Part shown: one piece after another, positions 1 through 64,000 of the stretch
How the letters are laid out: each line of letters starts with the position of its first letter
How positions within the stretch are numbered: position 1 is the first letter of the stretch
Source: Acinetobacter pseudolwoffii
GTDB taxonomy: Bacteria; Pseudomonadota; Gammaproteobacteria; Pseudomonadales; Moraxellaceae
DNA length: 64,000 bases
Assembly: GCF_002803605.1 (NCBI RefSeq)
Contig: NZ_PHRG01000002.1
Span: 124,001-188,000, forward strand
Direction: 5' to 3'
Notes under the pieces: model-generated
Databases searched by the model: none
Told to the model about the DNA's origin: nothing
Seen by the model: the letters and a program-made list of their open reading frames with translations, nothing else
Translations under genes and position numbers: made by a program

Positions 1-1
1 G

Positions 2-664
2 TTTGAAAAAACTTTCGACATTCTGGTGACGCAAGCCGGCTATTACGGGATTCCTAAAAAAATTGCACAGCAACGGGCTGAACTCTATCTGACCAAGCTG
101 GGCCTATGGGAAAAACGTGCAACGCAGGCGCGTATGCTGTCGGGCGGTATGAAACGTCGCTTGATGATTGCACGTGCCATGATGCATGAACCGAAACTTT
201 TGATTCTGGATGAGCCAACTGCGGGTGTCGACATCGAATTACGTCGTTCAATGTGGGAGTTTTTGAACGAGATGAATGAGCAAGGGACATCCATCATTCT
301 CACCACCCACTATTTAGAAGAAGCCGAAATGCTGTGTCGCCGCATTGCGATTATTGATCGTGGTGTGATTAAAGAAGACACCAGCATGAAGAGCTTCCTA
401 AGTCAGCTGAATGAAGAATCCTTTATTTTTGATCTTGCAGCACCGATTGAACCTTTGCATCTGGAGATTATCGGGGTACGTTTTAATTTAATCGACCCGA
501 TGACCTTAGAAATTACCATGGACAAGGCACATAGCATGAATGATCTGTTCCAGCTATTGGAGTCACAGAATATTCAGGTACGCAGTATGCGTAACAAATC
601 CAATCGTCTGGAAGAGCTTTTTGTCAAAATGGTCGAAAAAAATCTGGATGGAGCTGCGCAATGA
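2..664 (+). CDS. yadG: ABC-2 type exporter ATP-binding protein (YadG-like), 5' truncated by window edge
   Basis: This is the nucleotide-binding subunit of a two-gene ABC exporter. It would hydrolyse ATP at the inner face of the membrane for the permease that follows. The frame is open from the first bases of the window, so the true start and the Walker A loop lie outside; about 220 residues are visible. The ABC signature LSGGMKRR, the Walker B stretch LLILDEPTAGVD and the H-loop LTTHYLEEAE are all present. The stop overlaps the start of the permease by 4 bases (ATGA), a sign of translational coupling. The YadG name rests on family resemblance and on pairing with a YadH-like permease. The substrate is unknown. 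Confidence 0.85.
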   Translation, partial: FEKTFDILVTQAGYYGIPKKIAQQRAELYLTKLGLWEKRATQARMLSGGMKRRLMIARAMMHEPKLLILDEPTAGVDIELRRSMWEFLNEMNEQGTSIILTTHYLEEAEMLCRRIAIIDRGVIKEDTSMKSFLSQLNEESFIFDLAAPIEPLHLEIIGVRFNLIDPMTLEITMDKAHSMNDLFQLLESQNIQVRSMRNKSNRLEELFVKMVEKNLDGAAQ

Positions 665-1434
665 ACATTAATCAACTCAGCGTAGCTTTATATACCATTG
701 TATATAAAGAAGTCCGCCGTTTTATGCGGATCTGGCCGCAAACCTTGTTACCACCTGCCATCACCATGAGCTTGTATTTCGTGATTTTCGGCAATCTGAT
801 CGGTTCGCGGATTGGAGACATGGGCGGCTATAGCTATATGGAGTTCATTGTGCCCGGTCTGATCATGATGGCCGTGATTACCAACAGCTATGCCAACGTC
901 TCTTCCAGTTTTTTCAGTTCAAAATTTCAAAAGAGTATTGAAGAGCTGGTCATGAGTCCGGTACCGATGCATGCCATTCTTTGGGGACATGTGCTGGGCG
1001 GTGTGATTCGTGGAGTACTGGTGGCGATTATTGTTAGTGCCGTGAGTTTGTTTTTTGCAGATCTATACATTACCAACTGGTTTGTGACGATTTATACCGT
1101 ATTGATTACCTCCCTGCTGTTTTCTTTGGGTGGTTTTATCAATGCCGTCTATGCCAAATCTTTTGATGATATTTCGATTATCCCGACCTTTGTTTTAACG
1201 CCACTGACTTATTTAGGCGGTGTGTTTTATGCAATTTCTGCCTTAAGTCCATTCTGGCAAAATTTATCTTTGATCAACCCTGTGGTGTATATGGTCAATG
1301 CCTTCCGCTATGGCATTTTAGGACATAGCGATGTCAATGTAACTGTTTCACTTGCAGTGGTCACCTTATGTTGCGGCCTGCTCTATGCATTGGCCTATCA
1401 TTTACTCTCCCGTGGTTCAGGAATGCGTGAATAA
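661..1434 (+). CDS. yadH: ABC-2 type exporter permease (YadH-like)
   Basis: This is the membrane subunit of the exporter, 257 residues. After a short cytoplasmic N-terminus there are about six hydrophobic segments, and the protein has the overall look of the ABC-2 membrane family (DrrB/NodJ/YadH). The motif region around YMEFIVPGLIMM, followed by a FQKSIEELVMSPVP stretch, is typical of that family. The ATG overlaps the end of the ATPase gene, and the stop codon shares one base with the start of queF (TAATG). The three genes are therefore probably co-transcribed, although queF has an unrelated role. The substrate cannot be read from the sequence. Confidence 0.85.
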   Translation: MNINQLSVALYTIVYKEVRRFMRIWPQTLLPPAITMSLYFVIFGNLIGSRIGDMGGYSYMEFIVPGLIMMAVITNSYANVSSSFFSSKFQKSIEELVMSPVPMHAILWGHVLGGVIRGVLVAIIVSAVSLFFADLYITNWFVTIYTVLITSLLFSLGGFINAVYAKSFDDISIIPTFVLTPLTYLGGVFYAISALSPFWQNLSLINPVVYMVNAFRYGILGHSDVNVTVSLAVVTLCCGLLYALAYHLLSRGSGMRE

Positions 1435-2249
1435 TGAGTGTAGAACAATCTCTCCTTGGTAAAGACACCAATTACCCGACAGAATATCAGCCTGATGTTC
1501 TGTTTCCAATTTCGCGCGCGCCTGCCCGTGAACAATACGCACATGTTGAAGCGATTCAGCAAGGTGCCGACTGGTGGCATGTTTTTGAAATTTCCTGGTT
1601 AAATTCAGCCGGTGTGCCGCAAGTCGCAATTGGACGGATCAGCCTGCCTGCTTCTTCGCCGAATCTGATTGAATCCAAATCACTCAAGCTCTACTTTAAT
1701 AGTTTGAATTTTGCCAAATTTGAATCTCAAGCTGACTTTATCGCCACGGTGGAAAAAGATTTATCTGCTGCGGCTGGCGCAGAGATTACGTTAGATTTAT
1801 TTCAGGTTGATGACTTGGAAGTTACCAAGCCTGAAGGCATCTGCATTGATGAACTAATTCCGGAACGTCTGGAAAATCATCCTGATGCGAGTCTTTTGGC
1901 TCTGGATGCGAACCATACCGAAGAAGTTGAAATCCAGCTGTATTCACATTTATTAAGAAGTAACTGCCCAGTCACTGGACAACCGGATTGGGGTACAGTA
2001 TTTATACGCTATCAGGGCAAAAAACCTTGTTATAAGAGTATTTTGGCTTATATTATTTCTTATCGTCAGCATAACGGTTTTCACGAACAATGCGTGGAGC
2101 AGATGTTTGCCGATCTCTGGCAACAACTGAAACCGGAAAAGCTGATGGTCTACGCAACCTATACACGCCGTGGTGGATTGGATATCAACCCTTGCCGTGT
2201 ATCGGATTTAACATGGATGCCTCGCCCTATTCGATTAGCGCGACAATAA
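1434..2249 (+). CDS. queF: NADPH-dependent 7-cyano-7-deazaguanine reductase
   Basis: QueF reduces the nitrile of preQ0 to the aminomethyl group of preQ1 in queuosine biosynthesis. The 271 residues fit the long, two-lobed form of the enzyme (E. coli QueF is about 280). The N-terminal half holds the ESKSLKLYFNSLN substrate motif (about residues 80-92). The C-terminal half holds SNCPVTGQPDWGTV with the nucleophilic Cys178 and Asp185, and a basic YTRRGGLDINP stretch near the end. The ATG shares a base with the preceding stop codon. queE and queC of the same pathway lie elsewhere in this window (38.2-39.7 kb). The call is secure. Confidence 0.96.
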   Translation: MSVEQSLLGKDTNYPTEYQPDVLFPISRAPAREQYAHVEAIQQGADWWHVFEISWLNSAGVPQVAIGRISLPASSPNLIESKSLKLYFNSLNFAKFESQADFIATVEKDLSAAAGAEITLDLFQVDDLEVTKPEGICIDELIPERLENHPDASLLALDANHTEEVEIQLYSHLLRSNCPVTGQPDWGTVFIRYQGKKPCYKSILAYIISYRQHNGFHEQCVEQMFADLWQQLKPEKLMVYATYTRRGGLDINPCRVSDLTWMPRPIRLARQ

Positions 2250-2267
2250 AAACATTGAGGTTTAACA

Positions 2268-2921
2268 ATGCCATTTTTTGGTTTTATTCCTTCTGCAGAG
2301 CTTTTAAATACAATTCAGACTGCACAACAAAATAAAAATTCAAATGAGCCGCTTTACCCACTCCGTGATAAAACCGCATTGATGATTAATGATGAAATTA
2401 TTGATGCGATTCTCACGGAACTGGTGCGTCGTTTTCCTGCAAGTGATAAGCGCGATACTGCGGAAAAACTGGCGGGCTATATCAAGTCAACTGTGGCGGT
2501 ATTGCTGAAACAGTTATTGAGTAAAGCGCCGAATGATGTGGTGAAGCAATCTATTGCTTTCTCTGAACGTAGTCTGTTTAAAGACCCTGAAGGACAAATC
2601 CGTATTGGTGAGTCGCTGGATGCCAATCTGGTGACCAATTTAAAACATCATTATGCGGAACTAAAAGCCGGTCAGAGTATCGACAAACAAATGTTTAGCA
2701 ACCTGTATAAGCAGTTTGGTGAAGCGACGGTACGTCACTTTATGGTCGATTTTAATAAAACCTTGGATCTCGGCATGATCAAACGCAAGGCAGCAGATAT
2801 TGGTGCTTCTGCAGTAATTAAGGCCATCAATATGGCTGCAGATAAAATCATTCTCAATCTGAACAAGGATGAGCTTCGCGCTATGGCTGAATATCATGAC
2901 ACCTTGTTCTATACGGAATAG
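2268..2921 (+). CDS. Uncharacterised 217-residue protein downstream of queF
   Basis: I do not recognise this family. The start is supported by a GAGG sequence a few bases upstream of ATG. There is no signal peptide or membrane segment. The composition is that of a soluble, mostly helical cytoplasmic protein rich in Lys, Asp and Ala, with long amphipathic stretches such as residues 85-120 and 165-205. It sits 18 bases after queF on the same strand and is followed by a strong terminator, so it is probably the last gene of the yadGH-queF transcript. Codon use resembles its neighbours. A link to queuosine metabolism would only be guilt by association. Confidence 0.75.
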   Translation: MPFFGFIPSAELLNTIQTAQQNKNSNEPLYPLRDKTALMINDEIIDAILTELVRRFPASDKRDTAEKLAGYIKSTVAVLLKQLLSKAPNDVVKQSIAFSERSLFKDPEGQIRIGESLDANLVTNLKHHYAELKAGQSIDKQMFSNLYKQFGEATVRHFMVDFNKTLDLGMIKRKAADIGASAVIKAINMAADKIILNLNKDELRAMAEYHDTLFYTE

Positions 2922-2960
2922 GTCTGCATAGAATCATCTAAGAGTGATTTTTTAAAATTA

Positions 2961-2984
2961 GCCTGACTTCGGTCAGGCTTTTTT
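2961..2984 (+). terminator. Rho-independent terminator after the queF operon
   Basis: A perfect 7-bp stem, GCCTGAC/GTCAGGC, is closed by a TTCG tetraloop and followed directly by six T residues. Confidence 0.9.
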
Positions 2985-3215
2985 ATGTTCAATGAAATAG
3001 CTTGTTACAGATAAGCAGCTCCACAAGGCAAACTGACGTAAAAATAGCCAGTCTTTCACTATTTTTGTATATGCATCTAGGTCTCTTAATCATCCGAATG
3101 TTATCTTTAATCTGGTTTTTACAGCCTCATGATTGAAAAAATTTCTCAATCTTTTTCATGGCATGATTCAAATAACATTGCCCGCAACTTATCAAAAATT
3201 GGAAATCGTACCAAG

Positions 3216-4217
3216 ATGTTGAAATCGAATTTTTATAAAAAATTTAAACAGCTTTCAATCGCATTGACCGCATTCGGTCTCAGCAGTTTCAGTCTGGCCA
3301 ACGATTTCCAATCTCATCCCTCTTATGCCAGTTTTAAACAGACTGCCATGCAAAATTATGGGCTGAGTGCCCAGCAAGTCGATTCAGCCATGAACGGGGC
3401 GCGCAACCTGCCCAATATCATCAATATTATGAATCGTCCAGGTGAAAGCAAGCCTTGGTATTCTTATAAAACCAACTTTCTGGCTGAGTCGACCATTCAA
3501 CGCGGTGTGCGCTTTAAACAGCAATATGCGGAAACGCTGAATCGCGCTGAACAGCAGTTTGGTGTACCACAGTCAATCATTCTCGGGATTTTAGGGGTAG
3601 AAACCGGCTTTGGTACCAATAAGGGTTCTTTTGTCACCCGTGATGCGCTGGCCACCTTAGGTTTTGGTTATGAGCGTCGTGCCCAGTATTTTCAAGATGA
3701 ACTGGCGGCATTAATTGCCTGGTCTTATAAAGATGGCGTTTCAGCTTCTTCTATCGTCGGCTCTTATGCAGGTGCGGTCGGTTATCCACAATTCATGCCA
3801 AGTAATATTCCAAAATTCGGCGTGGACTACGATGGTAACGGACATATTGACCTGCGTAATTCAGCAGTAGATGCGATTGGCTCGATTGCCAACTATTTAG
3901 CCCAGCATGGCTGGCAGCGTAATCAACCGATTGCTTTTCCGGCCCGTTATAGTGGCTCGAACCCGGATGCGGTAATTGCCAAAGATCTGACTCAACCTAG
4001 CCCATATGGTGTGTTAAAAACACAAGGGATTAGCCCAATGAATCCTATTGTTCAAATTGACGATCTAGACTTGGTCAATGTAATTCAATTACAAGAAAAT
4101 TATGGGCATATTTACTATATTACTTATCCAAATTTTCAAGTGATTACTACTTATAATCGCAGCCGAATGTATGCCACTGCATTGTGGTTATTAGGTACAG
4201 AAATTACTAGCCGTTAA
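3216..4217 (+). CDS. mltB: Lytic murein transglycosylase B
   Basis: This enzyme cleaves the MurNAc-GlcNAc bond of peptidoglycan, forming 1,6-anhydro ends, and acts in the periplasm. The ATG at 3216 gives 333 residues. It is preferred to ATG 3129 because it places a normal signal peptide at the N-terminus (a basic start, then a hydrophobic run up to about residue 28 ending SLAND). The catalytic glutamate is in ILGVETGFGT (about Glu129). The following KGSFVTRDALATLGF, the YAGAVGYPQFMPS motif and the DYDGNGHIDLRNS stretch are hallmarks of MltB. No lipobox is visible, so this is probably a soluble periplasmic form rather than the lipoprotein of E. coli. Confidence 0.93.
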   Translation: MLKSNFYKKFKQLSIALTAFGLSSFSLANDFQSHPSYASFKQTAMQNYGLSAQQVDSAMNGARNLPNIINIMNRPGESKPWYSYKTNFLAESTIQRGVRFKQQYAETLNRAEQQFGVPQSIILGILGVETGFGTNKGSFVTRDALATLGFGYERRAQYFQDELAALIAWSYKDGVSASSIVGSYAGAVGYPQFMPSNIPKFGVDYDGNGHIDLRNSAVDAIGSIANYLAQHGWQRNQPIAFPARYSGSNPDAVIAKDLTQPSPYGVLKTQGISPMNPIVQIDDLDLVNVIQLQENYGHIYYITYPNFQVITTYNRSRMYATALWLLGTEITSR

Positions 4218-4256
4218 CATGAGAATTTAATACAAATTATTAAAGTCAACATTTTT

Positions 4257-4329
4257 ATGAGTGATTATGAGCAAATATTGATCAATTTTAATATTGTGTT
4301 ACAATATTGATCATATTTTAATCACTCAT
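4257..4329. repeat. 73-bp nested palindrome between mltB and rlpA
   Basis: The outer arms ATGAGTGATT (4257-4266) and AATCACTCAT (4320-4329) are perfect inverted repeats. Inside them is a second perfect dyad, AATATTGT-GTT-ACAATATT. The unit AATATTGATCA also occurs twice as a direct repeat. There is no T-run after it, so it does not look like a simple terminator. It could be an operator cluster, an mRNA stem at the 3' end of mltB, or part of the rlpA leader. Confidence 0.7.
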
Positions 4330-4507
4330 TGTTTATTTTAAGTTCTTTTTTAAACTATTTTAATTAAACACTAGACAGGATATTGCAGGCATGAATATTA
4401 TCCATTTCGTTAAATGTAGTTGCATAAGTTGAATATCAGGCGTGTTTACATGGTTTTTCAGTTACTTATGAACAAATCCATGCGATATGCTGTTAGGAGT
4501 TGATTCG

Positions 4508-5122
4508 ATGCATTCTTCAATTTTGAAGTATTTTATGGCTATTGCCACGATAGTCACACTGACGCAATCGCAGGCAGATATGGTTCCGTCATCTTCGTTT
4601 AATCACGAAAATGACAATTCGCGCCTTGCAACGCGTGTATTAAATAAAGAAGCTCAAAGCTTCAATTCAAATTTCACCAATTTGAACAGCCTTTCAATCA
4701 CTGAGCGTTCTGGCGATAAAGTTCGCCGTGAAACCATTGCAGCGAAAATTGAAATTCCTGCAGAAGAGCCTTCAGTGATTGAAAAACTGAATACCGTGGC
4801 TTCTAATACTGTACGCAAGTTCAGTCAGACAGGTACAGCCTCTTGGTATGGTCGCCAGTTCCACGGCCGTAAAACTGCAAGCGGTGAAACCTTTGACATG
4901 AATGCAATGACTGCTGCTCATCGTAGCCTACCATTGAACTGTTATATTCGTGTGACCAATAGAAATAATGGTAAAAGCGTAGTGGTTAAAGTCAATGACC
5001 GCGGCCCATTCCATGGTAACCGTGTCGTCGATTTATCTTATGGCGCAGCTAAGAAACTCGGCATTACCAATGCCGGTGTTGGCAATGTCAGTATTGAGCG
5101 TGTCGCTGGTCCAAATTCTTAA
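4508..5122 (+). CDS. rlpA: RlpA-like septal ring lytic transglycosylase
   Basis: RlpA proteins cut naked glycan strands at the division septum. The start at 4508 is chosen because AGGAGT lies seven bases upstream; the in-frame ATG at 4487 would place the Shine-Dalgarno sequence inside the gene. The product is 204 residues, with an N-terminal hydrophobic signal segment, a low-complexity linker, and a C-terminal double-psi beta-barrel from about residue 105. That barrel begins GTASWYGRQFHGRKTASGE and carries the conserved VKVNDRGPFHGNRVVDLS block. There is no SPOR domain after the barrel, unlike E. coli RlpA, and no obvious lipobox cysteine. It is a short RlpA of the kind common in Acinetobacter. 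Confidence 0.9.
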   Translation: MHSSILKYFMAIATIVTLTQSQADMVPSSSFNHENDNSRLATRVLNKEAQSFNSNFTNLNSLSITERSGDKVRRETIAAKIEIPAEEPSVIEKLNTVASNTVRKFSQTGTASWYGRQFHGRKTASGETFDMNAMTAAHRSLPLNCYIRVTNRNNGKSVVVKVNDRGPFHGNRVVDLSYGAAKKLGITNAGVGNVSIERVAGPNS

Positions 5123-5147
5123 GATTTAGCTTGCAATACATTTAACC

Positions 5148-5174
5148 AAAAGCCACAGTAATGTGGCTTTTTTA
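5148..5174 (+). terminator. Terminator after rlpA
   Basis: The stem AAAGCCACA/TGTGGCTTT has a short loop and a T-run. Confidence 0.85.
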
Positions 5175-5367
5175 TTAACTTCAAGTTATAGAAAAATGAC
5201 AATCAATCTATAGTTCCTCTTATCTCCGGCTACCTGTCCATTACAGCTTGAATGTTGCAAATTCGCCAAGTAAAATTCACGTTTTGGCACGATTAACTTT
5301 TGACCAAACCTAGATTCTGCTTTATATTTTCAGGCAAGCACAACGTATTCATGGAATGGAGCGAATA

Positions 5368-5823
5368 ATGAAAACAATATCTGAATGGCTGGATGAATAT
5401 AGTGACAGTCATCAAAACAAAACCAATAAGCTGATTCACTGGGTCTGCGTACCGACTATCTATTTTTCGATTATTGGCATTATTGCGCACTTTAGTGCTT
5501 TACTGACCGCCCTTCTGCTGGCTCTGGCTTTTATTTTCTATGCCCGACTAGATATTGTTTTGGCATTTGCAATGGCTGCTTTAACATTGATCATGGCCTG
5601 GCTAATCTGGATTCTGCCAGTCGGTGCCGGTTTTTATATTGGCCTATTTGTTTTTGCCTGGATTGGTCAGTTTTATGGCCACAAAGTGGAAGGCAAAAAG
5701 CCATCTTTCTTTAAAGACCTTCAATTCCTTCTTATTGGCCCGATTTGGTGCATGGATGCTTATTTAGCTAAAGTAGCACCTTCCTGGAAAAGTCGCCAGA
5801 TACGAGACATGAAGAGCATTTAG
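5368..5823 (+). CDS. DUF962 / Mpo1-like membrane protein
   Basis: A 151-residue membrane protein of the DUF962 (YGL010w/Mpo1) family. The yeast member is a 2-hydroxy fatty acid dioxygenase; the bacterial role is not settled. The start at 5368 is preceded by GGAG six bases upstream, and an in-frame ATG at 5356 is less likely. The N-terminus carries the family pattern EYSDSHQNKTNKLIHWVCVP with its conserved histidines, followed by three or four hydrophobic segments. Further histidine and acidic residues follow in FYGHKVEGKKPSFFKDLQF, ahead of a last hydrophobic segment. It appears to be a single-gene unit. Confidence 0.85.
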   Translation: MKTISEWLDEYSDSHQNKTNKLIHWVCVPTIYFSIIGIIAHFSALLTALLLALAFIFYARLDIVLAFAMAALTLIMAWLIWILPVGAGFYIGLFVFAWIGQFYGHKVEGKKPSFFKDLQFLLIGPIWCMDAYLAKVAPSWKSRQIRDMKSI

Positions 5824-5950
5824 CAGCATTCTTCATTTTTTCTAATGAGAAGAACCTTCTTGATAGGTTCTTCCTTGATGTTTTAACCGGCCATACACAT
5901 GTTTTCGGGCACAATCATGATGCATCCAGTGCGCCACATCCCCCTTCTCG

Positions 5951-6360
5951 CTATTTATATTCACTATAAAATTCGACAATATCATCTTTTTGAATCGAAC
6001 CAATGCCGGGTGCGGAATCGATATTATATGTCACCAATACAATTTGATCATTCAAGCATGAACTCTTAATAGCGTGATCCTTTATAATCATCACCTAATG
6101 TTGCAATCCTTGCTCGATAAGATCAAACCCCAATAGCACCCTGATGATGTTGAAAAGCAGTCTAAATTTTATTGAGATCATCTTGAGACATAGCTTCAAA
6201 ATGAGTGTCGGTGTGGCGACTTGGCTGACTTTGTGTTAAGGAGCTCCACTCAAACTGGTTTTGCTAGGTATCAACACAGATATACAGCAATCAATAAGCA
6301 ATCATCGCCCCAATACCCATGTCGGTTTTATATGCGCTATTAATGATTTTCAATTCTTTA
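5951..6360 (-). pseudogene. Decayed remnant of an unidentified gene
   Basis: This 680-bp gap between the DUF962 gene and tsf lacks a long open frame, yet its minus strand reads like protein in pieces. From about 6235 down to 6065 one frame gives segments such as HTDTHFEAMSQDDLNKI, TAFQHHQGAIGV and RIATLGDDYKG, separated by in-frame stops. Near 6070 the reading shifts by one base and continues as SSCLNDQIVLVTYNIDSAPG and KDDIVEFYSEYK to a stop at 5951. A further piece, KIINSAYKTDMGIGAMIAY, lies near 6301-6357. I infer a gene disabled by at least two stop mutations and a frameshift. The original product is not recognised. Confidence 0.6.
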
Positions 6361-6454
6361 AATTTCGTTGATTTTATCACGCGTACTTTCTAAGCAAACT
6401 CGCATTTTCCAAGAAAAACTACCGCTTTCGACTTATTGTATTTTTATGCAGATA

Positions 6455-6481
6455 TAAAAAAAGCCCCACAAAGTGGAGCTT
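6455..6481 (-). terminator. Terminator after tsf
   Basis: On the minus strand an AGCTCCAC/GTGGGGCT stem with one wobble pair is followed by seven T residues. Confidence 0.85.
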
Positions 6482-6501
6482 CTTTATAATTCGTTACCGA
6501 A

Positions 6502-7377
6502 TTATTGAGCAGCAGCCTGAGCAGCAGCAACTTCTTCTGCGAAACTCATTTCAGCTTTCTTCTCGATACCTTCACCAACTTCGAAACGAACGAATTCAGC
6601 TACAGTAGTACCTGTTGCTTTAAGAACGTCAGCAACTTTCTTGTCGTTGTCGATTACGTACATTTGACGCTCAAGAACAACTTCGTTCAAGTATTTCTCA
6701 ACAGAACCCACAACCATCTTCTCAACGATGTTTGCTGGCTTGCCAGATTCAAGTGCTTTCGCTTCAGCAATTTCTTTCTCTTTCGCGATAAGCTCAGCAG
6801 AAACGCCTTCAGCATTTACAGCGACTGGGTTGAACGCAGCAACGTGCATTGCCAAGCCTTTACCAGTTGCTTCATCACCAGTATAAGAAACAACAACACC
6901 GATACGAAGACCGTGTTTGTAAACTGCAAGGTTAGCACCTTCAACAATTTTCGCACGACGTACTTGGATGTTTTCACCGATTTTTTGAACAAGAGCGATA
7001 CGCGCTTCTTCTACAGTTGCACCATCTTCTAGTTTCAATTCAGCGATTTGAGCAGGATCAGTTACGTTTGCAGCAAGTGCAGCAGCCGCAACTTTCGCAG
7101 AGAAACCAGCAAAGTTTTCATCTTTCGCAACGAAGTCAGTCTGGCAGTTTACTTCTAAAAGAAGTGCTTTGTTGCCTTCTTGAGCAATCGTGATCGCGCC
7201 ATCAGCAGCGATGTTACCCGCTTTTTTAGCAGCTTTCGCTTGACCAGATTTACGTAGGTTATCGATCGCTAATTCAACGTCGCCGCCCGCCTCTGTCAAA
7301 GCTTTTTTACATTCCATCATTGCAAGACCAGTACGATCGCGCAATTCTTTAACCATGCTTGCTGTAACTGCAGTCAT
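6502..7377 (-). CDS. tsf: Translation elongation factor Ts
   Basis: EF-Ts is the guanine-nucleotide exchange factor that recycles EF-Tu. The length of 291 residues is normal. The N-terminal UBA-like region reads [19 protein letters not shown], followed by the EF-Tu-binding motif [10 protein letters not shown] at about residues 80-89. The C-terminal dimerisation region has the expected [19 protein letters not shown] precedes the ATG at a good distance. It lies downstream of rpsB on the same strand, the widespread bacterial order, with a hairpin in the gap. Confidence 0.98.
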
Positions 7378-7425
7378 GTTTATCTCCTAAATTCGGTAGA
7401 AAATGAATTCTTTTTAGAACAGAAA

Positions 7426-7451
7426 CGGCCCAGAGGAGTTCTCATGGGCCG
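7426..7451 (-). terminator. Intergenic hairpin between rpsB and tsf (possible attenuator)
   Basis: CGGCCCA (7426-7432) pairs with TGGGCCG (7445-7451), and inner GAG/CTC pairs lengthen the stem. On the minus strand it is followed by a mixed, only partly T-rich stretch (GTTTCTGTTCT). It may be a partial terminator that sets the rpsB:tsf ratio, or an mRNA-stabilising or processing stem. Confidence 0.6.
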
Positions 7452-7519
7452 CCTGCATACATAACGCTTACTTTGCCACCATCACATGTCGCAAAAATGA
7501 CAAGCTTGCGTCAAACGCA

Positions 7520-8266
7520 TTAAGCCTCAGAAGCTGGAGCTTCTTCTGCTTTAGCTTGTGCATTCGCTTGTGATTGAGCATATTCTTTACCAGCAAGAAT
7601 CGCATCAGCCATAGCAGAAGCATACAGTGTTACTGCACGGATCGCATCATCGTTACCCGGAATAACGTAATCTACGTTGTCTGGGTTAGAGTTTGTATCA
7701 ACGATACCGATTACAGGAATACCAAGGTTCTTCGCTTCTTTGATTGCAATTGCTTCGTGATCAACGTCGATTACGAATAATGCGTCAGGTAAACCACCCA
7801 TGTTTTTCACGCCGCCAAGACCGCGTTCAAGTTTTTCCATCTCACGAGTACGTTCTAAAGCTTCACGTTTAGTTAGCTTAAGGAAAGTACCGTCTTGAGA
7901 TTGAGTTTGAAGGTCTTTTAGACGGTTGATAGATTGGCGAAGTGTTTTCCAGTTCGTCAACATACCACCTAACCAGCGGTGATCAACATATGGTTGACCA
8001 GCACGTTGCGCTTGTTCACGGATGATTGCAGAAGCTGCGCGCTTAGTACCAACAAACAAAACTTTGTTCTTTTTGCTCGCCAAGTTGTTAGCAAAGTTCA
8101 AAGCATCATTTAACGCAGGAACAGTGTGCTCAAGGTTGATGATGTGAATTTTGTTACGCGCACCAAAGATGTAATCGCGCATTTTTGGGTTCCAAAAACG
8201 TGTTTGGTGACCAAAGTGTGCGCCTGCTTGTAGAAGGTCGCGCATGCCTACGTTGTAATCTGCCAT
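7520..8266 (-). CDS. rpsB: 30S ribosomal protein S2
   Basis: S2 is a late-assembling small-subunit protein. The frame is open to 8362, but the true start is taken as the ATG at 8266. There the protein begins [20 protein letters not shown], the usual S2 N-terminus, and AAGG lies eight bases upstream. This gives 248 residues. The conserved blocks [46 protein letters not shown] and [15 protein letters not shown]-type motifs are in order. The C-terminal tail is rich in Ala, Gln and Glu. The gene is divergent from map, as in E. coli, and a long structured leader precedes it. Confidence 0.98.
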
Positions 8267-8580
8267 TTTCTTTACCTTAAAGTTTGGGTTAGGCCTCCAT
8301 ATACCCGCATTCTCCACCCAAGGGATTGCTGTCATTTTATCAGTGGTTGCGACAGAGGACATTTTTTAGCGATACAAGGCATGAATAGTGAGATTTAACA
8401 TTCTAAATAAACTATTCATAACGCAGTAGCGTCAAAAAACGTCCCTGTCCCGAAGGGTTGTAGCTAAAATCCCCTCATACTTCGTTATGAAACTCGATAA
8501 GGGAATACCATTACCATCGTTTCATGCCTCGCATGACGAAATTTTAGCTGACAACGCAACTCACATATAAAGTGACAACA
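8267..8580 (-). promoter_or_regulatory. Structured rpsB 5' leader, candidate S2 autoregulatory RNA
   Basis: The region between map and rpsB contains nested pairings. TAGCTAAAAT (8461-8470) pairs with ATTTTAGCTG/A (about 8541-8550), enclosing two smaller hairpins: TCATA/TATGA with an ACTTCG-type loop, and TCATGC/GCATGA with loop CTC. In E. coli an S2-binding leader controls rpsB-tsf, and such leaders are known across gammaproteobacteria. That this one binds S2 is inferred from position and structure. The exact promoter could not be fixed. Confidence 0.55.
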
Positions 8581-8737
8581 ATCCCTAGAAGCACCCAGAG
8601 TAATGTGTCGATATATGTGCGGATTTTTTGTCCCATCGCACAAAGCCCGTGAAATTTATTCACGAAAAAGCATTTGATAAAATGGGCGGCTATTTATACC
8701 ATAGTCACACACAAATTTCCAAAAGTTTTTAGAGATC

Positions 8738-9565
8738 ATGAACAACACTTACCAAGCGCCACGTCGACTTATCAAAACCCCTGACGAAATTGAAAAAATG
8801 CGTGTGGCAGGGCGACTGGCGGCAGAAGTATTGGATATGATCAAACCGCATATTGTTCCAGGTGTTACTACGCTAGAACTTGATACGATTTGTCATGACT
8901 ATATTGTTAACCAACAACAAGCCATTCCAGCCTGCTTAGGTTATGGTGCAGCACCAGGTCGGCCTGCTTTCCAGCATGTGATTTGCACTTCTGTGAATCA
9001 TGTGGTGTGTCACGGCATTCCATCGGATAGCAAAAAATTGAAAAAAGGTGACATTCTGAATATCGATGTCACTGTGATTAAAGATGGCTATCATGGTGAT
9101 ACCAACATGATGTACATCGTCGGTGGTGAAACGTCTATTCTTGCTAACCGTCTATGTAAAGTAGCGCAAGAAGCCATGTATCGGGGTATTGAAACTGTAA
9201 AACCAGGGTCAACCATTGGTGATATTGGCCACGTGATTCAAAAATATGTCGAATCTGAACGTTTTGGTGTGGTACGTGAATATTGTGGTCATGGAATTGG
9301 CACGACTTTCCATGACGAACCACAAGTATTGCATTATGGCCAGCCAGATACCGGGATGATTTTAGAAGAAGGCATGACTTTTACCATTGAGCCTATGGTG
9401 AATGGTGGCGACTGGAAAACCAAATTACTGGGTGATAAATGGACGGTGGTCACCAAAGACCATTCATTGTCAGCACAGTATGAACATACCCTGCTCGTCA
9501 CTAAAACAGGGGTTGAAATCTTAACCGCGCGTCCGGATGAAGATCTGTCACGCTTTAATAAATAA
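8738..9565 (+). CDS. map: Methionine aminopeptidase, type I
   Basis: Map removes the initiator methionine from nascent proteins using a two-metal centre. The product is 275 residues, close to the family norm. The five metal ligands are visible in order: two Asp in NIDVTVIKDGYHGDTNMMY, His in EYCGHGIGTTFH, Glu in TFTIEPMVNGG and Glu in AQYEHTLLV. The N-terminal RRLIKTPDEIEKMRVAGRLA is typical. It is transcribed divergently from rpsB, a conserved arrangement linking N-terminal processing to translation genes. A weak AGAG lies before the ATG. Confidence 0.98.
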   Translation: MNNTYQAPRRLIKTPDEIEKMRVAGRLAAEVLDMIKPHIVPGVTTLELDTICHDYIVNQQQAIPACLGYGAAPGRPAFQHVICTSVNHVVCHGIPSDSKKLKKGDILNIDVTVIKDGYHGDTNMMYIVGGETSILANRLCKVAQEAMYRGIETVKPGSTIGDIGHVIQKYVESERFGVVREYCGHGIGTTFHDEPQVLHYGQPDTGMILEEGMTFTIEPMVNGGDWKTKLLGDKWTVVTKDHSLSAQYEHTLLVTKTGVEILTARPDEDLSRFNK

Positions 9566-9583
9566 GTACCAAGACAACACCAC

Positions 9584-9612
9584 AAAATGGTCACTATAAA
9601 GTGGCCATTTTT
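9584..9612 (+). terminator. Terminator after map
   Basis: AAATGGTCACT pairs with AGTGGCCATTT (one G-U) and runs into T residues. Confidence 0.85.
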
Positions 9613-9817
9613 AGTTTATATTGACTGGCTTATGGGGGTTTACTTGATAACTCAAGCCTTTTAACTGTTGTCCCTTGGCATCGGAGTTCAAGATAAAGCT
9701 CTGCAAGTACACCATTTTTTCCTCAAAGTTTTCCAAATTCTTTTGCCCCATGCCTCGCATTTTAAGCTAAGATAATGTGCTTTTTATTTTTTAATCCCTA
9801 TAAGAAGGAATACTGCC

Positions 9818-11053
9818 GTGGACGTACGTCTCTCTGATCGTGTAAATGCCATCAAACCGTCCCCAACGCTTGCTGTGACCAACAAAGCTGCTGAATTAAA
9901 AGCTGCAGGTCATAATGTTATTGGTTTGGGCGCAGGTGAGCCAGATTTTGATACACCGCAACACATCAAAGATGCAGCAATTGCAGCGATTAACAACGGT
10001 TTCACCAAATACACCGCTGTTGACGGTACGCCAGGTCTTAAAAAAGCCATTATTGCTAAATTGAAACGTGACAATCACCTAGACTATGCAGCAAACCAAA
10101 TCCTGGTTTCTTGTGGTGGTAAACAATCATTCTTTAACCTGTCTTTGGCTCTGTTGAACAAAGGTGATGAAGTTATCATCCCTGCACCTTTCTGGGTCAG
10201 CTACCCGGATATGGTGATCATCGCTGAAGGCGTACCTGTGATTGTGAAATGTGGTGAAGAACAGCGTTTCAAAATCACACCTGAACAACTAGAAGCTGCC
10301 ATCACCGACAAAACGCGTTTAGTGGTATTGAACAGTCCCTCTAACCCGACTGGCATGATCTACACCAAAGAAGAACTTCTTGCTTTGGCCGAGGTACTGC
10401 GTAAATACCCTGAAGTATTCATCGCGTCTGATGACATGTATGAACCGATTCGTTGGGAAGATGAGTTCTATAACATCGCCACTGTTGCACCAGACCTGTA
10501 TGACCGTACGATCGTGTTAAACGGTGTGTCTAAAGCCTATGCAATGACTGGCTGGCGTATTGGCTATGCAGCGGGCCCTGCTAAACTGATCGGTGCGATG
10601 AAAAAAATCCAGTCACAATCTACTTCTAACCCAACTTCAATTTCACAAGTTGCTGCCGAAGCTGCATTGAATGGTCCTCAAGATGTTCTTGAGCCAATGA
10701 TTGAAGCATTCAAACGTCGTCATGACCTGGTTGTGAAAGGCTTGAATGACATCAATGGTATTTCTTGCTTACCTGCGGATGGTGCATTCTATGCATACGC
10801 AAACATCAAGCCGTTGATTCGTGCCAAAGGTTTGAAATCTTGCACAGAATTCTCTGCTTGGTTACTGGAAGAAACTGGCGTTGCCGTTGTTCCTGGCGAT
10901 GCATTCGGTCTGGGCGGTTTCATGCGTATTTCTTATGCAACTGCAGATGAAGTGTTGGTTGATGCACTTGCGCGCATCAAGAAAGCTGCTGATTCAATCG
11001 AAGGCGTTGACGCTGCGATTGCTTCTATCGAAGCTGAAAAAGCGGCACAATAA
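9818..11053 (+). CDS. aspC: Pyridoxal-phosphate aspartate aminotransferase (class I, subgroup Ib)
   Basis: This cytosolic enzyme interconverts aspartate and oxaloacetate with glutamate/2-oxoglutarate; relatives may also act on prephenate or aromatic acids. The gene starts with GTG, preceded by AAGGA. The 411 residues show the class I pattern: GLGAGEPDFDTPQHIKDAA near the N-terminus, the NSPSNPTGM block, and SKAYAMTGWRIGY containing the lysine that binds pyridoxal phosphate. A FMRISYATAD stretch near the C-terminus carries the substrate-carboxylate arginine. The tail is slightly longer than in E. coli-type enzymes, ending Ala/Glu-rich. A clear terminator follows. The symbol is a family-level assignment. 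Confidence 0.9.
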   Translation: MDVRLSDRVNAIKPSPTLAVTNKAAELKAAGHNVIGLGAGEPDFDTPQHIKDAAIAAINNGFTKYTAVDGTPGLKKAIIAKLKRDNHLDYAANQILVSCGGKQSFFNLSLALLNKGDEVIIPAPFWVSYPDMVIIAEGVPVIVKCGEEQRFKITPEQLEAAITDKTRLVVLNSPSNPTGMIYTKEELLALAEVLRKYPEVFIASDDMYEPIRWEDEFYNIATVAPDLYDRTIVLNGVSKAYAMTGWRIGYAAGPAKLIGAMKKIQSQSTSNPTSISQVAAEAALNGPQDVLEPMIEAFKRRHDLVVKGLNDINGISCLPADGAFYAYANIKPLIRAKGLKSCTEFSAWLLEETGVAVVPGDAFGLGGFMRISYATADEVLVDALARIKKAADSIEGVDAAIASIEAEKAAQ

Positions 11054-11067
11054 TCAATTCGCTTGAT

Positions 11068-11098
11068 TTAAAAACCCGCGTTGATCGCGGGTTTTTTT
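11068..11098 (+). terminator. Terminator after aspC
   Basis: The stem AACCCGCG/CGCGGGTT has loop TTGAT and is followed by a long T-run. Confidence 0.92.
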
Positions 11099-11415
11099 AT
11101 GCCATTCCAAGATGCTTTTGATAACGTATTTTAAGCAGATCAAACAAATGATCGCAGCCAAAGTGTATACCACACATAGCATTGATCGAAATTCCTGAAT
11201 ATCTAAAGTATCTCTATTTCCGGTAGAAATAGCACTCTCCTGCTATCTGCAATAGCATTAAAAAAATAAATATTTTAACCACAATAACTTTTAACCCTCC
11301 AAGATAACAATTACCTTCGGCAACATCTCATTAAAAAATATGTCACTTGCTATTATTGATGTTTCACTTTTAAATAAAATCGAAACAGCTAAAGAATAAT
11401 CACAGGAAAAGCAGA
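11099..11415. other. Gene-free AT-rich spacer
   Basis: These 317 bases between the aspC terminator and the next thioesterase gene hold no convincing reading frame. A small hairpin (ATTTC-CGGTA-GAAAT, about 11217-11231) is followed by a run of TAGCA/TGCTA half-sites. The promoter of the downstream gene must be in here but cannot be placed confidently. Confidence 0.5.
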
Positions 11416-11853
11416 ATGAATCCAAAAGAAATGAATGGTTTGGCCTTATTACAAGCGATGCGAGATGGGAAAATTCCCGCTCCAAGCATTAGCGAAACCT
11501 TGTCGATGCAACCTGCCGTTATCCAAAGCGGATACGTAGAATTTAAAGTCAAAGCCGATCACCGGCATTTAAATCCGCTTGGTGGCGTGCATGGTGGTTT
11601 TGCAGCAACTGTTTTAGACACGGTGACAGGCTGTGCGATTCATACTTTACTCGAAGCAGGGGTCGGTTATGGCACGATTGATCTGAATGTTAAAATGTGC
11701 CGACCAATTCCTCGAGATCAGCAGCTTAAAGCGACCGGACAATCAATTAACCTCAGTAAAAATCTGGGTATTGCTGAAGGTCGGATTCTGGATGAAGAAG
11801 GCCGTTTATATGCCCATGCCACTGCGACCTGTATGATTATTCGCCCTGAATAA
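11416..11853 (+). CDS. PaaI-family hotdog thioesterase
   Basis: A 145-residue single hotdog-fold acyl-CoA thioesterase of the PaaI/YbaW-like superfamily. It would hydrolyse acyl- or aryl-CoA esters in the cytoplasm. The helix-region motif LNPLGGVHGGFAATVLDTVTGCA matches the HGG...A.LD pattern of the family, with the catalytic Asp in VLDTVTG. A strand GYGTIDLNVKMCRPIP follows, and ATATCMIIRP closes the fold. AGGAAAAG lies upstream of the ATG. It seems to be followed by a vestigial start for another gene (see 11866). The natural substrate is unknown. Confidence 0.85.
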   Translation: MNPKEMNGLALLQAMRDGKIPAPSISETLSMQPAVIQSGYVEFKVKADHRHLNPLGGVHGGFAATVLDTVTGCAIHTLLEAGVGYGTIDLNVKMCRPIPRDQQLKATGQSINLSKNLGIAEGRILDEEGRLYAHATATCMIIRPE

Positions 11854-11865
11854 CCAGGAGAACCT

Positions 11866-11892
11866 ATGGCCAGCATTCAATCGATGACCTAA
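11866..11892 (+). pseudogene. Eight-codon orphan start behind a strong ribosome binding site
   Basis: CCAGGAG lies five bases upstream of an ATG that opens only eight codons before TAA. The stop overlaps the 3' end of the convergent gene. A good Shine-Dalgarno directly after the thioesterase gene suggests that a second gene of this operon once followed and was replaced at this point. A regulatory mini-ORF is the alternative. Confidence 0.35.
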
Positions 11893-12344
11893 GCAATATT
11901 GCCCTTCGTCTGTCCGGCTTGAACACAAGCGATCTGTGGTCGGCTTAAGCCCTGAAACTCAAAATAATGCTTGGACACATTGGCCAGCTCTACATCTTGT
12001 ATTTGCGCTGTCGATGCCTGCCAAGCTTTGGATTGATTGGTACCGGTCAAAAGATTACCTGAAATGGCATAGATATATAATTCTTTGCTTTGCTCTTTCA
12101 GATAATCGGCATTCAAAAACACTTCAAAGCTAAATTGACGTTCAGTTTCTACCAACCATTTTTCTGCAAACCACAATTGCAGCAAATCACCTAGATACAA
12201 GGACTGTTGCGCCAAGGGCCATAGCTTGATATGAGCATCTGTAACAGGAATATAATACTGTGCTGGATCTGCAATAATCTGCAGATAGTTTTCTTGATAA
12301 TAAGTGAGTTGAGAGAAAATTTGAGGGATGCTGAGCGTATTCAT
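11889..12344 (-). CDS. Uncharacterised 151-residue protein
   Basis: I do not recognise this family. The start at 12344 is preferred to 12380 because GGAG lies seven bases upstream. It has no signal peptide or clear membrane helix. The composition is aromatic and leucine-rich (Tyr, Trp, Leu), with stretches such as LYLGDLLQLWFAEKWLVE that look like a buried or amphipathic helix. It is convergent with the thioesterase gene and touches its 3' region. A cytoplasmic small-molecule-binding or hotdog-like fold is possible but only a guess. Confidence 0.7.
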   Translation of the reverse strand: MNTLSIPQIFSQLTYYQENYLQIIADPAQYYIPVTDAHIKLWPLAQQSLYLGDLLQLWFAEKWLVETERQFSFEVFLNADYLKEQSKELYIYAISGNLLTGTNQSKAWQASTAQIQDVELANVSKHYFEFQGLSRPQIACVQAGQTKGNIA

Positions 12345-12541
12345 TCGCTGTCTCCGGTTTAGCCATTTTTGTGCTGGCAAGTAGGTTTAAATCCACACTG
12401 TTTGACCATTTGGTCAAACGACTTTATGGTTTTAATCTAGCAAGTGAAATTTATTCTGACAAGTATTTTTCGTAAAATTTATGCAATTGTCTAAATTAAA
12501 AACAGACAGGCTGAATTTGTTATAAATATGACAGTTTTTGC

Positions 12542-12569
12542 TTGACCCCTGTCAAAATCCCTCTATAAT
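12542..12569 (+). promoter_or_regulatory. Sigma-70-type promoter of tRNA-Asn
   Basis: The -35 box TTGACC (12542-12547) and a perfect -10 box TATAAT (12564-12569) are 16 bases apart. The -10 box ends 11 bases before the mature tRNA. Confidence 0.85.
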
Positions 12570-12580
12570 CGCTTTCAGAT

Positions 12581-12656
12581 TCTCCAATAGCTCAGTCGGT
12601 AGAGCGACGGACTGTTAATCCGCAGGTCCCTGGTTCGAGCCCAGGTTGGAGAGCCA
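12581..12656 (+). tRNA. tRNA-Asn (anticodon GTT)
   Basis: The 76-base cloverleaf is complete. The acceptor arms TCTCCAA/TTGGAGA pair fully. The D arm is GCTC/GAGC, and the anticodon arm is ACGGA/TCCGC with loop CTGTTAA (anticodon GTT at 12614-12616). The T arm is CCTGG/CCAGG with TTCGAGC. The discriminator G and the CCA end are encoded. Confidence 0.98.
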
Positions 12657-12662
12657 AATACT

Positions 12663-12696
12663 AAAAAGCCCACTCATAACGAAGTGGGCTTTTTTT
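12663..12696 (+). terminator. Terminator after tRNA-Asn
   Basis: AAAAAGCCCACT pairs with AGTGGGCTTTTT, giving a T-run on both strands. It could also serve the minus-strand DUF4198 gene. Confidence 0.88.
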
Positions 12697-12746
12697 CGTT
12701 TAATATTTTATAAAACAAGCCTGAATGATTTCAGGCTCGTTTTAGC

Positions 12747-13580
12747 TTAATCCATTACATTAAAAGCCAAGGTATATTTATAACGCTTTAAATCATTCTT
12801 TTTTATTTCGAAAGGCTGCTGATAATCAATTTTCATTAAGTACTGGCCTTTTTCCTGCATATTAAAGTTGAGTAACCCTTGCGCATCTGTTGTGAGCGCT
12901 TTATAGATTTTTTTATCACGACTAAAATCTGTCGTTTGTGCCAAAATCTCAACGTTTAAATTCGCAACTCCTTTTTTATCATCCAGTACTTTCAATTGAA
13001 TCGCTTGAGATTTTTTAAATGCATTTGGATGCGTGATAAATTGAACATCAAAGCCAGCATGGATATGCTGAATGACCTGATTCGACGTCACACGCCGTGA
13101 GACAAAGGTTTCAATAATATCGATAGTCTGCACAGTTTTCTGTGGCATGTTTTTCTTCAGCGCTTGCTGATAAATCACATTTTGATTGGCGGCTTGATTG
13201 GCTTTTGGAACAGCACTTAGAACCATTTTCCATTTTTGAGCAACCTGTGCATACTTTAGGCTATTCCCCTGTTTCTCGCCACGAATCCGATAGGTACCCT
13301 CTTGTTTATTTTCCAGACTATAACTACTTAGGGTTTGTGTTTTGGTCCATGCATCATCTGCAAGATAAATCTTTTGGCCTGTAGGCGTATGATAATGAAA
13401 CTTAAAGTTTTTAATCGCCACTTCCGAGGCAAATGGATTGTCATAAAAGCCAGATACAATCGCAGTGTGATTGTTAAAAGTTTGATAACTTAGTGGGGCA
13501 ACATAAGGATAGTGTGCAAAGGCTGTACTGCTGATCACTCCAAAGATCAAAAAAGGCATGACTTTTACCAGCTTATTCAT
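12747..13580 (-). CDS. DUF4198-family periplasmic protein
   Basis: A 277-residue exported protein with a clear N-terminal signal peptide (hydrophobic core about residues 7-22, cleavage likely after TAFA, leaving HYPYVAP). The N-terminal His, the GFYDNPFASE region and the beta-rich C-terminal half (NLNVEILAQTTDF, then QGLLNFNMQEKGQYL) fit the DUF4198 family. Those proteins are often found with metal uptake or TonB-dependent receptor genes and resemble carboxypeptidase-regulatory-like folds. A sequence resembling a Fur box lies 57-75 bases upstream, suggesting iron control. The ligand is unknown, and no receptor gene is adjacent. Confidence 0.75.
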   Translation of the reverse strand: MNKLVKVMPFLIFGVISSTAFAHYPYVAPLSYQTFNNHTAIVSGFYDNPFASEVAIKNFKFHYHTPTGQKIYLADDAWTKTQTLSSYSLENKQEGTYRIRGEKQGNSLKYAQVAQKWKMVLSAVPKANQAANQNVIYQQALKKNMPQKTVQTIDIIETFVSRRVTSNQVIQHIHAGFDVQFITHPNAFKKSQAIQLKVLDDKKGVANLNVEILAQTTDFSRDKKIYKALTTDAQGLLNFNMQEKGQYLMKIDYQQPFEIKKNDLKRYKYTLAFNVMD

Positions 13581-13636
13581 TATTTCATCATCGTTATTAA
13601 GAAATCTGCTGTATTTTATGGATTAAGTCTGTAGAT

Positions 13637-13655
13637 GTAAATAATTCTCATTTAT
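13637..13655 (-). promoter_or_regulatory. Candidate Fur box upstream of the DUF4198 gene
   Basis: Read on the minus strand, ATAAATGAGAATTATTTAC matches 13 of 19 positions of the classical Fur consensus (GATAATGATAATCATTATC), including the AATGAgAAT core. It lies 57-75 bases before the start codon, where a repressor could block transcription. Confidence 0.5.
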
Positions 13656-13672
13656 ATATTTACTCTGGATAT

Positions 13673-13702
13673 AAAAAATCCCCCATGAACGGAGGATTTT
13701 TA
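13673..13702. terminator. Terminator after miaE
   Basis: The minus strand gives an AAAAATCCTCC / GGGGGATTTTT stem with one wobble pair and a T-run. The A/T symmetry means it could work in both directions. Confidence 0.75.
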
Positions 13703-13716
13703 AATGTTCACTGCAA

Positions 13717-14370
13717 TTAAGCCGCTTGAGCCGGAACACCGCTATGGAAACGGAAAGTGTCATCTGGTGTCAGAATCAGCTGCTTTTCAACGTTACGAAT
13801 ATGATCAATCCGGCTTTGAATATCCTCTTGCGGATTTTTCAATTTTGCCGTGGTCGCCACATCCATCGCCAAAGCCAGATAGTCCTCAAAGTGACGAGAT
13901 TCAGACTTAAGCAAGTAACGGTAATAACGTGCCAACTCATCATCCACACGCGAAGCCAGCGCGTAGAAACGCTCACAAGAGCGTGCTTCCACAAAAGCAC
14001 CAATCACCAAGACATCAATCAAGGCTTCAGGTTCAAAAGTTCGGATTTCTTTGCGCAAGCCACCGGCATAACGTCCCGCACTTAAGTTCTGCCAGGCCTG
14101 TCCACGTTTGTTCATCAGTTCAAGCACTTGTTCATAATGCAGCATTTCTTCACGCACTAACTGCGCAAGCTTCACCTGTAAATCAACAAAGTAACTATAG
14201 CGAAACATCAGATTCATGGCCGTGCTGGCTGCTTTTTTTTCACAGTTGGCATGATCTTGCATCAAGATTTCAAGATTTTCGACCGCCACATCCAGCCATG
14301 CCTTGGGCGTTTCACACCCCAAGAAAGCAATCACCGGCTGCATCAGTTCATCATAATTAATATTCGACAT
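13717..14370 (-). CDS. miaE: tRNA-(ms2io6A)-hydroxylase
   Basis: MiaE is an oxygen-dependent di-iron hydroxylase that converts ms2i6A at position 37 of tRNAs reading U-starting codons into ms2io6A. The 217 residues contain the carboxylate/His ligand motifs of a ferritin-like four-helix bundle: REEMLHYEQ, EARSCERF and SESRHFEDY. The gene begins 13 bases after pdxJ ends, so it is probably the last member of the lepA-to-miaE block. No miaA or miaB is in the window. Confidence 0.92.
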   Translation of the reverse strand: MSNINYDELMQPVIAFLGCETPKAWLDVAVENLEILMQDHANCEKKAASTAMNLMFRYSYFVDLQVKLAQLVREEMLHYEQVLELMNKRGQAWQNLSAGRYAGGLRKEIRTFEPEALIDVLVIGAFVEARSCERFYALASRVDDELARYYRYLLKSESRHFEDYLALAMDVATTAKLKNPQEDIQSRIDHIRNVEKQLILTPDDTFRFHSGVPAQAA

Positions 14371-14383
14371 AACGATTCTGATC

Positions 14384-15109
14384 TTAACGTGCTGACTTAA
14401 TCACAGCTTTCATTTGCTGAACGGCTTGTGCCAGACCTACAAATACAGCATCTGCAATTAATGAGTGACCAATATTAAGTTCATGAATTTGTGGAATCGC
14501 CGCAATTGGCGTTACATTATCCAGGTTCAAACCATGGCCTGCATTCACTACCAGACCTTTCGATGCGGCATATTCAGCGCCTTTAATAATGCGCTCAAGC
14601 TCAGCCTGCTGGGCTTCAGGCGTTTCTGCATCGGCATAAGCACCGGTATGAATCTCGATGGTCGGTGCACCACAAGCAACTGCTGCATCAATTTGGGCAA
14701 AATCAGCATCAATAAACAAAGACACATCACAACCAATCGCTGCCAGTTCTTGCGTAGCTGCTTTGACTGATTCGAAATGAGTCACCACATCCAGACCACC
14801 TTCAGTGGTGACTTCCTGACGTTTTTCAGGGACAAAACAGACATGATGCGGTTTAATTTCCTTGGCAAAAGCAACCATCTCATCTGTCACCGCCAGCTCG
14901 AGGTTCATACGGGTTTTCAGTGCAGGACGCATACGACGCACATCTTCATCCTGAATGTGACGACGGTCTTCACGCAAGTGCAAGGTAATGCCCTCTGCCC
15001 CGGCCTGCTCACAGATCAATGCAGCATTGACTGGGTCTGGGTACGTTGTACCACGTGCTTGTCTTAATGTTGCGACATGGTCAATATTGACACCAAGTAA
15101 TGCAGCCAT
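14384..15109 (-). CDS. pdxJ: Pyridoxine 5'-phosphate synthase
   Basis: PdxJ condenses 1-deoxyxylulose 5-phosphate with 3-amino-2-oxopropyl phosphate to make pyridoxine 5'-phosphate in the DXP-dependent vitamin B6 pathway. The 241-residue TIM barrel starts [23 protein letters not shown], the signature of the family. [24 protein letters not shown] and the C-terminal phosphate-binding stretch [18 protein letters not shown] are present. It follows recO with a 13-base gap, the same neighbour pair seen in many gammaproteobacteria. Confidence 0.97.
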
Positions 15110-15122
15110 AATCTTTTCCTAA

Positions 15123-15833
15123 CTACGTTTGAGATTGAGAGTTTTGAATCCAGAGTTGCCGACTTTTTAATGGTCGATCACCCAATAAGGCCGTGATCAC
15201 CTGTCGATACAGTTTCGTCAACAATTGTAACTGTTCCGGATTAAAATCCCCACCATTTTCATGATCTAGCATACTTAAAATCTGCTGACCTGACATGGTA
15301 GAGCGTAATGCTTTGGCCGATGGCATAAAACCGGCATTGAGCTGAAAATAATAGTGTTGTAACGGATCGATTTTTACCTGATGAGCATCTAGGGAAAAAT
15401 CCAGACCATAACCGAGTTCTTCCAGCAAGATATGTTCAAATTGCCGCAAAATCTGTTTTAAGTATAAATTAGGATTAGATTGTTCTGATAATTGCTGCAA
15501 TGCAGTTAATGTCTCTGCATATTTGGCAAAGGTTTGCGGCATTTCCACTTCTAGAGGGCACAAACGTAACAGAACTTCATTCAGGTAAAAGCCTGAAAAA
15601 AAGGCATCGCCAAAAAAGAAAATCGGCTGATTGACAATTTCCAGCTTGGTAAAGTTTTTGAGTTCTGATTTTCCGGTGGCTTGCAAACTGATGGGCTGAT
15701 ATTGCGGCGGCGGTGTTTGCCGGAGAATGCCATCCATACGACCGTATTCCTGAGTAAATAAATGCACAATATGGCTGCGCTCACGGTACTTACGATGATG
15801 AATCAGATAACCATGCAGTACTTCGTTACGCAT
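15123..15833 (-). CDS. recO: DNA repair protein RecO
   Basis: RecO works with RecR to load RecA onto SSB-coated single-stranded DNA in gap repair. The 236 residues begin with the OB-fold typical of RecO (GYLIHHRKYRERSHIVHLFTQEYGRMDGI). The helical C-terminal domain contains LLRLCP. The zinc-finger cysteines found in some RecO proteins are not evident. The gene sits between a small lipoprotein gene and pdxJ with gaps of 11-13 bases, in the conserved era-recO-pdxJ order. Confidence 0.93.
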   Translation of the reverse strand: MRNEVLHGYLIHHRKYRERSHIVHLFTQEYGRMDGILRQTPPPQYQPISLQATGKSELKNFTKLEIVNQPIFFFGDAFFSGFYLNEVLLRLCPLEVEMPQTFAKYAETLTALQQLSEQSNPNLYLKQILRQFEHILLEELGYGLDFSLDAHQVKIDPLQHYYFQLNAGFMPSAKALRSTMSGQQILSMLDHENGGDFNPEQLQLLTKLYRQVITALLGDRPLKSRQLWIQNSQSQT

Positions 15834-15844
15834 AAGCGGACACT

Positions 15845-16042
15845 TTAATCCTTATCTTTTTTTGATTTTTTATCATCGTCGTCATCTCCATCCGGGATGA
15901 CTGCGCCCACAACAGCCGCAGTGCCTTTGACTGCGACTTTTGTGGTTTTATAAGCCACCTTGACAGGAACCGTGACCACTTTATGGATACAGCCTTGCAA
16001 GAATAAAACACATGCAAGCACTGCCAACACTTTCATCATCAC
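15845..16042 (-). CDS. Small lipoprotein between era and recO
   Basis: A 65-residue predicted lipoprotein. The N-terminus MMMKVLAVLACVLFLQGC is a compact signal peptide ending in a lipobox with Cys18. The mature part is a repetitive Val/Lys/Ala stretch (KVVTVPVKVAYKTTKVAVKGTA) and a highly charged tail (DGDDDDDKKSKKDKD). I infer membrane anchoring with a short flexible periplasmic tail. The exact start among the three adjacent Met codons is uncertain. It is embedded in the era-recO transcript. Its function is unknown; similar tiny lipoproteins are common in Acinetobacter. Confidence 0.8.
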   Translation of the reverse strand: MMMKVLAVLACVLFLQGCIHKVVTVPVKVAYKTTKVAVKGTAAVVGAVIPDGDDDDDKKSKKDKD

Positions 16043-16076
16043 GAAATTCCTTAAAGGGGCTTATTAATTTTATAAC

Positions 16077-17105
16077 TTAGATATCGCTATAACCTAAGCT
16101 TTTCAATGCACGTTCATCATCAGACCAGCCGCCTTTGACTTTCACCCAAAGGGTCAGCATGATTTTCTGTTCGAACATTTTTTCCATGTCGAGACGTGCA
16201 TCCATACCGATTTTTTTCAGCTTAACGCCTTTCTCACCAATCACAATGGCTTTTTGGCTTGGACGATCGACAAAAATCGTAGCATCAATATAGGTACAGG
16301 CTGGCTTCATACGACCAGTCTTTTCATTCATCACTGGCTGTTCAGTTTTGAATGATTCAATCTGCACGGTTAAATCATATGGCAGTTCTTCACCCAGCTG
16401 ACGCATGATCTTTTCACGAATAATTTCAGAAGCCAGGAAACGCTCTGAACGGTCAGTTAGTTGATCCAGGGAGTACAATGGCGGCTGGAACGGCAGATAC
16501 TTGGCAATCGTGTCACGTAAATGCTCAAGATTGGCACCACGAAGTGCAGAAACAGGTACGATTTCCGCAAAGTTCATCAGCTTTTCGCGCTCACGAATCA
16601 GTGGTAAAGCTTCGTTCTTGTTCTCAAAAGTATCTAATTTGTTGATCACCAGAATCACCGGCATTTCAGCATTTTTCAGCTTTTCCAGTACCAGATCATC
16701 ATTCGGCGTCCACTTCTGTGCATCCACCACAAACAAAACCAGATTCACATCACGTAAAGCCGAATGGGCAGCACGGTTCATCATTTTATTGATGGCACGT
16801 ACTTCCTTTTTATGCATCCCCGGCGTATCCACGAATACCGCCTGAGACTTTTCACGCGAATCAATCCCGACAATTTTATGCCGTGTAGTTTGCGGTTTAC
16901 GTGAGGTAATTGAGAGTTTCTGACCCAAAATATGGTTCATTAAGGTAGATTTACCCACATTCGGGCGACCTACAATAGCGACAAAACCACTGCGATAATC
17001 CGACGGAATTTCGGTGCCTTGTGCGCTAAAAAATTGATTTACCAGGTCGTGACTGTCGCTTTGCGACTCGTGATCAGCATCAATGTGATCGGAATGAGTA
17101 GTCAT
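16077..17105 (-). CDS. era: GTPase Era
   Basis: Era binds the 3' end of 16S rRNA and helps assemble the 30S subunit. The GTPase domain has GRPNVGKSTL (G1), KPQTTRHKIVGI (switch I region), DTPGMH (G3) and NKLD (G4). The C-terminal KH domain contains VIGEKGVKLKKIG. The protein has 342 residues, about 40 longer than E. coli Era because of a His/Asp/Ser-rich N-terminal extension before FVAIVGRPN. The ATG shares one base with the rnc stop codon, so translation is probably coupled and this long start is plausible. Confidence 0.96.
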   Translation of the reverse strand: MTTHSDHIDADHESQSDSHDLVNQFFSAQGTEIPSDYRSGFVAIVGRPNVGKSTLMNHILGQKLSITSRKPQTTRHKIVGIDSREKSQAVFVDTPGMHKKEVRAINKMMNRAAHSALRDVNLVLFVVDAQKWTPNDDLVLEKLKNAEMPVILVINKLDTFENKNEALPLIREREKLMNFAEIVPVSALRGANLEHLRDTIAKYLPFQPPLYSLDQLTDRSERFLASEIIREKIMRQLGEELPYDLTVQIESFKTEQPVMNEKTGRMKPACTYIDATIFVDRPSQKAIVIGEKGVKLKKIGMDARLDMEKMFEQKIMLTLWVKVKGGWSDDERALKSLGYSDI

Positions 17106-17815
17106 TAAGACTTATGCTCCAAAAGTTTTAAAATATCTGCCGCAACGGCTTGTTCAGCAAAACGTCGGCTGGCGCCTTCACCTTGCATGGTCGGTAATCC
17201 CTCAATCTCACATTCCACTTTAAAATGCTGATTAGGGGCATCACCTTGAATATCTACAACCTCGTAAACTGGGAGAGGTTTCTTACGTGCTTGTAGATAC
17301 TCTTGTAAACGTGATTTAGGGTCTTTAAGCTGATCGGTCGGCTCAATATGATCCAAATACGGTTCATACCATTTTAACACAATCGGCTCTAACACAGTGA
17401 GATCAGCGCAATCCACATAGATTGCGCCAATAATGGCTTCTACAGTATCTGCCAGTATAGACTCGCGATGATGACCGCCAGATTTCAACTCACCGGTACT
17501 GAGAATTAAACTCTGACTGAGTTTTAAATCATTGGCGATTTTCCCCAATGCTTCCTGTCGAACCAAGGTGGCACGCATACGCGTCAGCCGGCCTTCGTTT
17601 TCGCTTGGGTAGGCAGTGAAGAGATAATTCGCAATGATCATCCCTAAAAGAGAATCGCCTAGAAATTCTAGGCGTTCATAGTTTTGTTTATGACTGACTG
17701 AACGATGGGTCAGTGCCAGCTTGAGCAGTTCAGCTTGTTTAAACTGATAACCGATCCGTCTGGCAAGACGTTCATCATTGAGTTTTGACTGCGCTTTGAT
17801 CAAAATTTTTCTCAA
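17105..17815 (-). CDS. rnc: Ribonuclease III
   Basis: RNase III cuts double-stranded RNA, including the rRNA precursor. The catalytic signature ERLEFLGDSLLGMI and the second acidic site ADTVEAIIGAIYVD are present, followed by a C-terminal double-stranded RNA-binding domain (DPKSRLQEYLQARKKPLP ... ASRRFAEQAVAADILK). There is no ATG at the expected N-terminus. TTG at 17815 or TTG at 17803 is the likely start, both inside the 3' end of the DUF4845 gene. The length of about 230 residues is normal. Confidence 0.95.
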   Translation of the reverse strand: MRKILIKAQSKLNDERLARRIGYQFKQAELLKLALTHRSVSHKQNYERLEFLGDSLLGMIIANYLFTAYPSENEGRLTRMRATLVRQEALGKIANDLKLSQSLILSTGELKSGGHHRESILADTVEAIIGAIYVDCADLTVLEPIVLKWYEPYLDHIEPTDQLKDPKSRLQEYLQARKKPLPVYEVVDIQGDAPNQHFKVECEIEGLPTMQGEGASRRFAEQAVAADILKLLEHKS

Positions 17816-18146
17816 ACTTCATCACTAAATCGATATTCATTATGAAATTTTTACGAATTTCATAATTCTTGTGTATCTGCAAACCATCGGTATGGATAAC
17901 TTTGGCAATTTCATCAAACTTCAGATCGCGAATATTATTCATTGATAAACGCTGATCCATCTGCTGACGGAATTTTTCTGGTGTTATATTGGCTGGCGCA
18001 CTTTTTAACAGCGCCTCAATCTCACCATCGACCATACGATCATCAAAGTAGGGTCCCCACACTGCAATCGCTACTTTGGCTAGAAATGCAAACCCCACGA
18101 TTGCAAATAAAATCCCAATATACGAAGCACCTTGTTGATGTCTCAT
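17775..18146 (-). CDS. DUF4845 membrane protein
   Basis: A 123-residue protein of the DUF4845 family, which typically lies between lepB and rnc in proteobacteria. One N-terminal hydrophobic segment (SYIGILFAIVGFAFLAKVAIAVWGPYF) resembles a type IV pilin-like or signal anchor. The remainder is a small extracytoplasmic domain. Its 3' end overlaps the start region of rnc. The function is not known. Placement in the lep-rnc transcript is conserved, which suggests co-expression with the secretion and RNA-processing genes. Confidence 0.85.
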   Translation of the reverse strand: MRHQQGASYIGILFAIVGFAFLAKVAIAVWGPYFDDRMVDGEIEALLKSAPANITPEKFRQQMDQRLSMNNIRDLKFDEIAKVIHTDGLQIHKNYEIRKNFIMNIDLVMKFEKNFDQSAVKTQ

Positions 18147-18170
18147 TTTTTATTTTCCTGATTGAAACAA

Positions 18171-18998
18171 TTAATCGATTGTCCCGTTGCGACCAAACGA
18201 TGGCAATTTAAAGCCAGGTTCTTTATGCATCCAGATATAGAATGCACGACCTGTTAAGTTTTCTTCCGGAACAAGCCCCCAGAAACGGCTGTCAGCACTC
18301 TGATCGCGATTATCCCCCATCGCAAAGTAATGACCTTCTGGCACCTTTACTTCCCAATATAAACCATTTTCACTTGAATATTTACCATTTTCCACAAAGT
18401 TAATATAAGGCGCCTGACGCGCGACATTGACCCCTTCCAGCTCACGCATGGTAAAGCTATGCTGACCTAAAGTTTCTTTATGATAAATGGCATTGGGTGT
18501 ATCCAGACGATCTTTTTCACGGCTAAATTCCACTGGAACTTTCGCTACTTGTTCACCATTGATGCTCAACTGACCATGATCATAGACAATATGATCACCG
18601 GGTAAACCAATAATACGCTTGATATAGCTGATGGTCGGTTGTGGTGGATAACGGAATACTGCCACATCGCCACGCTCTGGACTGCCAGTATCAATAATTT
18701 TAGTGTTGACCATAGGCAGTTTCACCCCATAGTCAAATTTATTCACCAGAATAAAGTCCCCAGTTTCCAGGGTTGGCACCATTGAATCCGATGGAATATT
18801 AAACGGTTCAAACAAGAACGAACGCAGCACCAGTACAATCGTCAGTACTGGCCAAAAGTCATAAGCCCAGGTAATGATAAAATTTTCATTGCCCTTGCCG
18901 CGAGTTTGTCTTTGTTTCAGGACAAACTTGTCAAGCAACCACAGTGCGACAAAAAACAGCGTCGCAGGAACAAGAATCAAATTAAAATCAAAATCCAT
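18171..18998 (-). CDS. lepB: Signal peptidase I
   Basis: LepB cleaves signal peptides from exported proteins at the outer face of the inner membrane. The 275 residues start with two hydrophobic segments. The catalytic Ser is in PSDSMVPTLETGDFILV and the catalytic Lys in the RYPPQPTISYIKRIIGLPGD region, the Ser/Lys dyad of the family. The GDNRDQSADSRFWGLVP box near the C-terminus is also conserved. It lies 20 bases downstream of lepA, as in many gammaproteobacteria. Confidence 0.97.
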   Translation of the reverse strand: MDFDFNLILVPATLFFVALWLLDKFVLKQRQTRGKGNENFIITWAYDFWPVLTIVLVLRSFLFEPFNIPSDSMVPTLETGDFILVNKFDYGVKLPMVNTKIIDTGSPERGDVAVFRYPPQPTISYIKRIIGLPGDHIVYDHGQLSINGEQVAKVPVEFSREKDRLDTPNAIYHKETLGQHSFTMRELEGVNVARQAPYINFVENGKYSSENGLYWEVKVPEGHYFAMGDNRDQSADSRFWGLVPEENLTGRAFYIWMHKEPGFKLPSFGRNGTID

Positions 18999-19018
18999 GG
19001 GCTTATATCCTTATTCTT

Positions 19019-20836
19019 CTAGCGTTCGACTTTTAACACAGCGAGGAACGCTTCTTGCGGGATTTCGACACTACCCACCTGCTTCATGCGTTTCTTACCT
19101 TCTTTCTGTTTAGACAGAAGTTTTTTCTTACGTGACACGTCACCACCATAACATTTGGCCAATACGTTTTTACGCATGGCTTTTACAGTAGAACGTGCAA
19201 TGATTTGCGCACCAATTGCCGCCTGAATTGCGACATCAAACATTTGACGTGGAATCAGGTCTTTCATTTTTTCCACCAGCGCAATGCCACGATGACGCGC
19301 GTCATTACGATGACAGATCATCGCCAGAGCATCGACTTTTTCCCCATTGATCAGCACATCCACTTTTACCAATGAAGAACTTTCAAAACGGACAAAGTTA
19401 TAGTCGAGGGATGCAAAACCACGTGAACAAGACTTCAATTTATCGAAGAAATCCATGACCACTTCTGCCATTGGAATTTCAAAAGTAATCGACACCTGAT
19501 TGCCGAGGAATTTCATGTCTTTTTGTATGCCACGGCGCTCGATACACAAGGTCATGACATTACCCAGATATTCTTGCGGTACTAAAATATGACATTCGGC
19601 AATCGGTTCACGTAAATCTTCTACGGTTGAACCATCCGGCATTTTAGATGGGCTGTCGATATAAATCGTCTGGCCATTTTTCATCACCGCTTCATAAATT
19701 ACGGTGGGCGCAGAAGAAATCAGATCAAGATCATACTCGCGCTCTAAACGCTCTTGTACAATCTCCATGTGTAGCATGCCCAAGAAGCCACAGCGGAAAC
19801 CAAAACCGAGTGCATCCGAACTTTCCGGTTCAAAGAACAAGGCCGAGTCATTAATTTGCAGTTTATGTAAAGCTTCACGAAACGGTTCAAAGTCACTGGC
19901 ATCAATCGGGAATAAACCGGCATAAACCTGCGGTTTTACTTTTTTAAAGCCCGGTAGCGTTGCAACTTCAGGTGTGGTTGCCAAGGTAATGGTATCACCC
20001 ACCGGCGCACCGAAAATATCTTTAATACCGGCAATCACGAAGCCGACTTCGCCTGCTTCCAACATGCCTGTTTCAGTATGTTTCGGATTAAAGATCCCAA
20101 CAGAAGTAATGATGTGCGTTTGACCTGTTGATTTCATCAACATCTTGTCGCCTTTACGCACACGACCCTGCTTTACACGTACCAGAGAAACTACCCCAAG
20201 GTAGTTGTCAAACCATGAATCTACAATCAGGGCTTGCAACGGCGCTTCGCGATCACCGACCGGTGCCGGAATCACATTCACCAGGGTTTCTAAAACATTT
20301 TCAATGCCCAGACCGGTTTTGGCTGAACATGTCGGTGCTTCTGTCGCTTCAATGCCGATAATTTCTTCAATCTCGTGAATCACACGCTCAGGTTCAGCTT
20401 GCGGCAAATCGATCTTGTTCAGTACGGGCAGTACTTCCAGACCTTGCTCAATCGCGGTATAGCAGTTGGCGACAGACTGTGCTTCCACACCTTGCGCCGC
20501 ATCAACGACTAATAAAGCACCTTCACAGGCTGCGAGCGAGCGCGACACTTCATACGAGAAGTCAACGTGTCCCGGCGTATCAATAAAGTTCAGCTGATAA
20601 ACTTCACCATTTGGATGGGTATAGTTTAGCGTCACCGAAGTGGCTTTAATGGTAATCCCACGTTCGCGCTCAAGCTCCATAGAATCGAGGACTTGAGCCT
20701 GCATTTCACGATCTTGCAAACCGCCACAGGTCTGAATAAAGCGATCTGCGAGGGTCGATTTACCGTGGTCAATATGCGCAATAATCGAGAAGTTACGAAT
20801 GTTTTTAATATCAACAGATTTTTTAGCTTGCGCCAT
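19019..20836 (-). CDS. lepA: Elongation factor 4 (LepA GTPase)
   Basis: LepA is a ribosome-binding translational GTPase thought to help stalled or back-translocated ribosomes and 30S biogenesis. At 605 residues it matches the family. The G domain shows [13 protein letters not shown] (G1), DTPGHVDF (G3) and NKIDLP (G4). The EF-G-like domains follow, then the LepA-specific C-terminal domain with [16 protein letters not shown]. It is the first gene of the minus-strand lepA-lepB block. Its promoter should lie in the 250-base gap beyond 20836. Confidence 0.98.
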
Positions 20837-21085
20837 GGGTTACCTTGAGAAAAAACGCGCTATGTAATTTAAAAATATTACATAACAAAAGCCGAATAGA
20901 AATTGCGAAGGATTATAGCAGAATGGTGATCTAGAAAAAGAATTATATTTTTAGCTTTGTCCACTCTGCCAAAATACCTGTCCAGCGATCTCAAGCTCAA
21001 TCACTGCAATGAAAATTTGAAAATCACACCATGTTTTTGCTAAACCTGATTGAAATATCTAACTCTGTGCCAAAGAAGTGAGCGC

Positions 21086-21541
21086 TTATTGATCTAGATA
21101 CACTATTGAAAAATCATAAGGATTGATCTGATCAGAAAGAGGTTGATAGGCTTGGGTAAAGGTAGGCGACATGCGTTTAGGACGCCCAGTGGCCATTTCA
21201 ATACAGGCCCACTGCGTACTACCTGTAAATAACAGGTTTTGATCCTGTGGTCGATAAAATGCATATTGGCGAAATGAATACAGTGCATTGATATCGTTCA
21301 ACCAGGTTCGCAAAATAATTTCATCGCCCTCGAAAGCAGCCTTGCGATATTGCACCTGATGCTCAACTGCCACCATGGCATGTTTCAGTTCCACATATTC
21401 CTTTAACCCCAATCCCAATTTTTCAATATGGGCTGTGGCGACCTCCTGCATCCACTGTACATAGACCACATTATTGACATGGCCCAAGCCATCGATATGT
21501 TCAGCTTGCACCTTTAACGCAAGATCAAAAATAGCTGTCAC
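21086..21541 (-). CDS. Acyl-CoA thioesterase (4HBT, YbgC/FadM-like)
   Basis: A 151-residue hotdog thioesterase. The frame is open up to 21730, but that extension would run through the terminator of the upstream protease gene. GTG at 21541, with an AAGG-type site about ten bases upstream, is therefore chosen. The motif HIDGLGHVNNVVYVQWMQE contains the 4HBT active-site pattern (D/H..GHVNN..Y..W). AFEGDEIILRTWL and the RQYAFYRPQ strand fit the fold. It probably hydrolyses acyl-CoA in the cytoplasm; chain length and substrate are not known. Confidence 0.85.
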   Translation of the reverse strand: MTAIFDLALKVQAEHIDGLGHVNNVVYVQWMQEVATAHIEKLGLGLKEYVELKHAMVAVEHQVQYRKAAFEGDEIILRTWLNDINALYSFRQYAFYRPQDQNLLFTGSTQWACIEMATGRPKRMSPTFTQAYQPLSDQINPYDFSIVYLDQ

Positions 21542-21615
21542 TTTTCTCTTATCCTTTCCATTATTTTCAACTGAATAGAGTCTACCGAATTTATAGGCTG
21601 GGTAAATTGCAAATA

Positions 21616-21647
21616 ATAAAAAACCGCCCATCAAAAGCGGTTTTTTA
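21616..21647 (-). terminator. Terminator after the DegQ-type protease gene
   Basis: On the minus strand AAAAAACCGC pairs with GCGGTTTTTT around a TTTTGATGG loop. Its position supports a thioesterase start downstream of it. Confidence 0.85.
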
Positions 21648-21668
21648 TATTTAAAAATCTGAATAGAA

Positions 21669-23051
21669 TTAGATACGCATTCCGACAATCGCACGCTGCC
21701 CTTGGCGCATGAGCGTAACGCGTGCCACATTGCCCTTCTTCAACTCAGAAACTTCTTGTACAAATTGCTCTGCGTTCAATACTGCCTTGTTATTAATATG
21801 CGTTACCACATCGTTTGGCATGATACGCGCCTGTGCGGCAATGCCACCTGAACGAACATCCTGAATCATGACCCCGCCTTTGATCTCCAGTCGATCCTTT
21901 TCTAGCGAACTTAAATCACGAATAGCCACACCAATTACAGGTCCTTTGCTCGGCTGCGCCTGTGCTCCGGCTTTTGCAGGGGTATCATCCGGTGCGGTAC
22001 TTAAGGTTGCTGAAATATTACGGCGCTTATCATCACGTAAAACCTCCAGCTGTACCTGTTGCTGAGGTGCAGTACGGTTGAGATAGTTTAATAATTCACT
22101 GGTGCGTGAAATCGCAGTGCCGTTATATTTTAAAATCACGTCGCTGACACGTAGACCGGCACGTGCAGCGGGTGAATTTGGTGCAACCTGAGTAATTAAG
22201 GAGCCTTCGGGCTTAGAAAGGTTGTAGGACTCTGCCAGATTACGGTCGATATCCTGCAAGCTGACCCCCAGATAGGAACGGGTCACTTTACCATTCTTTT
22301 TCAGCTGCTCTGCCACTTCCATGGCCACATCAATCGGAATCGAGAAGGAGAGCCCCATATAACCGCCGGTTCCACTGAAGATCCGCGAGTTCACCCCGAC
22401 TACTTCACCATGCTGGTTAAATAAAGGCCCACCAGAGTTACCCGGGTTAAGGGCCACGTCTGTCTGGATAAAAGGCACTGCTGTTTCACCCATCATGTTG
22501 CGCATTTTGGCACTGACGATTCCGGCAGAGGCCGAATAATCAAAACCAAATGGCGAACCAATCGCAAGCACAGGCTCACCGACACGTAAGCGGCCTACAT
22601 CCCCGGTACGCAATTCTGGAAAATTCGAACCTGTGACCTTAAGTAAAGCTACGTCGGTACGTGCATCACTTCCCACCACAGTAGCATCAATTTCACGGCG
22701 ATCATTCAGGGTAATGGTGACTTTAGATGCATCCTCAACCACATGATGGTTGGTCAGCAGATAGCCATCTTTACTGATAAAAAATGCACTGCCATAGCCG
22801 GTTTTTTCCTGTGGCATGCGCTGCTGCGGGATAATCACCTGATTGCCAAAGAAGCGACGCAGAATTTCCGGAACTTGTTGTTGTAAGAGTTCTTCTTCGC
22901 TCATTTTTTTCACGACATTGACACTGACCACGGCAGGACTGACCTGCTCGACCAGATTTGAAAAATCAACCGGTGTGACAGCCTGCAACTGTGCAGCACT
23001 CATGGTCAGGGTCGCTGCAAATAATCCTTTTTTTAAGTCTAGAATTTTCAT
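21669..23051 (-). CDS. degQ: Periplasmic Do-type serine protease (DegQ/DegP/MucD family)
   Basis: An HtrA-family quality-control protease. The 460 residues start with a signal peptide (hydrophobic part about residues 9-23, cleavage near LQA). The trypsin-like domain has the catalytic triad in LLTNHHVVEDA (His), DARTDVALLKV (Asp) and NPGNSGGPLFN (Ser). Two PDZ domains follow, roughly residues 255-345 and 365-455. The domain count fits DegQ or MucD equally well, so the symbol is approximate. It is divergent from nadB across a 230-base gap. Confidence 0.92.
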   Translation of the reverse strand: MKILDLKKGLFAATLTMSAAQLQAVTPVDFSNLVEQVSPAVVSVNVVKKMSEEELLQQQVPEILRRFFGNQVIIPQQRMPQEKTGYGSAFFISKDGYLLTNHHVVEDASKVTITLNDRREIDATVVGSDARTDVALLKVTGSNFPELRTGDVGRLRVGEPVLAIGSPFGFDYSASAGIVSAKMRNMMGETAVPFIQTDVALNPGNSGGPLFNQHGEVVGVNSRIFSGTGGYMGLSFSIPIDVAMEVAEQLKKNGKVTRSYLGVSLQDIDRNLAESYNLSKPEGSLITQVAPNSPAARAGLRVSDVILKYNGTAISRTSELLNYLNRTAPQQQVQLEVLRDDKRRNISATLSTAPDDTPAKAGAQAQPSKGPVIGVAIRDLSSLEKDRLEIKGGVMIQDVRSGGIAAQARIMPNDVVTHINNKAVLNAEQFVQEVSELKKGNVARVTLMRQGQRAIVGMRI

Positions 23052-23281
23052 ATAAATTATTCACTCAAATTGTTGATAAATTTATGTAAATAGGTTTTAT
23101 CACAAACATTGTAAAGTTTAAGTAATAATATGTTTCAATGCTTCAATCTGGACAATATCTCATTATTAAAACACTAAGTTAAGGCTTTGATTAATTTTTT
23201 TCATTAATAAATGAGCGTTTCAACGCTTGCCTTTTGCACAAAAAAGCGCTGTTATTACCAAACTTTTTTTAAAATTAGCTG

Positions 23282-24916
23282 ATGGACATGTCTAATTCAT
23301 CCCTTACCCATCAATTTGACGTCATTATTGTGGGCAGTGGCGGTGCCGGTTTAAGTTTAGCCTTATCGCTCCCGGACCATTTTAATATTGCAGTTTTAGC
23401 GAAATCCACCCTGACAGATGCCAGCACCTTTTATGCGCAAGGCGGTGTTGCTGCAGTACTCGATGAAATGGATTCGATTGAACAGCATATTGATGACACC
23501 ATGATTGCAGGTGCACAGCTATGTGAAATGGACGCAGTCAAACAGACGGTAGAAGGGGGCAAACCATCAGTTGACTTTCTGCTAAAACACGGTGTGCAAT
23601 TTACCCTGGATGAACAGGAACAGTTGCATCTCACCCGTGAAGGCGGCCATTCACAGCGCCGGATTATTCATGCTGCCGATGCCACAGGTCGTGCAATTTC
23701 GACTACTTTGGTACAACGCGCCCAAGAAAAATCAAATATCACTATTTTTGAAAATTATATTGCGATTGATCTGATCTGTTCACATAAACTTGGCCTAGAC
23801 GGTGAAAACCGCGCGCTAGGTTTATATGTGCTGGATGAAAAAAATGAAAAAGTACATACTTTTTTAGCGCCCTTTACCGCCCTTGCCTGTGGCGGTGCAA
23901 TGAAAGCCTATCTTTATACGTCAAATCCGGATATTGCCACGGGTGACGGCATTGCCATGGCCTATCGTGCCGGCTGCCGGGTGGCTAACATGGAATTTAA
24001 CCAGTTCCATCCGACCTGTCTCTATCATCCACAAGCGCGCTCCTTCCTGATCACTGAAGCAATGCGCGGCGAAGGGGCTTATCTGCGTCTGCCCGATGGC
24101 GAACGCTTTATGCTGCGTTTTGACGAGCGCGCCGAACTTGCACCACGCGATATTGTCGCACGCGCAATCGACTATGAAATTAAGCGCTTGGGTATTCGGC
24201 ATGTCTGGCTGGATATTACCCATAAGGATGAAAGCTTTGTTAGAGAACATTTTCCTACGCTTTATGCCCGCCTGCTGGAACTGGGTATTGATATCACCAA
24301 AGATATGATTCCAGTGGTACCTGCAGCCCATTACACCTGTGGTGGCGTTGTGGTCGATGAACATAGCCAGACTGATATCGCAGGTCTATATGCAATTGGG
24401 GAAACCTCTTATACTGGTCTGCACGGTGCTAACCGAATGGCCAGTAACTCACTTTTAGAATGCTTTGTGTATGGCATGAGTGCAGCCAAGCATATCGAAT
24501 CTCATTTCAATGCTGACTATGCCTTTCCGCCCGTACCCATCTGGGATGACTCACAGGTAACCAATCCGGATGAAGATGTGGTGATTCTGCAAAACTGGGA
24601 TGAGCTACGTCAGACCATGTGGAACTATGTCGGTATTGTGCGCAGCACCAAACGTCTGGAACGTGCCTTGCATCGTATTGAAATGCTGAAAAAAGAAATC
24701 ACCGAGTATTACCAAGATTATCAGGTCAGCAAAAACCTGATCGAGCTTCGCAATCTGGTGCTGGTCTCAGAAATGATTGTGCGCTGTGCCATGCAGCGTA
24801 AAGAATCTCGTGGCCTGCATTTCACGCTGGACTATCCGGAATTATTGCCTGAATTACGCAAGACCATTCTAAATCCGGTGAATTTTGAAGTAGAAACACC
24901 CTTGGTCAATATTTAG
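23282..24916 (+). CDS. nadB: L-aspartate oxidase
   Basis: NadB oxidises L-aspartate to iminoaspartate, the first step of de novo NAD synthesis. It has 544 residues, close to E. coli NadB. The FAD-binding loop [16 protein letters not shown] is at the N-terminus, followed by the [14 protein letters not shown] motif, [15 protein letters not shown], and the active-site region [29 protein letters not shown] and [18 protein letters not shown] close the flavin domain, and a helical C-terminal domain follows. No convincing Shine-Dalgarno precedes the ATG, and the second ATG six bases on is an alternative. nadA and nadC are not in the window. Confidence 0.96.
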
Positions 24917-24923
24917 ATTATTG

Positions 24924-24960
24924 GGGAGATATGATTTTTAAATCATATCTCCCTGTCTTT
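24924..24960 (+). terminator. Terminator after nadB
   Basis: A perfect 14-bp stem from 24924 to 24953 (GGGAGATATGATTT and its complement) has a 2-base loop and is followed by TGTCTTTT. Confidence 0.85.
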
Positions 24961-25024
24961 TAGCGCTCACCTACTTAATTAAGCTTAGGCTATTTATATC
25001 ACTGAACTTCTATTCTTCAGGTGT

Positions 25025-25441
25025 TTAGTGTTGAGGTGGAATGGCATAAGTCGCAGTAACATGCGCCACTGGCTCATCAAGGTCTACTGAATAAATCCAG
25101 ACTTCCCCGACAATCAGAACTTTACCGACTTTAATAAGCTTGCACTCTCCTCGCAAATCCGTGCCACCTGAAGGTTTACGGAGAAAATTGATATTCAGAT
25201 TGGTGGTGACAGCCAAACCCACCAGGCCAATTTCGCCCAGAATAGCGACATATAAGGCAAGATCGGCCAAGGTCATCATGGTTGGGCCAGAAACAGTACC
25301 ACCCGGACGCAACTCTTGTGCGCTAACCTGATACAGCAAAGTTGCGCCGCGTGGAACAACGGCTTCGATCCTACATTTTTCTAGGCTTTGTGGAAATTCT
25401 TGTTGTAAAAATTGTTGGATTTCGGTTTTGGTCGTTTTCAT
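25025..25441 (-). CDS. PaaI-family thioesterase
   Basis: A 138-residue hotdog protein with the family core LRPGGTVSGPTMMTLADLALYVAIL, including the acidic TLADLALY helix, then LNINFLRKPSGGTDLRGE and VAHVTATYAIPP at the C-terminus. It should be a cytoplasmic acyl-CoA thioesterase. There is no ribosome-binding site of the usual form: the eight bases before ATG are the T-run and spacer of a strong hairpin terminator that ends the tmk transcript. Expression may be low or controlled by that hairpin. Confidence 0.8.
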   Translation of the reverse strand: MKTTKTEIQQFLQQEFPQSLEKCRIEAVVPRGATLLYQVSAQELRPGGTVSGPTMMTLADLALYVAILGEIGLVGLAVTTNLNINFLRKPSGGTDLRGECKLIKVGKVLIVGEVWIYSVDLDEPVAHVTATYAIPPQH

Positions 25442-25450
25442 CTTATTAAA

Positions 25451-25487
25451 AAAATCTTCTATATTGCCTTCAATATAGAAGATTTTT
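25451..25487 (-). terminator. Perfect 16-bp hairpin terminator after tmk, abutting the next start codon
   Basis: AAAATCTTCTATATTG (25451-25466) and its complement (25471-25486) leave a 4-base loop. On the minus strand seven T residues follow, and the next gene's ATG is only about nine bases further on. Confidence 0.88.
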
Positions 25488-25525
25488 CACACATTTACCT
25501 AGTGAAAATTAAAATAAACAGGATT

Positions 25526-26143
25526 TCAATTTAAACCAGACTTCAAATAACTTAAAGCCTGCTCGAATACCTGCTCCGGTGTACGGGTTGCATCCAGACG
25601 TTTGATCCGTTCCGGATGACGCTGCCACAACGTTTCATAGCCGGCTCTTACTTTCTCAAAGAAAGTGACTTTCTCTTGTTCAAAGCGATCCAGTGCGCCA
25701 CGCGCGCGTGCCCGGTTCATTCCCAGTTCAATCGGTGCTTCTAACCAGAAGGTGATGTCCGGCATACGTGCCACAAAGTGATCATTTAATAACTGCAGCT
25801 TTGTTTCACTGAGTCCACGACCTGCACATTGATAGGCAAAGCTGGCATCAGTAAAACGGTCACAGAGTACAATTTTTCCGGCTGCTAAGGCTGGCAGAAT
25901 GACTTGTGCCAAATGCTGGGCACGCGCCGCATACATCAATAGTAATTCGGTATCATGCGCCATCGCTTCTTCATGATTCACAGCCAGAAGTAGTGCACGG
26001 ATCTGCTCGGCCATCGGCGTACCACCCGGCTCGCGCGTAAGCATCACATCTTTGCCTTGGGCCATAAAATCGTCATAGATCGAACGAATGAGTGTGGTTT
26101 TACCTACACCTTCTGTGCCTTCAAAGCTAATAAACATACTCAT
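25526..26143 (-). CDS. tmk: Thymidylate kinase
   Basis: Tmk phosphorylates dTMP to dTDP. The 205 residues start with the P-loop SFEGTEGVGKTTLIRS. The DRX-like TREPGGTPMAEQIR motif and the CDRFTDASFAYQCAGRG region that contacts the base are present. The LID segment contains RARARGALDRFEQE. The ATG overlaps the mltG stop by 4 bases, so the two are translationally coupled. pabC-mltG-tmk matches the E. coli pabC-yceG-tmk-holB order; holB is not here, a terminator follows instead. Confidence 0.97.
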   Translation of the reverse strand: MSMFISFEGTEGVGKTTLIRSIYDDFMAQGKDVMLTREPGGTPMAEQIRALLLAVNHEEAMAHDTELLLMYAARAQHLAQVILPALAAGKIVLCDRFTDASFAYQCAGRGLSETKLQLLNDHFVARMPDITFWLEAPIELGMNRARARGALDRFEQEKVTFFEKVRAGYETLWQRHPERIKRLDATRTPEQVFEQALSYLKSGLN

Positions 26144-27198
26144 TCCTTATTCTTCGAGCGTAAAATGGTCAGATACTCCTGCACTGCTTTATTGTGATCA
26201 TTCAGATTGGTCGTAAACGTATGTCCGCCATTGCCCGTGGCGACAAAATACAGGTTGTCAGAATTATCCGGATGCATGGCTGCTTCAATGGCTTTCTTAC
26301 TTGGCAGTGCAATTGGCGTTGGCGGCAAACCAGACATGGTATAGGTGTTATACGGCGTCGGCGTACGTAAATCCTTGCGGGTAATATTGCCATTATAGCT
26401 ATCGCCCATTCCGTAAATCACGGTGGGATCGGTCTGTAAACGCATGCCAATTTTTAAACGGCGCACGAACACTCCAGAAACCTGTTCTAGCTCACTATCC
26501 ACACTGGTTTCTTTTTCAATGATCGACGCCATGATCAGCGCTTCATATTTATTCTGATAGGGCAGATCAGTCGCACGCTTTTCCCAGGCCTGATCCAGTG
26601 CCTTCATCTGACGCTGATACAGATTGGTTAGAATCTTGCGGTCAGTTTCACCTTTAGCAAAGAAGTATGTATCCGGTGCAAACAGACCTTCAGGATGTGA
26701 AAATGGAATATTGAGCTCTTTAAGGAGTTGTGCCGTTGGCAAATGTGACACTTCTTTGGTCACCAGATCATCTTTCTTCAAAGCATCAATCAGCTGTTTG
26801 AATGTGGTTCCTTCAATCACCAGAATCCGGTTCATCTGGGCATTTTCAGCATTGGAGATCATATCCAGAACCTGACGAATACTCATGCCCTGGCGCACTT
26901 CATATACGCCAGCTTTCATGGTGTCATGAATCAGGATGCGCTGATAAAGCTTGAGAATAATCGGGAAACTGACCTGTTTTTCTTTGGCCAGACGGTCAAT
27001 AAAACCAGAATAGGTTTCCCCTGACCCAATCGCCAGCAGCTGTTTTTGTCCGTCTACAGGATAGTCTTTCCACAAACTGCTTTTTAAGACCAGTGCCAAA
27101 ATCAAGGCAAGTCCAATCAGGACGAAGGCAATTCCTTTGAAAAGTGACGAAAATTTGGCTGTATTGTTCTTTTTGGCTTTAGACTTGGAAGCTGACAT
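26140..27198 (-). CDS. mltG: Endolytic murein transglycosylase MltG
   Basis: MltG cuts nascent glycan strands inside the chain at the inner membrane and is thought to set glycan length. The 352 residues have a Lys/Ser-rich cytoplasmic N-terminus, one membrane segment (about residues 22-42), a LysM-like part, and the YceG domain. GLFAPDTYFFAKGE and the catalytic Glu in MASIIEKETSV are visible, followed by RRLKIGMRLQTDPTVIYG. The start is one base from the pabC stop codon. Confidence 0.95.
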   Translation of the reverse strand: MSASKSKAKKNNTAKFSSLFKGIAFVLIGLALILALVLKSSLWKDYPVDGQKQLLAIGSGETYSGFIDRLAKEKQVSFPIILKLYQRILIHDTMKAGVYEVRQGMSIRQVLDMISNAENAQMNRILVIEGTTFKQLIDALKKDDLVTKEVSHLPTAQLLKELNIPFSHPEGLFAPDTYFFAKGETDRKILTNLYQRQMKALDQAWEKRATDLPYQNKYEALIMASIIEKETSVDSELEQVSGVFVRRLKIGMRLQTDPTVIYGMGDSYNGNITRKDLRTPTPYNTYTMSGLPPTPIALPSKKAIEAAMHPDNSDNLYFVATGNGGHTFTTNLNDHNKAVQEYLTILRSKNKE

Positions 27199-27199
27199 A

Positions 27200-28012
27200 T
27201 TAAGACATCTGATTTAATCGAAGACGGTTAAAAAGTTCAATACAAGCATCGCCATCCAGAGATCGCTGCTCAAATTGAGTGACAATTTTCATCGGGTTTA
27301 GCGCATTACAAAAAAACAGACTCTGAATATGGGCTATTTCCTCCATATCGATGTAACGTTGCTGACAGGCAATTCCCTGATCTTGCATCCGTTGTAGAAT
27401 TTCTGCACGCATCACCCCAAAGACGCCATTATAACGAAGTTCCGGCGTAATCCATGTATTGTTTATACAAATGAAACAATTACTGCTCACCCCTTCGACA
27501 ACCCCGCCCTGTACATCTGTCACCAGTGCCTCAGACCAACCGCGCTGATCCGCCTCCTGCTTGAGCAAAACCTGCTCCAGGCGATTCAAGGTTTTTAGTC
27601 CGACCAGACCCGGCATGGTCAATCCCAGTGCCTGCTGTAATACCCCACTTTGGATCTGTTCATACTTTAAATCATGTAGGGCTTGAGGATAATAAAATAG
27701 CCACAGATCCGCCGGATGCTCTGGCAAACTATAGCCCCGCTCGCCGACTCCACGACTCAGCACGATCTTTAATGTTCCATTCAGCTGACTTTCTGATTCA
27801 CGTAAAAGTTCTAAACTTTCTGCAATCAGAGCTAAATCAGCATGCAAACTTAATTTTTGATTACTGAGCTGCAAACGTGCCAGATGACGATCATATAATT
27901 CCACCCGGTCCTGTCGAATCCGGGCCGTGCTAAAACAGCCATCACCATAATGAAAGGCCCGATCGAGTACTTCTATCTCACTGACATGGTTCGCATTTTT
28001 CAAACAGAGCAT
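27200..28012 (-). CDS. pabC: Aminodeoxychorismate lyase
   Basis: PabC releases pyruvate from 4-amino-4-deoxychorismate to form p-aminobenzoate for folate. It is a fold-type IV pyridoxal-phosphate enzyme of 270 residues. The catalytic Lys lies in VGLKTLNRLEQVLLKQEA. The cofactor-phosphate region is GGVVEGVSSNCFICINNTW. The N-terminal FHYGDGCFSTARI is the usual family start. It leads the pabC-mltG-tmk operon and is divergent from the first sulfate-binding protein gene. Confidence 0.92.
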   Translation of the reverse strand: MLCLKNANHVSEIEVLDRAFHYGDGCFSTARIRQDRVELYDRHLARLQLSNQKLSLHADLALIAESLELLRESESQLNGTLKIVLSRGVGERGYSLPEHPADLWLFYYPQALHDLKYEQIQSGVLQQALGLTMPGLVGLKTLNRLEQVLLKQEADQRGWSEALVTDVQGGVVEGVSSNCFICINNTWITPELRYNGVFGVMRAEILQRMQDQGIACQQRYIDMEEIAHIQSLFFCNALNPMKIVTQFEQRSLDGDACIELFNRLRLNQMS

Positions 28013-28093
28013 ATTTTATTGCCTCTCAAATCAACAATTGAGTACTGAGAGATAAGCTCCATCGATTTATCTCTTTTACTCACATCAAATGCA

Positions 28094-28136
28094 TTTTTAA
28101 TTATTTTTTATGCAAAATATCTCCAGCTATTCTTGC
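28094..28136 (+). promoter_or_regulatory. Conserved upstream element of the first sulfate-binding protein gene (candidate CysB site)
   Basis: A T-rich run followed by an imperfect dyad (GCAAAATA ... TATTCTTGC, 28112-28136) lies 36-60 bases before the ATG. The second sulfate-binding protein gene has the same layout at 29278-29319. Shared upstream sequence between paralogues suggests a common regulator. CysB is inferred because its gene is in this locus. Confidence 0.45.
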
Positions 28137-28171
28137 CTTGTCCAACAAAAGCTAAAAAAATTGAGGCAAAA

Positions 28172-29179
28172 ATGAATATTGGTAAATTAAAAATTGGGGT
28201 ATTGGCTGCACTGGTTTCGGCCACTGCTTTCAGTGTGTCTGCAAAAGATTTCCTGAACGTGTCTTATGACCCAACCCGCGAATTATATGACAATTTTAAT
28301 AAGGAATTCAGCGCATACTGGAAAAAAACCACGGGTCAGGACGTGAACTATAAACAGTCGCATGGCGGTTCAGGTAAACAGGCCCGTGCTGTGATTGATG
28401 GTCTGGATGCAGACGTCGTGACCCTCGCGCTGGCGGCCGACATTGATGAAATTGCAGCGAGAGGTCTGCTGCCTAAAGACTGGCAGAAACAATTCCCGCA
28501 AAACTCGACCCCCTATACCTCCACCATCGTCTTTCTAGTCAAAAAAGGCAATCCAAAAGGGATTAAAGATTGGGACGATCTGGTGAAGCCTGGAGTAGAG
28601 ATCATTACGCCAAACCCGAAAACTTCTGGCGGTGCACGCTGGAACTATCTGGCGGCATGGGCATGGGCCAAACATCAACCTGGTGGCAATGACAGCAAAG
28701 CACAAGATTTTGTGCGTCAAATCTATAAACAGACCAAAGTTCTGGACTCAGGCGCACGTGGAGCCACCACCACTTTTGCTGAGCGCGGGATCGGTGATGT
28801 ATTACTGGCTTGGGAAAATGAAGCCCATCTCGCTACTCGTGAACAGCCGGGTAAATTTGAAATCATCACGCCAAGTCTGTCAATTTTGGCCGAGCCACCG
28901 GTGGCAATTGTAGAGAAAAATGCCAGGAAAGATGGCAATGAAAACCTGGCCAAAGCTTATTTGAATTATCTGTATTCTCCTGCGGGGCAAACTGTGGCTG
29001 CGAAGAACTTCTATCGTCCACGTAATAGCGAAGTATTAAAGAAATATAGCAGCGTATTTAAACCTTTAAAGTTAGTCACCATCGACAAAGAATTTGGTGG
29101 CTGGACCAAGGTACAAAAAGCACATTTCGATAATGGCGGGATCTTTGATCAAATTGTAAAGGCAAATCATACGAAATAA
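28172..29179 (+). CDS. sbp: Sulfate ABC transporter substrate-binding protein, copy 1
   Basis: A periplasmic sulfate/thiosulfate-binding protein that delivers the anion to CysTWA. ATG 28172 follows GAGG at a good distance and gives 335 residues with a clean signal peptide (cleavage near VSAKDF). The SBP signature [34 protein letters not shown], and [18 protein letters not shown] are typical of sulfate-binding proteins. A near-identical copy follows 180 bases downstream. Whether one copy prefers thiosulfate cannot be read here. Confidence 0.95.
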
Positions 29180-29199
29180 TGAGGCAGTCCAGCAGAAAC

Positions 29200-29227
29200 A
29201 ATGGCCTTTATTGATAAGGCCATTTTC
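29200..29227 (+). terminator. Terminator between the two sulfate-binding protein genes
   Basis: AATGGCCTTTAT pairs with ATAAGGCCATT and is followed by T residues. It suggests that copy 2 has its own promoter. Confidence 0.75.
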
Positions 29228-29277
29228 ATTTCAATAACTTCAGCTCCGTCTTATCTTTTTTTTTCATATAAAATTCG

Positions 29278-29319
29278 TTTTTATTTATTTTTTACGCATA
29301 AAGAATAGGTTTATTCTGC
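29278..29319 (+). promoter_or_regulatory. Conserved upstream element of the second sulfate-binding protein gene (candidate CysB site)
   Basis: The T-rich run with ACGCATAA is followed by the dyad AGAATA-GGTT-TATTCT (29302-29317), about 40 bases before the ATG. It parallels the element upstream of copy 1. Confidence 0.45.
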
Positions 29320-29357
29320 AGCTATGTTACAAAACGTGTAAGAAATTGAGGTTTCTA

Positions 29358-30371
29358 ATGAGTATTTCAAAAACAATAAAACTTGGGGTTCTGGCTGCTG
29401 TGATTTCGGCAACCTCATTAGGTGCTTCAGCACGTGATTTTCTGAATGTTTCCTACGATCCGACACGTGAATTGTATGAAGATGTCAACAAGAGTTTTGG
29501 CAAATACTGGGAAAGCCGTACGGGTCAAAAAATTAACTTCAAGCAATCCCATGGTGGTTCTGGTAAACAGGCCCGCTCTGTTATTGATGGCTTGAATGCA
29601 GATGTGGTGACTTTGGCCCTCGCAGCCGATATTGATGTGCTTGCAGAAAAAGCCAAATTGTTGCCAGCAGACTGGCAAAAGAAACTGCCACAAAACTCGA
29701 CACCGTATACCTCAACAATCGTATTTTTGGTGCATAAAGGCAACCCCAAAGGGATTAAAGACTGGGGCGATCTGGTGAAACCGGGTGTCGGTATTATTAC
29801 CCCGAATCCGAAAACATCAGGTGGCGCGCGCTGGAACTATCTGGCGGCATGGGCATGGGCCAAACATCAGGCCGGTGGCAATGACACAACTGCACAAGAA
29901 TTTGTTCGCCAAATTTATAAAAACACCAAAGTCCTGGATTCAGGTGCGCGTGGTGCAACTACCACCTTTGCCGAGCGCGGGATCGGTGATGTCTTGCTGG
30001 CCTGGGAAAATGAAGCGTACTTAGCGATTCGTGAGCAACCAGGTAAGTTTGAAATTATCACGCCAAGTCTGTCTATTCTGGCTGAACCGCCAGTGGCGAT
30101 TGTAGAAAAAAATGCAGCGAGAAAAGGCAATAAGCATCTGGCTCAAGGTTATTTAAACTTCCTGTACTCGCCACTGGGTCAAGACCTGGCAGGCAAACAT
30201 TATTATCGTCCACGCAGTGAAGTAGCTTTAAAGAAATATAATCATGTATTCAAACCACTCAAACTGGTAACGATTGATCAGGAATTTGGCGGCTGGGCAA
30301 AAGTGCAAAAAGCGCATTTTGAGAATGGCGGTATTTTCGACCAGATTGTGAAGGCAAACAGCGCGAAGTAA
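29358..30371 (+). CDS. Sulfate ABC transporter substrate-binding protein, copy 2
   Basis: The second sulfate-binding protein has 337 residues. ATG 29358 follows GAGG by six bases and starts a normal signal peptide ending GASARDF. Most of the mature protein is the same as copy 1, including the [41 protein letters not shown] and [20 protein letters not shown] blocks. Differences cluster in the N-terminal third and near the C-terminus. Tandem duplication is the simplest reading. It could widen affinity or specificity, for example sulfate versus thiosulfate. Confidence 0.95.
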
Positions 30372-30400
30372 TTCGCAGCTGATCTGACAGGAGCATCGAT

Positions 30401-31006
30401 ATGATACATACGCTTATTGTTCCAGGTGTAGGTGGTAGCGAATACAATCACTGGCAAACATGCTTACAACATCAGCTCAGTCGATGCTCTCGTGTGCAAC
30501 AAAAAGATTGGAATCATCCCGTTTTGCAGGAATGGATCACTGAATTTGTCAAAGCCCTGCAAGATATTCAAGATGATGTACAGGTTGTAGCGCATAGCTT
30601 TGGCTGTTTAACCTCGGTCGCGGCACTGGCACAACATCCAGAATTGACTGCTAAAGTTAAAAAGCTGATTCTGGTCGCACCGGCCAATCCGGCACGTTTT
30701 GGGGAAAATGGTTTTGCACCTAACAGCCAGACCGATTACAGCCATTATTTTCAGCAAGTGCAGATTCAGGTTCCGGCCACGTTATTAATCAGTGAAAATG
30801 ATCCCTGGTTAAGCTATGCAGACGCCCAGTTTCTGGCCAAAGCGTGGAAACTCAAGCCGATTAATCTCGGACAGGTGGGGCATGTCAATGTCGCCTCAGG
30901 ATTTGGCCCTTTTCCTGAACTTGCCCAGTATTTGATTTCAGAAAAGACTATGCAACATATCAGCAATACTGATGACAGCAAGTATTATTTCAAATTTGCA
31001 TTTTAG
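30401..31006 (+). CDS. RBBP9/YdeN-type alpha/beta hydrolase
   Basis: A 201-residue serine hydrolase of the RBBP9/YdeN family. The N-terminal IVPGVGGSEYNHWQ is the family start. The nucleophile Ser lies in VVAHSFGCLTSVAAL, the Asp in LISENDPWLSYADAQ, and the His in GQVGHVNVASGFGPFPE. No signal peptide is seen. It sits between the sulfate-binding proteins and cysT on the same strand, an arrangement suggesting co-expression with sulfur uptake, but the substrate is unknown. Confidence 0.85.
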   Translation: MIHTLIVPGVGGSEYNHWQTCLQHQLSRCSRVQQKDWNHPVLQEWITEFVKALQDIQDDVQVVAHSFGCLTSVAALAQHPELTAKVKKLILVAPANPARFGENGFAPNSQTDYSHYFQQVQIQVPATLLISENDPWLSYADAQFLAKAWKLKPINLGQVGHVNVASGFGPFPELAQYLISEKTMQHISNTDDSKYYFKFAF

Positions 31007-31093
31007 TCGTTGCAAATTATGCTTGTGTCCAATTTCTTTTTTTAATTTTCGCTGGTTAGTTTTAACCAGCTTTCTCTCTTTTGAGGAGTCATC

Positions 31094-31927
31094 ATGTCGC
31101 AGCGATCCCGAGTGCTGCCAGGATTTGGTCTTTCTCTAGGCTTTACCCTAGCGTATTTATCATTAATCGTTTTAATCCCGCTGTCTGCTGTTTTTATTAA
31201 ATCACTGGGCATTGGCTGGGAAGGCTTGTGGGAAATCCTGAGCTCTGAACGTATTCAAAAATCCCTACAACTCAGTTTCAGTGCAGCCATTATTGCTGCG
31301 CTGGTGAATGTGGTGTTTGGCCTGTTATTGGCCTGGTGTCTGGTACGTTATAGCTTCCCGGGCAAACGTATTGTCGATGCCTTGGTCGATTTGCCTTTTG
31401 CGCTGCCAACAGCGGTGGCCGGTATTGCCTTGACCTCTTTATATGCGCCGACTGGCTGGATTGGTCAGTATCTTGAACCGATTGGTATTCAGGTTGCTTA
31501 TACCCCGATTGGTATTACGCTGGCTCTAATCTTTATTGGCCTGCCTTTTGTGGTTCGTACCGTACAGCCGGTACTCAGTGATCTGGAAACTGAACTGGAA
31601 GAAGCTGCATCTGCACTCGGGGCAAATCGCTTGCAAATTGTGACCAAGGTAATTTTCCCGATTTTACTTCCTGCGCTTATCACTGGCTTTGCGTTAGCTT
31701 TCGCTCGCGGTGTTGGTGAATATGGTTCGGTGATCTTCATTGCCGGGAATCAGCCCTTTGAAACAGAAATTGCCCCACTGATGATTATTTCCCGTTTAGA
31801 AGAATATGATTATGCCGGTGCAACCACAATTGCGGTGGTGATGTTGCTGATTTCATTTGTCCTGCTGTTCCTGATTAACTTACTGCAAGCTTGGGCCAGC
31901 CGCCGTACCGGGAGAACTGCACGATGA
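31094..31927 (+). CDS. cysT: Sulfate/thiosulfate ABC transporter permease CysT
   Basis: CysT (CysU) is one of two permeases forming the sulfate channel in the inner membrane. The 277 residues contain about six membrane segments. The coupling-helix (EAA) motif [23 protein letters not shown] is present, and the [19 protein letters not shown] stretch is diagnostic of the CysT/CysW pair. GAGG precedes the ATG. The gene overlaps cysW by four bases. Confidence 0.95.
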
Positions 31928-32817
31928 GTTTGAATACCAACAGCAATGCACTGGCTGAAAAACTGCAATCCCGTGATGCAACCCGTGAGCCAACCTGGGT
32001 ACGTTATATCCTGATCACTATTGCACTGATTTTTTTCTTGAGCTGCCTGATCCTGCCTTTGATTCTGGTTTTTGTGGAAGCCTTTAAACAGGGAATTGGT
32101 GTCTATACACAGGCACTGGTGCATCCAGATACCTTGTCCGCAGTGAAATTAACCTTACTCACAGCTGCAATCGCCGTACCGCTGAACGTGGTATTTGGTG
32201 TGGCTGCAGCATGGTCAGTGGCGAAGTTTAACTTTCGGGGTAAATCCTTCTTGACCACCTTGATTGATATGCCATTTTCGGTCTCTCCCGTGATTGCCGG
32301 TTTAATGCTGGTACTGATTTTCGGTACGCAAGGCTGGATGGGGTCCTGGCTAATGGACAATGACATCAAGATCCTTTATGCAGTGCCTGCCATTGTCCTG
32401 GCGACCATCTTTATTACTGTACCTTTCGTGGCTCGTGAATTAATTCCATTAATGGAAGCACAAGGCACGGAAGAAGAAGAAGCTGCGATTGTGCTCGGTG
32501 CATCTGGCTGGCAAACTTTCTGGAAAGTGACCCTGCCAAATATCAAATGGGGTCTGATTTACGGCGTGATTCTGTGTAATGCGCGGGCCATGGGTGAGTT
32601 TGGTGCGGTATCGGTTGTATCCGGTCATATCCGCGGTGAAACCAATACTTTACCGCTACACGTCGAAATTCTTTATAACGAATATACCTTTAGTGCTGCG
32701 TTTGCCGTGTCTTCGCTTCTGGCTCTCCTCGCAATTGTCACCCTGATTTTAAAAACATGGGTGGAACTGCGCCAGGAAAAACAGGACAAACGTAATCAAG
32801 ATTCTACAGTTTCTTAA
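31924..32817 (+). CDS. cysW: Sulfate/thiosulfate ABC transporter permease CysW
   Basis: The second permease of the sulfate importer, 297 residues from ATG 31924. That start makes the typical ATGA overlap with the cysT stop; an in-frame ATG further upstream would lie deep inside cysT. It has about six membrane segments, the [20 protein letters not shown] block and the EAA loop [44 protein letters not shown] is a strong CysW signature. Confidence 0.95.
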
Positions 32818-32828
32818 GGAATGCCAAC

Positions 32829-33890
32829 ATGAGTATTCAAGTACAAAATATTGAAAAACACTTTGGTGCATTCCATGCACTTAAAAATATCTCGCTGGAT
32901 TTTCCAGATGGTCAACTGGTGGCCCTGCTCGGCCCATCAGGTTGCGGCAAAACCACGCTGCTACGGATTATTGCAGGTCTAGAATCTGCAGATGGCGGTC
33001 AGGTCATTCTGGAAGGTCAGGATGCGACCAATGTTCATGTACGTGAACGTGAAGTCGGCTTCGTGTTTCAACATTATGCCCTGTTTCGTCATATGACGGT
33101 ATTTGACAATATTGCTTTTGGTCTGCGTGTTCGCCCACGTAAAACCCGTCCATCTGAAGCGGAAATTAAAAAACGTGTTACGCGTTTACTTGATTTGGTT
33201 CAGCTGGGTTTTCTGGCTGACCGTTACCCTGCTCAGCTTTCAGGTGGCCAGCGTCAGCGTATTGCATTGGCACGTGCCTTAGCCGTTGAACCGCGTGTGC
33301 TGTTGCTAGATGAACCTTTCGGTGCACTGGATGCCAAAGTCCGTAAGGAATTACGTCGCTGGTTACGTACCTTGCATGATGAGTTGCACATCACCTCGAT
33401 CTTTGTGACCCACGATCAGGAAGAAGCGCTGGAAGTGGCCGATCAGATTGTGGTGATGAACAAAGGTAATGTCGAACAGATCGGTTCGCCACGTGAGGTC
33501 TATGAAACGCCGGCAACCCCATTTGTGTTTGATTTCTTGGGTCAAGCCAATCGTTTTGAAGGCCAGAACAACGGCGGCATTATTCAGCTCGGTCAAGATC
33601 GTATTCAGTTTGATGGCGCAAAAAATGCTGCTCAAGGTGAAGTGATTTTATTCGCACGTCCTGATGAACTGCGCATTCATGCACAGCCACAAGACAATGC
33701 CATTCAGGCCACCTTCATACGTGAATTATGGATTGCGGGTAAAGTCGTTGCAGAACTGAATGACCGTCAGGGTAACTTGATTGAAATCTTACTGACACCT
33801 GATGAAGCAAGAGCACACCAATTCCGCCCCAATCAAACCGTGTGGTTAAGTGCAGTGAACTTGCATTTATTTGAAAATCAGGTCGCTTAA
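32829..33890 (+). CDS. cysA: Sulfate/thiosulfate ABC transporter ATPase CysA
   Basis: CysA energises sulfate import. The 353 residues comprise an ABC domain (Walker [11 protein letters not shown], signature LSGGQRQR, Walker [13 protein letters not shown], switch His in [11 protein letters not shown]) and a C-terminal regulatory beta domain (about residues 240-350) of the TOBE type. It starts 11 bases after cysW. A GC-rich hairpin lies just past its stop codon. Confidence 0.97.
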
Positions 33891-33898
33891 GACCAAAA

Positions 33899-33922
33899 GA
33901 TGGGGCTTCGAAATGCCCCATC
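33899..33922 (+). terminator. Hairpin between cysA and cysB
   Basis: An 8-bp stem, GATGGGGC/GCCCCATC, has an 8-base loop. It is followed by CTCTTCTA rather than a pure T-run, so it may be a partial terminator or an mRNA-stabilising stem ahead of cysB. Confidence 0.55.
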
Positions 33923-33944
33923 CTCTTCTAGGGTAAAGAGAATT

Positions 33945-34868
33945 ATGAATTTCCAACAATTAAGAATTATACGAGAAACGGTTAGACAGAACTTTAATTT
34001 AACTGAAGCCTCAGCTGCACTTTATACTTCGCAGTCTGGAGTGAGTAAGCATATTAAAGATCTGGAAGATGAGCTTGGCGTGCAGCTGTTTATCCGTAAG
34101 GGTAAGCGTCTACTGGGTTTAACCGAGCCGGGTCAGGCACTATTAGGAATTGTAGAACGCATGCTGGTCGATGCCGATAATATTAAGCGTCTGGCTGATG
34201 ATTTTAATAAAGTTGATGAAGGTACCTTGACCATTGCCACCACGCATACCCAGGCGCGCTATGTGCTACCGCCGATTGTCAGCCAATTCAAAAAAGAATT
34301 TCCTAAAGTACATTTGATTCTGCAACAGGCCAGCCCGGTAGAAATCACGGAAATGCTGCTGCAAGGTCAAGCCGATATCGGTATTGCAACCGAAGCACTG
34401 ACGACTGAAGACAATCTGGCCAGCGTACCTTATTATAACTGGCAACATAGTATTATTACGCCGCAAAATCATCCACTTGCAACTAAAGATCAGATCCGGA
34501 TCGAAGATCTGGCCCATTACCCGATTATTACCTATCATGGTGGTTTTACCGGTCGCTCCAAGATTGATACCGCCTTTGAAGAAGCCGGCTTTGATGTCGA
34601 TATCGTCATGTCCGCACTCGATGCCGATGTGATTAAAACCTATGTGGAAATGAATATGGGCGTCGGCATTGTCAACGATGTCGCTTATGACCCGGAGCGT
34701 GATTACCGTTTAAAGCAGATTAAAACGGATATTTTTGGCATGAATACCACCTGGATTGCGGTACGTAAAGGACATTTACTACGTGGTTATGGCTACGAGT
34801 TTATTTCCCTGTGCTCGCCGGATGCCGATATTAAAGCGCTTAAAAAAGTCGCCTATCCAGACGAATAA
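33945..34868 (+). CDS. cysB: LysR-type regulator CysB
   Basis: CysB activates sulfur assimilation genes with O-acetylserine/N-acetylserine as inducer. The start ATG 33945 gives 307 residues beginning MNFQQLRIIRETVRQNFNLT, the usual CysB N-terminus. The helix-turn-helix TEASAALYTSQSGVSKHIKDLED is followed by the inducer-binding domain with TTHTQARYVLPP and the STHT-like ligand loop. AAAGAG-type spacing supports this start. Its position directly after cysTWA suggests it regulates this locus and is co-transcribed with it. Confidence 0.93.
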   Translation: MNFQQLRIIRETVRQNFNLTEASAALYTSQSGVSKHIKDLEDELGVQLFIRKGKRLLGLTEPGQALLGIVERMLVDADNIKRLADDFNKVDEGTLTIATTHTQARYVLPPIVSQFKKEFPKVHLILQQASPVEITEMLLQGQADIGIATEALTTEDNLASVPYYNWQHSIITPQNHPLATKDQIRIEDLAHYPIITYHGGFTGRSKIDTAFEEAGFDVDIVMSALDADVIKTYVEMNMGVGIVNDVAYDPERDYRLKQIKTDIFGMNTTWIAVRKGHLLRGYGYEFISLCSPDADIKALKKVAYPDE

Positions 34869-34888
34869 AAATATATAAGTTTTCAGTC

Positions 34889-34912
34889 AAAGAGGCCAGC
34901 GAGCCTCTTTAT
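34889..34912 (+). terminator. Terminator after cysB
   Basis: AAGAGGC pairs with GCCTCTT and a TTATTATTTT tract follows. Confidence 0.8.
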
Positions 34913-34982
34913 TATTTTCAAGTGGATAATTTGTATAAATATCAAGCATAATCACATTAATAATAAATTGAATTATACCAAT

Positions 34983-36185
34983 ATGATCGACAGCAAATTT
35001 GCTCTTTTCTGTATGGGCTGCGCTTTTTCTGGGTCAGGTTATAGCGCTGCTTTTGAACAGTCCAATCAAAGTATTCAGTCTTTTTTTGAAAAAAATCATT
35101 ATGCTGAAATTTCATTGGCTTGGGTTCGCCCTGATATTAGCGGTCAGGTACAGCATACCGAGCAGCTGCAACAACTGGGTATTACTGACTTTTCTACGGG
35201 CCAACTTGCCAGTACGCAATTTATTTCTAATGTTGCCTTAAAATTACAGCTTCACCCTCAACTATCATGGGGACTGATTTATGATCAGCCTTATCATGTA
35301 GATGTGGCTTATAGTTATAATCCTGTTTTTGCAGGTGAAGCGCTTTCTGTTGAGGCCGCGACTATCAAGTTTGATAGCCACAATCTCACATCATTAATCG
35401 GCTTCCAACCGGATAATCACTGGAATTTTTATACAGGGCTAAGTTATCAAAGTCTGGAAGGAAGCTTATATTTATCCGGGCAAACCTTTTATATATTTAA
35501 TGGTTATCGGGCTACATTTGAACAAGATCCCGCTTGGGGCTGGCTTGCAGGATTCAGTTATCAACTACCCGAATATTTTTTTAGAACTGCGCTGACTTAC
35601 CGTTCAGCCATTGCTCACCATCATAAAACTGCTGAATCGATTGTCGTAGGCACCAATCCCTCCCCCTATACCCAGATTCAAACCCCTCAATCCATCCATC
35701 TGGATTTTCAAACAGGATTGCCTTATCAAAATGCCTTTTATGGCACATTACGCTGGTTAAACTGGCAAAATTTTGTCATTCAGCCGCCTAAATTCGGTAC
35801 AGTGATTGACTATGCTGCCTTAGAATTTCCAGAATTAAAATCATTCAGGATGATTGATTATCGGGAGGATCAATGGTCTGCCAAAATTGGTCTGGCACAT
35901 CAATGGCCCTCCTTTGGCATAAATTCTATCGAACTCTTATGGGATTCCGGTACAGGAAATCCGGCTTCGACATTAAATCCGAGTGATGGATATTGGGGTA
36001 TTGGACTAGCTCATCTTTACAAGATTCAAGATACTTGGGATATTGCCACAGGATTCTATTATCTAAAATTTCAAAAACCTGAGGTCTCAACATCTGAGTC
36101 ATTTACGCCTCAGATTGCGGGTTTATCTGCTGTTTCTGATAATAGTGCCTGGATCATGGGCTTAAAACTGGGTTATCACTTTTAA
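34983..36185 (+). CDS. FadL/OmpP1-type outer-membrane transporter
   Basis: A 400-residue outer-membrane beta-barrel of the long-chain fatty acid/aromatic transporter family. The N-terminus has a signal-like segment (CMGCAFSGSGYS) followed by the FadL-type hatch start AAFEQSNQSIQSFFE. The barrel part alternates polar and hydrophobic residues, and the C-terminus ends GLKLGYHF with a terminal Phe, as usual for barrel assembly. ATG 34983 is preferred to TTG 34968. A strong bidirectional terminator separates it from carO. Uptake of hydrophobic compounds is likely; the substrate is not known. Confidence 0.85.
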   Translation: MIDSKFALFCMGCAFSGSGYSAAFEQSNQSIQSFFEKNHYAEISLAWVRPDISGQVQHTEQLQQLGITDFSTGQLASTQFISNVALKLQLHPQLSWGLIYDQPYHVDVAYSYNPVFAGEALSVEAATIKFDSHNLTSLIGFQPDNHWNFYTGLSYQSLEGSLYLSGQTFYIFNGYRATFEQDPAWGWLAGFSYQLPEYFFRTALTYRSAIAHHHKTAESIVVGTNPSPYTQIQTPQSIHLDFQTGLPYQNAFYGTLRWLNWQNFVIQPPKFGTVIDYAALEFPELKSFRMIDYREDQWSAKIGLAHQWPSFGINSIELLWDSGTGNPASTLNPSDGYWGIGLAHLYKIQDTWDIATGFYYLKFQKPEVSTSESFTPQIAGLSAVSDNSAWIMGLKLGYHF

Positions 36186-36200
36186 AACTTTCATTACAAC

Positions 36201-36238
36201 GCATAAAAAAAACGAGCCGAAGCTCGTTTTTTTTATGC
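36201..36238. terminator. Bidirectional terminator between the FadL-type gene and carO
   Basis: A perfect 17-bp inverted repeat (arms 36201-36217 and 36222-36238) has a CGAA loop. Both flanks are A8/T8 tracts, so it ends transcription of both convergent genes. Confidence 0.92.
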
Positions 36239-36247
36239 AGCTATAGC

Positions 36248-36970
36248 TTAGAAGCGGAAGCTGACACCCAGTTTCGCTACTGGTAGCCATTCGTATTCAT
36301 TGTCGTTACGAATTTCACTAGCCTCATCTCTTACAGCCTGCTCAAATTCAGCTTGACGCGCTTCTACAGTTCCTTCACTTACTAAATTAACACGCGGATT
36401 ACCATTATAGTAGGCACCAATTTCACCAAAGACTCCCCAACGATTGGTAATTGCTGGTGAGAAACCGATCCCTACATAAGGTGCAATATTGTTTTTATAA
36501 GATAAATCACCGTTAAGTCGAACACCATTCGCACCAGCTGTAAAATCTTGACCATTTACTGTAAAACCACGCTCGGGGCTTACTCTACGTTCAATTTCAT
36601 AGTCGTTATCAACATATCCTACACCGGCCGCCATATAGAACCAGTTCGCCCAAGGACGAATTTCAGCATTTAAATAGGTCAGGTTATTGTCCATATCTAG
36701 ATCGTATTTCGAGCCATTAATTGACAAGTCATCAGACCAGGAAATGTCACCACCATTATAACCTAAAGTCACGCCGACATATGGGTTCACGTTCCATGAA
36801 AGTGCACCACCATAACCGGTAGTACCGACTTCAGCACGAACAGCTGCGGGTTTAAAGAAAGAAAAAGATGCCACACCTTCATCTGTTACGATTGTTTCAT
36901 CAGCAGCCATAGCAGAGCCAGCTGCTGCAGCCAAAATGGAAACTGCTAAAATTTTATGTAAAGACTTCAT
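36248..36970 (-). CDS. carO: CarO-family outer-membrane channel
   Basis: CarO is an eight-stranded outer-membrane protein of Acinetobacter linked to ornithine/basic amino acid uptake. Its loss is associated with carbapenem resistance in A. baumannii. ATG 36970 with AGGAG upstream gives 240 residues. The signal peptide ends GSAMAADE. The family-specific blocks AEVGTTGYGGAL, NVNPYVGVTLGYNGGDISW, YDLDMDN and YLNAEIRPWANWFYMAAG are present, and the protein ends KLGVSFRF. It lies head-to-head with dapD across a 320-base gap. The fit to CarO is strong, although loop segments differ from the A. baumannii forms I know. Confidence 0.9.
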   Translation of the reverse strand: MKSLHKILAVSILAAAAGSAMAADETIVTDEGVASFSFFKPAAVRAEVGTTGYGGALSWNVNPYVGVTLGYNGGDISWSDDLSINGSKYDLDMDNNLTYLNAEIRPWANWFYMAAGVGYVDNDYEIERRVSPERGFTVNGQDFTAGANGVRLNGDLSYKNNIAPYVGIGFSPAITNRWGVFGEIGAYYNGNPRVNLVSEGTVEARQAEFEQAVRDEASEIRNDNEYEWLPVAKLGVSFRF

Positions 36971-37288
36971 TATTTCTCTCCTCAAAAGAACTTATTTTGA
37001 TCATTAGTTATTCGTGATGGGTTCAATATAAAGGACTTAAAAAATATTTTTTATTCATGTTTTGCTGATCTTTTGTTATTTTTTGATACAAATTAGTTTT
37101 TCTTGTTGATAACCTGGCTTTTTCTAACACTTCTACTACATTTTAAAATAATGAAAAATAACACTTATCACGTTCATTATTTCAAACTTCCCACACTTTT
37201 GGCTATTTTTCATCTATTTTCAGTCTGCTCAACTATTTTTAATGCAATATAGTGTAAAATCTAGAAAATTTTTTCTGGAAGGAAGATC
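36971..37288. other. Divergent control region carO/dapD
   Basis: These 318 bases, rich in A/T, must hold the promoters of both divergent genes. AAGGAAGATC directly precedes the dapD start and AGGAGAGAAATA the carO start. A TGTAAAAT -10-like box is at about 37253-37260. I see no other gene, repeat or strong hairpin. Confidence 0.5.
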
Positions 37289-38110
37289 ATGTCGCAGCTT
37301 TCAACAATCATTGAAAAAGCGTTTGAAGATCGTGCGAATTTCACAGCTGCAGATTGCCCTGCTGAAATCCGTCAAGCAGTTGAGGACGTAATTGCTGGTC
37401 TAGACAATGGTACTTTACGTGTTGCTGAAAAAATCGATGGTGAATGGATTGTTCATCAATGGATTAAGAAAGCGGTATTGTTATCATTTAAATTAAACGA
37501 CAACAAACCAATGCAAGCTTGTGATCTTCGTTTCTATGACAAAGTAGATACTAAATTCTCAGACTGGACTGAAGAACAATTCAAAGCGGCTGGCGTACGT
37601 GTAGTTCCTCCTGCGGTGGCGCGTAAAGGTTCATTCCAGGCTAAAGGCGTGATCTTGATGCCTTCTTATGTCAACATCGGTGCCTATGTAGATGAAGGTA
37701 CGATGGTGGACACATGGGCAACTGTGGGTTCATGTGCACAGATTGGTAAAAATGTTCACTTGTCTGGTGGTGTTGGTATTGGTGGTGTACTTGAACCACT
37801 TCAAGCCAACCCGACAATTATTGAAGATAACTGCTTTATCGGTGCACGTTCTGAAATCGTTGAAGGCGTGATCGTTGAAGAAGGTTCTGTAATTTCAATG
37901 GGCGTATTCATTGGTCAATCGACCAAGATTTATGACCGTGCCACTGGTGAAATTCACTATGGTCGCGTACCAGCAGGTTCAGTCGTTGTTGCAGGTAGTC
38001 TGCCTTCTAAATGTGGTACTTACAGCCTTTATGCTGCGATTATCGTGAAAAAAGTAGATGCGCAAACTCGTTCTAAAACCAGCCTGAACGATCTATTACG
38101 CGAAGACTAA
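37289..38110 (+). CDS. dapD: 2,3,4,5-tetrahydropyridine-2,6-dicarboxylate N-succinyltransferase
   Basis: DapD transfers succinyl from succinyl-CoA to tetrahydrodipicolinate in the lysine/diaminopimelate pathway. It has 273 residues, as expected. The left-handed beta-helix of hexapeptide repeats is obvious in the middle ([34 protein letters not shown], quoted as two adjoining parts: [18 protein letters not shown] and [16 protein letters not shown]). [16 protein letters not shown] and [12 protein letters not shown] follow. AGGAAG precedes the ATG. A terminator follows. Confidence 0.97.
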
Positions 38111-38168
38111 TATGTCTTAACTTAGAGGGCACATTGGTGTTCCTCGGAGCTTCAAGCGCTCCCCGTCT

Positions 38169-38206
38169 CTACGATCAGTCATGATCGTAGGGATTTTTAT
38201 TTTTAT
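38169..38206 (+). terminator. Terminator after dapD
   Basis: CTACGATCA (38169-38177) pairs with TGATCGTAG (38182-38190), followed by GGATTTTTATTTTT. Confidence 0.88.
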
Positions 38207-38241
38207 ACCCGGTTATTTATTTCTCAGTGGTTAGTTTTGTT

Positions 38242-38952
38242 ATGAATACGCTTCGTTCTTCCGCAATTCCAGTTTCTGATCCGTCTGCGGGTTTACGCAT
38301 TACGGAGATCTTCTATTCATTACAAGGTGAAGCCAATGCTGCGGGCTTGCCAACGGTTTTTATCCGCTTAACCGGCTGCCCGTTACGCTGTACATACTGT
38401 GACACCACCTATTCATTTGAAGGTGGTCAGCGTCAGTCTCTGGATGAAATTATTCAGACCACGCTCGATTTTAAAACACCCTATGTCTGTGTGACCGGTG
38501 GTGAACCACTGGCTCAACCGAATGCCCTGCCTTTAATGCAGCGCCTTGCTGATTTAGGTTGTGAGGTTTCTTTAGAGACCAGTGGTGCTTTAGATGTTGC
38601 TAAAGTAGACTCGCGCGTTTCCAAAGTTCTAGATTTAAAAACCCCAACTTCAGGTGAAGTTGCACGAAATTTGTTATCCAATCTGGATCATTTAACGCCA
38701 CATGATCAAATCAAGTTTGTGATCTGCAACCGTGAAGACTATGAATGGTCAAAGCAGCAGCTTGAACAGTATCAGCTTCAAGAGAAAGTCAGTACAGTCT
38801 GGTTCTCGCCTGCATTTGCGGTTGAAAAAGGCGCGGTTCGTTTACCGCAACTGGCGCGTGATTTGGCTCAGTGGATTTTAGAAGACCATCTCCCTGTTCG
38901 TTTCCAGTTACAGCTGCACAAGTTGTTATGGAATGATGAAACTGGTCGTTAA
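38242..38952 (+). CDS. queE: 7-carboxy-7-deazaguanine synthase
   Basis: QueE is a radical SAM enzyme converting 6-carboxytetrahydropterin to 7-carboxy-7-deazaguanine, upstream of preQ0 and queuosine. From ATG 38242 it has 236 residues (GTG 38227 is possible but extends past the usual start). The start [21 protein letters not shown] leads to the iron-sulfur motif [24 protein letters not shown] binds SAM. No strong ribosome-binding site is seen. queC follows after 35 bases. Confidence 0.95.
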
Positions 38953-38987
38953 TTTTTTGTAAAGTTACTTTTTTGGAGAATCAGCTT

Positions 38988-39656
38988 ATGCGCCCTCGTG
39001 CCATTGTTCTGTTATCTGGCGGATTAGACTCAACTACATGTCTGGCTTGGGCACAGGCACGCTACGAATGTATCGCGATCAGTTTTAAGTATGGTCAGCG
39101 TTCAACCACAGAGCTGGATGCAGCCAAAGCACTGACTCAAGCTGCCGGTGTGGAACATCGTGTGATTAATATTGATCTGGGCAATCTGGGTGGCTCAGCC
39201 CTTACCGATCATAGCATTGAGGTGCCTGATCATGAACAAGCCGGTATCCCGATTACCTATGTTCCGGCACGTAATACCATCTTCCTGTCTTATGCTTTAG
39301 CCGCTGCGGAAGTATTTAAAGCCGAAGCAATTGTGATCGGAATTAATGCGGTTGATTACTCGGGCTATCCGGATTGCCGACCGGAATTTATTGACGCATT
39401 TGCCAACATGGCACGCCTTGCGACCAAGGTTGGCGTAGAGGGTCAGGCGCTCAAATTTGAAACACCTTTGTTACATTTATCCAAAGCAAATATTATTCGC
39501 TTAGGTATTGAACATGGCGTAGACTACAGTCAAACGGTGTCATGCTATCAAGCAGATGACCAAGGACGTGCCTGTGGCAAATGTGACAGTTGCCGTTTAC
39601 GTAAACAGGGTTTTGCGGACGCAGGTGTTGAAGACCCGACACGTTATATACCGTAA
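38988..39656 (+). CDS. queC: 7-cyano-7-deazaguanine synthase
   Basis: QueC converts 7-carboxy-7-deazaguanine to preQ0 using ATP and ammonia. ATG 38988 (GGAG nine bases upstream) gives 222 residues beginning [23 protein letters not shown], with the PP-loop SGGLDS. The zinc-binding cysteines lie in [25 protein letters not shown] near the C-terminus (quoted in parts: [15 protein letters not shown] and [10 protein letters not shown]). With queE before it and queF at 1434 the queuosine pathway is well represented here; queD is absent. Confidence 0.96.
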
Positions 39657-39672
39657 TAACAAGGTAGAGTTT

Positions 39673-40086
39673 ATGAAGAATTTAAAATCAAGCATCGTGC
39701 TTTCAGCAATTGTTTCAGCTGCTGCTATGTTCGCAACAACGGCTCAGGCAGCTGATGACAAATTACAACAAGCTTATAAAAGCACCAATGTAAAATCTGC
39801 ATTGATCAATGTTTGTAAAGATGAAACTGGCAAAGGTAAAAAACTGACCGCTGCTGAAGTCAGTAAATATTGTACTTGCGCTGTTGAAGCAGATGGTAAA
39901 CTAACCAATGCACAAAAATGGGAAATCCAAAGCACCATTAATCAGAAGAAAAGTCCTGGAACTTTAGCTTTTGTACAGAAGCAGAATAAAGACCTGCAAG
40001 CATGTTTTGGTCCACAGTTAACAGGCAAACTGAAAACTTTGACTGAAGAAGCAATGAAATCAGCTCAAGCTGCGCCGAAGAAATAA
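39673..40086 (+). CDS. Uncharacterised periplasmic protein with paired cysteines
   Basis: The 137-residue product begins MKNLKSSIVLSAIVSAAAMF with a clear signal peptide cleaved near TAQAADD. AAGGTAGAG precedes ATG 39673; a longer frame upstream would run through queC and is rejected. The mature part holds Cys residues in VCKDETGKGKKL, YCTCAVEAD and LQACFGP, which may form disulfides, and is rich in Lys. I do not recognise a named family, although Acinetobacter has similar small exported proteins. It may be co-transcribed with queEC. Confidence 0.75.
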   Translation: MKNLKSSIVLSAIVSAAAMFATTAQAADDKLQQAYKSTNVKSALINVCKDETGKGKKLTAAEVSKYCTCAVEADGKLTNAQKWEIQSTINQKKSPGTLAFVQKQNKDLQACFGPQLTGKLKTLTEEAMKSAQAAPKK

Positions 40087-40106
40087 TATCTCATTATTCT
40101 TTGATG

Positions 40107-40139
40107 AAATAAGCCACTATAATGTGGCTTATTTTTTTG
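40107..40139 (+). terminator. Terminator after the periplasmic protein gene
   Basis: AAATAAGCCAC pairs with GTGGCTTATTT, followed by T residues. Confidence 0.88.
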
Positions 40140-40166
40140 AAAAATTTAAATAAAACAGGAGTTAAT

Positions 40167-40625
40167 ATGACTGCCATCAGTTTGCTTGACCAGAGTTTCC
40201 CTGCAACGACAGCTGAAATCAATTTAACCCAGCTGGATACAGAATGGCTGGTGATTTATTTTTATCCTAAAGATTCTACTCCGGGTTGTACCACTCAAGC
40301 CGTCGGATTTTCTTGTTTAAAAGACCAGTTTGATGCTTTAAATACCACCATTATTGGCGTATCTCGTGATTCGGTCAAAGCCCATCAAAACTTTACTGAA
40401 AAGCAGAATCTGAGTATTAATCTGATCAGTGATAAAGAAGAAATCCTGTGTAATCACTTTGATGTGATTAAAGAAAAGAACATGTATGGCAAACAAGTCA
40501 TGGGGATCGAGCGTTCGACTTTTATTTTCCATAACGGCGAACTGGTCAAAGAATATCGTAAAGTCAAAGCCGCAGGTCATGCCGAACAAGTTCTGGAAGA
40601 TTTAAAAGCTCTGCAAAGTGCTTAA
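40167..40625 (+). CDS. bcp: Thiol peroxidase, Bcp/PrxQ type
   Basis: Bcp reduces peroxides using thioredoxin. The gene starts at ATG 40167 (AGGAG just upstream), giving 152 residues. The peroxidatic Cys is in YPKDSTPGCTTQA and the likely resolving Cys five residues on, in VGFSCLKDQF, as in E. coli Bcp. The C-terminal ERSTFIFHNGELVKEYRKVKAAGHAEQVLE is the usual tail. It is a single-gene unit flanked by terminators. Confidence 0.93.
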   Translation: MTAISLLDQSFPATTAEINLTQLDTEWLVIYFYPKDSTPGCTTQAVGFSCLKDQFDALNTTIIGVSRDSVKAHQNFTEKQNLSINLISDKEEILCNHFDVIKEKNMYGKQVMGIERSTFIFHNGELVKEYRKVKAAGHAEQVLEDLKALQSA

Positions 40626-40646
40626 TTGACTATTTCCTGCAAGGAT

Positions 40647-40676
40647 AAAAGCTCGAAAAAAATCGGGCTTTTTTTA
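40647..40676 (+). terminator. Terminator after bcp
   Basis: AAAAGCTCGA pairs with TCGGGCTTTT (one wobble) and runs into seven T residues. Confidence 0.82.
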
Positions 40677-40813
40677 TGATCGCTTTTACGCAATCAGGCA
40701 TTTTATATGTCTTCTATGCTTCAATTTTTAAAGCTAAGCAACAGACATGCAGCAGTCTATTAAGCTAAAAGCGACCACATAAAAGATCTATTGAAAGACT
40801 GTTTAAGACATCC

Positions 40814-41377
40814 TTAATTAACTTCACAATGACCCGAAAGATGCAGATTCACTTTCTCTCCTACGCCTGCAATCCCCTTTCTCATGCCGAAATCACTGCG
40901 GTTAATCACTGCAAATGCCTGGACTTCGAGCAAGTTGTCATTAGACAGACTCGACTTAAAGGTTGTTTCAAAAATCACCGGTTTGGTCACACCACGCAAA
41001 GTCAAATTACCTAAAACATTGTATTTACCATTGCCCAGGTCTTTAAACTGGATACTTTTAAAACTTACCGTTTTGTATTTTTCAACATAAAAAAGGTCTT
41101 CACCCAAAATCATATGTTTCAATAACGGTTTATTAAAACTCAAACTCTCCACATCCATGACCAGATGCGTTGAAGCATTTTGCGGTGCTTTGGCATCAAA
41201 CTGCATGCTGGATTGCACCTGATTAAACTTGGCTTTGACCACAGTCAGTCCCATTGACTTGATCTCAAAGCCGACATCACTTTTAGGAGTGAGCGTCCAT
41301 GATTTTGCAAAAGTCTGACTGCTGAAAAATAAACAGATTGCCAGGCCAATCAGTCCAGTTTTTATTGTTGTTTTCAA
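40814..41377 (-). CDS. YceI-family periplasmic protein
   Basis: A YceI-like lipocalin-type protein that probably binds a polyisoprenoid or other lipid in the periplasm. TTG at 41377, eight bases after AAGGTGG, is the likely start and gives 187 residues with a signal peptide ending near TFAKSW. Upstream ATG 41425 would add a charged stretch before the signal. The YceI core is clear: WTLTPKSDVGFEIKSMG, VLGNLTLRGVTKPVIF and VINRSDFGMRKG. It stands alone on this strand. Confidence 0.85.
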   Translation of the reverse strand: MKTTIKTGLIGLAICLFFSSQTFAKSWTLTPKSDVGFEIKSMGLTVVKAKFNQVQSSMQFDAKAPQNASTHLVMDVESLSFNKPLLKHMILGEDLFYVEKYKTVSFKSIQFKDLGNGKYNVLGNLTLRGVTKPVIFETTFKSSLSNDNLLEVQAFAVINRSDFGMRKGIAGVGEKVNLHLSGHCEVN

Positions 41378-41787
41378 TTTTAAATCCACCTTGTTTAATT
41401 TCTTATTGATCGGATTTAGGTACACGCTTCAAGCTGAAATTAAATTTTCTTTTCAGTTTTAGAATTTTTGTTTTCGTTATTTTTATACCAGTTAACTGAA
41501 GTTTTTGTAAAACCCTTAGTGACTAATGGAAAAAATAATCGTTAGTATTTATTTTTAAGAAATGGCTTAAGCGAAGTATGCTCATCGAATGGAGACTGTT
41601 AATACTTTGATTTTAAAATTCATCTCCTAAATATGATCATATATTTCAACAAAATCTGAAGTAAAATTTGTTTACACAGCGAGCACTGCAAACTCTATTT
41701 TCTATTGTGATTCTCTTTGAAAAATGTTTAAAACAGAATGTCTAGACAAATATCAATTACAGACCTTACTCGCATTCTCTTGTTCAA
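41378..41787. other. AT-rich spacer between argO and the YceI gene
   Basis: These 410 bases hold no convincing reading frame. They should contain the promoter of the YceI gene near 41400-41500, and they end at the argO terminator. No repeat or RNA-like fold stands out. Confidence 0.5.
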
Positions 41788-41821
41788 AATATAAAAATCC
41801 TCAATTGAGGATTTTTATATT
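41788..41821 (-). terminator. 34-bp perfect palindrome, terminator after argO
   Basis: Positions 41788-41804 are the exact reverse complement of 41805-41821, with central CAATTG. The A5/T5 flanks give an effective terminator on both strands. Confidence 0.88.
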
Positions 41822-41831
41822 ACCAGTTGAA

Positions 41832-42437
41832 TTAAATGCTTAGAATTAATGACCCTGCGACGATCCACATGGTACAAGCAATGAGAGCATCCAGAACCTT
41901 CCAAGCATGGCGATGCTGAAACCAGGGTGTCAATATCTTTGCCCCATAGCCCAAGCTAAAAAAGAAAAACCAAGATGCACAGACAGCACCAAGCGCAAAC
42001 CACCATTTTCCTAGGCTATATTGCGTTGAAATTGAACCAATCAGGATGACGGTTTCTAAATAAACATGCGAGTTTAACCAGGTAAATGCCAGACAGATCA
42101 TCAACACTTGTAAAAAATGTGCTGTAACTTGATCACTTGGAGCCAAAACTTCTGTTGATTTAAATGCACTGATTGCATGTTGCAGACCATAATAAAACAG
42201 GAATCCTGCGCCGATATATTTAGAAAACATAACCGCATTTGGATAATGTTCAATGATGTGAGCAAAACCAAAAACACCTAATAATATCAAAATAGTATCA
42301 GACAAGGCACACGTCAAACAGACCAAGAAGATATGCTGCTGTTTTAAACCCTGTTTTAATACAAAGGCATTTTGCGCCCCGATACTGACAATCAGGCTCA
42401 TACCTACAGCAAAGCCACTGACCATATAACTGAACAT
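41832..42437 (-). CDS. argO: LysE/ArgO-type amino acid exporter
   Basis: A 201-residue inner-membrane exporter of the LysE superfamily, probably moving arginine or lysine out of the cell. ATG 42437 follows a GGGGA site. The N-terminal SLIVSIGAQNAFVLKQGL is the family hallmark. Five to six hydrophobic segments follow, with TWLNSHVYLETVILIGS containing the conserved N-P/S-like turn. It is divergent from an ArgP-like LysR gene across 100 bases holding a clear dyad. The split between arginine and lysine specificity cannot be settled by sequence alone. Confidence 0.88.
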   Translation of the reverse strand: MFSYMVSGFAVGMSLIVSIGAQNAFVLKQGLKQQHIFLVCLTCALSDTILILLGVFGFAHIIEHYPNAVMFSKYIGAGFLFYYGLQHAISAFKSTEVLAPSDQVTAHFLQVLMICLAFTWLNSHVYLETVILIGSISTQYSLGKWWFALGAVCASWFFFFSLGYGAKILTPWFQHRHAWKVLDALIACTMWIVAGSLILSI

Positions 42438-42496
42438 CACATTCCCCTTTTTTGAATACATGAATTATTCAACAAAAAGGAAGCTATTCATTAAAA

Positions 42497-42521
42497 CTAA
42501 GTTAATATCAATTTAACTAAA
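42497..42521. promoter_or_regulatory. Candidate ArgP-type operator between argO and argP
   Basis: AGTTAA (42500-42505) and TTAACT (42513-42518) form a dyad of the T-N11-A type favoured by LysR regulators, in the short gap between divergent exporter and regulator genes. Confidence 0.65.
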
Positions 42522-42540
42522 TTTTTCTTAGATTGTAGCG

Positions 42541-43446
42541 ATGCTGAATGCGAAACAATGTGATGCTTTTTACGCGGTTGCAAAAACCGGAAGTTTTGAT
42601 CTGGCCGCAGAACAACTCAATATTACTGCCTCAGCAGTGACCCTTCGTGTTCAGAGTCTGGAAAAACAATTGGGACACTTGCTGCTGGTGAGAGACCGGC
42701 CTTGTCGCGTGACTCAATCGGGACAAACTTTATTGCATTATTTACAGCATCAACGTTTGCTAGAACAAAATTTAATGCAGGATTTGGGTGGTCAGGTACA
42801 ACAGGAAGGTTTTTACTGCCTGAATGTTGCCACCAATGCCGATTCACTTGCGACCTGGTTATTGCCGACCTTACAAGCCCAACTGATCCAGCATAAAATT
42901 GTGCTGCATTTTCAACTGGATGACCAATCACAAACCCATCATTTACTGGAAGCCGGACTGGTCAATGCCTGTTTAAGCACTGAAGCCAAAGCCATGAAAG
43001 GCTGTCTGGCCGAGCGGATTGGACCAATGCACTACCGTCTGGTTGCCACGCCTGAATTTGCCCGGAACTGGTTTCAACAAGGAATACATCGTGATGCCTT
43101 ACGCCACGCACCGGCGATTCTGTTTAATGAAAAAGACCAGTTGCATACCCAGTATATCCAGCAAGAATTTGGCCTGAGTCCGGCACAATATCCTCACTTT
43201 TTTATTCCATCGACGCATGCATTTTTTGATGCCATTGTCATGGGCTTGGGTTATGGCTGGTTGCCGGATTATCAAACCCGGCATTTGCTGGAATCAGGAC
43301 AATTGATTGAACTTTCCGGTGAAATGCGAATTGAAGTCCCCTTGTATTGGCATCACTGGAAACAGCAGTCTCCTGCTCTGGCGATTCTGGGTGAATGTTT
43401 AAAACAGCATGCTCAGACCACCATGAATCAGCCTCTAGCCATCTGA
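42541..43446 (+). CDS. argP: LysR-type regulator ArgP (IciA/LysG-like)
   Basis: Regulator of a basic amino acid exporter; ArgP/LysG proteins activate argO/lysE with arginine or lysine as effector. The 301 residues begin with a helix-turn-helix domain (LNAKQCDAFYAVAKTGSFDLAAEQLNITASAVTLRV, quoted in parts: AKQCDAFYAVAKTGSFDLA and AEQLNITASAVTLRV). The C-terminal effector domain follows. The divergent pairing with argO is the classical arrangement. It ends five bases from the convergent nadM gene, with no visible terminator in the gap. Confidence 0.9.
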   Translation: MLNAKQCDAFYAVAKTGSFDLAAEQLNITASAVTLRVQSLEKQLGHLLLVRDRPCRVTQSGQTLLHYLQHQRLLEQNLMQDLGGQVQQEGFYCLNVATNADSLATWLLPTLQAQLIQHKIVLHFQLDDQSQTHHLLEAGLVNACLSTEAKAMKGCLAERIGPMHYRLVATPEFARNWFQQGIHRDALRHAPAILFNEKDQLHTQYIQQEFGLSPAQYPHFFIPSTHAFFDAIVMGLGYGWLPDYQTRHLLESGQLIELSGEMRIEVPLYWHHWKQQSPALAILGECLKQHAQTTMNQPLAI

Positions 43447-43451
43447 TCGAG

Positions 43452-44021
43452 TCAGGCCAGATTGCTTTTATCCTTCTGGACAAATTTTTGACTGAGTTGC
43501 TGATAGGTTTCGGTATGCTGGAATTGCTCTAGAAACTCAATCGTGCCTTGTGGAAATTTATCCCGTTGAATTTCACCGCGATAATAAGCTTCACGCATCG
43601 GCGTAGCGGATAAAGCACCTTCCAGGCTTTCCAGTTCGACCATTTCCCATTCCGGGAAAAATTTTAAATAATATGAAGAATCATCTTTAAAATGTCCAAT
43701 CAGTCCGACTTTGGCATTCGGTTCTATGGCCTGATTTATCAGCGATTTCACCAGTTTTTGCCATTTTTCATCATTATAAACATCAATGACTTCTACAAAT
43801 TGAATCCGCGCCTGATCTTCCGGACTAAAATTTGCAAGGATCATGGCTTCACGTTCCGAAGCCAGAAATGGATTTTTGATATTGCGTTCATTCTGCGCAG
43901 AACCGAGGGCCAAAATCACATTTTGACTGTGTTCTAAAGCAATCTGAATGGTTTGCATATGCGCCAGATGAAAAGGCTGAAAACGGCCAATGAAAACCAG
44001 ATAATCAAATGTATAGTTCAT
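43452..44021 (-). CDS. nadM: Nicotinamide-nucleotide adenylyltransferase, NadM type
   Basis: NadM makes NAD from NMN and ATP. The 189 residues have the nucleotidyltransferase start LVFIGRFQPFHLAHMQTIQIAL with its HxxH motif (quoted in parts: LVFIGRFQPFHLAHM), the LGSAQNERNIKNPF segment, and ALSATPMREAYYRG containing the SxTxxR motif. There is no fused Nudix domain, unlike some NadM proteins. It overlaps none of its neighbours and is convergent with argP. It complements the nadB gene elsewhere in this window in NAD metabolism. Confidence 0.9.
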   Translation of the reverse strand: MNYTFDYLVFIGRFQPFHLAHMQTIQIALEHSQNVILALGSAQNERNIKNPFLASEREAMILANFSPEDQARIQFVEVIDVYNDEKWQKLVKSLINQAIEPNAKVGLIGHFKDDSSYYLKFFPEWEMVELESLEGALSATPMREAYYRGEIQRDKFPQGTIEFLEQFQHTETYQQLSQKFVQKDKSNLA

Positions 44022-44122
44022 AACAGATCATTTTTATGACTCATGAGTTGTGCCGCCCCAATAAATATGCGACATAATCAACCTCATAAAATCAAATTAA
44101 GTTTTAAAGCAAGGATAGTACG

Positions 44123-44923
44123 ATGACACTGAGCTGTATTCAACAACCTCATGAGCATTTGCATGCGAATTTAGAACATGGCGTACTCACTTTAGCCATC
44201 AATCGCCCGGAAGCGAAAAATGCCTTATACAGCGAGCTGTATTTATGGATTGCTCAAGCGCTCGATGAAGCAGATCAGGACAATCAGGTGCGTGTGGTGG
44301 TGTTACGCGGTCAGGACACGGACTTTAGCGCGGGCAATGATATGCAGGATTTCATGAAATCTGCTGCCAAGAAAGGTCAGGCCCCTGCGGCTGAAGGCCC
44401 GCCCTTTATTTTACTCAAAGCGGCTGCCAAGTTTTCCAAGCCTTTAATTGCAGCGGTACGTGGCGTTGCAATCGGGATTGGGGTAACCATCTTATTGCAT
44501 TGTGACTTGGTCTATAGTGACAATACTGCCCTGTTCCAGATTCCATTTGTCAGTCTGGGCCTATCGCCTGAAGGCGCTTCAAGCAAATTGCTGATTCAGC
44601 AGGCGGGCTATCATAAAGCGGCTGAATTATTGCTGACTGCACAAAAATTCAATAGCGAAAAAGCACTCGGTGCCGGTCTGGTGAATAGTATTGAAGAAGA
44701 TGCCTATGCGGCTGCACAAAAACAGGCGCAGACTTTAGCAGCATTACCTTTGGCGTCTTTGAAGCAAACCAAAGCCTTGATGAAACATAATCTGGATGAA
44801 ATTGTGGCCTGCATCGACCATGAAGCAGAAATTTTCATGCAGCGCGTTGGCTCTCCGGAAATGCTGGAAGCCGTACAAGCTTTTATGCAAAAACGTAAAC
44901 CTGATTTCACACAATTCAACTAA
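44123..44923 (+). CDS. Enoyl-CoA hydratase/isomerase family protein
   Basis: A crotonase-fold enzyme of 266 residues, hydrating or isomerising enoyl-CoA esters. LAINRPEAKNALYSELY, then the oxyanion-hole parts VVLRGQDTDFSAGNDMQDF and AAVRGVAIGIGVTILLHCDLVYSD, match the family. The Glu/Asp pair of classical hydratases is partly present in FVSLGLSPEGASS, with Glu. The start ATG has AAGGATAG upstream. It precedes a nitroreductase on the same strand. The CoA substrate is unknown. Confidence 0.85.
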   Translation: MTLSCIQQPHEHLHANLEHGVLTLAINRPEAKNALYSELYLWIAQALDEADQDNQVRVVVLRGQDTDFSAGNDMQDFMKSAAKKGQAPAAEGPPFILLKAAAKFSKPLIAAVRGVAIGIGVTILLHCDLVYSDNTALFQIPFVSLGLSPEGASSKLLIQQAGYHKAAELLLTAQKFNSEKALGAGLVNSIEEDAYAAAQKQAQTLAALPLASLKQTKALMKHNLDEIVACIDHEAEIFMQRVGSPEMLEAVQAFMQKRKPDFTQFN

Positions 44924-44996
44924 TTTTCAAACTTAGGATCTCAATGAGCTGGTTTAGACTGCCTCATTGATTCCTTTACCTGTAAGAATAAAGAAT

Positions 44997-45800
44997 ATGT
45001 CTACTGAAAATTCATCCATTATTGCCCAGTCTCCTGAAACCATTGATAGCGCCAATCCTGATAAAAAACGTTATTATGAACCTGCTCCACAGGATATTGA
45101 TGTCGATAATTTCCGTAAAGTGATCGAAAGTCGTCGTTCAGTGCGTAAATTTACCAAAACACCAATTCCAGAAGATGTACTTGATGCTTGTCTGGATCTG
45201 GCGTTGCTGGCTCCCAATTCGTCAAACTTGCAGCCCTGGACATTTTATGTGGTACAAAACCCGGCGAAGAAAAAGCGACTGGTCAAAGCCTGCATGAGCC
45301 AACTGGCAGCAAAAACGGCTTCTGAGCTGATTATCTGTGTGGCACGTACCGACCGTATTGATGAAATGGCCAAACGGAATGTCAATGAATTTCCATATCC
45401 GGAAGCGCCAGCTGCCATCAAAAAATACTATAAATACATTCCATATAACTATAAAACCGGTTATTTAAATGTCTTTGGCAACTTTAAAAAAGTGGCTTTC
45501 AAAGTTGCCCGCACTTTAGATAAACAGATGCCTGTTTCTGCCTTTAGTCCAAATGATGCCAAACTTTGGGCAACCAAAACAACGGCACTGGCTTGCGAAA
45601 ATCTGGTCTTGGCCTTACGTGCTTATGGTTTTGACAGCTGCATGATGGAAGGTTTTGATGAACCGATGGTACGCGATATCTTGGGCTTAAATGATCAGCA
45701 ATATCCAGTCATGGTGATTGGTGCAGGTGAACGCGCCAAAGACGGCGTGTTCTTCCCGCAATACCGTTTTGATCGTGAGTTATTTATCCAGAAAGTTTAA
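44997..45800 (+). CDS. Nitroreductase-family flavoprotein
   Basis: A 267-residue FMN-dependent oxidoreductase of the nitroreductase family. The FMN-binding start VIESRRSVRKFTKTPIPEDVLDACLDLALLAPNSSNLQPWTFYVV is classical (parts: VIESRRSVRKFTKTPIPEDV and ALLAPNSSNLQPWTFYVV). The C-terminal part has QYPVMVIGAGERAKDG. ATG 44997 is preferred to an upstream non-standard start. The middle insert (PYPEAPAAIKKYYKYIPYNY) is longer than in NfsB. It may reduce quinones or nitroaromatics. It follows the crotonase gene and may share its transcript. Confidence 0.85.
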   Translation: MSTENSSIIAQSPETIDSANPDKKRYYEPAPQDIDVDNFRKVIESRRSVRKFTKTPIPEDVLDACLDLALLAPNSSNLQPWTFYVVQNPAKKKRLVKACMSQLAAKTASELIICVARTDRIDEMAKRNVNEFPYPEAPAAIKKYYKYIPYNYKTGYLNVFGNFKKVAFKVARTLDKQMPVSAFSPNDAKLWATKTTALACENLVLALRAYGFDSCMMEGFDEPMVRDILGLNDQQYPVMVIGAGERAKDGVFFPQYRFDRELFIQKV

Positions 45801-45861
45801 CAGTAGCAATAGAAGAATAAATCTTTGATTTGATATTCTTGGCGATATGAATACCACTCTT

Positions 45862-45944
45862 AGGCAGAGATTCAGAAATGAATTTTCTGCCTAACCTGGG
45901 ATCTCGGTTAATTTAGACCTACCCTTCTCATCCTTCAAAGTAAC
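45862..45944. repeat. Hairpin-plus-18-mer intergenic element, copy 1
   Basis: The stem AGGCAGA/TCTGCCT (45862-45868 and 45886-45892) is followed 34 bases on by CTCATCCTTCAAAGTAAC (45927-45944). A second element with the same order and spacing lies at 50821-50907. This copy is in the gap between the convergent nitroreductase and carotenoid oxygenase genes. Confidence 0.6.
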
Positions 45945-46026
45945 ATCAACCTATTAAATAAAGATTTAAATCTTCACGCGATATGAGACTGTGCCAGCAC
46001 CCAAAGTGCTTATGCATCATCAAAAT

Positions 46027-47496
46027 CTAAGAATAATAAGTTCTCAATTTCCGGTCATCCATCCAGTTACAATGAAATCCGACGGGTACACGAACCGGTA
46101 AATGAATCGTGGCAATAGGCCCCTTCTGAATATATTGCGCATCTAAAATCACCACTTTCGATGGACTGCCATCCAAGGCGTGTAGATAAGACATCAGCCA
46201 GCCATCATTTTCTGTTTGAGCACCTTCTCGGGCGACAAAAACTGCCTCACCTGTAACCCAGTTTGCTCCAAAGGAATAGCTTGCTGTACTGCCGGTTTCC
46301 AGATCATGGTACAAGAGTGTATTACTGCTAACATGATAAGGATCATCAAAGCCGGCAAAGGAAACACTATAGGCATAGCGATAAGGCCGCCCTGTATAGG
46401 CTTCATTGATCCGCGGAAATTCCTGCTTGATATTGGATAATACAGTTCGAGTGACTTTTCCTGTTTGCTGCTCGAAGATAAATCTTTCCAGCCGAATCTC
46501 CTGATCTTCTATTGGTCCTTGAATGGAACTGACCAGTGCCTTGGAATGTACCACTGCATCCATCACTACATCACCTGTGTTCAGGTCATAAGCATTGACC
46601 GTATGAAAAATAAAACAGGGATCAATCTCATACCAGCGGATGTCTGCCGCACTGCCACCAAAAGGCAGCATACCTATACGAGCCTGATGTTTAGGATTCC
46701 ATTGATAGGGTAATAGTGAGCCTTTTAAGGCACTACGCATAGAAAAGTTGACATTCAAATCCAGAATCAGCACCTGAGATTGAGTAATGGCACAGTCATG
46801 CACCATCGGGCCATGTTTGACTGGAATTTCGACATGATGTTGCAGTTTGCCTTGAGCATCAATATGTAAATAAAAAACCTGATGATGATTCAAGGCATCA
46901 TAACAAACCGCATGAATATCTCCTGTTTCCGGGTCGATATGCGGATGAGCCGTAAACGGTAAATCCTGATCATTTTCAAAAAGTTGATGCCGTTTTGATT
47001 CCAGTTCACGATTTACTTCGATCGGATAAGCCCCCGCTTCGACCAGTGCCCAGATTTTCCCGGCAAAGTGGATGATATTGGTATTGACCGCATCCGCGAC
47101 TCCACGCGTTTTCCCTAAAATCTGGGGTCTATGCAATTTTTTCTGCACACTGGCCGATCCGACATAAGCACTTTTATAGCAATGTGCTTCACCAGCTTTG
47201 AGTTTCAGCGCGTGAATCATGCCGTCACCGGTGAACCAGTGATAATTTCGTGGGTTCTTTACCGTGATCGGATTCGGGCCAATCCGCATCAGCGCACCTT
47301 CTAGTTCTACAGGAATTTGCCCATCTACCATCAATTGAGTAGCAAAATGCTCCTGTCGTTGTGGCGCAAATATGCCATCCAGATAGGGATTGTCATGAGA
47401 ATAGGGAATGCGGCTATGCAGGATTCCCGCACCATGTTTGATAGTTTTACTGAGCGTATTCTTGAGGATATTGCCGAGCTGTTTTGACCACTGCAT
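46027..47496 (-). CDS. Carotenoid oxygenase family protein
   Basis: A 489-residue non-haem iron dioxygenase of the RPE65/carotenoid-cleavage/lignostilbene family. The four iron-binding histidines are expected in AHPHIDPETGDIH, PMVHDCAITQSQV, FHTVNAYDLNTGD and the C-terminal VGFHCNWMDDR; all four segments are visible. The N-terminal DNPYLDGIFAPQRQEHFAT and GDGMIHALKLK motifs are family-typical. No signal peptide is seen. It would cleave a double bond in a carotenoid or phenylpropene. Substrate unknown; it is convergent with the nitroreductase gene. Confidence 0.88.
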   Translation of the reverse strand: MQWSKQLGNILKNTLSKTIKHGAGILHSRIPYSHDNPYLDGIFAPQRQEHFATQLMVDGQIPVELEGALMRIGPNPITVKNPRNYHWFTGDGMIHALKLKAGEAHCYKSAYVGSASVQKKLHRPQILGKTRGVADAVNTNIIHFAGKIWALVEAGAYPIEVNRELESKRHQLFENDQDLPFTAHPHIDPETGDIHAVCYDALNHHQVFYLHIDAQGKLQHHVEIPVKHGPMVHDCAITQSQVLILDLNVNFSMRSALKGSLLPYQWNPKHQARIGMLPFGGSAADIRWYEIDPCFIFHTVNAYDLNTGDVVMDAVVHSKALVSSIQGPIEDQEIRLERFIFEQQTGKVTRTVLSNIKQEFPRINEAYTGRPYRYAYSVSFAGFDDPYHVSSNTLLYHDLETGSTASYSFGANWVTGEAVFVAREGAQTENDGWLMSYLHALDGSPSKVVILDAQYIQKGPIATIHLPVRVPVGFHCNWMDDRKLRTYYS

Positions 47497-47636
47497 TATT
47501 ATTTTCCTGTTTTATTTTTATGATGATGACTGATTTTATACTCATAAAAGGAGGTTAATCATTTTAAACAGATAAGCTGATGGTACGCTAAAACACGATG
47601 CGCACCATTACTTCTAGCAGCAATAAGGTTGCACGT

Positions 47637-47954
47637 TTAGACTTTAATATCCAGGAGCTGAATAAACTCAAAAGCAGGCTCTTCATAAGGATGGCTTGCT
47701 TTCAGAGCTTTGGCGACCTCGACCGCCTTTTCATCAGCAACCAGCATTTCTACTCGCCACTCTTCAACCTGCTCTAATTCCCCGACTTCACCAATATAAG
47801 GATCTGCACCTTGCTGCGCTTTAAACTGTCCTGTTCCCAGTACCTGCCAGGCACAGTGGGTATAATCTCCGATGCCGCCTGCACCCGCTTTAAATAAGGC
47901 TTCCTTAGTCACTTCAAGATGTTCATCTGGTACATAATAAATGAGTTTTAGCAT
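47637..47954 (-). CDS. NIF3-like / YqfO N-terminal domain protein
   Basis: A 105-residue protein related to the N-terminal or inserted domain of the NIF3/YqfO family. The start at 47954 is preceded by AAGGGAAAC. The sequence LIYYVPDEHLEVTKEALFKAGAG and IGDYTHCAWQVLGTGQF, ending HPYEEPAFEFIQLLD, matches the CutA-like PII-type fold of that domain. Its function is unknown. It starts 30 bases after the LysR gene ends and may be translated from the same message. Confidence 0.8.
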   Translation of the reverse strand: MLKLIYYVPDEHLEVTKEALFKAGAGGIGDYTHCAWQVLGTGQFKAQQGADPYIGEVGELEQVEEWRVEMLVADEKAVEVAKALKASHPYEEPAFEFIQLLDIKV

Positions 47955-47983
47955 GTTTCCCTTCAACCTTTTCAATGGCTTAT

Positions 47984-48859
47984 TTAAGATCTATTGTCCA
48001 GTGCCTGGGTAATAATATTCAATGCGGAATTATGAGAATTCTTGTTAAATGTTGCATAAAGTCCTAATTGTGGCAGGACTTGATCTGTTTGCACGATTTT
48101 CACATGCTCATTTAAAAAACGCAGCAGATATTCCGGGACGAAGCTAAAACCCATGCCCATATTGATCAGGTTAATATGTTGCAACACATTGGTAACCCAC
48201 AGCATTTGGTCATGCTGCAATTGTTCAAAAGACATCAGGTGATTCAACTGCGCATAAAAGACGGGCGAGGCATTTTGCTCACACATAATCAACTGATGAT
48301 TTTTCAATTCTTGTAACTTCAATGGCCGATCTGTGGGATGTAAATGCTCGGCTGCCACCAGATAAATCTGTTCATTCATTAAATGAATATTGTCAAAATC
48401 GGGATGTTGCAGACAATAGCGGGTAAAGCTTAAATCCAACTCGGCATTTTTCAGGCGTTGAATCTGCTCCATACAGGTCAGACTATGCAGATGTATTTTT
48501 AAATCAGGAATATTCTGCTTCAGTTTGGCCAGAATATTTGGCATCACTTTCAGTTCTGCAACATTTAAAAAGCCAATATGGATCTGGTTATTTTTCTGCT
48601 GCGCCACCTGACGCGCCGCGGCAACTGCCAGTTTGGCACTTTCAAGCGCCTGTTCAGCATGAATCAGAAAAGCTTGCCCCTCATCGGTCAGTTTGATTTG
48701 CCGGGATGAACGTTCAAACAGCATTACACCGACTTCCTGCTCCAGATCCTTAATCTGCTGACTTAAAGAAGGCTGCGCCGTGAACAGCTTATCTGCTGCT
48801 TTGGTAAAACTCTGTTCCTGAGCTACTGTTAAAAAAGCACGTAAATGTCGAAGTTCCAT
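47984..48859 (-). CDS. LysR-type regulator, divergent from an aromatic monooxygenase
   Basis: A 291-residue LysR regulator. The start MELRHLRAFLTVAQEQSFTK is followed by the helix-turn-helix AADKLFTAQPSLSQQIKDLE. The effector-binding domain follows from about residue 90. It is divergent from the FAD monooxygenase gene with a 170-base gap holding a CAATAG/CTATTG dyad, so it probably controls that gene. The inducer is unknown, most likely an aromatic compound. Confidence 0.88.
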   Translation of the reverse strand: MELRHLRAFLTVAQEQSFTKAADKLFTAQPSLSQQIKDLEQEVGVMLFERSSRQIKLTDEGQAFLIHAEQALESAKLAVAAARQVAQQKNNQIHIGFLNVAELKVMPNILAKLKQNIPDLKIHLHSLTCMEQIQRLKNAELDLSFTRYCLQHPDFDNIHLMNEQIYLVAAEHLHPTDRPLKLQELKNHQLIMCEQNASPVFYAQLNHLMSFEQLQHDQMLWVTNVLQHINLINMGMGFSFVPEYLLRFLNEHVKIVQTDQVLPQLGLYATFNKNSHNSALNIITQALDNRS

Positions 48860-48919
48860 AAACTCAGCCGCATATTCTCAGGCATTTTAAGCTGCCAAAC
48901 GAGAAAGTAGTAAGAATCT

Positions 48920-48954
48920 CAATAGACCTATAGTTTATATGAATACTCCTATTG
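48920..48954. promoter_or_regulatory. Candidate LysR operator
   Basis: CAATAG (48920-48925) and CTATTG (48949-48954) are perfect inverted repeats 23 bases apart, with an inner ATAG/CTAT pair. They lie about 60-95 bases from the LysR start and 80-110 from the monooxygenase start. Confidence 0.5.
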
Positions 48955-49030
48955 TATTGCCTGAATTTCACTACACTGGATTGTAAATATATTCAAATCT
49001 TGTTCTTCAGACAGACACATGGAGTCATGT

Positions 49031-50773
49031 ATGACACAGCATTACGATACTGACGTATTGGTGATTGGCACAGGACCTGCAGGGTCGACCTTAGGTTTAG
49101 CACTGGCAAATTATGGGGTCAAAGTTCAACTCTTCACACAGTTTAACTGGCTGGCCAATAGTCCGCGTGCGCATATTACCAATCAGCGTGCCATGGAAGT
49201 ATTACGTGATTTAGGCATTGAAGAACAAGTCAAAGAAATTGCGACACCGTGGGAACACATGGGCGAAAGCCTGATTACCACCAGTCTGGTCGGTGAAGAA
49301 ATTGCCCGTTTAAGCGCTTGGGGCACAGGTGATGAACGTCATGGCGACTATATCAAAGGCAGTCCATGTCCATTGGTGGATTTGATTCAGCCGAAAATGG
49401 AAGCCTTACTGGTCAAGAATGCCGGGGAGCGCGGTGCAATCTATAACTTCAATACTGAATATTTATCGCATGTTCAGGATGAAGATGGTGTCACCGCTAC
49501 TTTCCTGAACCGGATTACCAACACAGAATTTAGTTTAAGAGCCAAATATCTGATTGGTATGGATGGCGCACGCTCAAAAGTGGTTGAGCAACTTGAGCTA
49601 CCACTCGAAGGTGTGATGGCGCGTGCGGGTACAGTCTATGTGACTTTTAAAGCCGATTTAAGCAAATATATTCAGCACCGCCCTGCCATTCTGCAATGGA
49701 TCGTCAATCCTGAAGCCAGCTTTGGTGATCTCGGCATGGGCTTGCTACGTGCCATTACGCCTTGGAATGAATGGATTATGGGCTGGGGCTTTGACATTTC
49801 CAAAGGCGAGCCACAAGTGACTGAAGAACAGGTTCGATCGCGTCTGAATACATTTGTTGGCGCTGAAGTGGAAGATGTTGAAATCCAAAAACTGTCCTAC
49901 TGGTATGTAAACCAGACTTGGGCAACTGAATATTCTAAAGGCCGCGTGTTCTGTGGTGGTGATGCTGTACACCGTCACCCGCCTTCAAGCGGTTTAGGTT
50001 CAAATACCTGTATGCAGGATGCGTTTAACCTTGGCTGGAAACTCGCCTATGCAATCAAAGGTTGGGCCGCACCTTCTCTCCTCGATTCATATACGTCTGA
50101 ACGTGCGCCTGTAGGCAAGCAGATTGTCGCACGTGCCAACCAATCCCGTTTTGACTATAAGCATTTAAAAGAAGTCTTTGGTTTTGACCAAGGCATCACT
50201 ACGCAAAAACAAATGCTGGAACGTATTTTCGCTGAAGATGAGCAAGGTGCCAAAATTCGTAAAAAGTTATTTGAAGCACTTGAAATTAAGCATTTTGAAT
50301 TTAATGCCCAAGGTGTTGAACTGAATCAGCGCTATAGCTCAAATGCGGTAATGAATGAAGCTGAGCCCGAGATCTTTGAAAAAGATGAACAGCTTTATCT
50401 GCAAGCCACGACTCGTCCAGGTGCCAAAGTTCCACATACCTGGCTAATCAATAGCAAAGGCCAAAAGCAATCCACTTTGGATATTAGCGGTAAAGGCCGT
50501 TTTACCTTACTGACAGGTTTATCAGGTAAAGGCTGGAGATTGGCTGCCGAGACTCTAGATTTACCTTATTTAGATGTAATTCAGATTGGTTCACGTGAGT
50601 ATCGTGATGTCTATGGTACTTGGAATGCCAAGTCTGAAGTTCATGAATCAGGTGCGGTGCTGGTTCGTCCAGATGGTTATGTGGCTTGGCGTTATCAGGA
50701 CAGTACCAATGCATCTTTTGATTATGAAAATACGTTAAAGGCGGTATTGAAGCAGGTTCAACTTATAATCTAA
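49031..50773 (+). CDS. FAD-dependent aromatic monooxygenase (TfdB/PheA/MhpA-like)
   Basis: A flavoprotein hydroxylase of 580 residues, of the phenol/chlorophenol and 3-HPP monooxygenase family. ATG 49031, six bases after GGAG, is preferred to 49019. The dinucleotide fold VLVIGTGPAGSTLGLALANYGV binds FAD, YLIGMDGARSKVVEQL is the DG motif, and GRVFCGGDAVHRHPPSSGLGSN contains the GD motif. A C-terminal thioredoxin-like region follows. The divergent LysR gene likely regulates it. No ring-cleavage dioxygenase is adjacent. Confidence 0.87.
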   Translation: MTQHYDTDVLVIGTGPAGSTLGLALANYGVKVQLFTQFNWLANSPRAHITNQRAMEVLRDLGIEEQVKEIATPWEHMGESLITTSLVGEEIARLSAWGTGDERHGDYIKGSPCPLVDLIQPKMEALLVKNAGERGAIYNFNTEYLSHVQDEDGVTATFLNRITNTEFSLRAKYLIGMDGARSKVVEQLELPLEGVMARAGTVYVTFKADLSKYIQHRPAILQWIVNPEASFGDLGMGLLRAITPWNEWIMGWGFDISKGEPQVTEEQVRSRLNTFVGAEVEDVEIQKLSYWYVNQTWATEYSKGRVFCGGDAVHRHPPSSGLGSNTCMQDAFNLGWKLAYAIKGWAAPSLLDSYTSERAPVGKQIVARANQSRFDYKHLKEVFGFDQGITTQKQMLERIFAEDEQGAKIRKKLFEALEIKHFEFNAQGVELNQRYSSNAVMNEAEPEIFEKDEQLYLQATTRPGAKVPHTWLINSKGQKQSTLDISGKGRFTLLTGLSGKGWRLAAETLDLPYLDVIQIGSREYRDVYGTWNAKSEVHESGAVLVRPDGYVAWRYQDSTNASFDYENTLKAVLKQVQLII

Positions 50774-50820
50774 CTATTCCATCAATCATATTTAATTGAC
50801 CATCGACATGGATGTCACCT

Positions 50821-50907
50821 GTCAGCCTGTGGGATATAGACATTCTATCAGTCTGACGAAGGATTTTGGTTACCTTACGGAATATATCCCTCATCCTTCA
50901 AAGTAAC
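50821..50907. repeat. Hairpin-plus-18-mer intergenic element, copy 2
   Basis: The stem GTCAG/CTGAC (50821-50825 and 50853-50857) is followed 32 bases on by the same 18-mer (50890-50907). A shared GGTTA block lies between the two parts. It lies in the convergent gap after the monooxygenase gene. Confidence 0.6.
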
Positions 50908-50943
50908 GAATATTCTTATAAAAAAGTAAGTCTAACAATTTAT

Positions 50944-50972
50944 GAAAAAACCACCTCAACGGTGGTTTTTTA
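50944..50972 (-). terminator. Terminator after the 41-residue membrane protein gene
   Basis: AAAAAACCACC pairs with GGTGGTTTTTT around TCAAC. Confidence 0.88.
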
Positions 50973-50982
50973 AATCAGATAA

Positions 50983-51108
50983 TTAAGAGCCTTGAAGTAA
51001 ATAACTGCCCACAACAAACAATATTTGTAGTCCTACGACAATAGCAAACAACATCCAACCTTTCTGACGCATTGCCGCCTTATCCATTATTCTAAGTGTT
51101 TTAGCCAT
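50983..51108 (-). CDS. 41-residue single-pass membrane protein
   Basis: A very short reading frame with full gene signals. GAGGTGATGAC lies upstream of the ATG, and a terminator follows the stop by 11 bases. The product starts with a basic amphipathic stretch (MAKTLRIMDKAAMRQKGW) and continues with one hydrophobic segment (MLFAIVVGLQILFVVGSYLL). It has no cysteine lipobox. I do not recognise a family. Small membrane proteins like this often modulate transporters or kinases, but no partner is adjacent. Confidence 0.6.
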   Translation of the reverse strand: MAKTLRIMDKAAMRQKGWMLFAIVVGLQILFVVGSYLLQGS

Positions 51109-51461
51109 GTCATCACCTCATACTTGAGAATTGATACTGAACTGATCTATTCCATCTTTCTTTTATAGTGCAATAAAGTTGTGCATAAAACATACCATAG
51201 CACTTTATATACAATATGAAAGCAAAATCTAAACCAAGTTCAGTGGGAGAAGTTAAATTAAAAAATCAGAATGCTTAAAAAGCAAAAATCCACCCCAAGG
51301 TGGATACGAATTAAGTAATTATAGATATTTTTAAATTATTTTTCCATAAAGTATAATTAAGTTAATATTTTTAAATGTTATTTATTGAAAAATTAAGAAA
51401 ATTAATGATTAGTAATTTTCTGATATTTCCACATGAGAAGTGACTTTGCTGTAAGCCTGAA
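51109..51461. other. AT-rich spacer with no gene
   Basis: These 353 bases are strikingly A/T-rich. A candidate promoter for the 41-residue gene should lie near 51130-51190 on the minus strand. A short ACCCCAAGGTGG near-palindrome at about 51292-51304 belongs to a weak hairpin with flanking A/T. I see no coding potential. Confidence 0.45.
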
Positions 51462-51986
51462 TTATTCATTACATAAGTTCTCATTTGGAAGTGTGATACT
51501 TTTACCATCCATCGCTTTACTAAAAGCTAAATACGCCTTAAAGCGCTGTTTTGTGTTTGTGGTGACTGCAATGACATGCTGAACGACATTGGATGGTTTG
51601 TACAAAGTATCTTGAGAAAAACGCTCGTAAATGCAGCCTATCGCGCGCGATTTTTCAAATGCAATTTTTCGTAGCGGGTATTGCTGAGAAGTATCGAGTA
51701 ATAAGCTCTCTTGCAGAACCATAGCCAATTGTTTTACCGCCTGTCTTTGTTCCATATTTATAAAATTCTTTTCAATATAGAGATCAATATCATCACGAAT
51801 TCCGTTTTGATTCACATCAGGGCCTTCGATATCGCGATCACGATTGAGTTTCGGCAAATAACCACTTTGTTTTATTTCATCTAAATGCTTGATATTAGCT
51901 CGCCACATGTATGTATCACACCCCGCCAATGTGAATAGTGAAATAAGTAAAATGCACCTTGAGAATCTGATAAATATTCTTGGCAT
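51462..51986 (-). CDS. Lipoprotein with a Ca-binding-like loop
   Basis: A 174-residue predicted lipoprotein. ATG 51986 is preceded by AGAGG. The signal MPRIFIRFSRCILLISLFTLAGC ends in a lipobox Cys23. The mature part contains a DVNQNGIRDDIDLYI loop that resembles an EF-hand or dockerin calcium loop (D-x-N-x-N-G-x-x-D-D). Later residues are helical (AVKQLAMVLQESLLLD). I do not recognise a named family. It follows a small membrane protein gene with eight bases or so between the reading frames, so the pair is probably one unit. Confidence 0.65.
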   Translation of the reverse strand: MPRIFIRFSRCILLISLFTLAGCDTYMWRANIKHLDEIKQSGYLPKLNRDRDIEGPDVNQNGIRDDIDLYIEKNFINMEQRQAVKQLAMVLQESLLLDTSQQYPLRKIAFEKSRAIGCIYERFSQDTLYKPSNVVQHVIAVTTNTKQRFKAYLAFSKAMDGKSITLPNENLCNE

Positions 51987-52059
51987 GAGGTACCTCTTTA
52001 TTTTATATGCATCATCATTGTCAAAAAGCTCAACATCTATCCTGAATCTCAATATATTT

Positions 52060-52332
52060 TCATGATTTAGTAGATCTGTAGTGTTTACGATATTTCATAT
52101 AAAAGATCGCAACAGCGATCAAATGCAAAGCTAAACACAAGATGATTTTTAAATGTGGACTATACAGCTCATCCGACATTTTTTCGAAGAGAGTCAAATA
52201 AACCAGACTATAGGAAACGAGTCCTAAAATGGTTATTGCCGTTATTTCTATTTTTAAATATGCACCATCTGCAAAGTTATAATCTGCACTAAAACACAAT
52301 AATGCAAAGATAAAATATGTAAATATTTTCAT
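52060..52332 (-). CDS. Small three-helix membrane protein
   Basis: A 90-residue hydrophobic protein with perhaps three membrane segments (about residues 1-18, 30-48 and 61-79) and a short basic C-terminal tail (MKYRKHYRSTKS). No family is recognised. It is immediately upstream of the lipoprotein gene on the same strand, and both are more AT-rich than purL, which fits acquired DNA, although no mobile-element ends are visible. Confidence 0.55.
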   Translation of the reverse strand: MKIFTYFIFALLCFSADYNFADGAYLKIEITAITILGLVSYSLVYLTLFEKMSDELYSPHLKIILCLALHLIAVAIFYMKYRKHYRSTKS

Positions 52333-52388
52333 GATTTAAACTGGTTACTTATTTGAATTATTTAAACGATGTTAACTCCGAAACATAC

Positions 52389-52422
52389 ATAAAAAAAGGG
52401 CTGCTGACGCAACCCTTTTTTA
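52389..52422 (-). terminator. Terminator after purL
   Basis: On the minus strand AAAAAAGGGTTGC pairs with GCAGCCCTTTTTT (one mismatch or wobble) and the T-run follows. Confidence 0.82.
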
Positions 52423-52434
52423 ATCTAAAACCGA

Positions 52435-55400
52435 TTAACCAATGAACTTACGTGCATTACGGAACATACGTAACCAAGCACCATCTTGATCCCAGTCTTC
52501 TGGTTTCCAAGAATGCTGAATCGCACGGAAGTTACGTTCAGGGTGCGGCATCATAATTGTTGCACGACCGTCTTGAGAGGTTACACCGGTAATACCTTCC
52601 GGTGAGCCGTTCGGGTTCAATGGATAATGTTGTGTTGCATTCCCCAAGCTATCTACATAACGCAGAACCACCTGATTCGATGCGTTGAGCGCAGCAAAGT
52701 TTTCCGCAGTTGCAACCGCACGACCTTCACCATGTGCTACAGCGATCGGCAGAATCGAACCTTCCATGCCCTGAAGCAATACAGAGTTTGATTTTTCCAC
52801 ACGAACATTCACCGCACGTGCTTCAAACACTTCAGAAGTATTGCGGTGGAAACGTGGCCAAGCATCAGCACCCGGAATCAGCGGAGCCAACTGAGACAAC
52901 ATTTGACAGCCGTTACAGATACCCAGCGAGAAGGTTTCCTGACGGTTAAAGAATTTCTCAAACTGGTCACGCAGTTTAGTATTGAACAATACTGATTTTG
53001 CCCAGCCGCCGCCAGCGCCCATCACGTCACCGTAAGAGAAGCCGCCACAAGTCACTAAGCCTTCAAAATCATCCAGGCTGATACGACCTGCCAGCAAGTC
53101 ACTCATATGTACGTCAACGGTATTGAAGCCGACTTTATCAAATGCTGCTGCCATTTCGATATGACCATTGACACCCTGCTCACGCAGAATCGCCATGTTC
53201 GGACGACGTAAATTAATATACGGTGCTTCAATCGCTTCATTCAAATCAAATGTCGGTTTCGCAATGATACCTGCATGAGATTTGTCAGTGATAAGAGCAA
53301 ATTCCTGATCCGCAGTTTCTACGTTGTCACGTAGGCGCTGGATTTGGTGGGATACTTCAGTCCATGCCACTTGCAGGTCAGCCCGTTCAAGTACCAGACC
53401 ATTTACAGACAATTGGTCAGTAGTATTTACAGTACCAACCACTGCAATTGCATCTTTCAGGGTAGATGCTGCAACTTCAGCTTCTAATGCTGCCCAATCT
53501 GCTTTGCTAATTTGAAGCACTGCACCGATTTCTTCTGCAAACAGGCTTGCAGTTGATTGATCTTCTAGTGCTACACCCAAACGTGATGCGAACATCATTT
53601 CTGCAACAGTCGCCAATAAACCACCATCACCGATGTCATGATATGCCTTGATCAGACCACGGTTGTTCCAGTCTTGAACCAATGCGAAAAATGCTTTGAA
53701 GTCATCGAAGCTGTCGACATCAGGCGTCACAGAACCGATTGCTTTATACACCTGCGCCAGAATCGAACCACCTAGACGGAACTGACCTTTCGACAAGTCA
53801 ATACGAACCAGTACAGACTCAAGGTTTTTAAGCTCAGGTGTTAACGTTTTACGAACATCAGTGACTGGTGCAAATGCAGTAATCACGCCTGACATTGGAG
53901 AAGTCACTGATTTGTCTTCGCCTTCATCATTCCAGGTGGTACGCATTGACAATGAGTCTTTACCGACTGGAATTGCGATACCCAGTGCTGGACACATTTC
54001 CATACCGATGGCTTTTACACCTTCGAATAGCGCTTGATCTTCGCCCGGTTGACCGGCAGCAGCCATCCAGTTTGCAGACAATTTAATGTCGCTGATTTTT
54101 TCAATCTTCGCAGACATGATGTTCGAGATTGATTCAGCCACTGATAAACGTGCCGATGCAGCAGGATTGAGCAATGCGACTGGTGGACGTTCACCCATCG
54201 CCATCGCTTCACCGGTGTAGCCTACTAGGCTTGTCGTTGTTACCGCAGCATCCGCCACCGGAACCTGCCAGCGACCGACCATTTGATCACGTGCCACCAT
54301 ACCAGTAATCGAACGGTCACCAATACTGATCAGGAATGATTTAGAAGCCACTGTCGGGTTTTTCAAAACACGATAAATCGCATCTTTCAGATCTGTGACT
54401 TTAGCCGCGTCGAAATCATCGCCTTTGCGTTCAATGGTTTCATATGAACGGCTCATACGCGGTGTACCACCAAGCATTACCTGCATTGGCATATCCACTG
54501 GCTTGTTGCCAAATAACGGATCTTCAACGGTTAAGTGACGCGCTTCAGTTGCTTCACCGAGTACCGCAAACGGACAACGTTCACGCGCACAGATCGATTC
54601 AAATAATTCTAAAGAAGATGGACGAATCGCCAGTACATAACGCTCTTGCGCTTCATTTGACCAGATCTCCATAGGCGACATGCCCGGCTCAAGCGATGGA
54701 ATCTTACGCAGATCCAGCACCGCACCGAGTTCATGGTCATTCACCAGTTCAGGCATGGCATTCGATACACCACCTGCACCCACATCATGTACAGACACGA
54801 TCGGGTTCTGGTCTTCCATGCGCCAGCAAGTATCAATCACTTCCTGACAACGGCGTTCCATTTCCGGGTTTTCACGTTGTACCGAAGCGAAATCCAGGTT
54901 TTCGCCGAGTTTACCGCTGTCTACAGAAGATGCTGCACCACCGCCGAGACCGATCAGCATGGCAGGGCCACCGAGCACGATCAATAAATCGCCCGGCAAG
55001 ATTGGATCTTTTTCAACGTGATCTGGACGGATGTTGCCATAACCACCGGCAATCATGATTGGCTTATGGAAACCTTTAACATCGCCATTGATGTTTTGTT
55101 CAAAGGTACGGAAGTAACCATTTAAGGCAGGACGACCAAATTCGTTGTTAAACGCAGCGCCACCCAATGGGCCTTCAATCATGATTTGTAGCGGCGATGC
55201 CATACGCGATGGCTTGCCATAGTTTTCTTCCCAAGGCTGTTCAAAGCCCGGAATGTTCAGGTTAGATACTGTAAAGCCGGTTAAACCTGCTTTAGGCTTA
55301 CCACCACGACCGGTCGCACCTTCATCACGGATTTCACCGCCCGAACCTGTCGCAGCACCGGCAAATGGTGCAATCGCTGTCGGATGGTTGTGAGTTTCCA

Positions 55401-56268
55401 CTTTCATCAAGATATGCGCGGCTTGACTCTTATATTTATAAACCTGCTGGCCATTGTCTTCTTTGGTTGGATAAAAACGCTGGGTATCCGAACCGACAAT
55501 CACCGAAGCATTGTCTTTATAAGCCGACAATACATCTGTAGGTGATTCTTTATAAGTATTCTTGATCATCTGGAACAATGACAATGGCTGAACTTCACCA
55601 TCAATGGTCCATTCAGAACCGAAGATTTTATGACGGCAATGCTCAGAGTTTGCCTGTGCAAACATCATCAGTTCGATGTCATTTGGATTACGACCCAGCT
55701 TGATAAACGCTTCAGTCAGGTAATCAATTTCTTCCATCGACAATGCAAAACCAAATTCATTATTGGCCTTAACCAGTGCTTCTTTACCTTCACCCAGAAT
55801 ATCAATCGAGTTCAGTGGTTTTGGTGCTGTTTCAACAAACAGTACCGCAGCCTCTTCAATCGCATTGAATACGCTTTCAGTCATACGGTCATGCAAAATC
55901 TGTTGAACTTCATTTGATACGTCTTTTAGACCCTTCAACGTAAATAAAACGCCGCGCTCAAGACGATGAACCGGCGTATTACAGTTTTTGAAAATGTCTG
56001 TAGCTTTAGAAGACCAAGGCGAGATGGTGCCGACACGCGGTGTCACTAAAATTTGGATTTCATCACTTGCAGCCTGGTGCAATTCAAAAGATTGCCCATC
56101 GTTGAGAAGCTGTAAAGCTGATTGCTGTTGTTGCTCGCTGAGCGCTTGGTCAAAGAGGTAGACCCATTGACTTTCAATTGATTGAACAGAACTAATTGAC
56201 GTCAAACGCGATAATAGTTGAGTTTTCTTAAAAGAAGAATGTGCGGGTGCACCGGCAACGATAAACAT
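52435..56268 (-). CDS. purL: Phosphoribosylformylglycinamidine synthase (single-chain PurL)
   Basis: PurL turns FGAR into FGAM in purine synthesis, taking nitrogen from glutamine. ATG 56268 gives 1277 residues, starting [20 protein letters not shown]; an upstream in-frame ATG at 56310 adds a basic tail and is rejected. The order is an N-terminal domain, a linker, the two-fold FGAM synthetase core ([30 protein letters not shown]... seen in parts: [20 protein letters not shown] and [19 protein letters not shown]), and a C-terminal glutaminase with [12 protein letters not shown] and a HGEGRAV histidine. This is the long gammaproteobacterial form with no purQS. Confidence 0.98.
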
Positions 56269-56587
56269 GCTGATTTTGGCTCCACGGGATGGTCTGAACA
56301 ACCATGCCACAATGTGACTTGAGAGAGCGCATATTCTACTGTGAAATAAGGAAATCGGCTAGATGGCAAATACGAAAACTACGGCTGAAATATTCTGTAT
56401 TTTTAAAATATTGTGTTTATTTTCAGGCAGGAAAATTGAATGTAGTCGCGTAGATTAACACAATTTGTTAAAGAAAAATCAAAACCGATTAACAATAATT
56501 TCACTTAAGAAAATTGTATTATTTTTCAACAGCAAGACCACTTAAAATGCGTACAGAACTTATTCTTGAGCCGTTATAAAAAACTTA

Positions 56588-56836
56588 TTAAGGATAGACT
56601 AAAGCTTCTCGGGATAGACTGAAACAGTCGAGTTCATTTTTTAGCTCATCTCTCTGTCGGCGAGTTGCACTACTGAAATAATTTTGTATCCAGCTATCCC
56701 CATTCCGGGCTCCATTGCAGGATTTAAGACTCTGCCCCGCTGTTCTCCCTTTTCGAGCCTGTCTGTATGAGCAAACTATATCGCCTGCTTCAATCGACTT
56801 CCAGTAATATCCGGTAGCCCAGATTATTCCGATCAC
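56588..56836 (-). CDS. Doubtful 82-residue reading frame in the AT-rich gap
   Basis: An 82-codon frame with ATG at 56836 and less AT-rich than the DNA around it. The product would be Cys- and Arg-rich (RQARKGRTAGQSLKSC, then ATRRQRDELKNELDCF). No good ribosome-binding site precedes it and I do not recognise it. The base composition differs from its surroundings, so it may be a remnant of foreign or older DNA rather than a working gene. Confidence 0.25.
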   Translation of the reverse strand: MIGIIWATGYYWKSIEAGDIVCSYRQARKGRTAGQSLKSCNGARNGDSWIQNYFSSATRRQRDELKNELDCFSLSREALVYP

Positions 56837-57621
56837 TCATCTTAATATATGAACTCTATTCAAAGATACCTAAATCTCACATATAAGACCCCACCATAGT
56901 TTCTAATAAAGAGTGAGAATTAAAATCAATAGATCTACTTTAGTAAATGGATTTCCAGGATATTAAGCCTCTTGTTATTAATATATTGACTTAGCAAATT
57001 TATTTAAAAATTTCTTATTTTACCTCTATGAAATAGGTTATTTTCAAGCTAATCAATTGAAAATATACAGCTTAAATTCAAACTGATTCTCGGTCTCTAT
57101 TCTTATGCAAAAATTCAGAATATATAAGCATCATCAGACATGAATTAATGAAAGTTTTTAGGCTATTATTAAAAAAATCACTACTCATAATGAAGAAAAT
57201 AAGCAATATTAAAATTTTGTTACTTTTTCATTTTCTGACTGATATCCATCTTTATTCTAATAAAAAACCATGCAATAAATACCTGTAATTCCTATAAAAA
57301 TATAGAAACAACAAATCTATATTTGATAAGATGTTGAAATCAAAAATAGCCTTATATCAGCAAAGAATCTACATAATTAATGACTTCATCAGTAAATTTG
57401 ATGATTTTATGTTAACCTCTACGCCAATTGCTGAGGAAATGTCCACATTCAGGACGCATGAATCATCCTCTTTTCTGCTGCAGATATGAATATCCAATTG
57501 ATATTCAGACGCTGGTTTTTTTATTTTCTGTAGCTTCACTGCTCTGTCTAATCTAGAGCCTTAATCTGTTGCCAATGATTTAATTTTCAAAAACAAAAGG
57601 TGACCCGCTTAAGGAGTATGT
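56837..57621. other. Low-complexity AT-rich spacer ending in a structured leader
   Basis: Together with 56311-56587 this makes 1.3 kb with only one doubtful frame. From 56840 to about 57420 it is mostly A/T with many short stop-ridden frames and no clear hairpin. From 57421 a GC-richer, structured segment begins, described separately. The symporter promoter must lie in or before this segment. Confidence 0.5.
57433..57522 (+). promoter_or_regulatory. Two-hairpin leader ending in a T-run upstream of the symporter gene
   Basis: The first stem is GAGGA (57433-57437)/TCCTC (57466-57470) with an inner GTCC/GGAC pair. The second is TGAATATC (57487-57494)/GATATTCA (57500-57507) with loop CAATT. A seven-T run starts nine bases later (57516-57522), about 100 bases before the ATG. 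The layout (aptamer-like fold, then terminator-like stem) resembles an attenuator or riboswitch. The ligand is unknown. Confidence 0.45.
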
Positions 57622-59259
57622 ATGTTTCAATTCACTAGTACAGCAACTGTACTATTGATGGTGCTTTTCTATGGCATCACCTTTCTATTGTCGTTACGCA
57701 TTAAGCAAAAAAATGAAAATGTCGATGGATATATGGTCTCGAATGGCTCCATCGGATTTGGAATGTCTGCGGCCAGTATGACCGCCACCTGGATCTGGGC
57801 CGCTTCATTTTATGCAGCAGCTTCGTCCGGATATAAATACGGTGTTTCCGGTGCCTTACACTATGGTTTGTGGGGTGCACTGATGATTTTATTTATCTAC
57901 CCATTCGGCAAACGTTTCCGCGACCTGGCACCCAATGCACACACTTTGGCAGAAATCATGCATGCACGGCATGGTAACCAGAGCCAGATGATTCTGGCAG
58001 GCTCCAACATTGTCGGGAGCGTGATCAGTCTGATGGTAAACTTTACCGCAGCAGGTGCGCTGGTTGAAATTCTGTCTCCCCTCAGCTTTATCCATGGGGT
58101 CTTGATTACCGGAATTGGCGTCCTGTCCTATACTTTATGGTCCGGTTTCCGCTCCTCGGTATTTACCGACTTTGGGCAACTGGTCGCCATGATTGTGGCG
58201 GCAGTGATCATTATTCCGACGCTATTTTTCACCCTGGGCGGCCCTTCACTGTTCCAGACCGGCATGCATAATCTGCAACCGGAACAACTGGATTTCTTTT
58301 CGAAAACCGCATTTTTAGAACAGGGTGCACCATTTTTTGTGGCGGTACTGGCTTATGCGATTGGTAACCAGACCATCGCCCAACGCCTGTTTGCAGTGCG
58401 TAAAGACTTGATCAAACCCAGCTTCATTACTGCAACCATCGGTTATGCCGCGATTGTCGTCGGTTTGGGAATGCTCGGATTATTGGCGCTATTTGCCGGG
58501 ATTCAGCCGATTGATGGCAACCTGAACAACCTGATTCCACAAATGGCAGCAACGTATCTGTCTCCATTTATGGTGGCCTTACTCTTTGTCATGGTGATTG
58601 GCGCGCTTTCGTCAACGGCGGATTCGGATTTATCTGCCCTGTCTGCCATCGTAATGACCGATATTTATGGCAAACAGATTGCTAAAAATCGTCCTGATCC
58701 GAAGAAAATGCTGTTTATTGGCCGGATGACCATGATTGTAGCCACCATGCTCGGTATTTTAATTGCCACGCTTAAATTCGACATTCTAGCGATGCTGATT
58801 TTCGTCGGTGCACTCTGGGGTGCCATCGTATTCCCGGTGATTGCCAGCCTGTACTGGGACAAGGTCAATGCCCGTGCCTTTAACTGGTCTGTCGGTATCG
58901 CATTTTTAAGCTTTCTGGTGGTTCGATTTGAATGGCTGCCAATTCAGGGTCTGATCGCACTCAGTTTTGAGCTTATGGCCACCATCGGTATTGGTGTGGT
59001 ACTGGGTCTGATGAGCTTTGGCTTCTTTGGCAAGAAAGTCGGCCTGGTGGTCGGTATTCTGGCCAGTATCGGCTTCCTTCCATGGACCATCGGCTTCCTG
59101 CGTGATTATGGCACGCTATTGAGTTCCCTGACCGCCTACGGCAGCAGCGCCATTGTCTGTACAGTACTGACTTTAATGAATAGCAAAGAACGATTTGATT
59201 TTAAACAAATCAATAAGATGGTGATTGAATTTCACCAGGTATCTGAGAAAAGTAAATAA
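57622..59259 (+). CDS. Sodium:solute symporter (SSS family)
   Basis: An SSS-family secondary transporter of 545 residues with about 13 membrane segments. The SSS-type WIWAASFYAAASSGYKYGVSG segment and NQTIAQRLFAVRKDL (the conserved Q/R-R...A region), with ALSSTADSDLSALSAI, are family features. The overall look resembles DUR3-like urea symporters, but the substrate is not proven. AAGGAG precedes the ATG. It is followed at 59271 by a 43-residue membrane protein that may be its partner, and preceded by a structured leader. Confidence 0.85.
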   Translation: MFQFTSTATVLLMVLFYGITFLLSLRIKQKNENVDGYMVSNGSIGFGMSAASMTATWIWAASFYAAASSGYKYGVSGALHYGLWGALMILFIYPFGKRFRDLAPNAHTLAEIMHARHGNQSQMILAGSNIVGSVISLMVNFTAAGALVEILSPLSFIHGVLITGIGVLSYTLWSGFRSSVFTDFGQLVAMIVAAVIIIPTLFFTLGGPSLFQTGMHNLQPEQLDFFSKTAFLEQGAPFFVAVLAYAIGNQTIAQRLFAVRKDLIKPSFITATIGYAAIVVGLGMLGLLALFAGIQPIDGNLNNLIPQMAATYLSPFMVALLFVMVIGALSSTADSDLSALSAIVMTDIYGKQIAKNRPDPKKMLFIGRMTMIVATMLGILIATLKFDILAMLIFVGALWGAIVFPVIASLYWDKVNARAFNWSVGIAFLSFLVVRFEWLPIQGLIALSFELMATIGIGVVLGLMSFGFFGKKVGLVVGILASIGFLPWTIGFLRDYGTLLSSLTAYGSSAIVCTVLTLMNSKERFDFKQINKMVIEFHQVSEKSK

Positions 59260-59270
59260 GGAGATTTCAG

Positions 59271-59402
59271 ATGAGTAGTCAATTTATGACCCTATATGTA
59301 CTTTTTTGGCCATTGGTGGCGACGATGATTTTGTTCGTCATTTGCATGGGGGTCTATAAAGACATCCAGGAAGCCAAGATCAGTGGTGAAGATTTGCTTT
59401 AG
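59271..59402 (+). CDS. 43-residue membrane protein, putative symporter small subunit
   Basis: A short gene only 11 bases after the symporter stop codon, with AGGAG seven bases before its ATG. The product has a short N-terminus, one hydrophobic segment (TLYVLFWPLVATMILFVICMGVY) and a charged tail KDIQEAKISGEDLL. Small single-pass partners of transporters are known from other families. The spacing and strand make a subunit or regulator of the SSS symporter likely. The true substrate and role are unproved. Confidence 0.7.
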   Translation: MSSQFMTLYVLFWPLVATMILFVICMGVYKDIQEAKISGEDLL

Positions 59403-59421
59403 TCCACTTCTATCATGAGAT

Positions 59422-59451
59422 AAAAACAGGTCAATATGACCTGTTTTTTTA
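59422..59451 (+). terminator. Terminator after the symporter operon
   Basis: AAAACAGGTCA pairs with TGACCTGTTTT (loop ATA) and continues as T residues. Confidence 0.9.
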
Positions 59452-59575
59452 TAGCGATTGTTCAGCTGAAATTTCCACAGAGTTTTGTTTGTTCCGACAA
59501 TTCATGTCGCAGCACTCTAGTGCTGTTGCTACTTTTTTGGCATGATGCACTTAGCAAAGAATTGAATAATGATAA

Positions 59576-60916
59576 ATGACTCAAATGCGTTGGTTAGAGC
59601 TGCTTTCGACAGTTCGGATTGGTAGTAAAAAGCAAAGTACTGAACTGGCACGTAGCCCGTTCCACAAAGATTATGACCGTATTATTTTTTCACAAAGTTT
59701 CCGCCAGCTGAACCGTAAAACTCAGGTTCACCCTTTAACCCAGCACGATGGTATTCATACACGACTCACACATTCACTTGAAGTGTCCTGTATTGGGCGT
59801 TCACTCGGGATGCTGGCCGCAGAGAAAATAAAAGATCAGTTACCGCCCTGGATTTCCCCGGCCGATGTCGGTGCCATTATTCAGGCTGCCTGTCTGGCAC
59901 ATGATATTGGTAATCCCCCTTTTGGCCATGCCGGTGAATATGCCATTCGAGAATGGTTCGACGATGCATCGCATACCGATTTTTTAAAAGATCTCAGTCC
60001 TGAACAAGAAGCCGATGTACGTCAGTTTGAAGGCAATGCCCAAGGTCTACGCCTGTTGACCAAAATCGATTACCATCCCAATGATGGCGGCATGCGTTTG
60101 ACTTATGCCACGTTAGGGGCTTATTTAAAATATCCGTGGCTGTCAAAAACCATGGCATCTCAAGTCGATTTACCTGCCAGCAATCGGGCCAAGTTTGGCT
60201 GCTATCAGGCCGAGAAAGAGATTTTAAAGCAGATTGCAGAACAACTCGGACTGATTCAGTTAGCTGAATATCATTACTGCCGTCATCCACTGACCTATCT
60301 GCTCGAAGCGGCTGATGATATCTGTTATGCCCTGATTGACCTTGAAGATGGTATTAGCCTGAATATGCTCAGTTATGACGAAGTTGAGCCGGTCTTTTTA
60401 AATCTGCTCGGTGATTATGGTATTCCTTCTGAAATCGCCATGAGCAATACCACCTGGCAGCAAAAAATTGCCGCCTTGCGTGGTCGGGTCATGAAACGTC
60501 TGGTCGATGAAGTGACAACGGCTTTTGCCCGTCATCATGACCAGATTTTATCGGGTCAGTTACAAGGTACTTTATTGCAATATTGTACTGCGGACATTGA
60601 AATCGGGATTAATCGCGCCAAAGAACTGGCACGGGATAAAATTTTTGAGCATCCGCAAAAAGCAGGACTGGAAATTATCGCGCATCAATGTTTGCAAAAT
60701 ATTCTGGATGCCTTTATTCCCTTAACAACGCCGCATAAAAACCTGAGTTTTAAAGAACAGCGCTTGATGTCGATTCTGCAACGTTCAGGGGCGAATTTTA
60801 GCGCCAGCCATTATGACAATATCATGCAGGTGCTGGATATTGTTTCGAAATTTTCTGATCATCAGGCTTATAACCTGTCGCAGGAATTACAAGGCAATAA
60901 AGCCGGATTGTTATAA
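59576..60916 (+). CDS. dgt: Deoxyguanosinetriphosphate triphosphohydrolase-like protein
   Basis: An HD-domain dNTP triphosphohydrolase that removes triphosphate from dNTPs and so tunes nucleotide pools. The 446 residues begin MTQMRWLELLSTVRIGSKKQSTELARSPFHKDYDRIIFSQSFRQLNRKTQV (seen in parts: ARSPFHKDYDRIIFSQSFRQ and LNRKTQVHPL). The metal-binding HTRLTHSLEVS and CLAHDIGNPPFGHAGE motifs are intact, as is YLLEAADDICYALIDLEDG. ATG 59576 or 59585 is the start. The Dgt name is family-level: the exact dNTP preference varies. Confidence 0.9.
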   Translation: MTQMRWLELLSTVRIGSKKQSTELARSPFHKDYDRIIFSQSFRQLNRKTQVHPLTQHDGIHTRLTHSLEVSCIGRSLGMLAAEKIKDQLPPWISPADVGAIIQAACLAHDIGNPPFGHAGEYAIREWFDDASHTDFLKDLSPEQEADVRQFEGNAQGLRLLTKIDYHPNDGGMRLTYATLGAYLKYPWLSKTMASQVDLPASNRAKFGCYQAEKEILKQIAEQLGLIQLAEYHYCRHPLTYLLEAADDICYALIDLEDGISLNMLSYDEVEPVFLNLLGDYGIPSEIAMSNTTWQQKIAALRGRVMKRLVDEVTTAFARHHDQILSGQLQGTLLQYCTADIEIGINRAKELARDKIFEHPQKAGLEIIAHQCLQNILDAFIPLTTPHKNLSFKEQRLMSILQRSGANFSASHYDNIMQVLDIVSKFSDHQAYNLSQELQGNKAGLL

Positions 60917-61036
60917 AATATTCTGCTGTATGGGAGGATGATTGTAATAAAATCATCTATTTTACAGCGGCAGATTTTGCCTTTCCGGAAAATGCTGACT
61001 ACTATGCAGCAAAACTGAATTTAGTGATGATAAAAG

Positions 61037-61639
61037 ATGATTGGATGTCTGATTGGTGAAGTACTGGCTTTAGAAGCACCCACCGTACTGTTAAATGTAA
61101 ATGGCGTCGGTTATGAAATTGATACGCCGCTGACGACTTTCTGCCAGCTGCAAAAAGGACAACAAGTCACACTCTGGACCTATCTGGCCGTGCGTGAAGA
61201 TGCACAGTTGCTGTATGGCTTTATCAATGCTCAGGAAAAAACCATTTTCCGCACCCTGTTAAAAGTCAACGGCGTTGGCCCCAAAATGGCCTTGGGTATT
61301 CTTTCAACTTTAAGTGTGGAAATGCTGATTCATACCGTTGAAAATGAAGATGTGAATACCTTGGTCAAAGTTCCCGGTGTCGGTAAAAAAACCGCTGAAC
61401 GTTTAATGATTGAATTACGTGACCGCTTTAAAGCCATGGCTTCAGGTGCTGCGCCAAGCAATTCAACTACACCACAGATTCAGTTTATGGGTAATTCAGC
61501 CGTGGCTGAAGCAGAAGCTGCATTACAGTCTTTGGGTTATAAACCTGCTGAAGCACAAAAACTGATTAATGCGGTTAAAGCAGATTACACTGAAGCCAGC
61601 GACATTATCCGCGCTGCATTAAAGTCGATGAATCGTTAA
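61037..61639 (+). CDS. ruvA: Holliday junction ATP-dependent helicase subunit RuvA
   Basis: RuvA binds four-way junctions and helps load RuvB. The 200 residues start MIGCLIGEVLALEAPTVLLNVNGVGYEI (parts: MIGCLIGEVLALEAP). The helix-hairpin-helix motifs LLKVNGVGPKMALGIL and LVKVPGVGKKTAERLMIELRDR are present. The C-terminal domain (SLGYKPAEAQKLINAV) binds RuvB. A gap of 220 bases with several hairpins lies between it and ruvB, unlike the tight ruvAB pair of E. coli. Confidence 0.96.
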   Translation: MIGCLIGEVLALEAPTVLLNVNGVGYEIDTPLTTFCQLQKGQQVTLWTYLAVREDAQLLYGFINAQEKTIFRTLLKVNGVGPKMALGILSTLSVEMLIHTVENEDVNTLVKVPGVGKKTAERLMIELRDRFKAMASGAAPSNSTTPQIQFMGNSAVAEAEAALQSLGYKPAEAQKLINAVKADYTEASDIIRAALKSMNR

Positions 61640-61677
61640 TACTGATTTAAATATTCGCTGCAAAATGAAGATGAGAA

Positions 61678-61788
61678 GGCAGCATGGATGCTGCCGCAGA
61701 AATATGGCATAGGATGTGCCATTATTTTTGCAAAGGGTTTTGTTACTTTTGCCCTGTCAAAAGTAAGAGCATGCCTGCACAATGGCAT
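61678..61788. repeat. Cluster of four hairpins between ruvA and ruvB
   Basis: GGCAGCAT/ATGCTGCC (61678-61695), ATGGCA/TGCCAT (near 61704-61722), TTACTTTTG/CAAAAGTAA (61743-61751 and 61758-61766) and ATGCC/GGCAT (61771-61775 and 61784-61788) follow one another. The last has no T-run, and no perfect terminator is present. Confidence 0.65.
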
Positions 61789-61861
61789 ACGAATTGTTAA
61801 AGCATTTTGAGGCTATGACTTTATTCACCTCAAATAAACCATAGAGATTAACTCAAAAGAT

Positions 61862-62869
61862 ATGCAAGACCGTCTCATCAGTGGTTCTGAAAAACCAGAA
61901 GATCATTTTGATCGTGCCATCCGTCCAACCTCACTCGATGACTATATTGGTCAGCCGGTGGTTCGAGAGCAAATGGAAATCTTTATTGGCGCAGCGCGTG
62001 GTCGTGAAGAAGCACTGGATCATACATTGATTTTTGGCCCGCCCGGCCTGGGTAAAACCACGCTGGCGAATATTATTGCCCGCGAAATGGGCGGTAATCT
62101 TAAGTCGACTTCAGGTCCGGTGCTAGAACGTGCCGGTGATTTGGCCGCCATGCTGACCAATCTGGAAGAAGGTGATGTCCTGTTCATTGATGAGATCCAC
62201 CGTCTTTCACCGGTGATTGAAGAAATTCTCTATCCAGCGATGGAAGACTACCAGCTCGACATCATGATTGGCGAAGGGCCTGCTGCACGATCAATCAAAC
62301 TGGATTTGCCACCCTTTACCTTGGTTGCAGCAACCACACGTGCAGGTCTGCTTACCTCTCCTTTGCGTGACCGTTTCGGCATCGTACAGCGTTTAGAATT
62401 TTATTCAGTTGAAGATTTGACCCACATTGTCAAACGTTCAGCCAATTTGATGGATGTACCCATGACTGGTGATGGCGCAAAAGAAATTGCCCGTCGTTCA
62501 CGAGGCACACCACGTATTGCCAACCGCTTATTGCGTCGTGTACGTGACTATGCTCAGGTCAAAGGCACTGGTGAAATTAATCAGGATATGGCACAACGTG
62601 CTTTGGACATGCTCAAAGTCGATAAAGATGGTTTAGATACTTTAGACCGCCGTTATCTATCGATGTTATTAGAACGTTTTGATGGTGGCCCTGCTGGTGT
62701 TGAAGCGTTGGCTGCTGCCATGGCAGAAGATTCTGGTACGCTGGAAGATGTGATTGAACCATATTTGATTCAGCAAGGTTATGTGATGCGTACTGCACGT
62801 GGCCGTATTGCCACCAATATGGCCTATTTACAGTTTGGATTGACACCACCTGAGCCAAAAGAAAAGTGA
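61862..62869 (+). CDS. ruvB: Holliday junction branch migration motor RuvB
   Basis: RuvB is the AAA+ motor that drives branch migration of Holliday junctions with RuvA. The 335 residues have [12 protein letters not shown] at the N-terminus. The Walker A motif is [14 protein letters not shown], Walker B FIDEIHRL, and sensor 1 is in [17 protein letters not shown]. The winged-helix C-terminal domain follows with [19 protein letters not shown]. It ends 13 bases from the convergent gene's stop codon. Confidence 0.98.
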
Positions 62870-62872
62870 TTC

Positions 62873-62897
62873 AAAAAGCAGCTTAGGCTGCTTTTTT
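62873..62897 (+). terminator. Terminator after ruvB, overlapping the 3' end of the convergent gene
   Basis: AAAAAGCAGC pairs with GCTGCTTTTTT around TTAG. The stop codon of the minus-strand gene lies in the loop, so this hairpin serves ruvB and its complement may serve the other gene. Confidence 0.85.
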
Positions 62898-63551
62898 ATT
62901 GAATATAGATTTCAAATTTTGAATAAGAGAATCTACTACAATGTTTAGAGCTTTGAAACTATCAGCAATACCTTCTTTATCAATTACCGCGGTAATACAC
63001 ATGATTTGTAGCTGAGTGAGATAACGCTCAAATTCGTCCCATTCAGATACTAATTCATGATCTTCCTCTACGAACATTTTTAAATGAGTACTAATACGAG
63101 CTATTAAAGGGAATATATCATCTTCTAAACTCTTTAATTCTGAACGCATATCTTCGTATTCATTATTTTTGAACCAGTCTTTCACATCATTTAGTACTAA
63201 AGCTACAGAGCCTAACAATGTAATGTATTTATGCACTAATGGTTTCAATACAGCAAGATCGTCTATTAACTTAAGTTTCCAACCTCTATAAAATTCTTCT
63301 TGTAATTCAACTCTTTTTAAATTTTCTTGACTTTCTATAAGTTGTTTAGTCATATTTCTATGAGATTCTGCTGCTTCTTTAATATCTTCACTTACTACTT
63401 TAAAAGATAGTTCTGTGAGTTGAAAACTCTTACGTCCATACCAATAAGCAAGCCAAGTTGCGAAACTACCTAAAATAAGCGCAATAATGACAGATAAAGT
63501 AAATGATGAAATTGCTGTCGTATCTGTCGAATGATTGAGATCAAGCTCCAT
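62883..63551 (-). CDS. Uncharacterised membrane protein with coiled-coil
   Basis: No family recognised. From ATG 63551 it has 222 residues (63620 gives 245, with a Pro/Gln-rich start PWTVPQQPFDQTA). One membrane segment (SFTLSVIIALILGSFATWLAYWYGRKSF) near the N-terminus is followed by a coiled-coil-like helical stretch (KEAAESHRNMTKQLIESQENLKRVELQEEF, roughly residues 55-90). The rest is helical and acidic. Neither start has a good ribosome-binding site. Its base composition is more AT-rich than ruvB. Confidence 0.6.
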   Translation of the reverse strand: MELDLNHSTDTTAISSFTLSVIIALILGSFATWLAYWYGRKSFQLTELSFKVVSEDIKEAAESHRNMTKQLIESQENLKRVELQEEFYRGWKLKLIDDLAVLKPLVHKYITLLGSVALVLNDVKDWFKNNEYEDMRSELKSLEDDIFPLIARISTHLKMFVEEDHELVSEWDEFERYLTQLQIMCITAVIDKEGIADSFKALNIVVDSLIQNLKSIFNKKAA

Positions 63552-63725
63552 CTTTCTATTTGGATTCTCTACAACACTTGCCGTTTGATCAAAAGGCTGC
63601 TGTGGCACTGTCCATGGCAATTGAAATCATCACTGCATTATTATTCTGCTCTGCCACACCTTACCCCTTAATATTTAAAATCAATTTTCAATCATCCCAT
63701 TCTAAAGATTTTCAAAGTATTACAA

Positions 63726-63762
63726 AAGAAAAAGCCAACTGACCATGTCTAATCAGTTGGCA
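63726..63762 (-). terminator. Terminator after the formamidase-type gene
   Basis: GCCAACTGA pairs with TCAGTTGGC, and on the minus strand TTTTTCTTTTG follows. Confidence 0.85.
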
Positions 63763-63794
63763 AAAGCACAAAACTAAAAACTAATATAAAGAAA

Positions 63795-64000
63795 TTAATT
63801 CTCTTCTTTCTTAAACTCCTTAAAGTCCGCTTTACGAATCATCGCATGAATACCTTTGGTTTTATCGACCACTTGTGACACTTCAAAGTCAGTGGCAGCA
63901 CTTAAGTAGGCATAGGCAATTTCTTCAGAAATGCCATATTCATTGACTAGAAAACGAATTGCTTCACGGGTGGATTTACGCATGGCTTCGTCCAAGTCTT
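63795..64000 (-). CDS. Acetamidase/formamidase family protein, C-terminal part (window edge)
   Basis: Only the last 68 or so residues of a minus-strand gene are in the window, and the frame is open to the edge. The stretch LDEAMRKSTREAIRFLVNEY followed by ISEEIAYAYLSAATDFEVSQVVDKTKGIHAMI closely matches the C-terminal end of FmdA/AmdA-type amidases (parts: ISEEIAYAYLSAATDFEV and SQVVDKTKGIHAMIRKADF). The ATG visible at 63983 is inside the gene. The enzyme would hydrolyse formamide or acetamide to ammonia and acid. The full length, substrate and neighbours beyond the edge are unknown. Confidence 0.8.
   Translation of the reverse strand, partial: DLDEAMRKSTREAIRFLVNEYGISEEIAYAYLSAATDFEVSQVVDKTKGIHAMIRKADFKEFKKEEN

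Follow-up and report, generated by a model that had tools for sequence, protein, structure and literature searches.

In Acinetobacter, the mRNA of a sodium:solute symporter gene is rather likely to begin with a cis-acting, structured 5' leader, about 200 bases long, with translation as its most likely target. The leader is a narrowly distributed element of a kind already known, outside the known Rfam classes, and the evidence for it is modest. It was analysed in a stretch of 64,000 nucleotides from Acinetobacter pseudolwoffii (the window), where the bounded RNA element covers 57420-57621, about 200 bases. The stems that first drew attention to the region (57433-57522) form its 5' half. They are present in the sequence as originally predicted, 100-190 bases 5' of the symporter ATG. 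The fold was then thought to end at 57522; the leader in fact continues as far as the ATG and is best conserved at 57541-57616. The features are listed in Table 1.

Table 1. Features of the leader, its promoter region and the genes that follow, in window coordinates
Feature	Coordinates	Strand	Remarks
Inferred promoter/operator	57385-57413	+	conserved block in aligned upstream regions
Palindrome TCATCA-N7-TGATGA	57386-57404	+	overlaps weak -35 TTCATC
-10-like TATGTT	57408-57413	+	17 bases from the -35
Outer stem around P1, GAGGA/TCCTC	57433-57437 / 57466-57470	+	original prediction
P1 hairpin, inner part of first fold, GTCC/GGAC	57441-57444 / 57452-57455	+	original prediction
P2, encloses P2a and T-run	57477-57484 / 57527-57534	+	RNAalifold
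P2a, second fold of original prediction, TGAATATC/GATATTCA	57487-57494 / 57500-57507	+	original prediction, RNAalifold
T-run	57516-57522	+	read in sequence; inside P2
P3 hairpin GCTCT(G)...AGAGC	57541-57559	+	sequence highly conserved
P5, proposed switch point, CTTAA/TTAAG	57560-57564 / 57609-57613	+	RNAalifold; overlaps start of ribosome-binding site
P4	57568-57573 / 57599-57604	+	GUUGCC/GGUGAC here, GUCACC/GGUGAC in most
Ribosome-binding site AAGGAG	57611-57616	+	
SSF (sodium:solute symporter) gene, 545 aa	57622-59259	+	Pfam PF00474
Putative transporter small subunit gene, 43 aa	59271-59402	+	NCBIfam NF038354

The symporter gene and its partner

The symporter matches PF00474 with an E value of 1.2e-32 and 113.8 bits, against a gathering score of 22.8. 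Four NCBIfam models match it as well, none at its cut-off. Its neighbours in the PDB are DUR3 urea symporters and a choline transporter, all of them weak, and the anti-phage library holds no match to it. The small subunit scores 67.7 bits with NF038354 (cut-off 40), and the two genes form a two-gene transporter unit. A small-subunit gene also adjoins the symporter homologues on all three plasmids inspected. No paper was found under the name 'putative transporter small subunit'.

Homologues of the symporter are patchily distributed, with 6 among 398 genomes of the phylum (the window's included) and 3 among 295 of the family of Aliidiomarina. The neighbouring genes are mostly the same in Acinetobacter (purL, dGTPase). 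They differ in other bacteria and therefore give no consistent clue to the substrate.

Conserved pairing in the leader

An ortholog of the symporter, at an E value of 1e-100 or better, occurs in 20 of 175 Acinetobacter genomes, and the same 20 genomes all carry the leader at a consistent position before it. The set includes records of A. lwoffii, A. variabilis, A. indicus, A. pecorum, A. albensis, A. celticus and Ca. A. avistercoris. These 20 leaders, 16 of them distinct, were aligned by sequence only. RNAalifold draws P2, P2a, P3, P4, P5 and a doubtful P0 in the alignment; P1, taken from the original prediction, was added to the structure. Of the 640 cells of the whole structure, 92.7% are paired, and double changes occur in 13 of its 40 pairs; none of 500 shuffles reaches either value. 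When the structure is slid, 33.9-42.0% of cells pair. Further pair types are not more numerous than in shuffles (26 vs 24.7, with 150 of 500 shuffles as high).

Kinship among sequences can mislead, and substitutions were therefore permuted within helices along the tree for three sets of rows, namely all rows, without L020, and without L020 and L021. For pairs kept, this tree-aware permutation gave p < 0.0005, 0.0005 and 0.001, respectively, for the whole structure, and p < 0.0005, 0.002 and 0.0065 for P2 and P2a together. When compensated double changes only were counted over the whole structure, the values were 0.0045, 0.023 and 0.14. Taken singly, P0, P1, P3 and P5 do not reach significance in this permutation. 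A p value of 0.034 for P3, obtained with a midpoint-rooted version, vanished with joint choice of root states. The pair-by-pair form of the test, which has low power with 16 related rows, found none of the 40 pairs at E < 0.05. The covariation that the original prediction had named as support is thus seen in the whole structure and in P2 with P2a, which keep their pairing beyond kinship, but not in any single pair. Both marks of a conserved structured leader were found, that is, pairing beyond relatedness and a constant position before orthologous genes.

The individual helices contribute unequally. P2 was absent from the original prediction and exceeds every other helix in pairs with double changes (5 of 8). 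In the sequence-only alignment, 95.3% of its cells are paired over the 16 distinct leaders, and its tree-aware p values for the three row sets are 0.02, 0.06 and 0.07. P2a is paired in 92.0% of cells over the same leaders, with p values of 0.001, 0.0035 and 0.038. In the P1 region, a complementary run of at least 4 bases can be placed in all 16 distinct leaders and one of at least 5 in 12 of them, counts that have no control; the aligned pairs of P1 are unsupported by the tree-aware permutation (p = 1.0). The outer stem GAGGA/TCCTC is not a conserved feature, as it is present in only 2 of 20 leaders, those of the window and of its nearest relative, L003. P0, a pairing of a 5' CTC with the GAG of the ribosome site, was dropped; it has no tree-aware support, and transcription probably begins at its 5' arm or downstream of it.

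In L018, L019 and L021, the segments that hold the originally noted stems are 29-51% identical to the window, where fourfold degenerate sites are 36-40% identical. These 5' segments drift while their pairing holds; the 5' half of the leader therefore keeps its pairing more than its letters, and the gene-proximal half keeps its letters. Folding energy is ordinary, with a mean z of -1.2 over 16 leaders. The window's fold on its own is not striking: the segment 57420-57540 folds mildly better than its shuffles (z -1.81; 10 of 200 fold as well), and for the 200 bases 5' of the ATG the z is -0.47, with 30 of 100 shuffles as good.

Upstream regions of symporter homologues were also compared with controls. 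Of 21 loci given, 20 passed the length filter, and L040 was not in the run; the z across these 20 homologues was -1.88 vs -1.36 for 52 control regions (p 0.06). Two loci, L036 (Pusillimonas) and L040 (Alcaligenaceae), have 300 hairpin-rich bases upstream of the homologue, with z of -5.84 and -5.47. They had suggested strong upstream structure throughout the family, but the comparison with the 52 controls does not bear this out.

A leader peptide, in which a short frame would couple its own translation to that of the symporter gene, is extremely improbable. A frame that starts at leader base 25 with GAGG nearby can be read in L002, L003, L005, L007, L010 and L011, and in L005, L007, L010 and L011 it has three Trp codons within five. 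It is, however, not listed in L004, L012, L014-L019 and L021, and the peptide differs in L002, L003 and L020. No listed short frame is common to all clades.

The T-run and transcription termination

The second fold and the T-run behind it had been described as a terminator-like stem, with an attenuator as one possible function. An attenuator of the intrinsic-terminator type has a GC-rich stem that is followed directly by a U-run and kept in relatives, and this arrangement was not found. The terminator reading was rejected because 8 bases lie between the P2a stem and the T-run, the T-run is inside P2, a run of at least five T is absent in L016-L021 (6 of the 16 distinct leaders), and the terminator scan reported none within 57433-57522. 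It is still true that the window has a stem and then seven T, and that runs of at least five T occur in 10 of the 16 distinct leaders. A mechanism in which P2a and the T-run end transcription near 57522 unless an alternative fold prevents it could draw on both facts. The stem is AU-rich, however, and among the six leaders without the T-run, four (L016-L019) clearly retain the P2a stem; we regard this mechanism as very unlikely. The original reading as a cis-regulatory RNA survives in part, as a structured symporter leader whose pairing is kept across species; the attenuator with a terminator falls away.

The 3' arm and the ribosome-binding site

The gene-proximal half of the leader consists of P3, P5, P4 and the ribosome-binding site. 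P3 is paired in 94.8% of cells over the 16 distinct leaders, and P5, which is nearly invariant, retains all five pairs in 15 of the 16, the exception being L020. Since both helices vary too little, covariation is uninformative for them. P4 shows double changes in three of its six pairs, with tree-aware p values of 0.0015 for all rows, 0.036 without L020 and 0.136 without L020 and L021, so that its significance depends on the inclusion of L021.

Conservation of the letters is strong in this arm in 19 of 20 leaders. Relative to the window, P3 with CTTAATCTG retains 78-84% identity in L018, L019 and L021, and the 3' arm of P4 with the ribosome site retains 81%. The corresponding values for L020, in which P5 is missing and P3 is different, are 38% and 62%. 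In favour of the structured leader, the stretch between P4 and the ribosome site also has a look-alike before the Pseudoalteromonas homologue L115. The predicted pairing of the ribosome-binding site ranges from 0.63 to 0.96 and differs from that of shuffled leaders in at most 1 of 16; because of this resemblance, the covering of the site remains a proposal.

The promoter region and the purL-symporter gap

A second conserved element lies just upstream of the leader. The sequence TTCATCA, followed by 16 bases and then, after one more base, ATG(T/C)TA (57385-57414), is kept in all 20 orthologous upstream regions. Identity to the window is 66-95% over the surrounding segment 57346-57419, against 36-87% at fourfold degenerate sites. 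Both palindrome arms are exact in 15 of the 20 regions (not in L013, L016, L017, L020 and L021). Three further operator-like sites were found in the window's own genome with 3 mismatches each, and none with fewer. From these features, the block may be read as an operator that overlaps a promoter, and transcription would start at about 57419-57422. A consensus promoter scan did not report the block. Its one match on the + strand, 57498-57527, is weak, begins inside the originally noted region and is present in only 1 of 20 sequences, that of the window. An activator-dependent promoter would be compatible with so poor a consensus.

The conserved promoter block is probably a further point of control, at the level of transcription, and control at the DNA level is a serious rival to a regulatory RNA. 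The RNA fold would then be incidental, with proteins acting on TCATCA...TGATGA, and perhaps on GCTCT...AGAGC, and the leader would otherwise be an ordinary untranslated one. In favour of this view, the promoter block matches the best leader segments roughly in conservation, P3 forms an inverted repeat that hardly varies, and the folding energies are those of ordinary sequence. The kept pairing of P2 and P2a is, however, hard to explain as a protein site, as the arms of P2 are 42 bases apart, and the right palindrome arm is changed in 5 of 20 regions. We consider this explanation possible but not probable.

The 1.3 kb gap between purL and the symporter gene, originally called featureless apart from the stems, holds this promoter-like block and also a conserved block of about 215 bases by purL. 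The latter (56320-56535, upstream of purL, which is on the minus strand) shows 75.5-87.5% identity in 11 of the 14 Acinetobacter loci compared, with short matches only in the other three. It has no Rfam match at the gathering score and may represent a promoter or leader of purL that has been conserved. A short AT-rich block at 57187-57233, about 150-200 bases 5' of the promoter, is kept in genomes of the A. lwoffii group; it is 85% identical over 48 bases in L025 and lies within longer matches of 69-74.5% in eight others. The gap also contains a minus-strand frame of 82 aa (56588-56836), without a Pfam match or a second copy in its own genome. Among 14 loci compared by blastn, it is matched in one (L003) and in none of the other 13, and it is perhaps a remnant.

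Distribution of the leader

A covariance model, R1, was built from the 20 leaders and hence matches them by construction. Beyond its 20 source genomes, R1 gave one weak match (G007, E 0.7) among the 175 Acinetobacter genomes, and a search of 293 genomes from the order with an E limit of 0.1 found the window's genome only; in both searches, the filters lose weak matches. On a Pseudoalteromonas plasmid it gave four weak matches, none at the symporter (best E 0.0015). It does not match the upstream regions of L036 or L040, and in 14 more distant loci, comprising the Pseudoalteromonas locus L115 and 13 others, it has no match up to E 1. With no convincing second copy in the genus, other genes give no clue to a ligand.

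Searches at the DNA level gave a similar distribution. Matches to the leader were found in 23 genomes, at the 20 symporter loci and as three short matches elsewhere (L022, L023 and L024), of which L023 lies inside a MazG-family frame and was dropped as a leader copy. Plasmids contain no DNA match to the leader. The pattern of P3 has 19 exact matches, all at symporter loci. Allowing one mismatch adds nine matches elsewhere, six of them inside stop-free frames of at least 155 codons and the others, outside such frames, in L068, L069 and L091. In L091 (about 1490-1560; genome G157, which lacks the symporter), a P3-type hairpin stands beside CCTTAAT...TTAATCTGTCA and resembles the conserved segment of the leader. 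By eye, this hairpin is probably a terminator on the other strand.

Comparison with known RNAs

Riboswitches of the ykkC/guanidine classes often precede transporter genes. The original prediction found no agreement with these or other known riboswitches, and Rfam bears it out, as no class matches over the Acinetobacter leader. At the gathering threshold, the whole window yields only a tRNA (12581-12653). At E up to 10, the segment 56320-57700 yields five matches, all below the gathering score and none over the leader. The leader was not recognised in the titles and the first parts of abstracts of the listed papers on Acinetobacter RNAs, symporter riboswitches or A. lwoffii transcripts, which is weak evidence that it is unpublished.

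A true riboswitch, in which a small molecule or ion, perhaps the symporter's substrate or a product made from it, exposes or hides the ribosome site, is somewhat unlikely in our estimate. The transporter gene, the multi-helix leader, its near-invariant segments and an arm able to cover the ribosome site are all in keeping with one. Sodium:alanine symporters belong to a different transporter family from SSF. Precedents before symporter genes are in print: a TPP riboswitch precedes the SSS symporter gene thiV in Pelagibacter (PMC11452348), and a glycine riboswitch is reported to precede a sodium:alanine symporter gene (PMC5829553). The first resembles the present case in placing a structured leader before a sodium:solute symporter gene, and the second in being a 5' leader before a sodium symporter gene. 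Unlike them, the leader described here has no TPP-class match, whether scored against the gathering threshold or with E values up to 10, and no Rfam match that would relate it to the glycine riboswitch. The riboswitch reading is held with caution because the leader belongs to one gene in one genus, because searches that lose some weak matches yielded no convincing second copy from the 175 Acinetobacter genomes and none extra from the 293 of the order, and because its 5' half drifts fast. Outside P3-P4, the drift nearly equals that of synonymous sites in distant species, which is unusual for an aptamer, and a match to Rfam is absent.

A more specific form of this idea concerns Pseudoalteromonas. 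The motif GTCAC...GTGACGCG...AAGGAG recurs 5' of the homologue in L115, which has 73.7% identity to the symporter. The pattern was written after both sequences had been seen, and since R1 gives no match there, the likeness in P4 is one of motif only. The leader could belong to a fast-evolving, gene-specific riboswitch class that senses the substrate of this family of SSF symporters with a small subunit, that shares its 3' arm (P4 and the ribosome site) with Pseudoalteromonas and whose 5' sensor has diverged, which we think unlikely.

Proposed mechanism and significance

Structured leaders that belong to a single gene and cover its ribosome-binding site are known, and the preferred reading, a cis-acting leader of the symporter mRNA, places the Acinetobacter leader beside them. 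Like them, it has an arm complementary to the ribosome site and a narrow distribution at one gene; unlike in them, the covering of the site is a prediction. Transcription would begin near 57420, and the RNA would form P2 with P2a, P3, P4 and perhaps P1. The CUUAA just 3' of P3 may then pair with the UUAAG that overlaps the first bases of the ribosome-binding site, and P4 would stack within this helix. Opening and closing of this P5/P4 arm would raise and lower translation of the symporter; a ligand, a protein, a small RNA or temperature might shift the balance.

The region upstream of the symporter gene separates into a promoter block, a variable 5' fold and a conserved 3' arm. Should the leader sense the substrate, it would be both a new sensor and a means of finding out what the symporter imports. 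If it does not, it would be an example of a leader in which pairing is kept while the letters drift.
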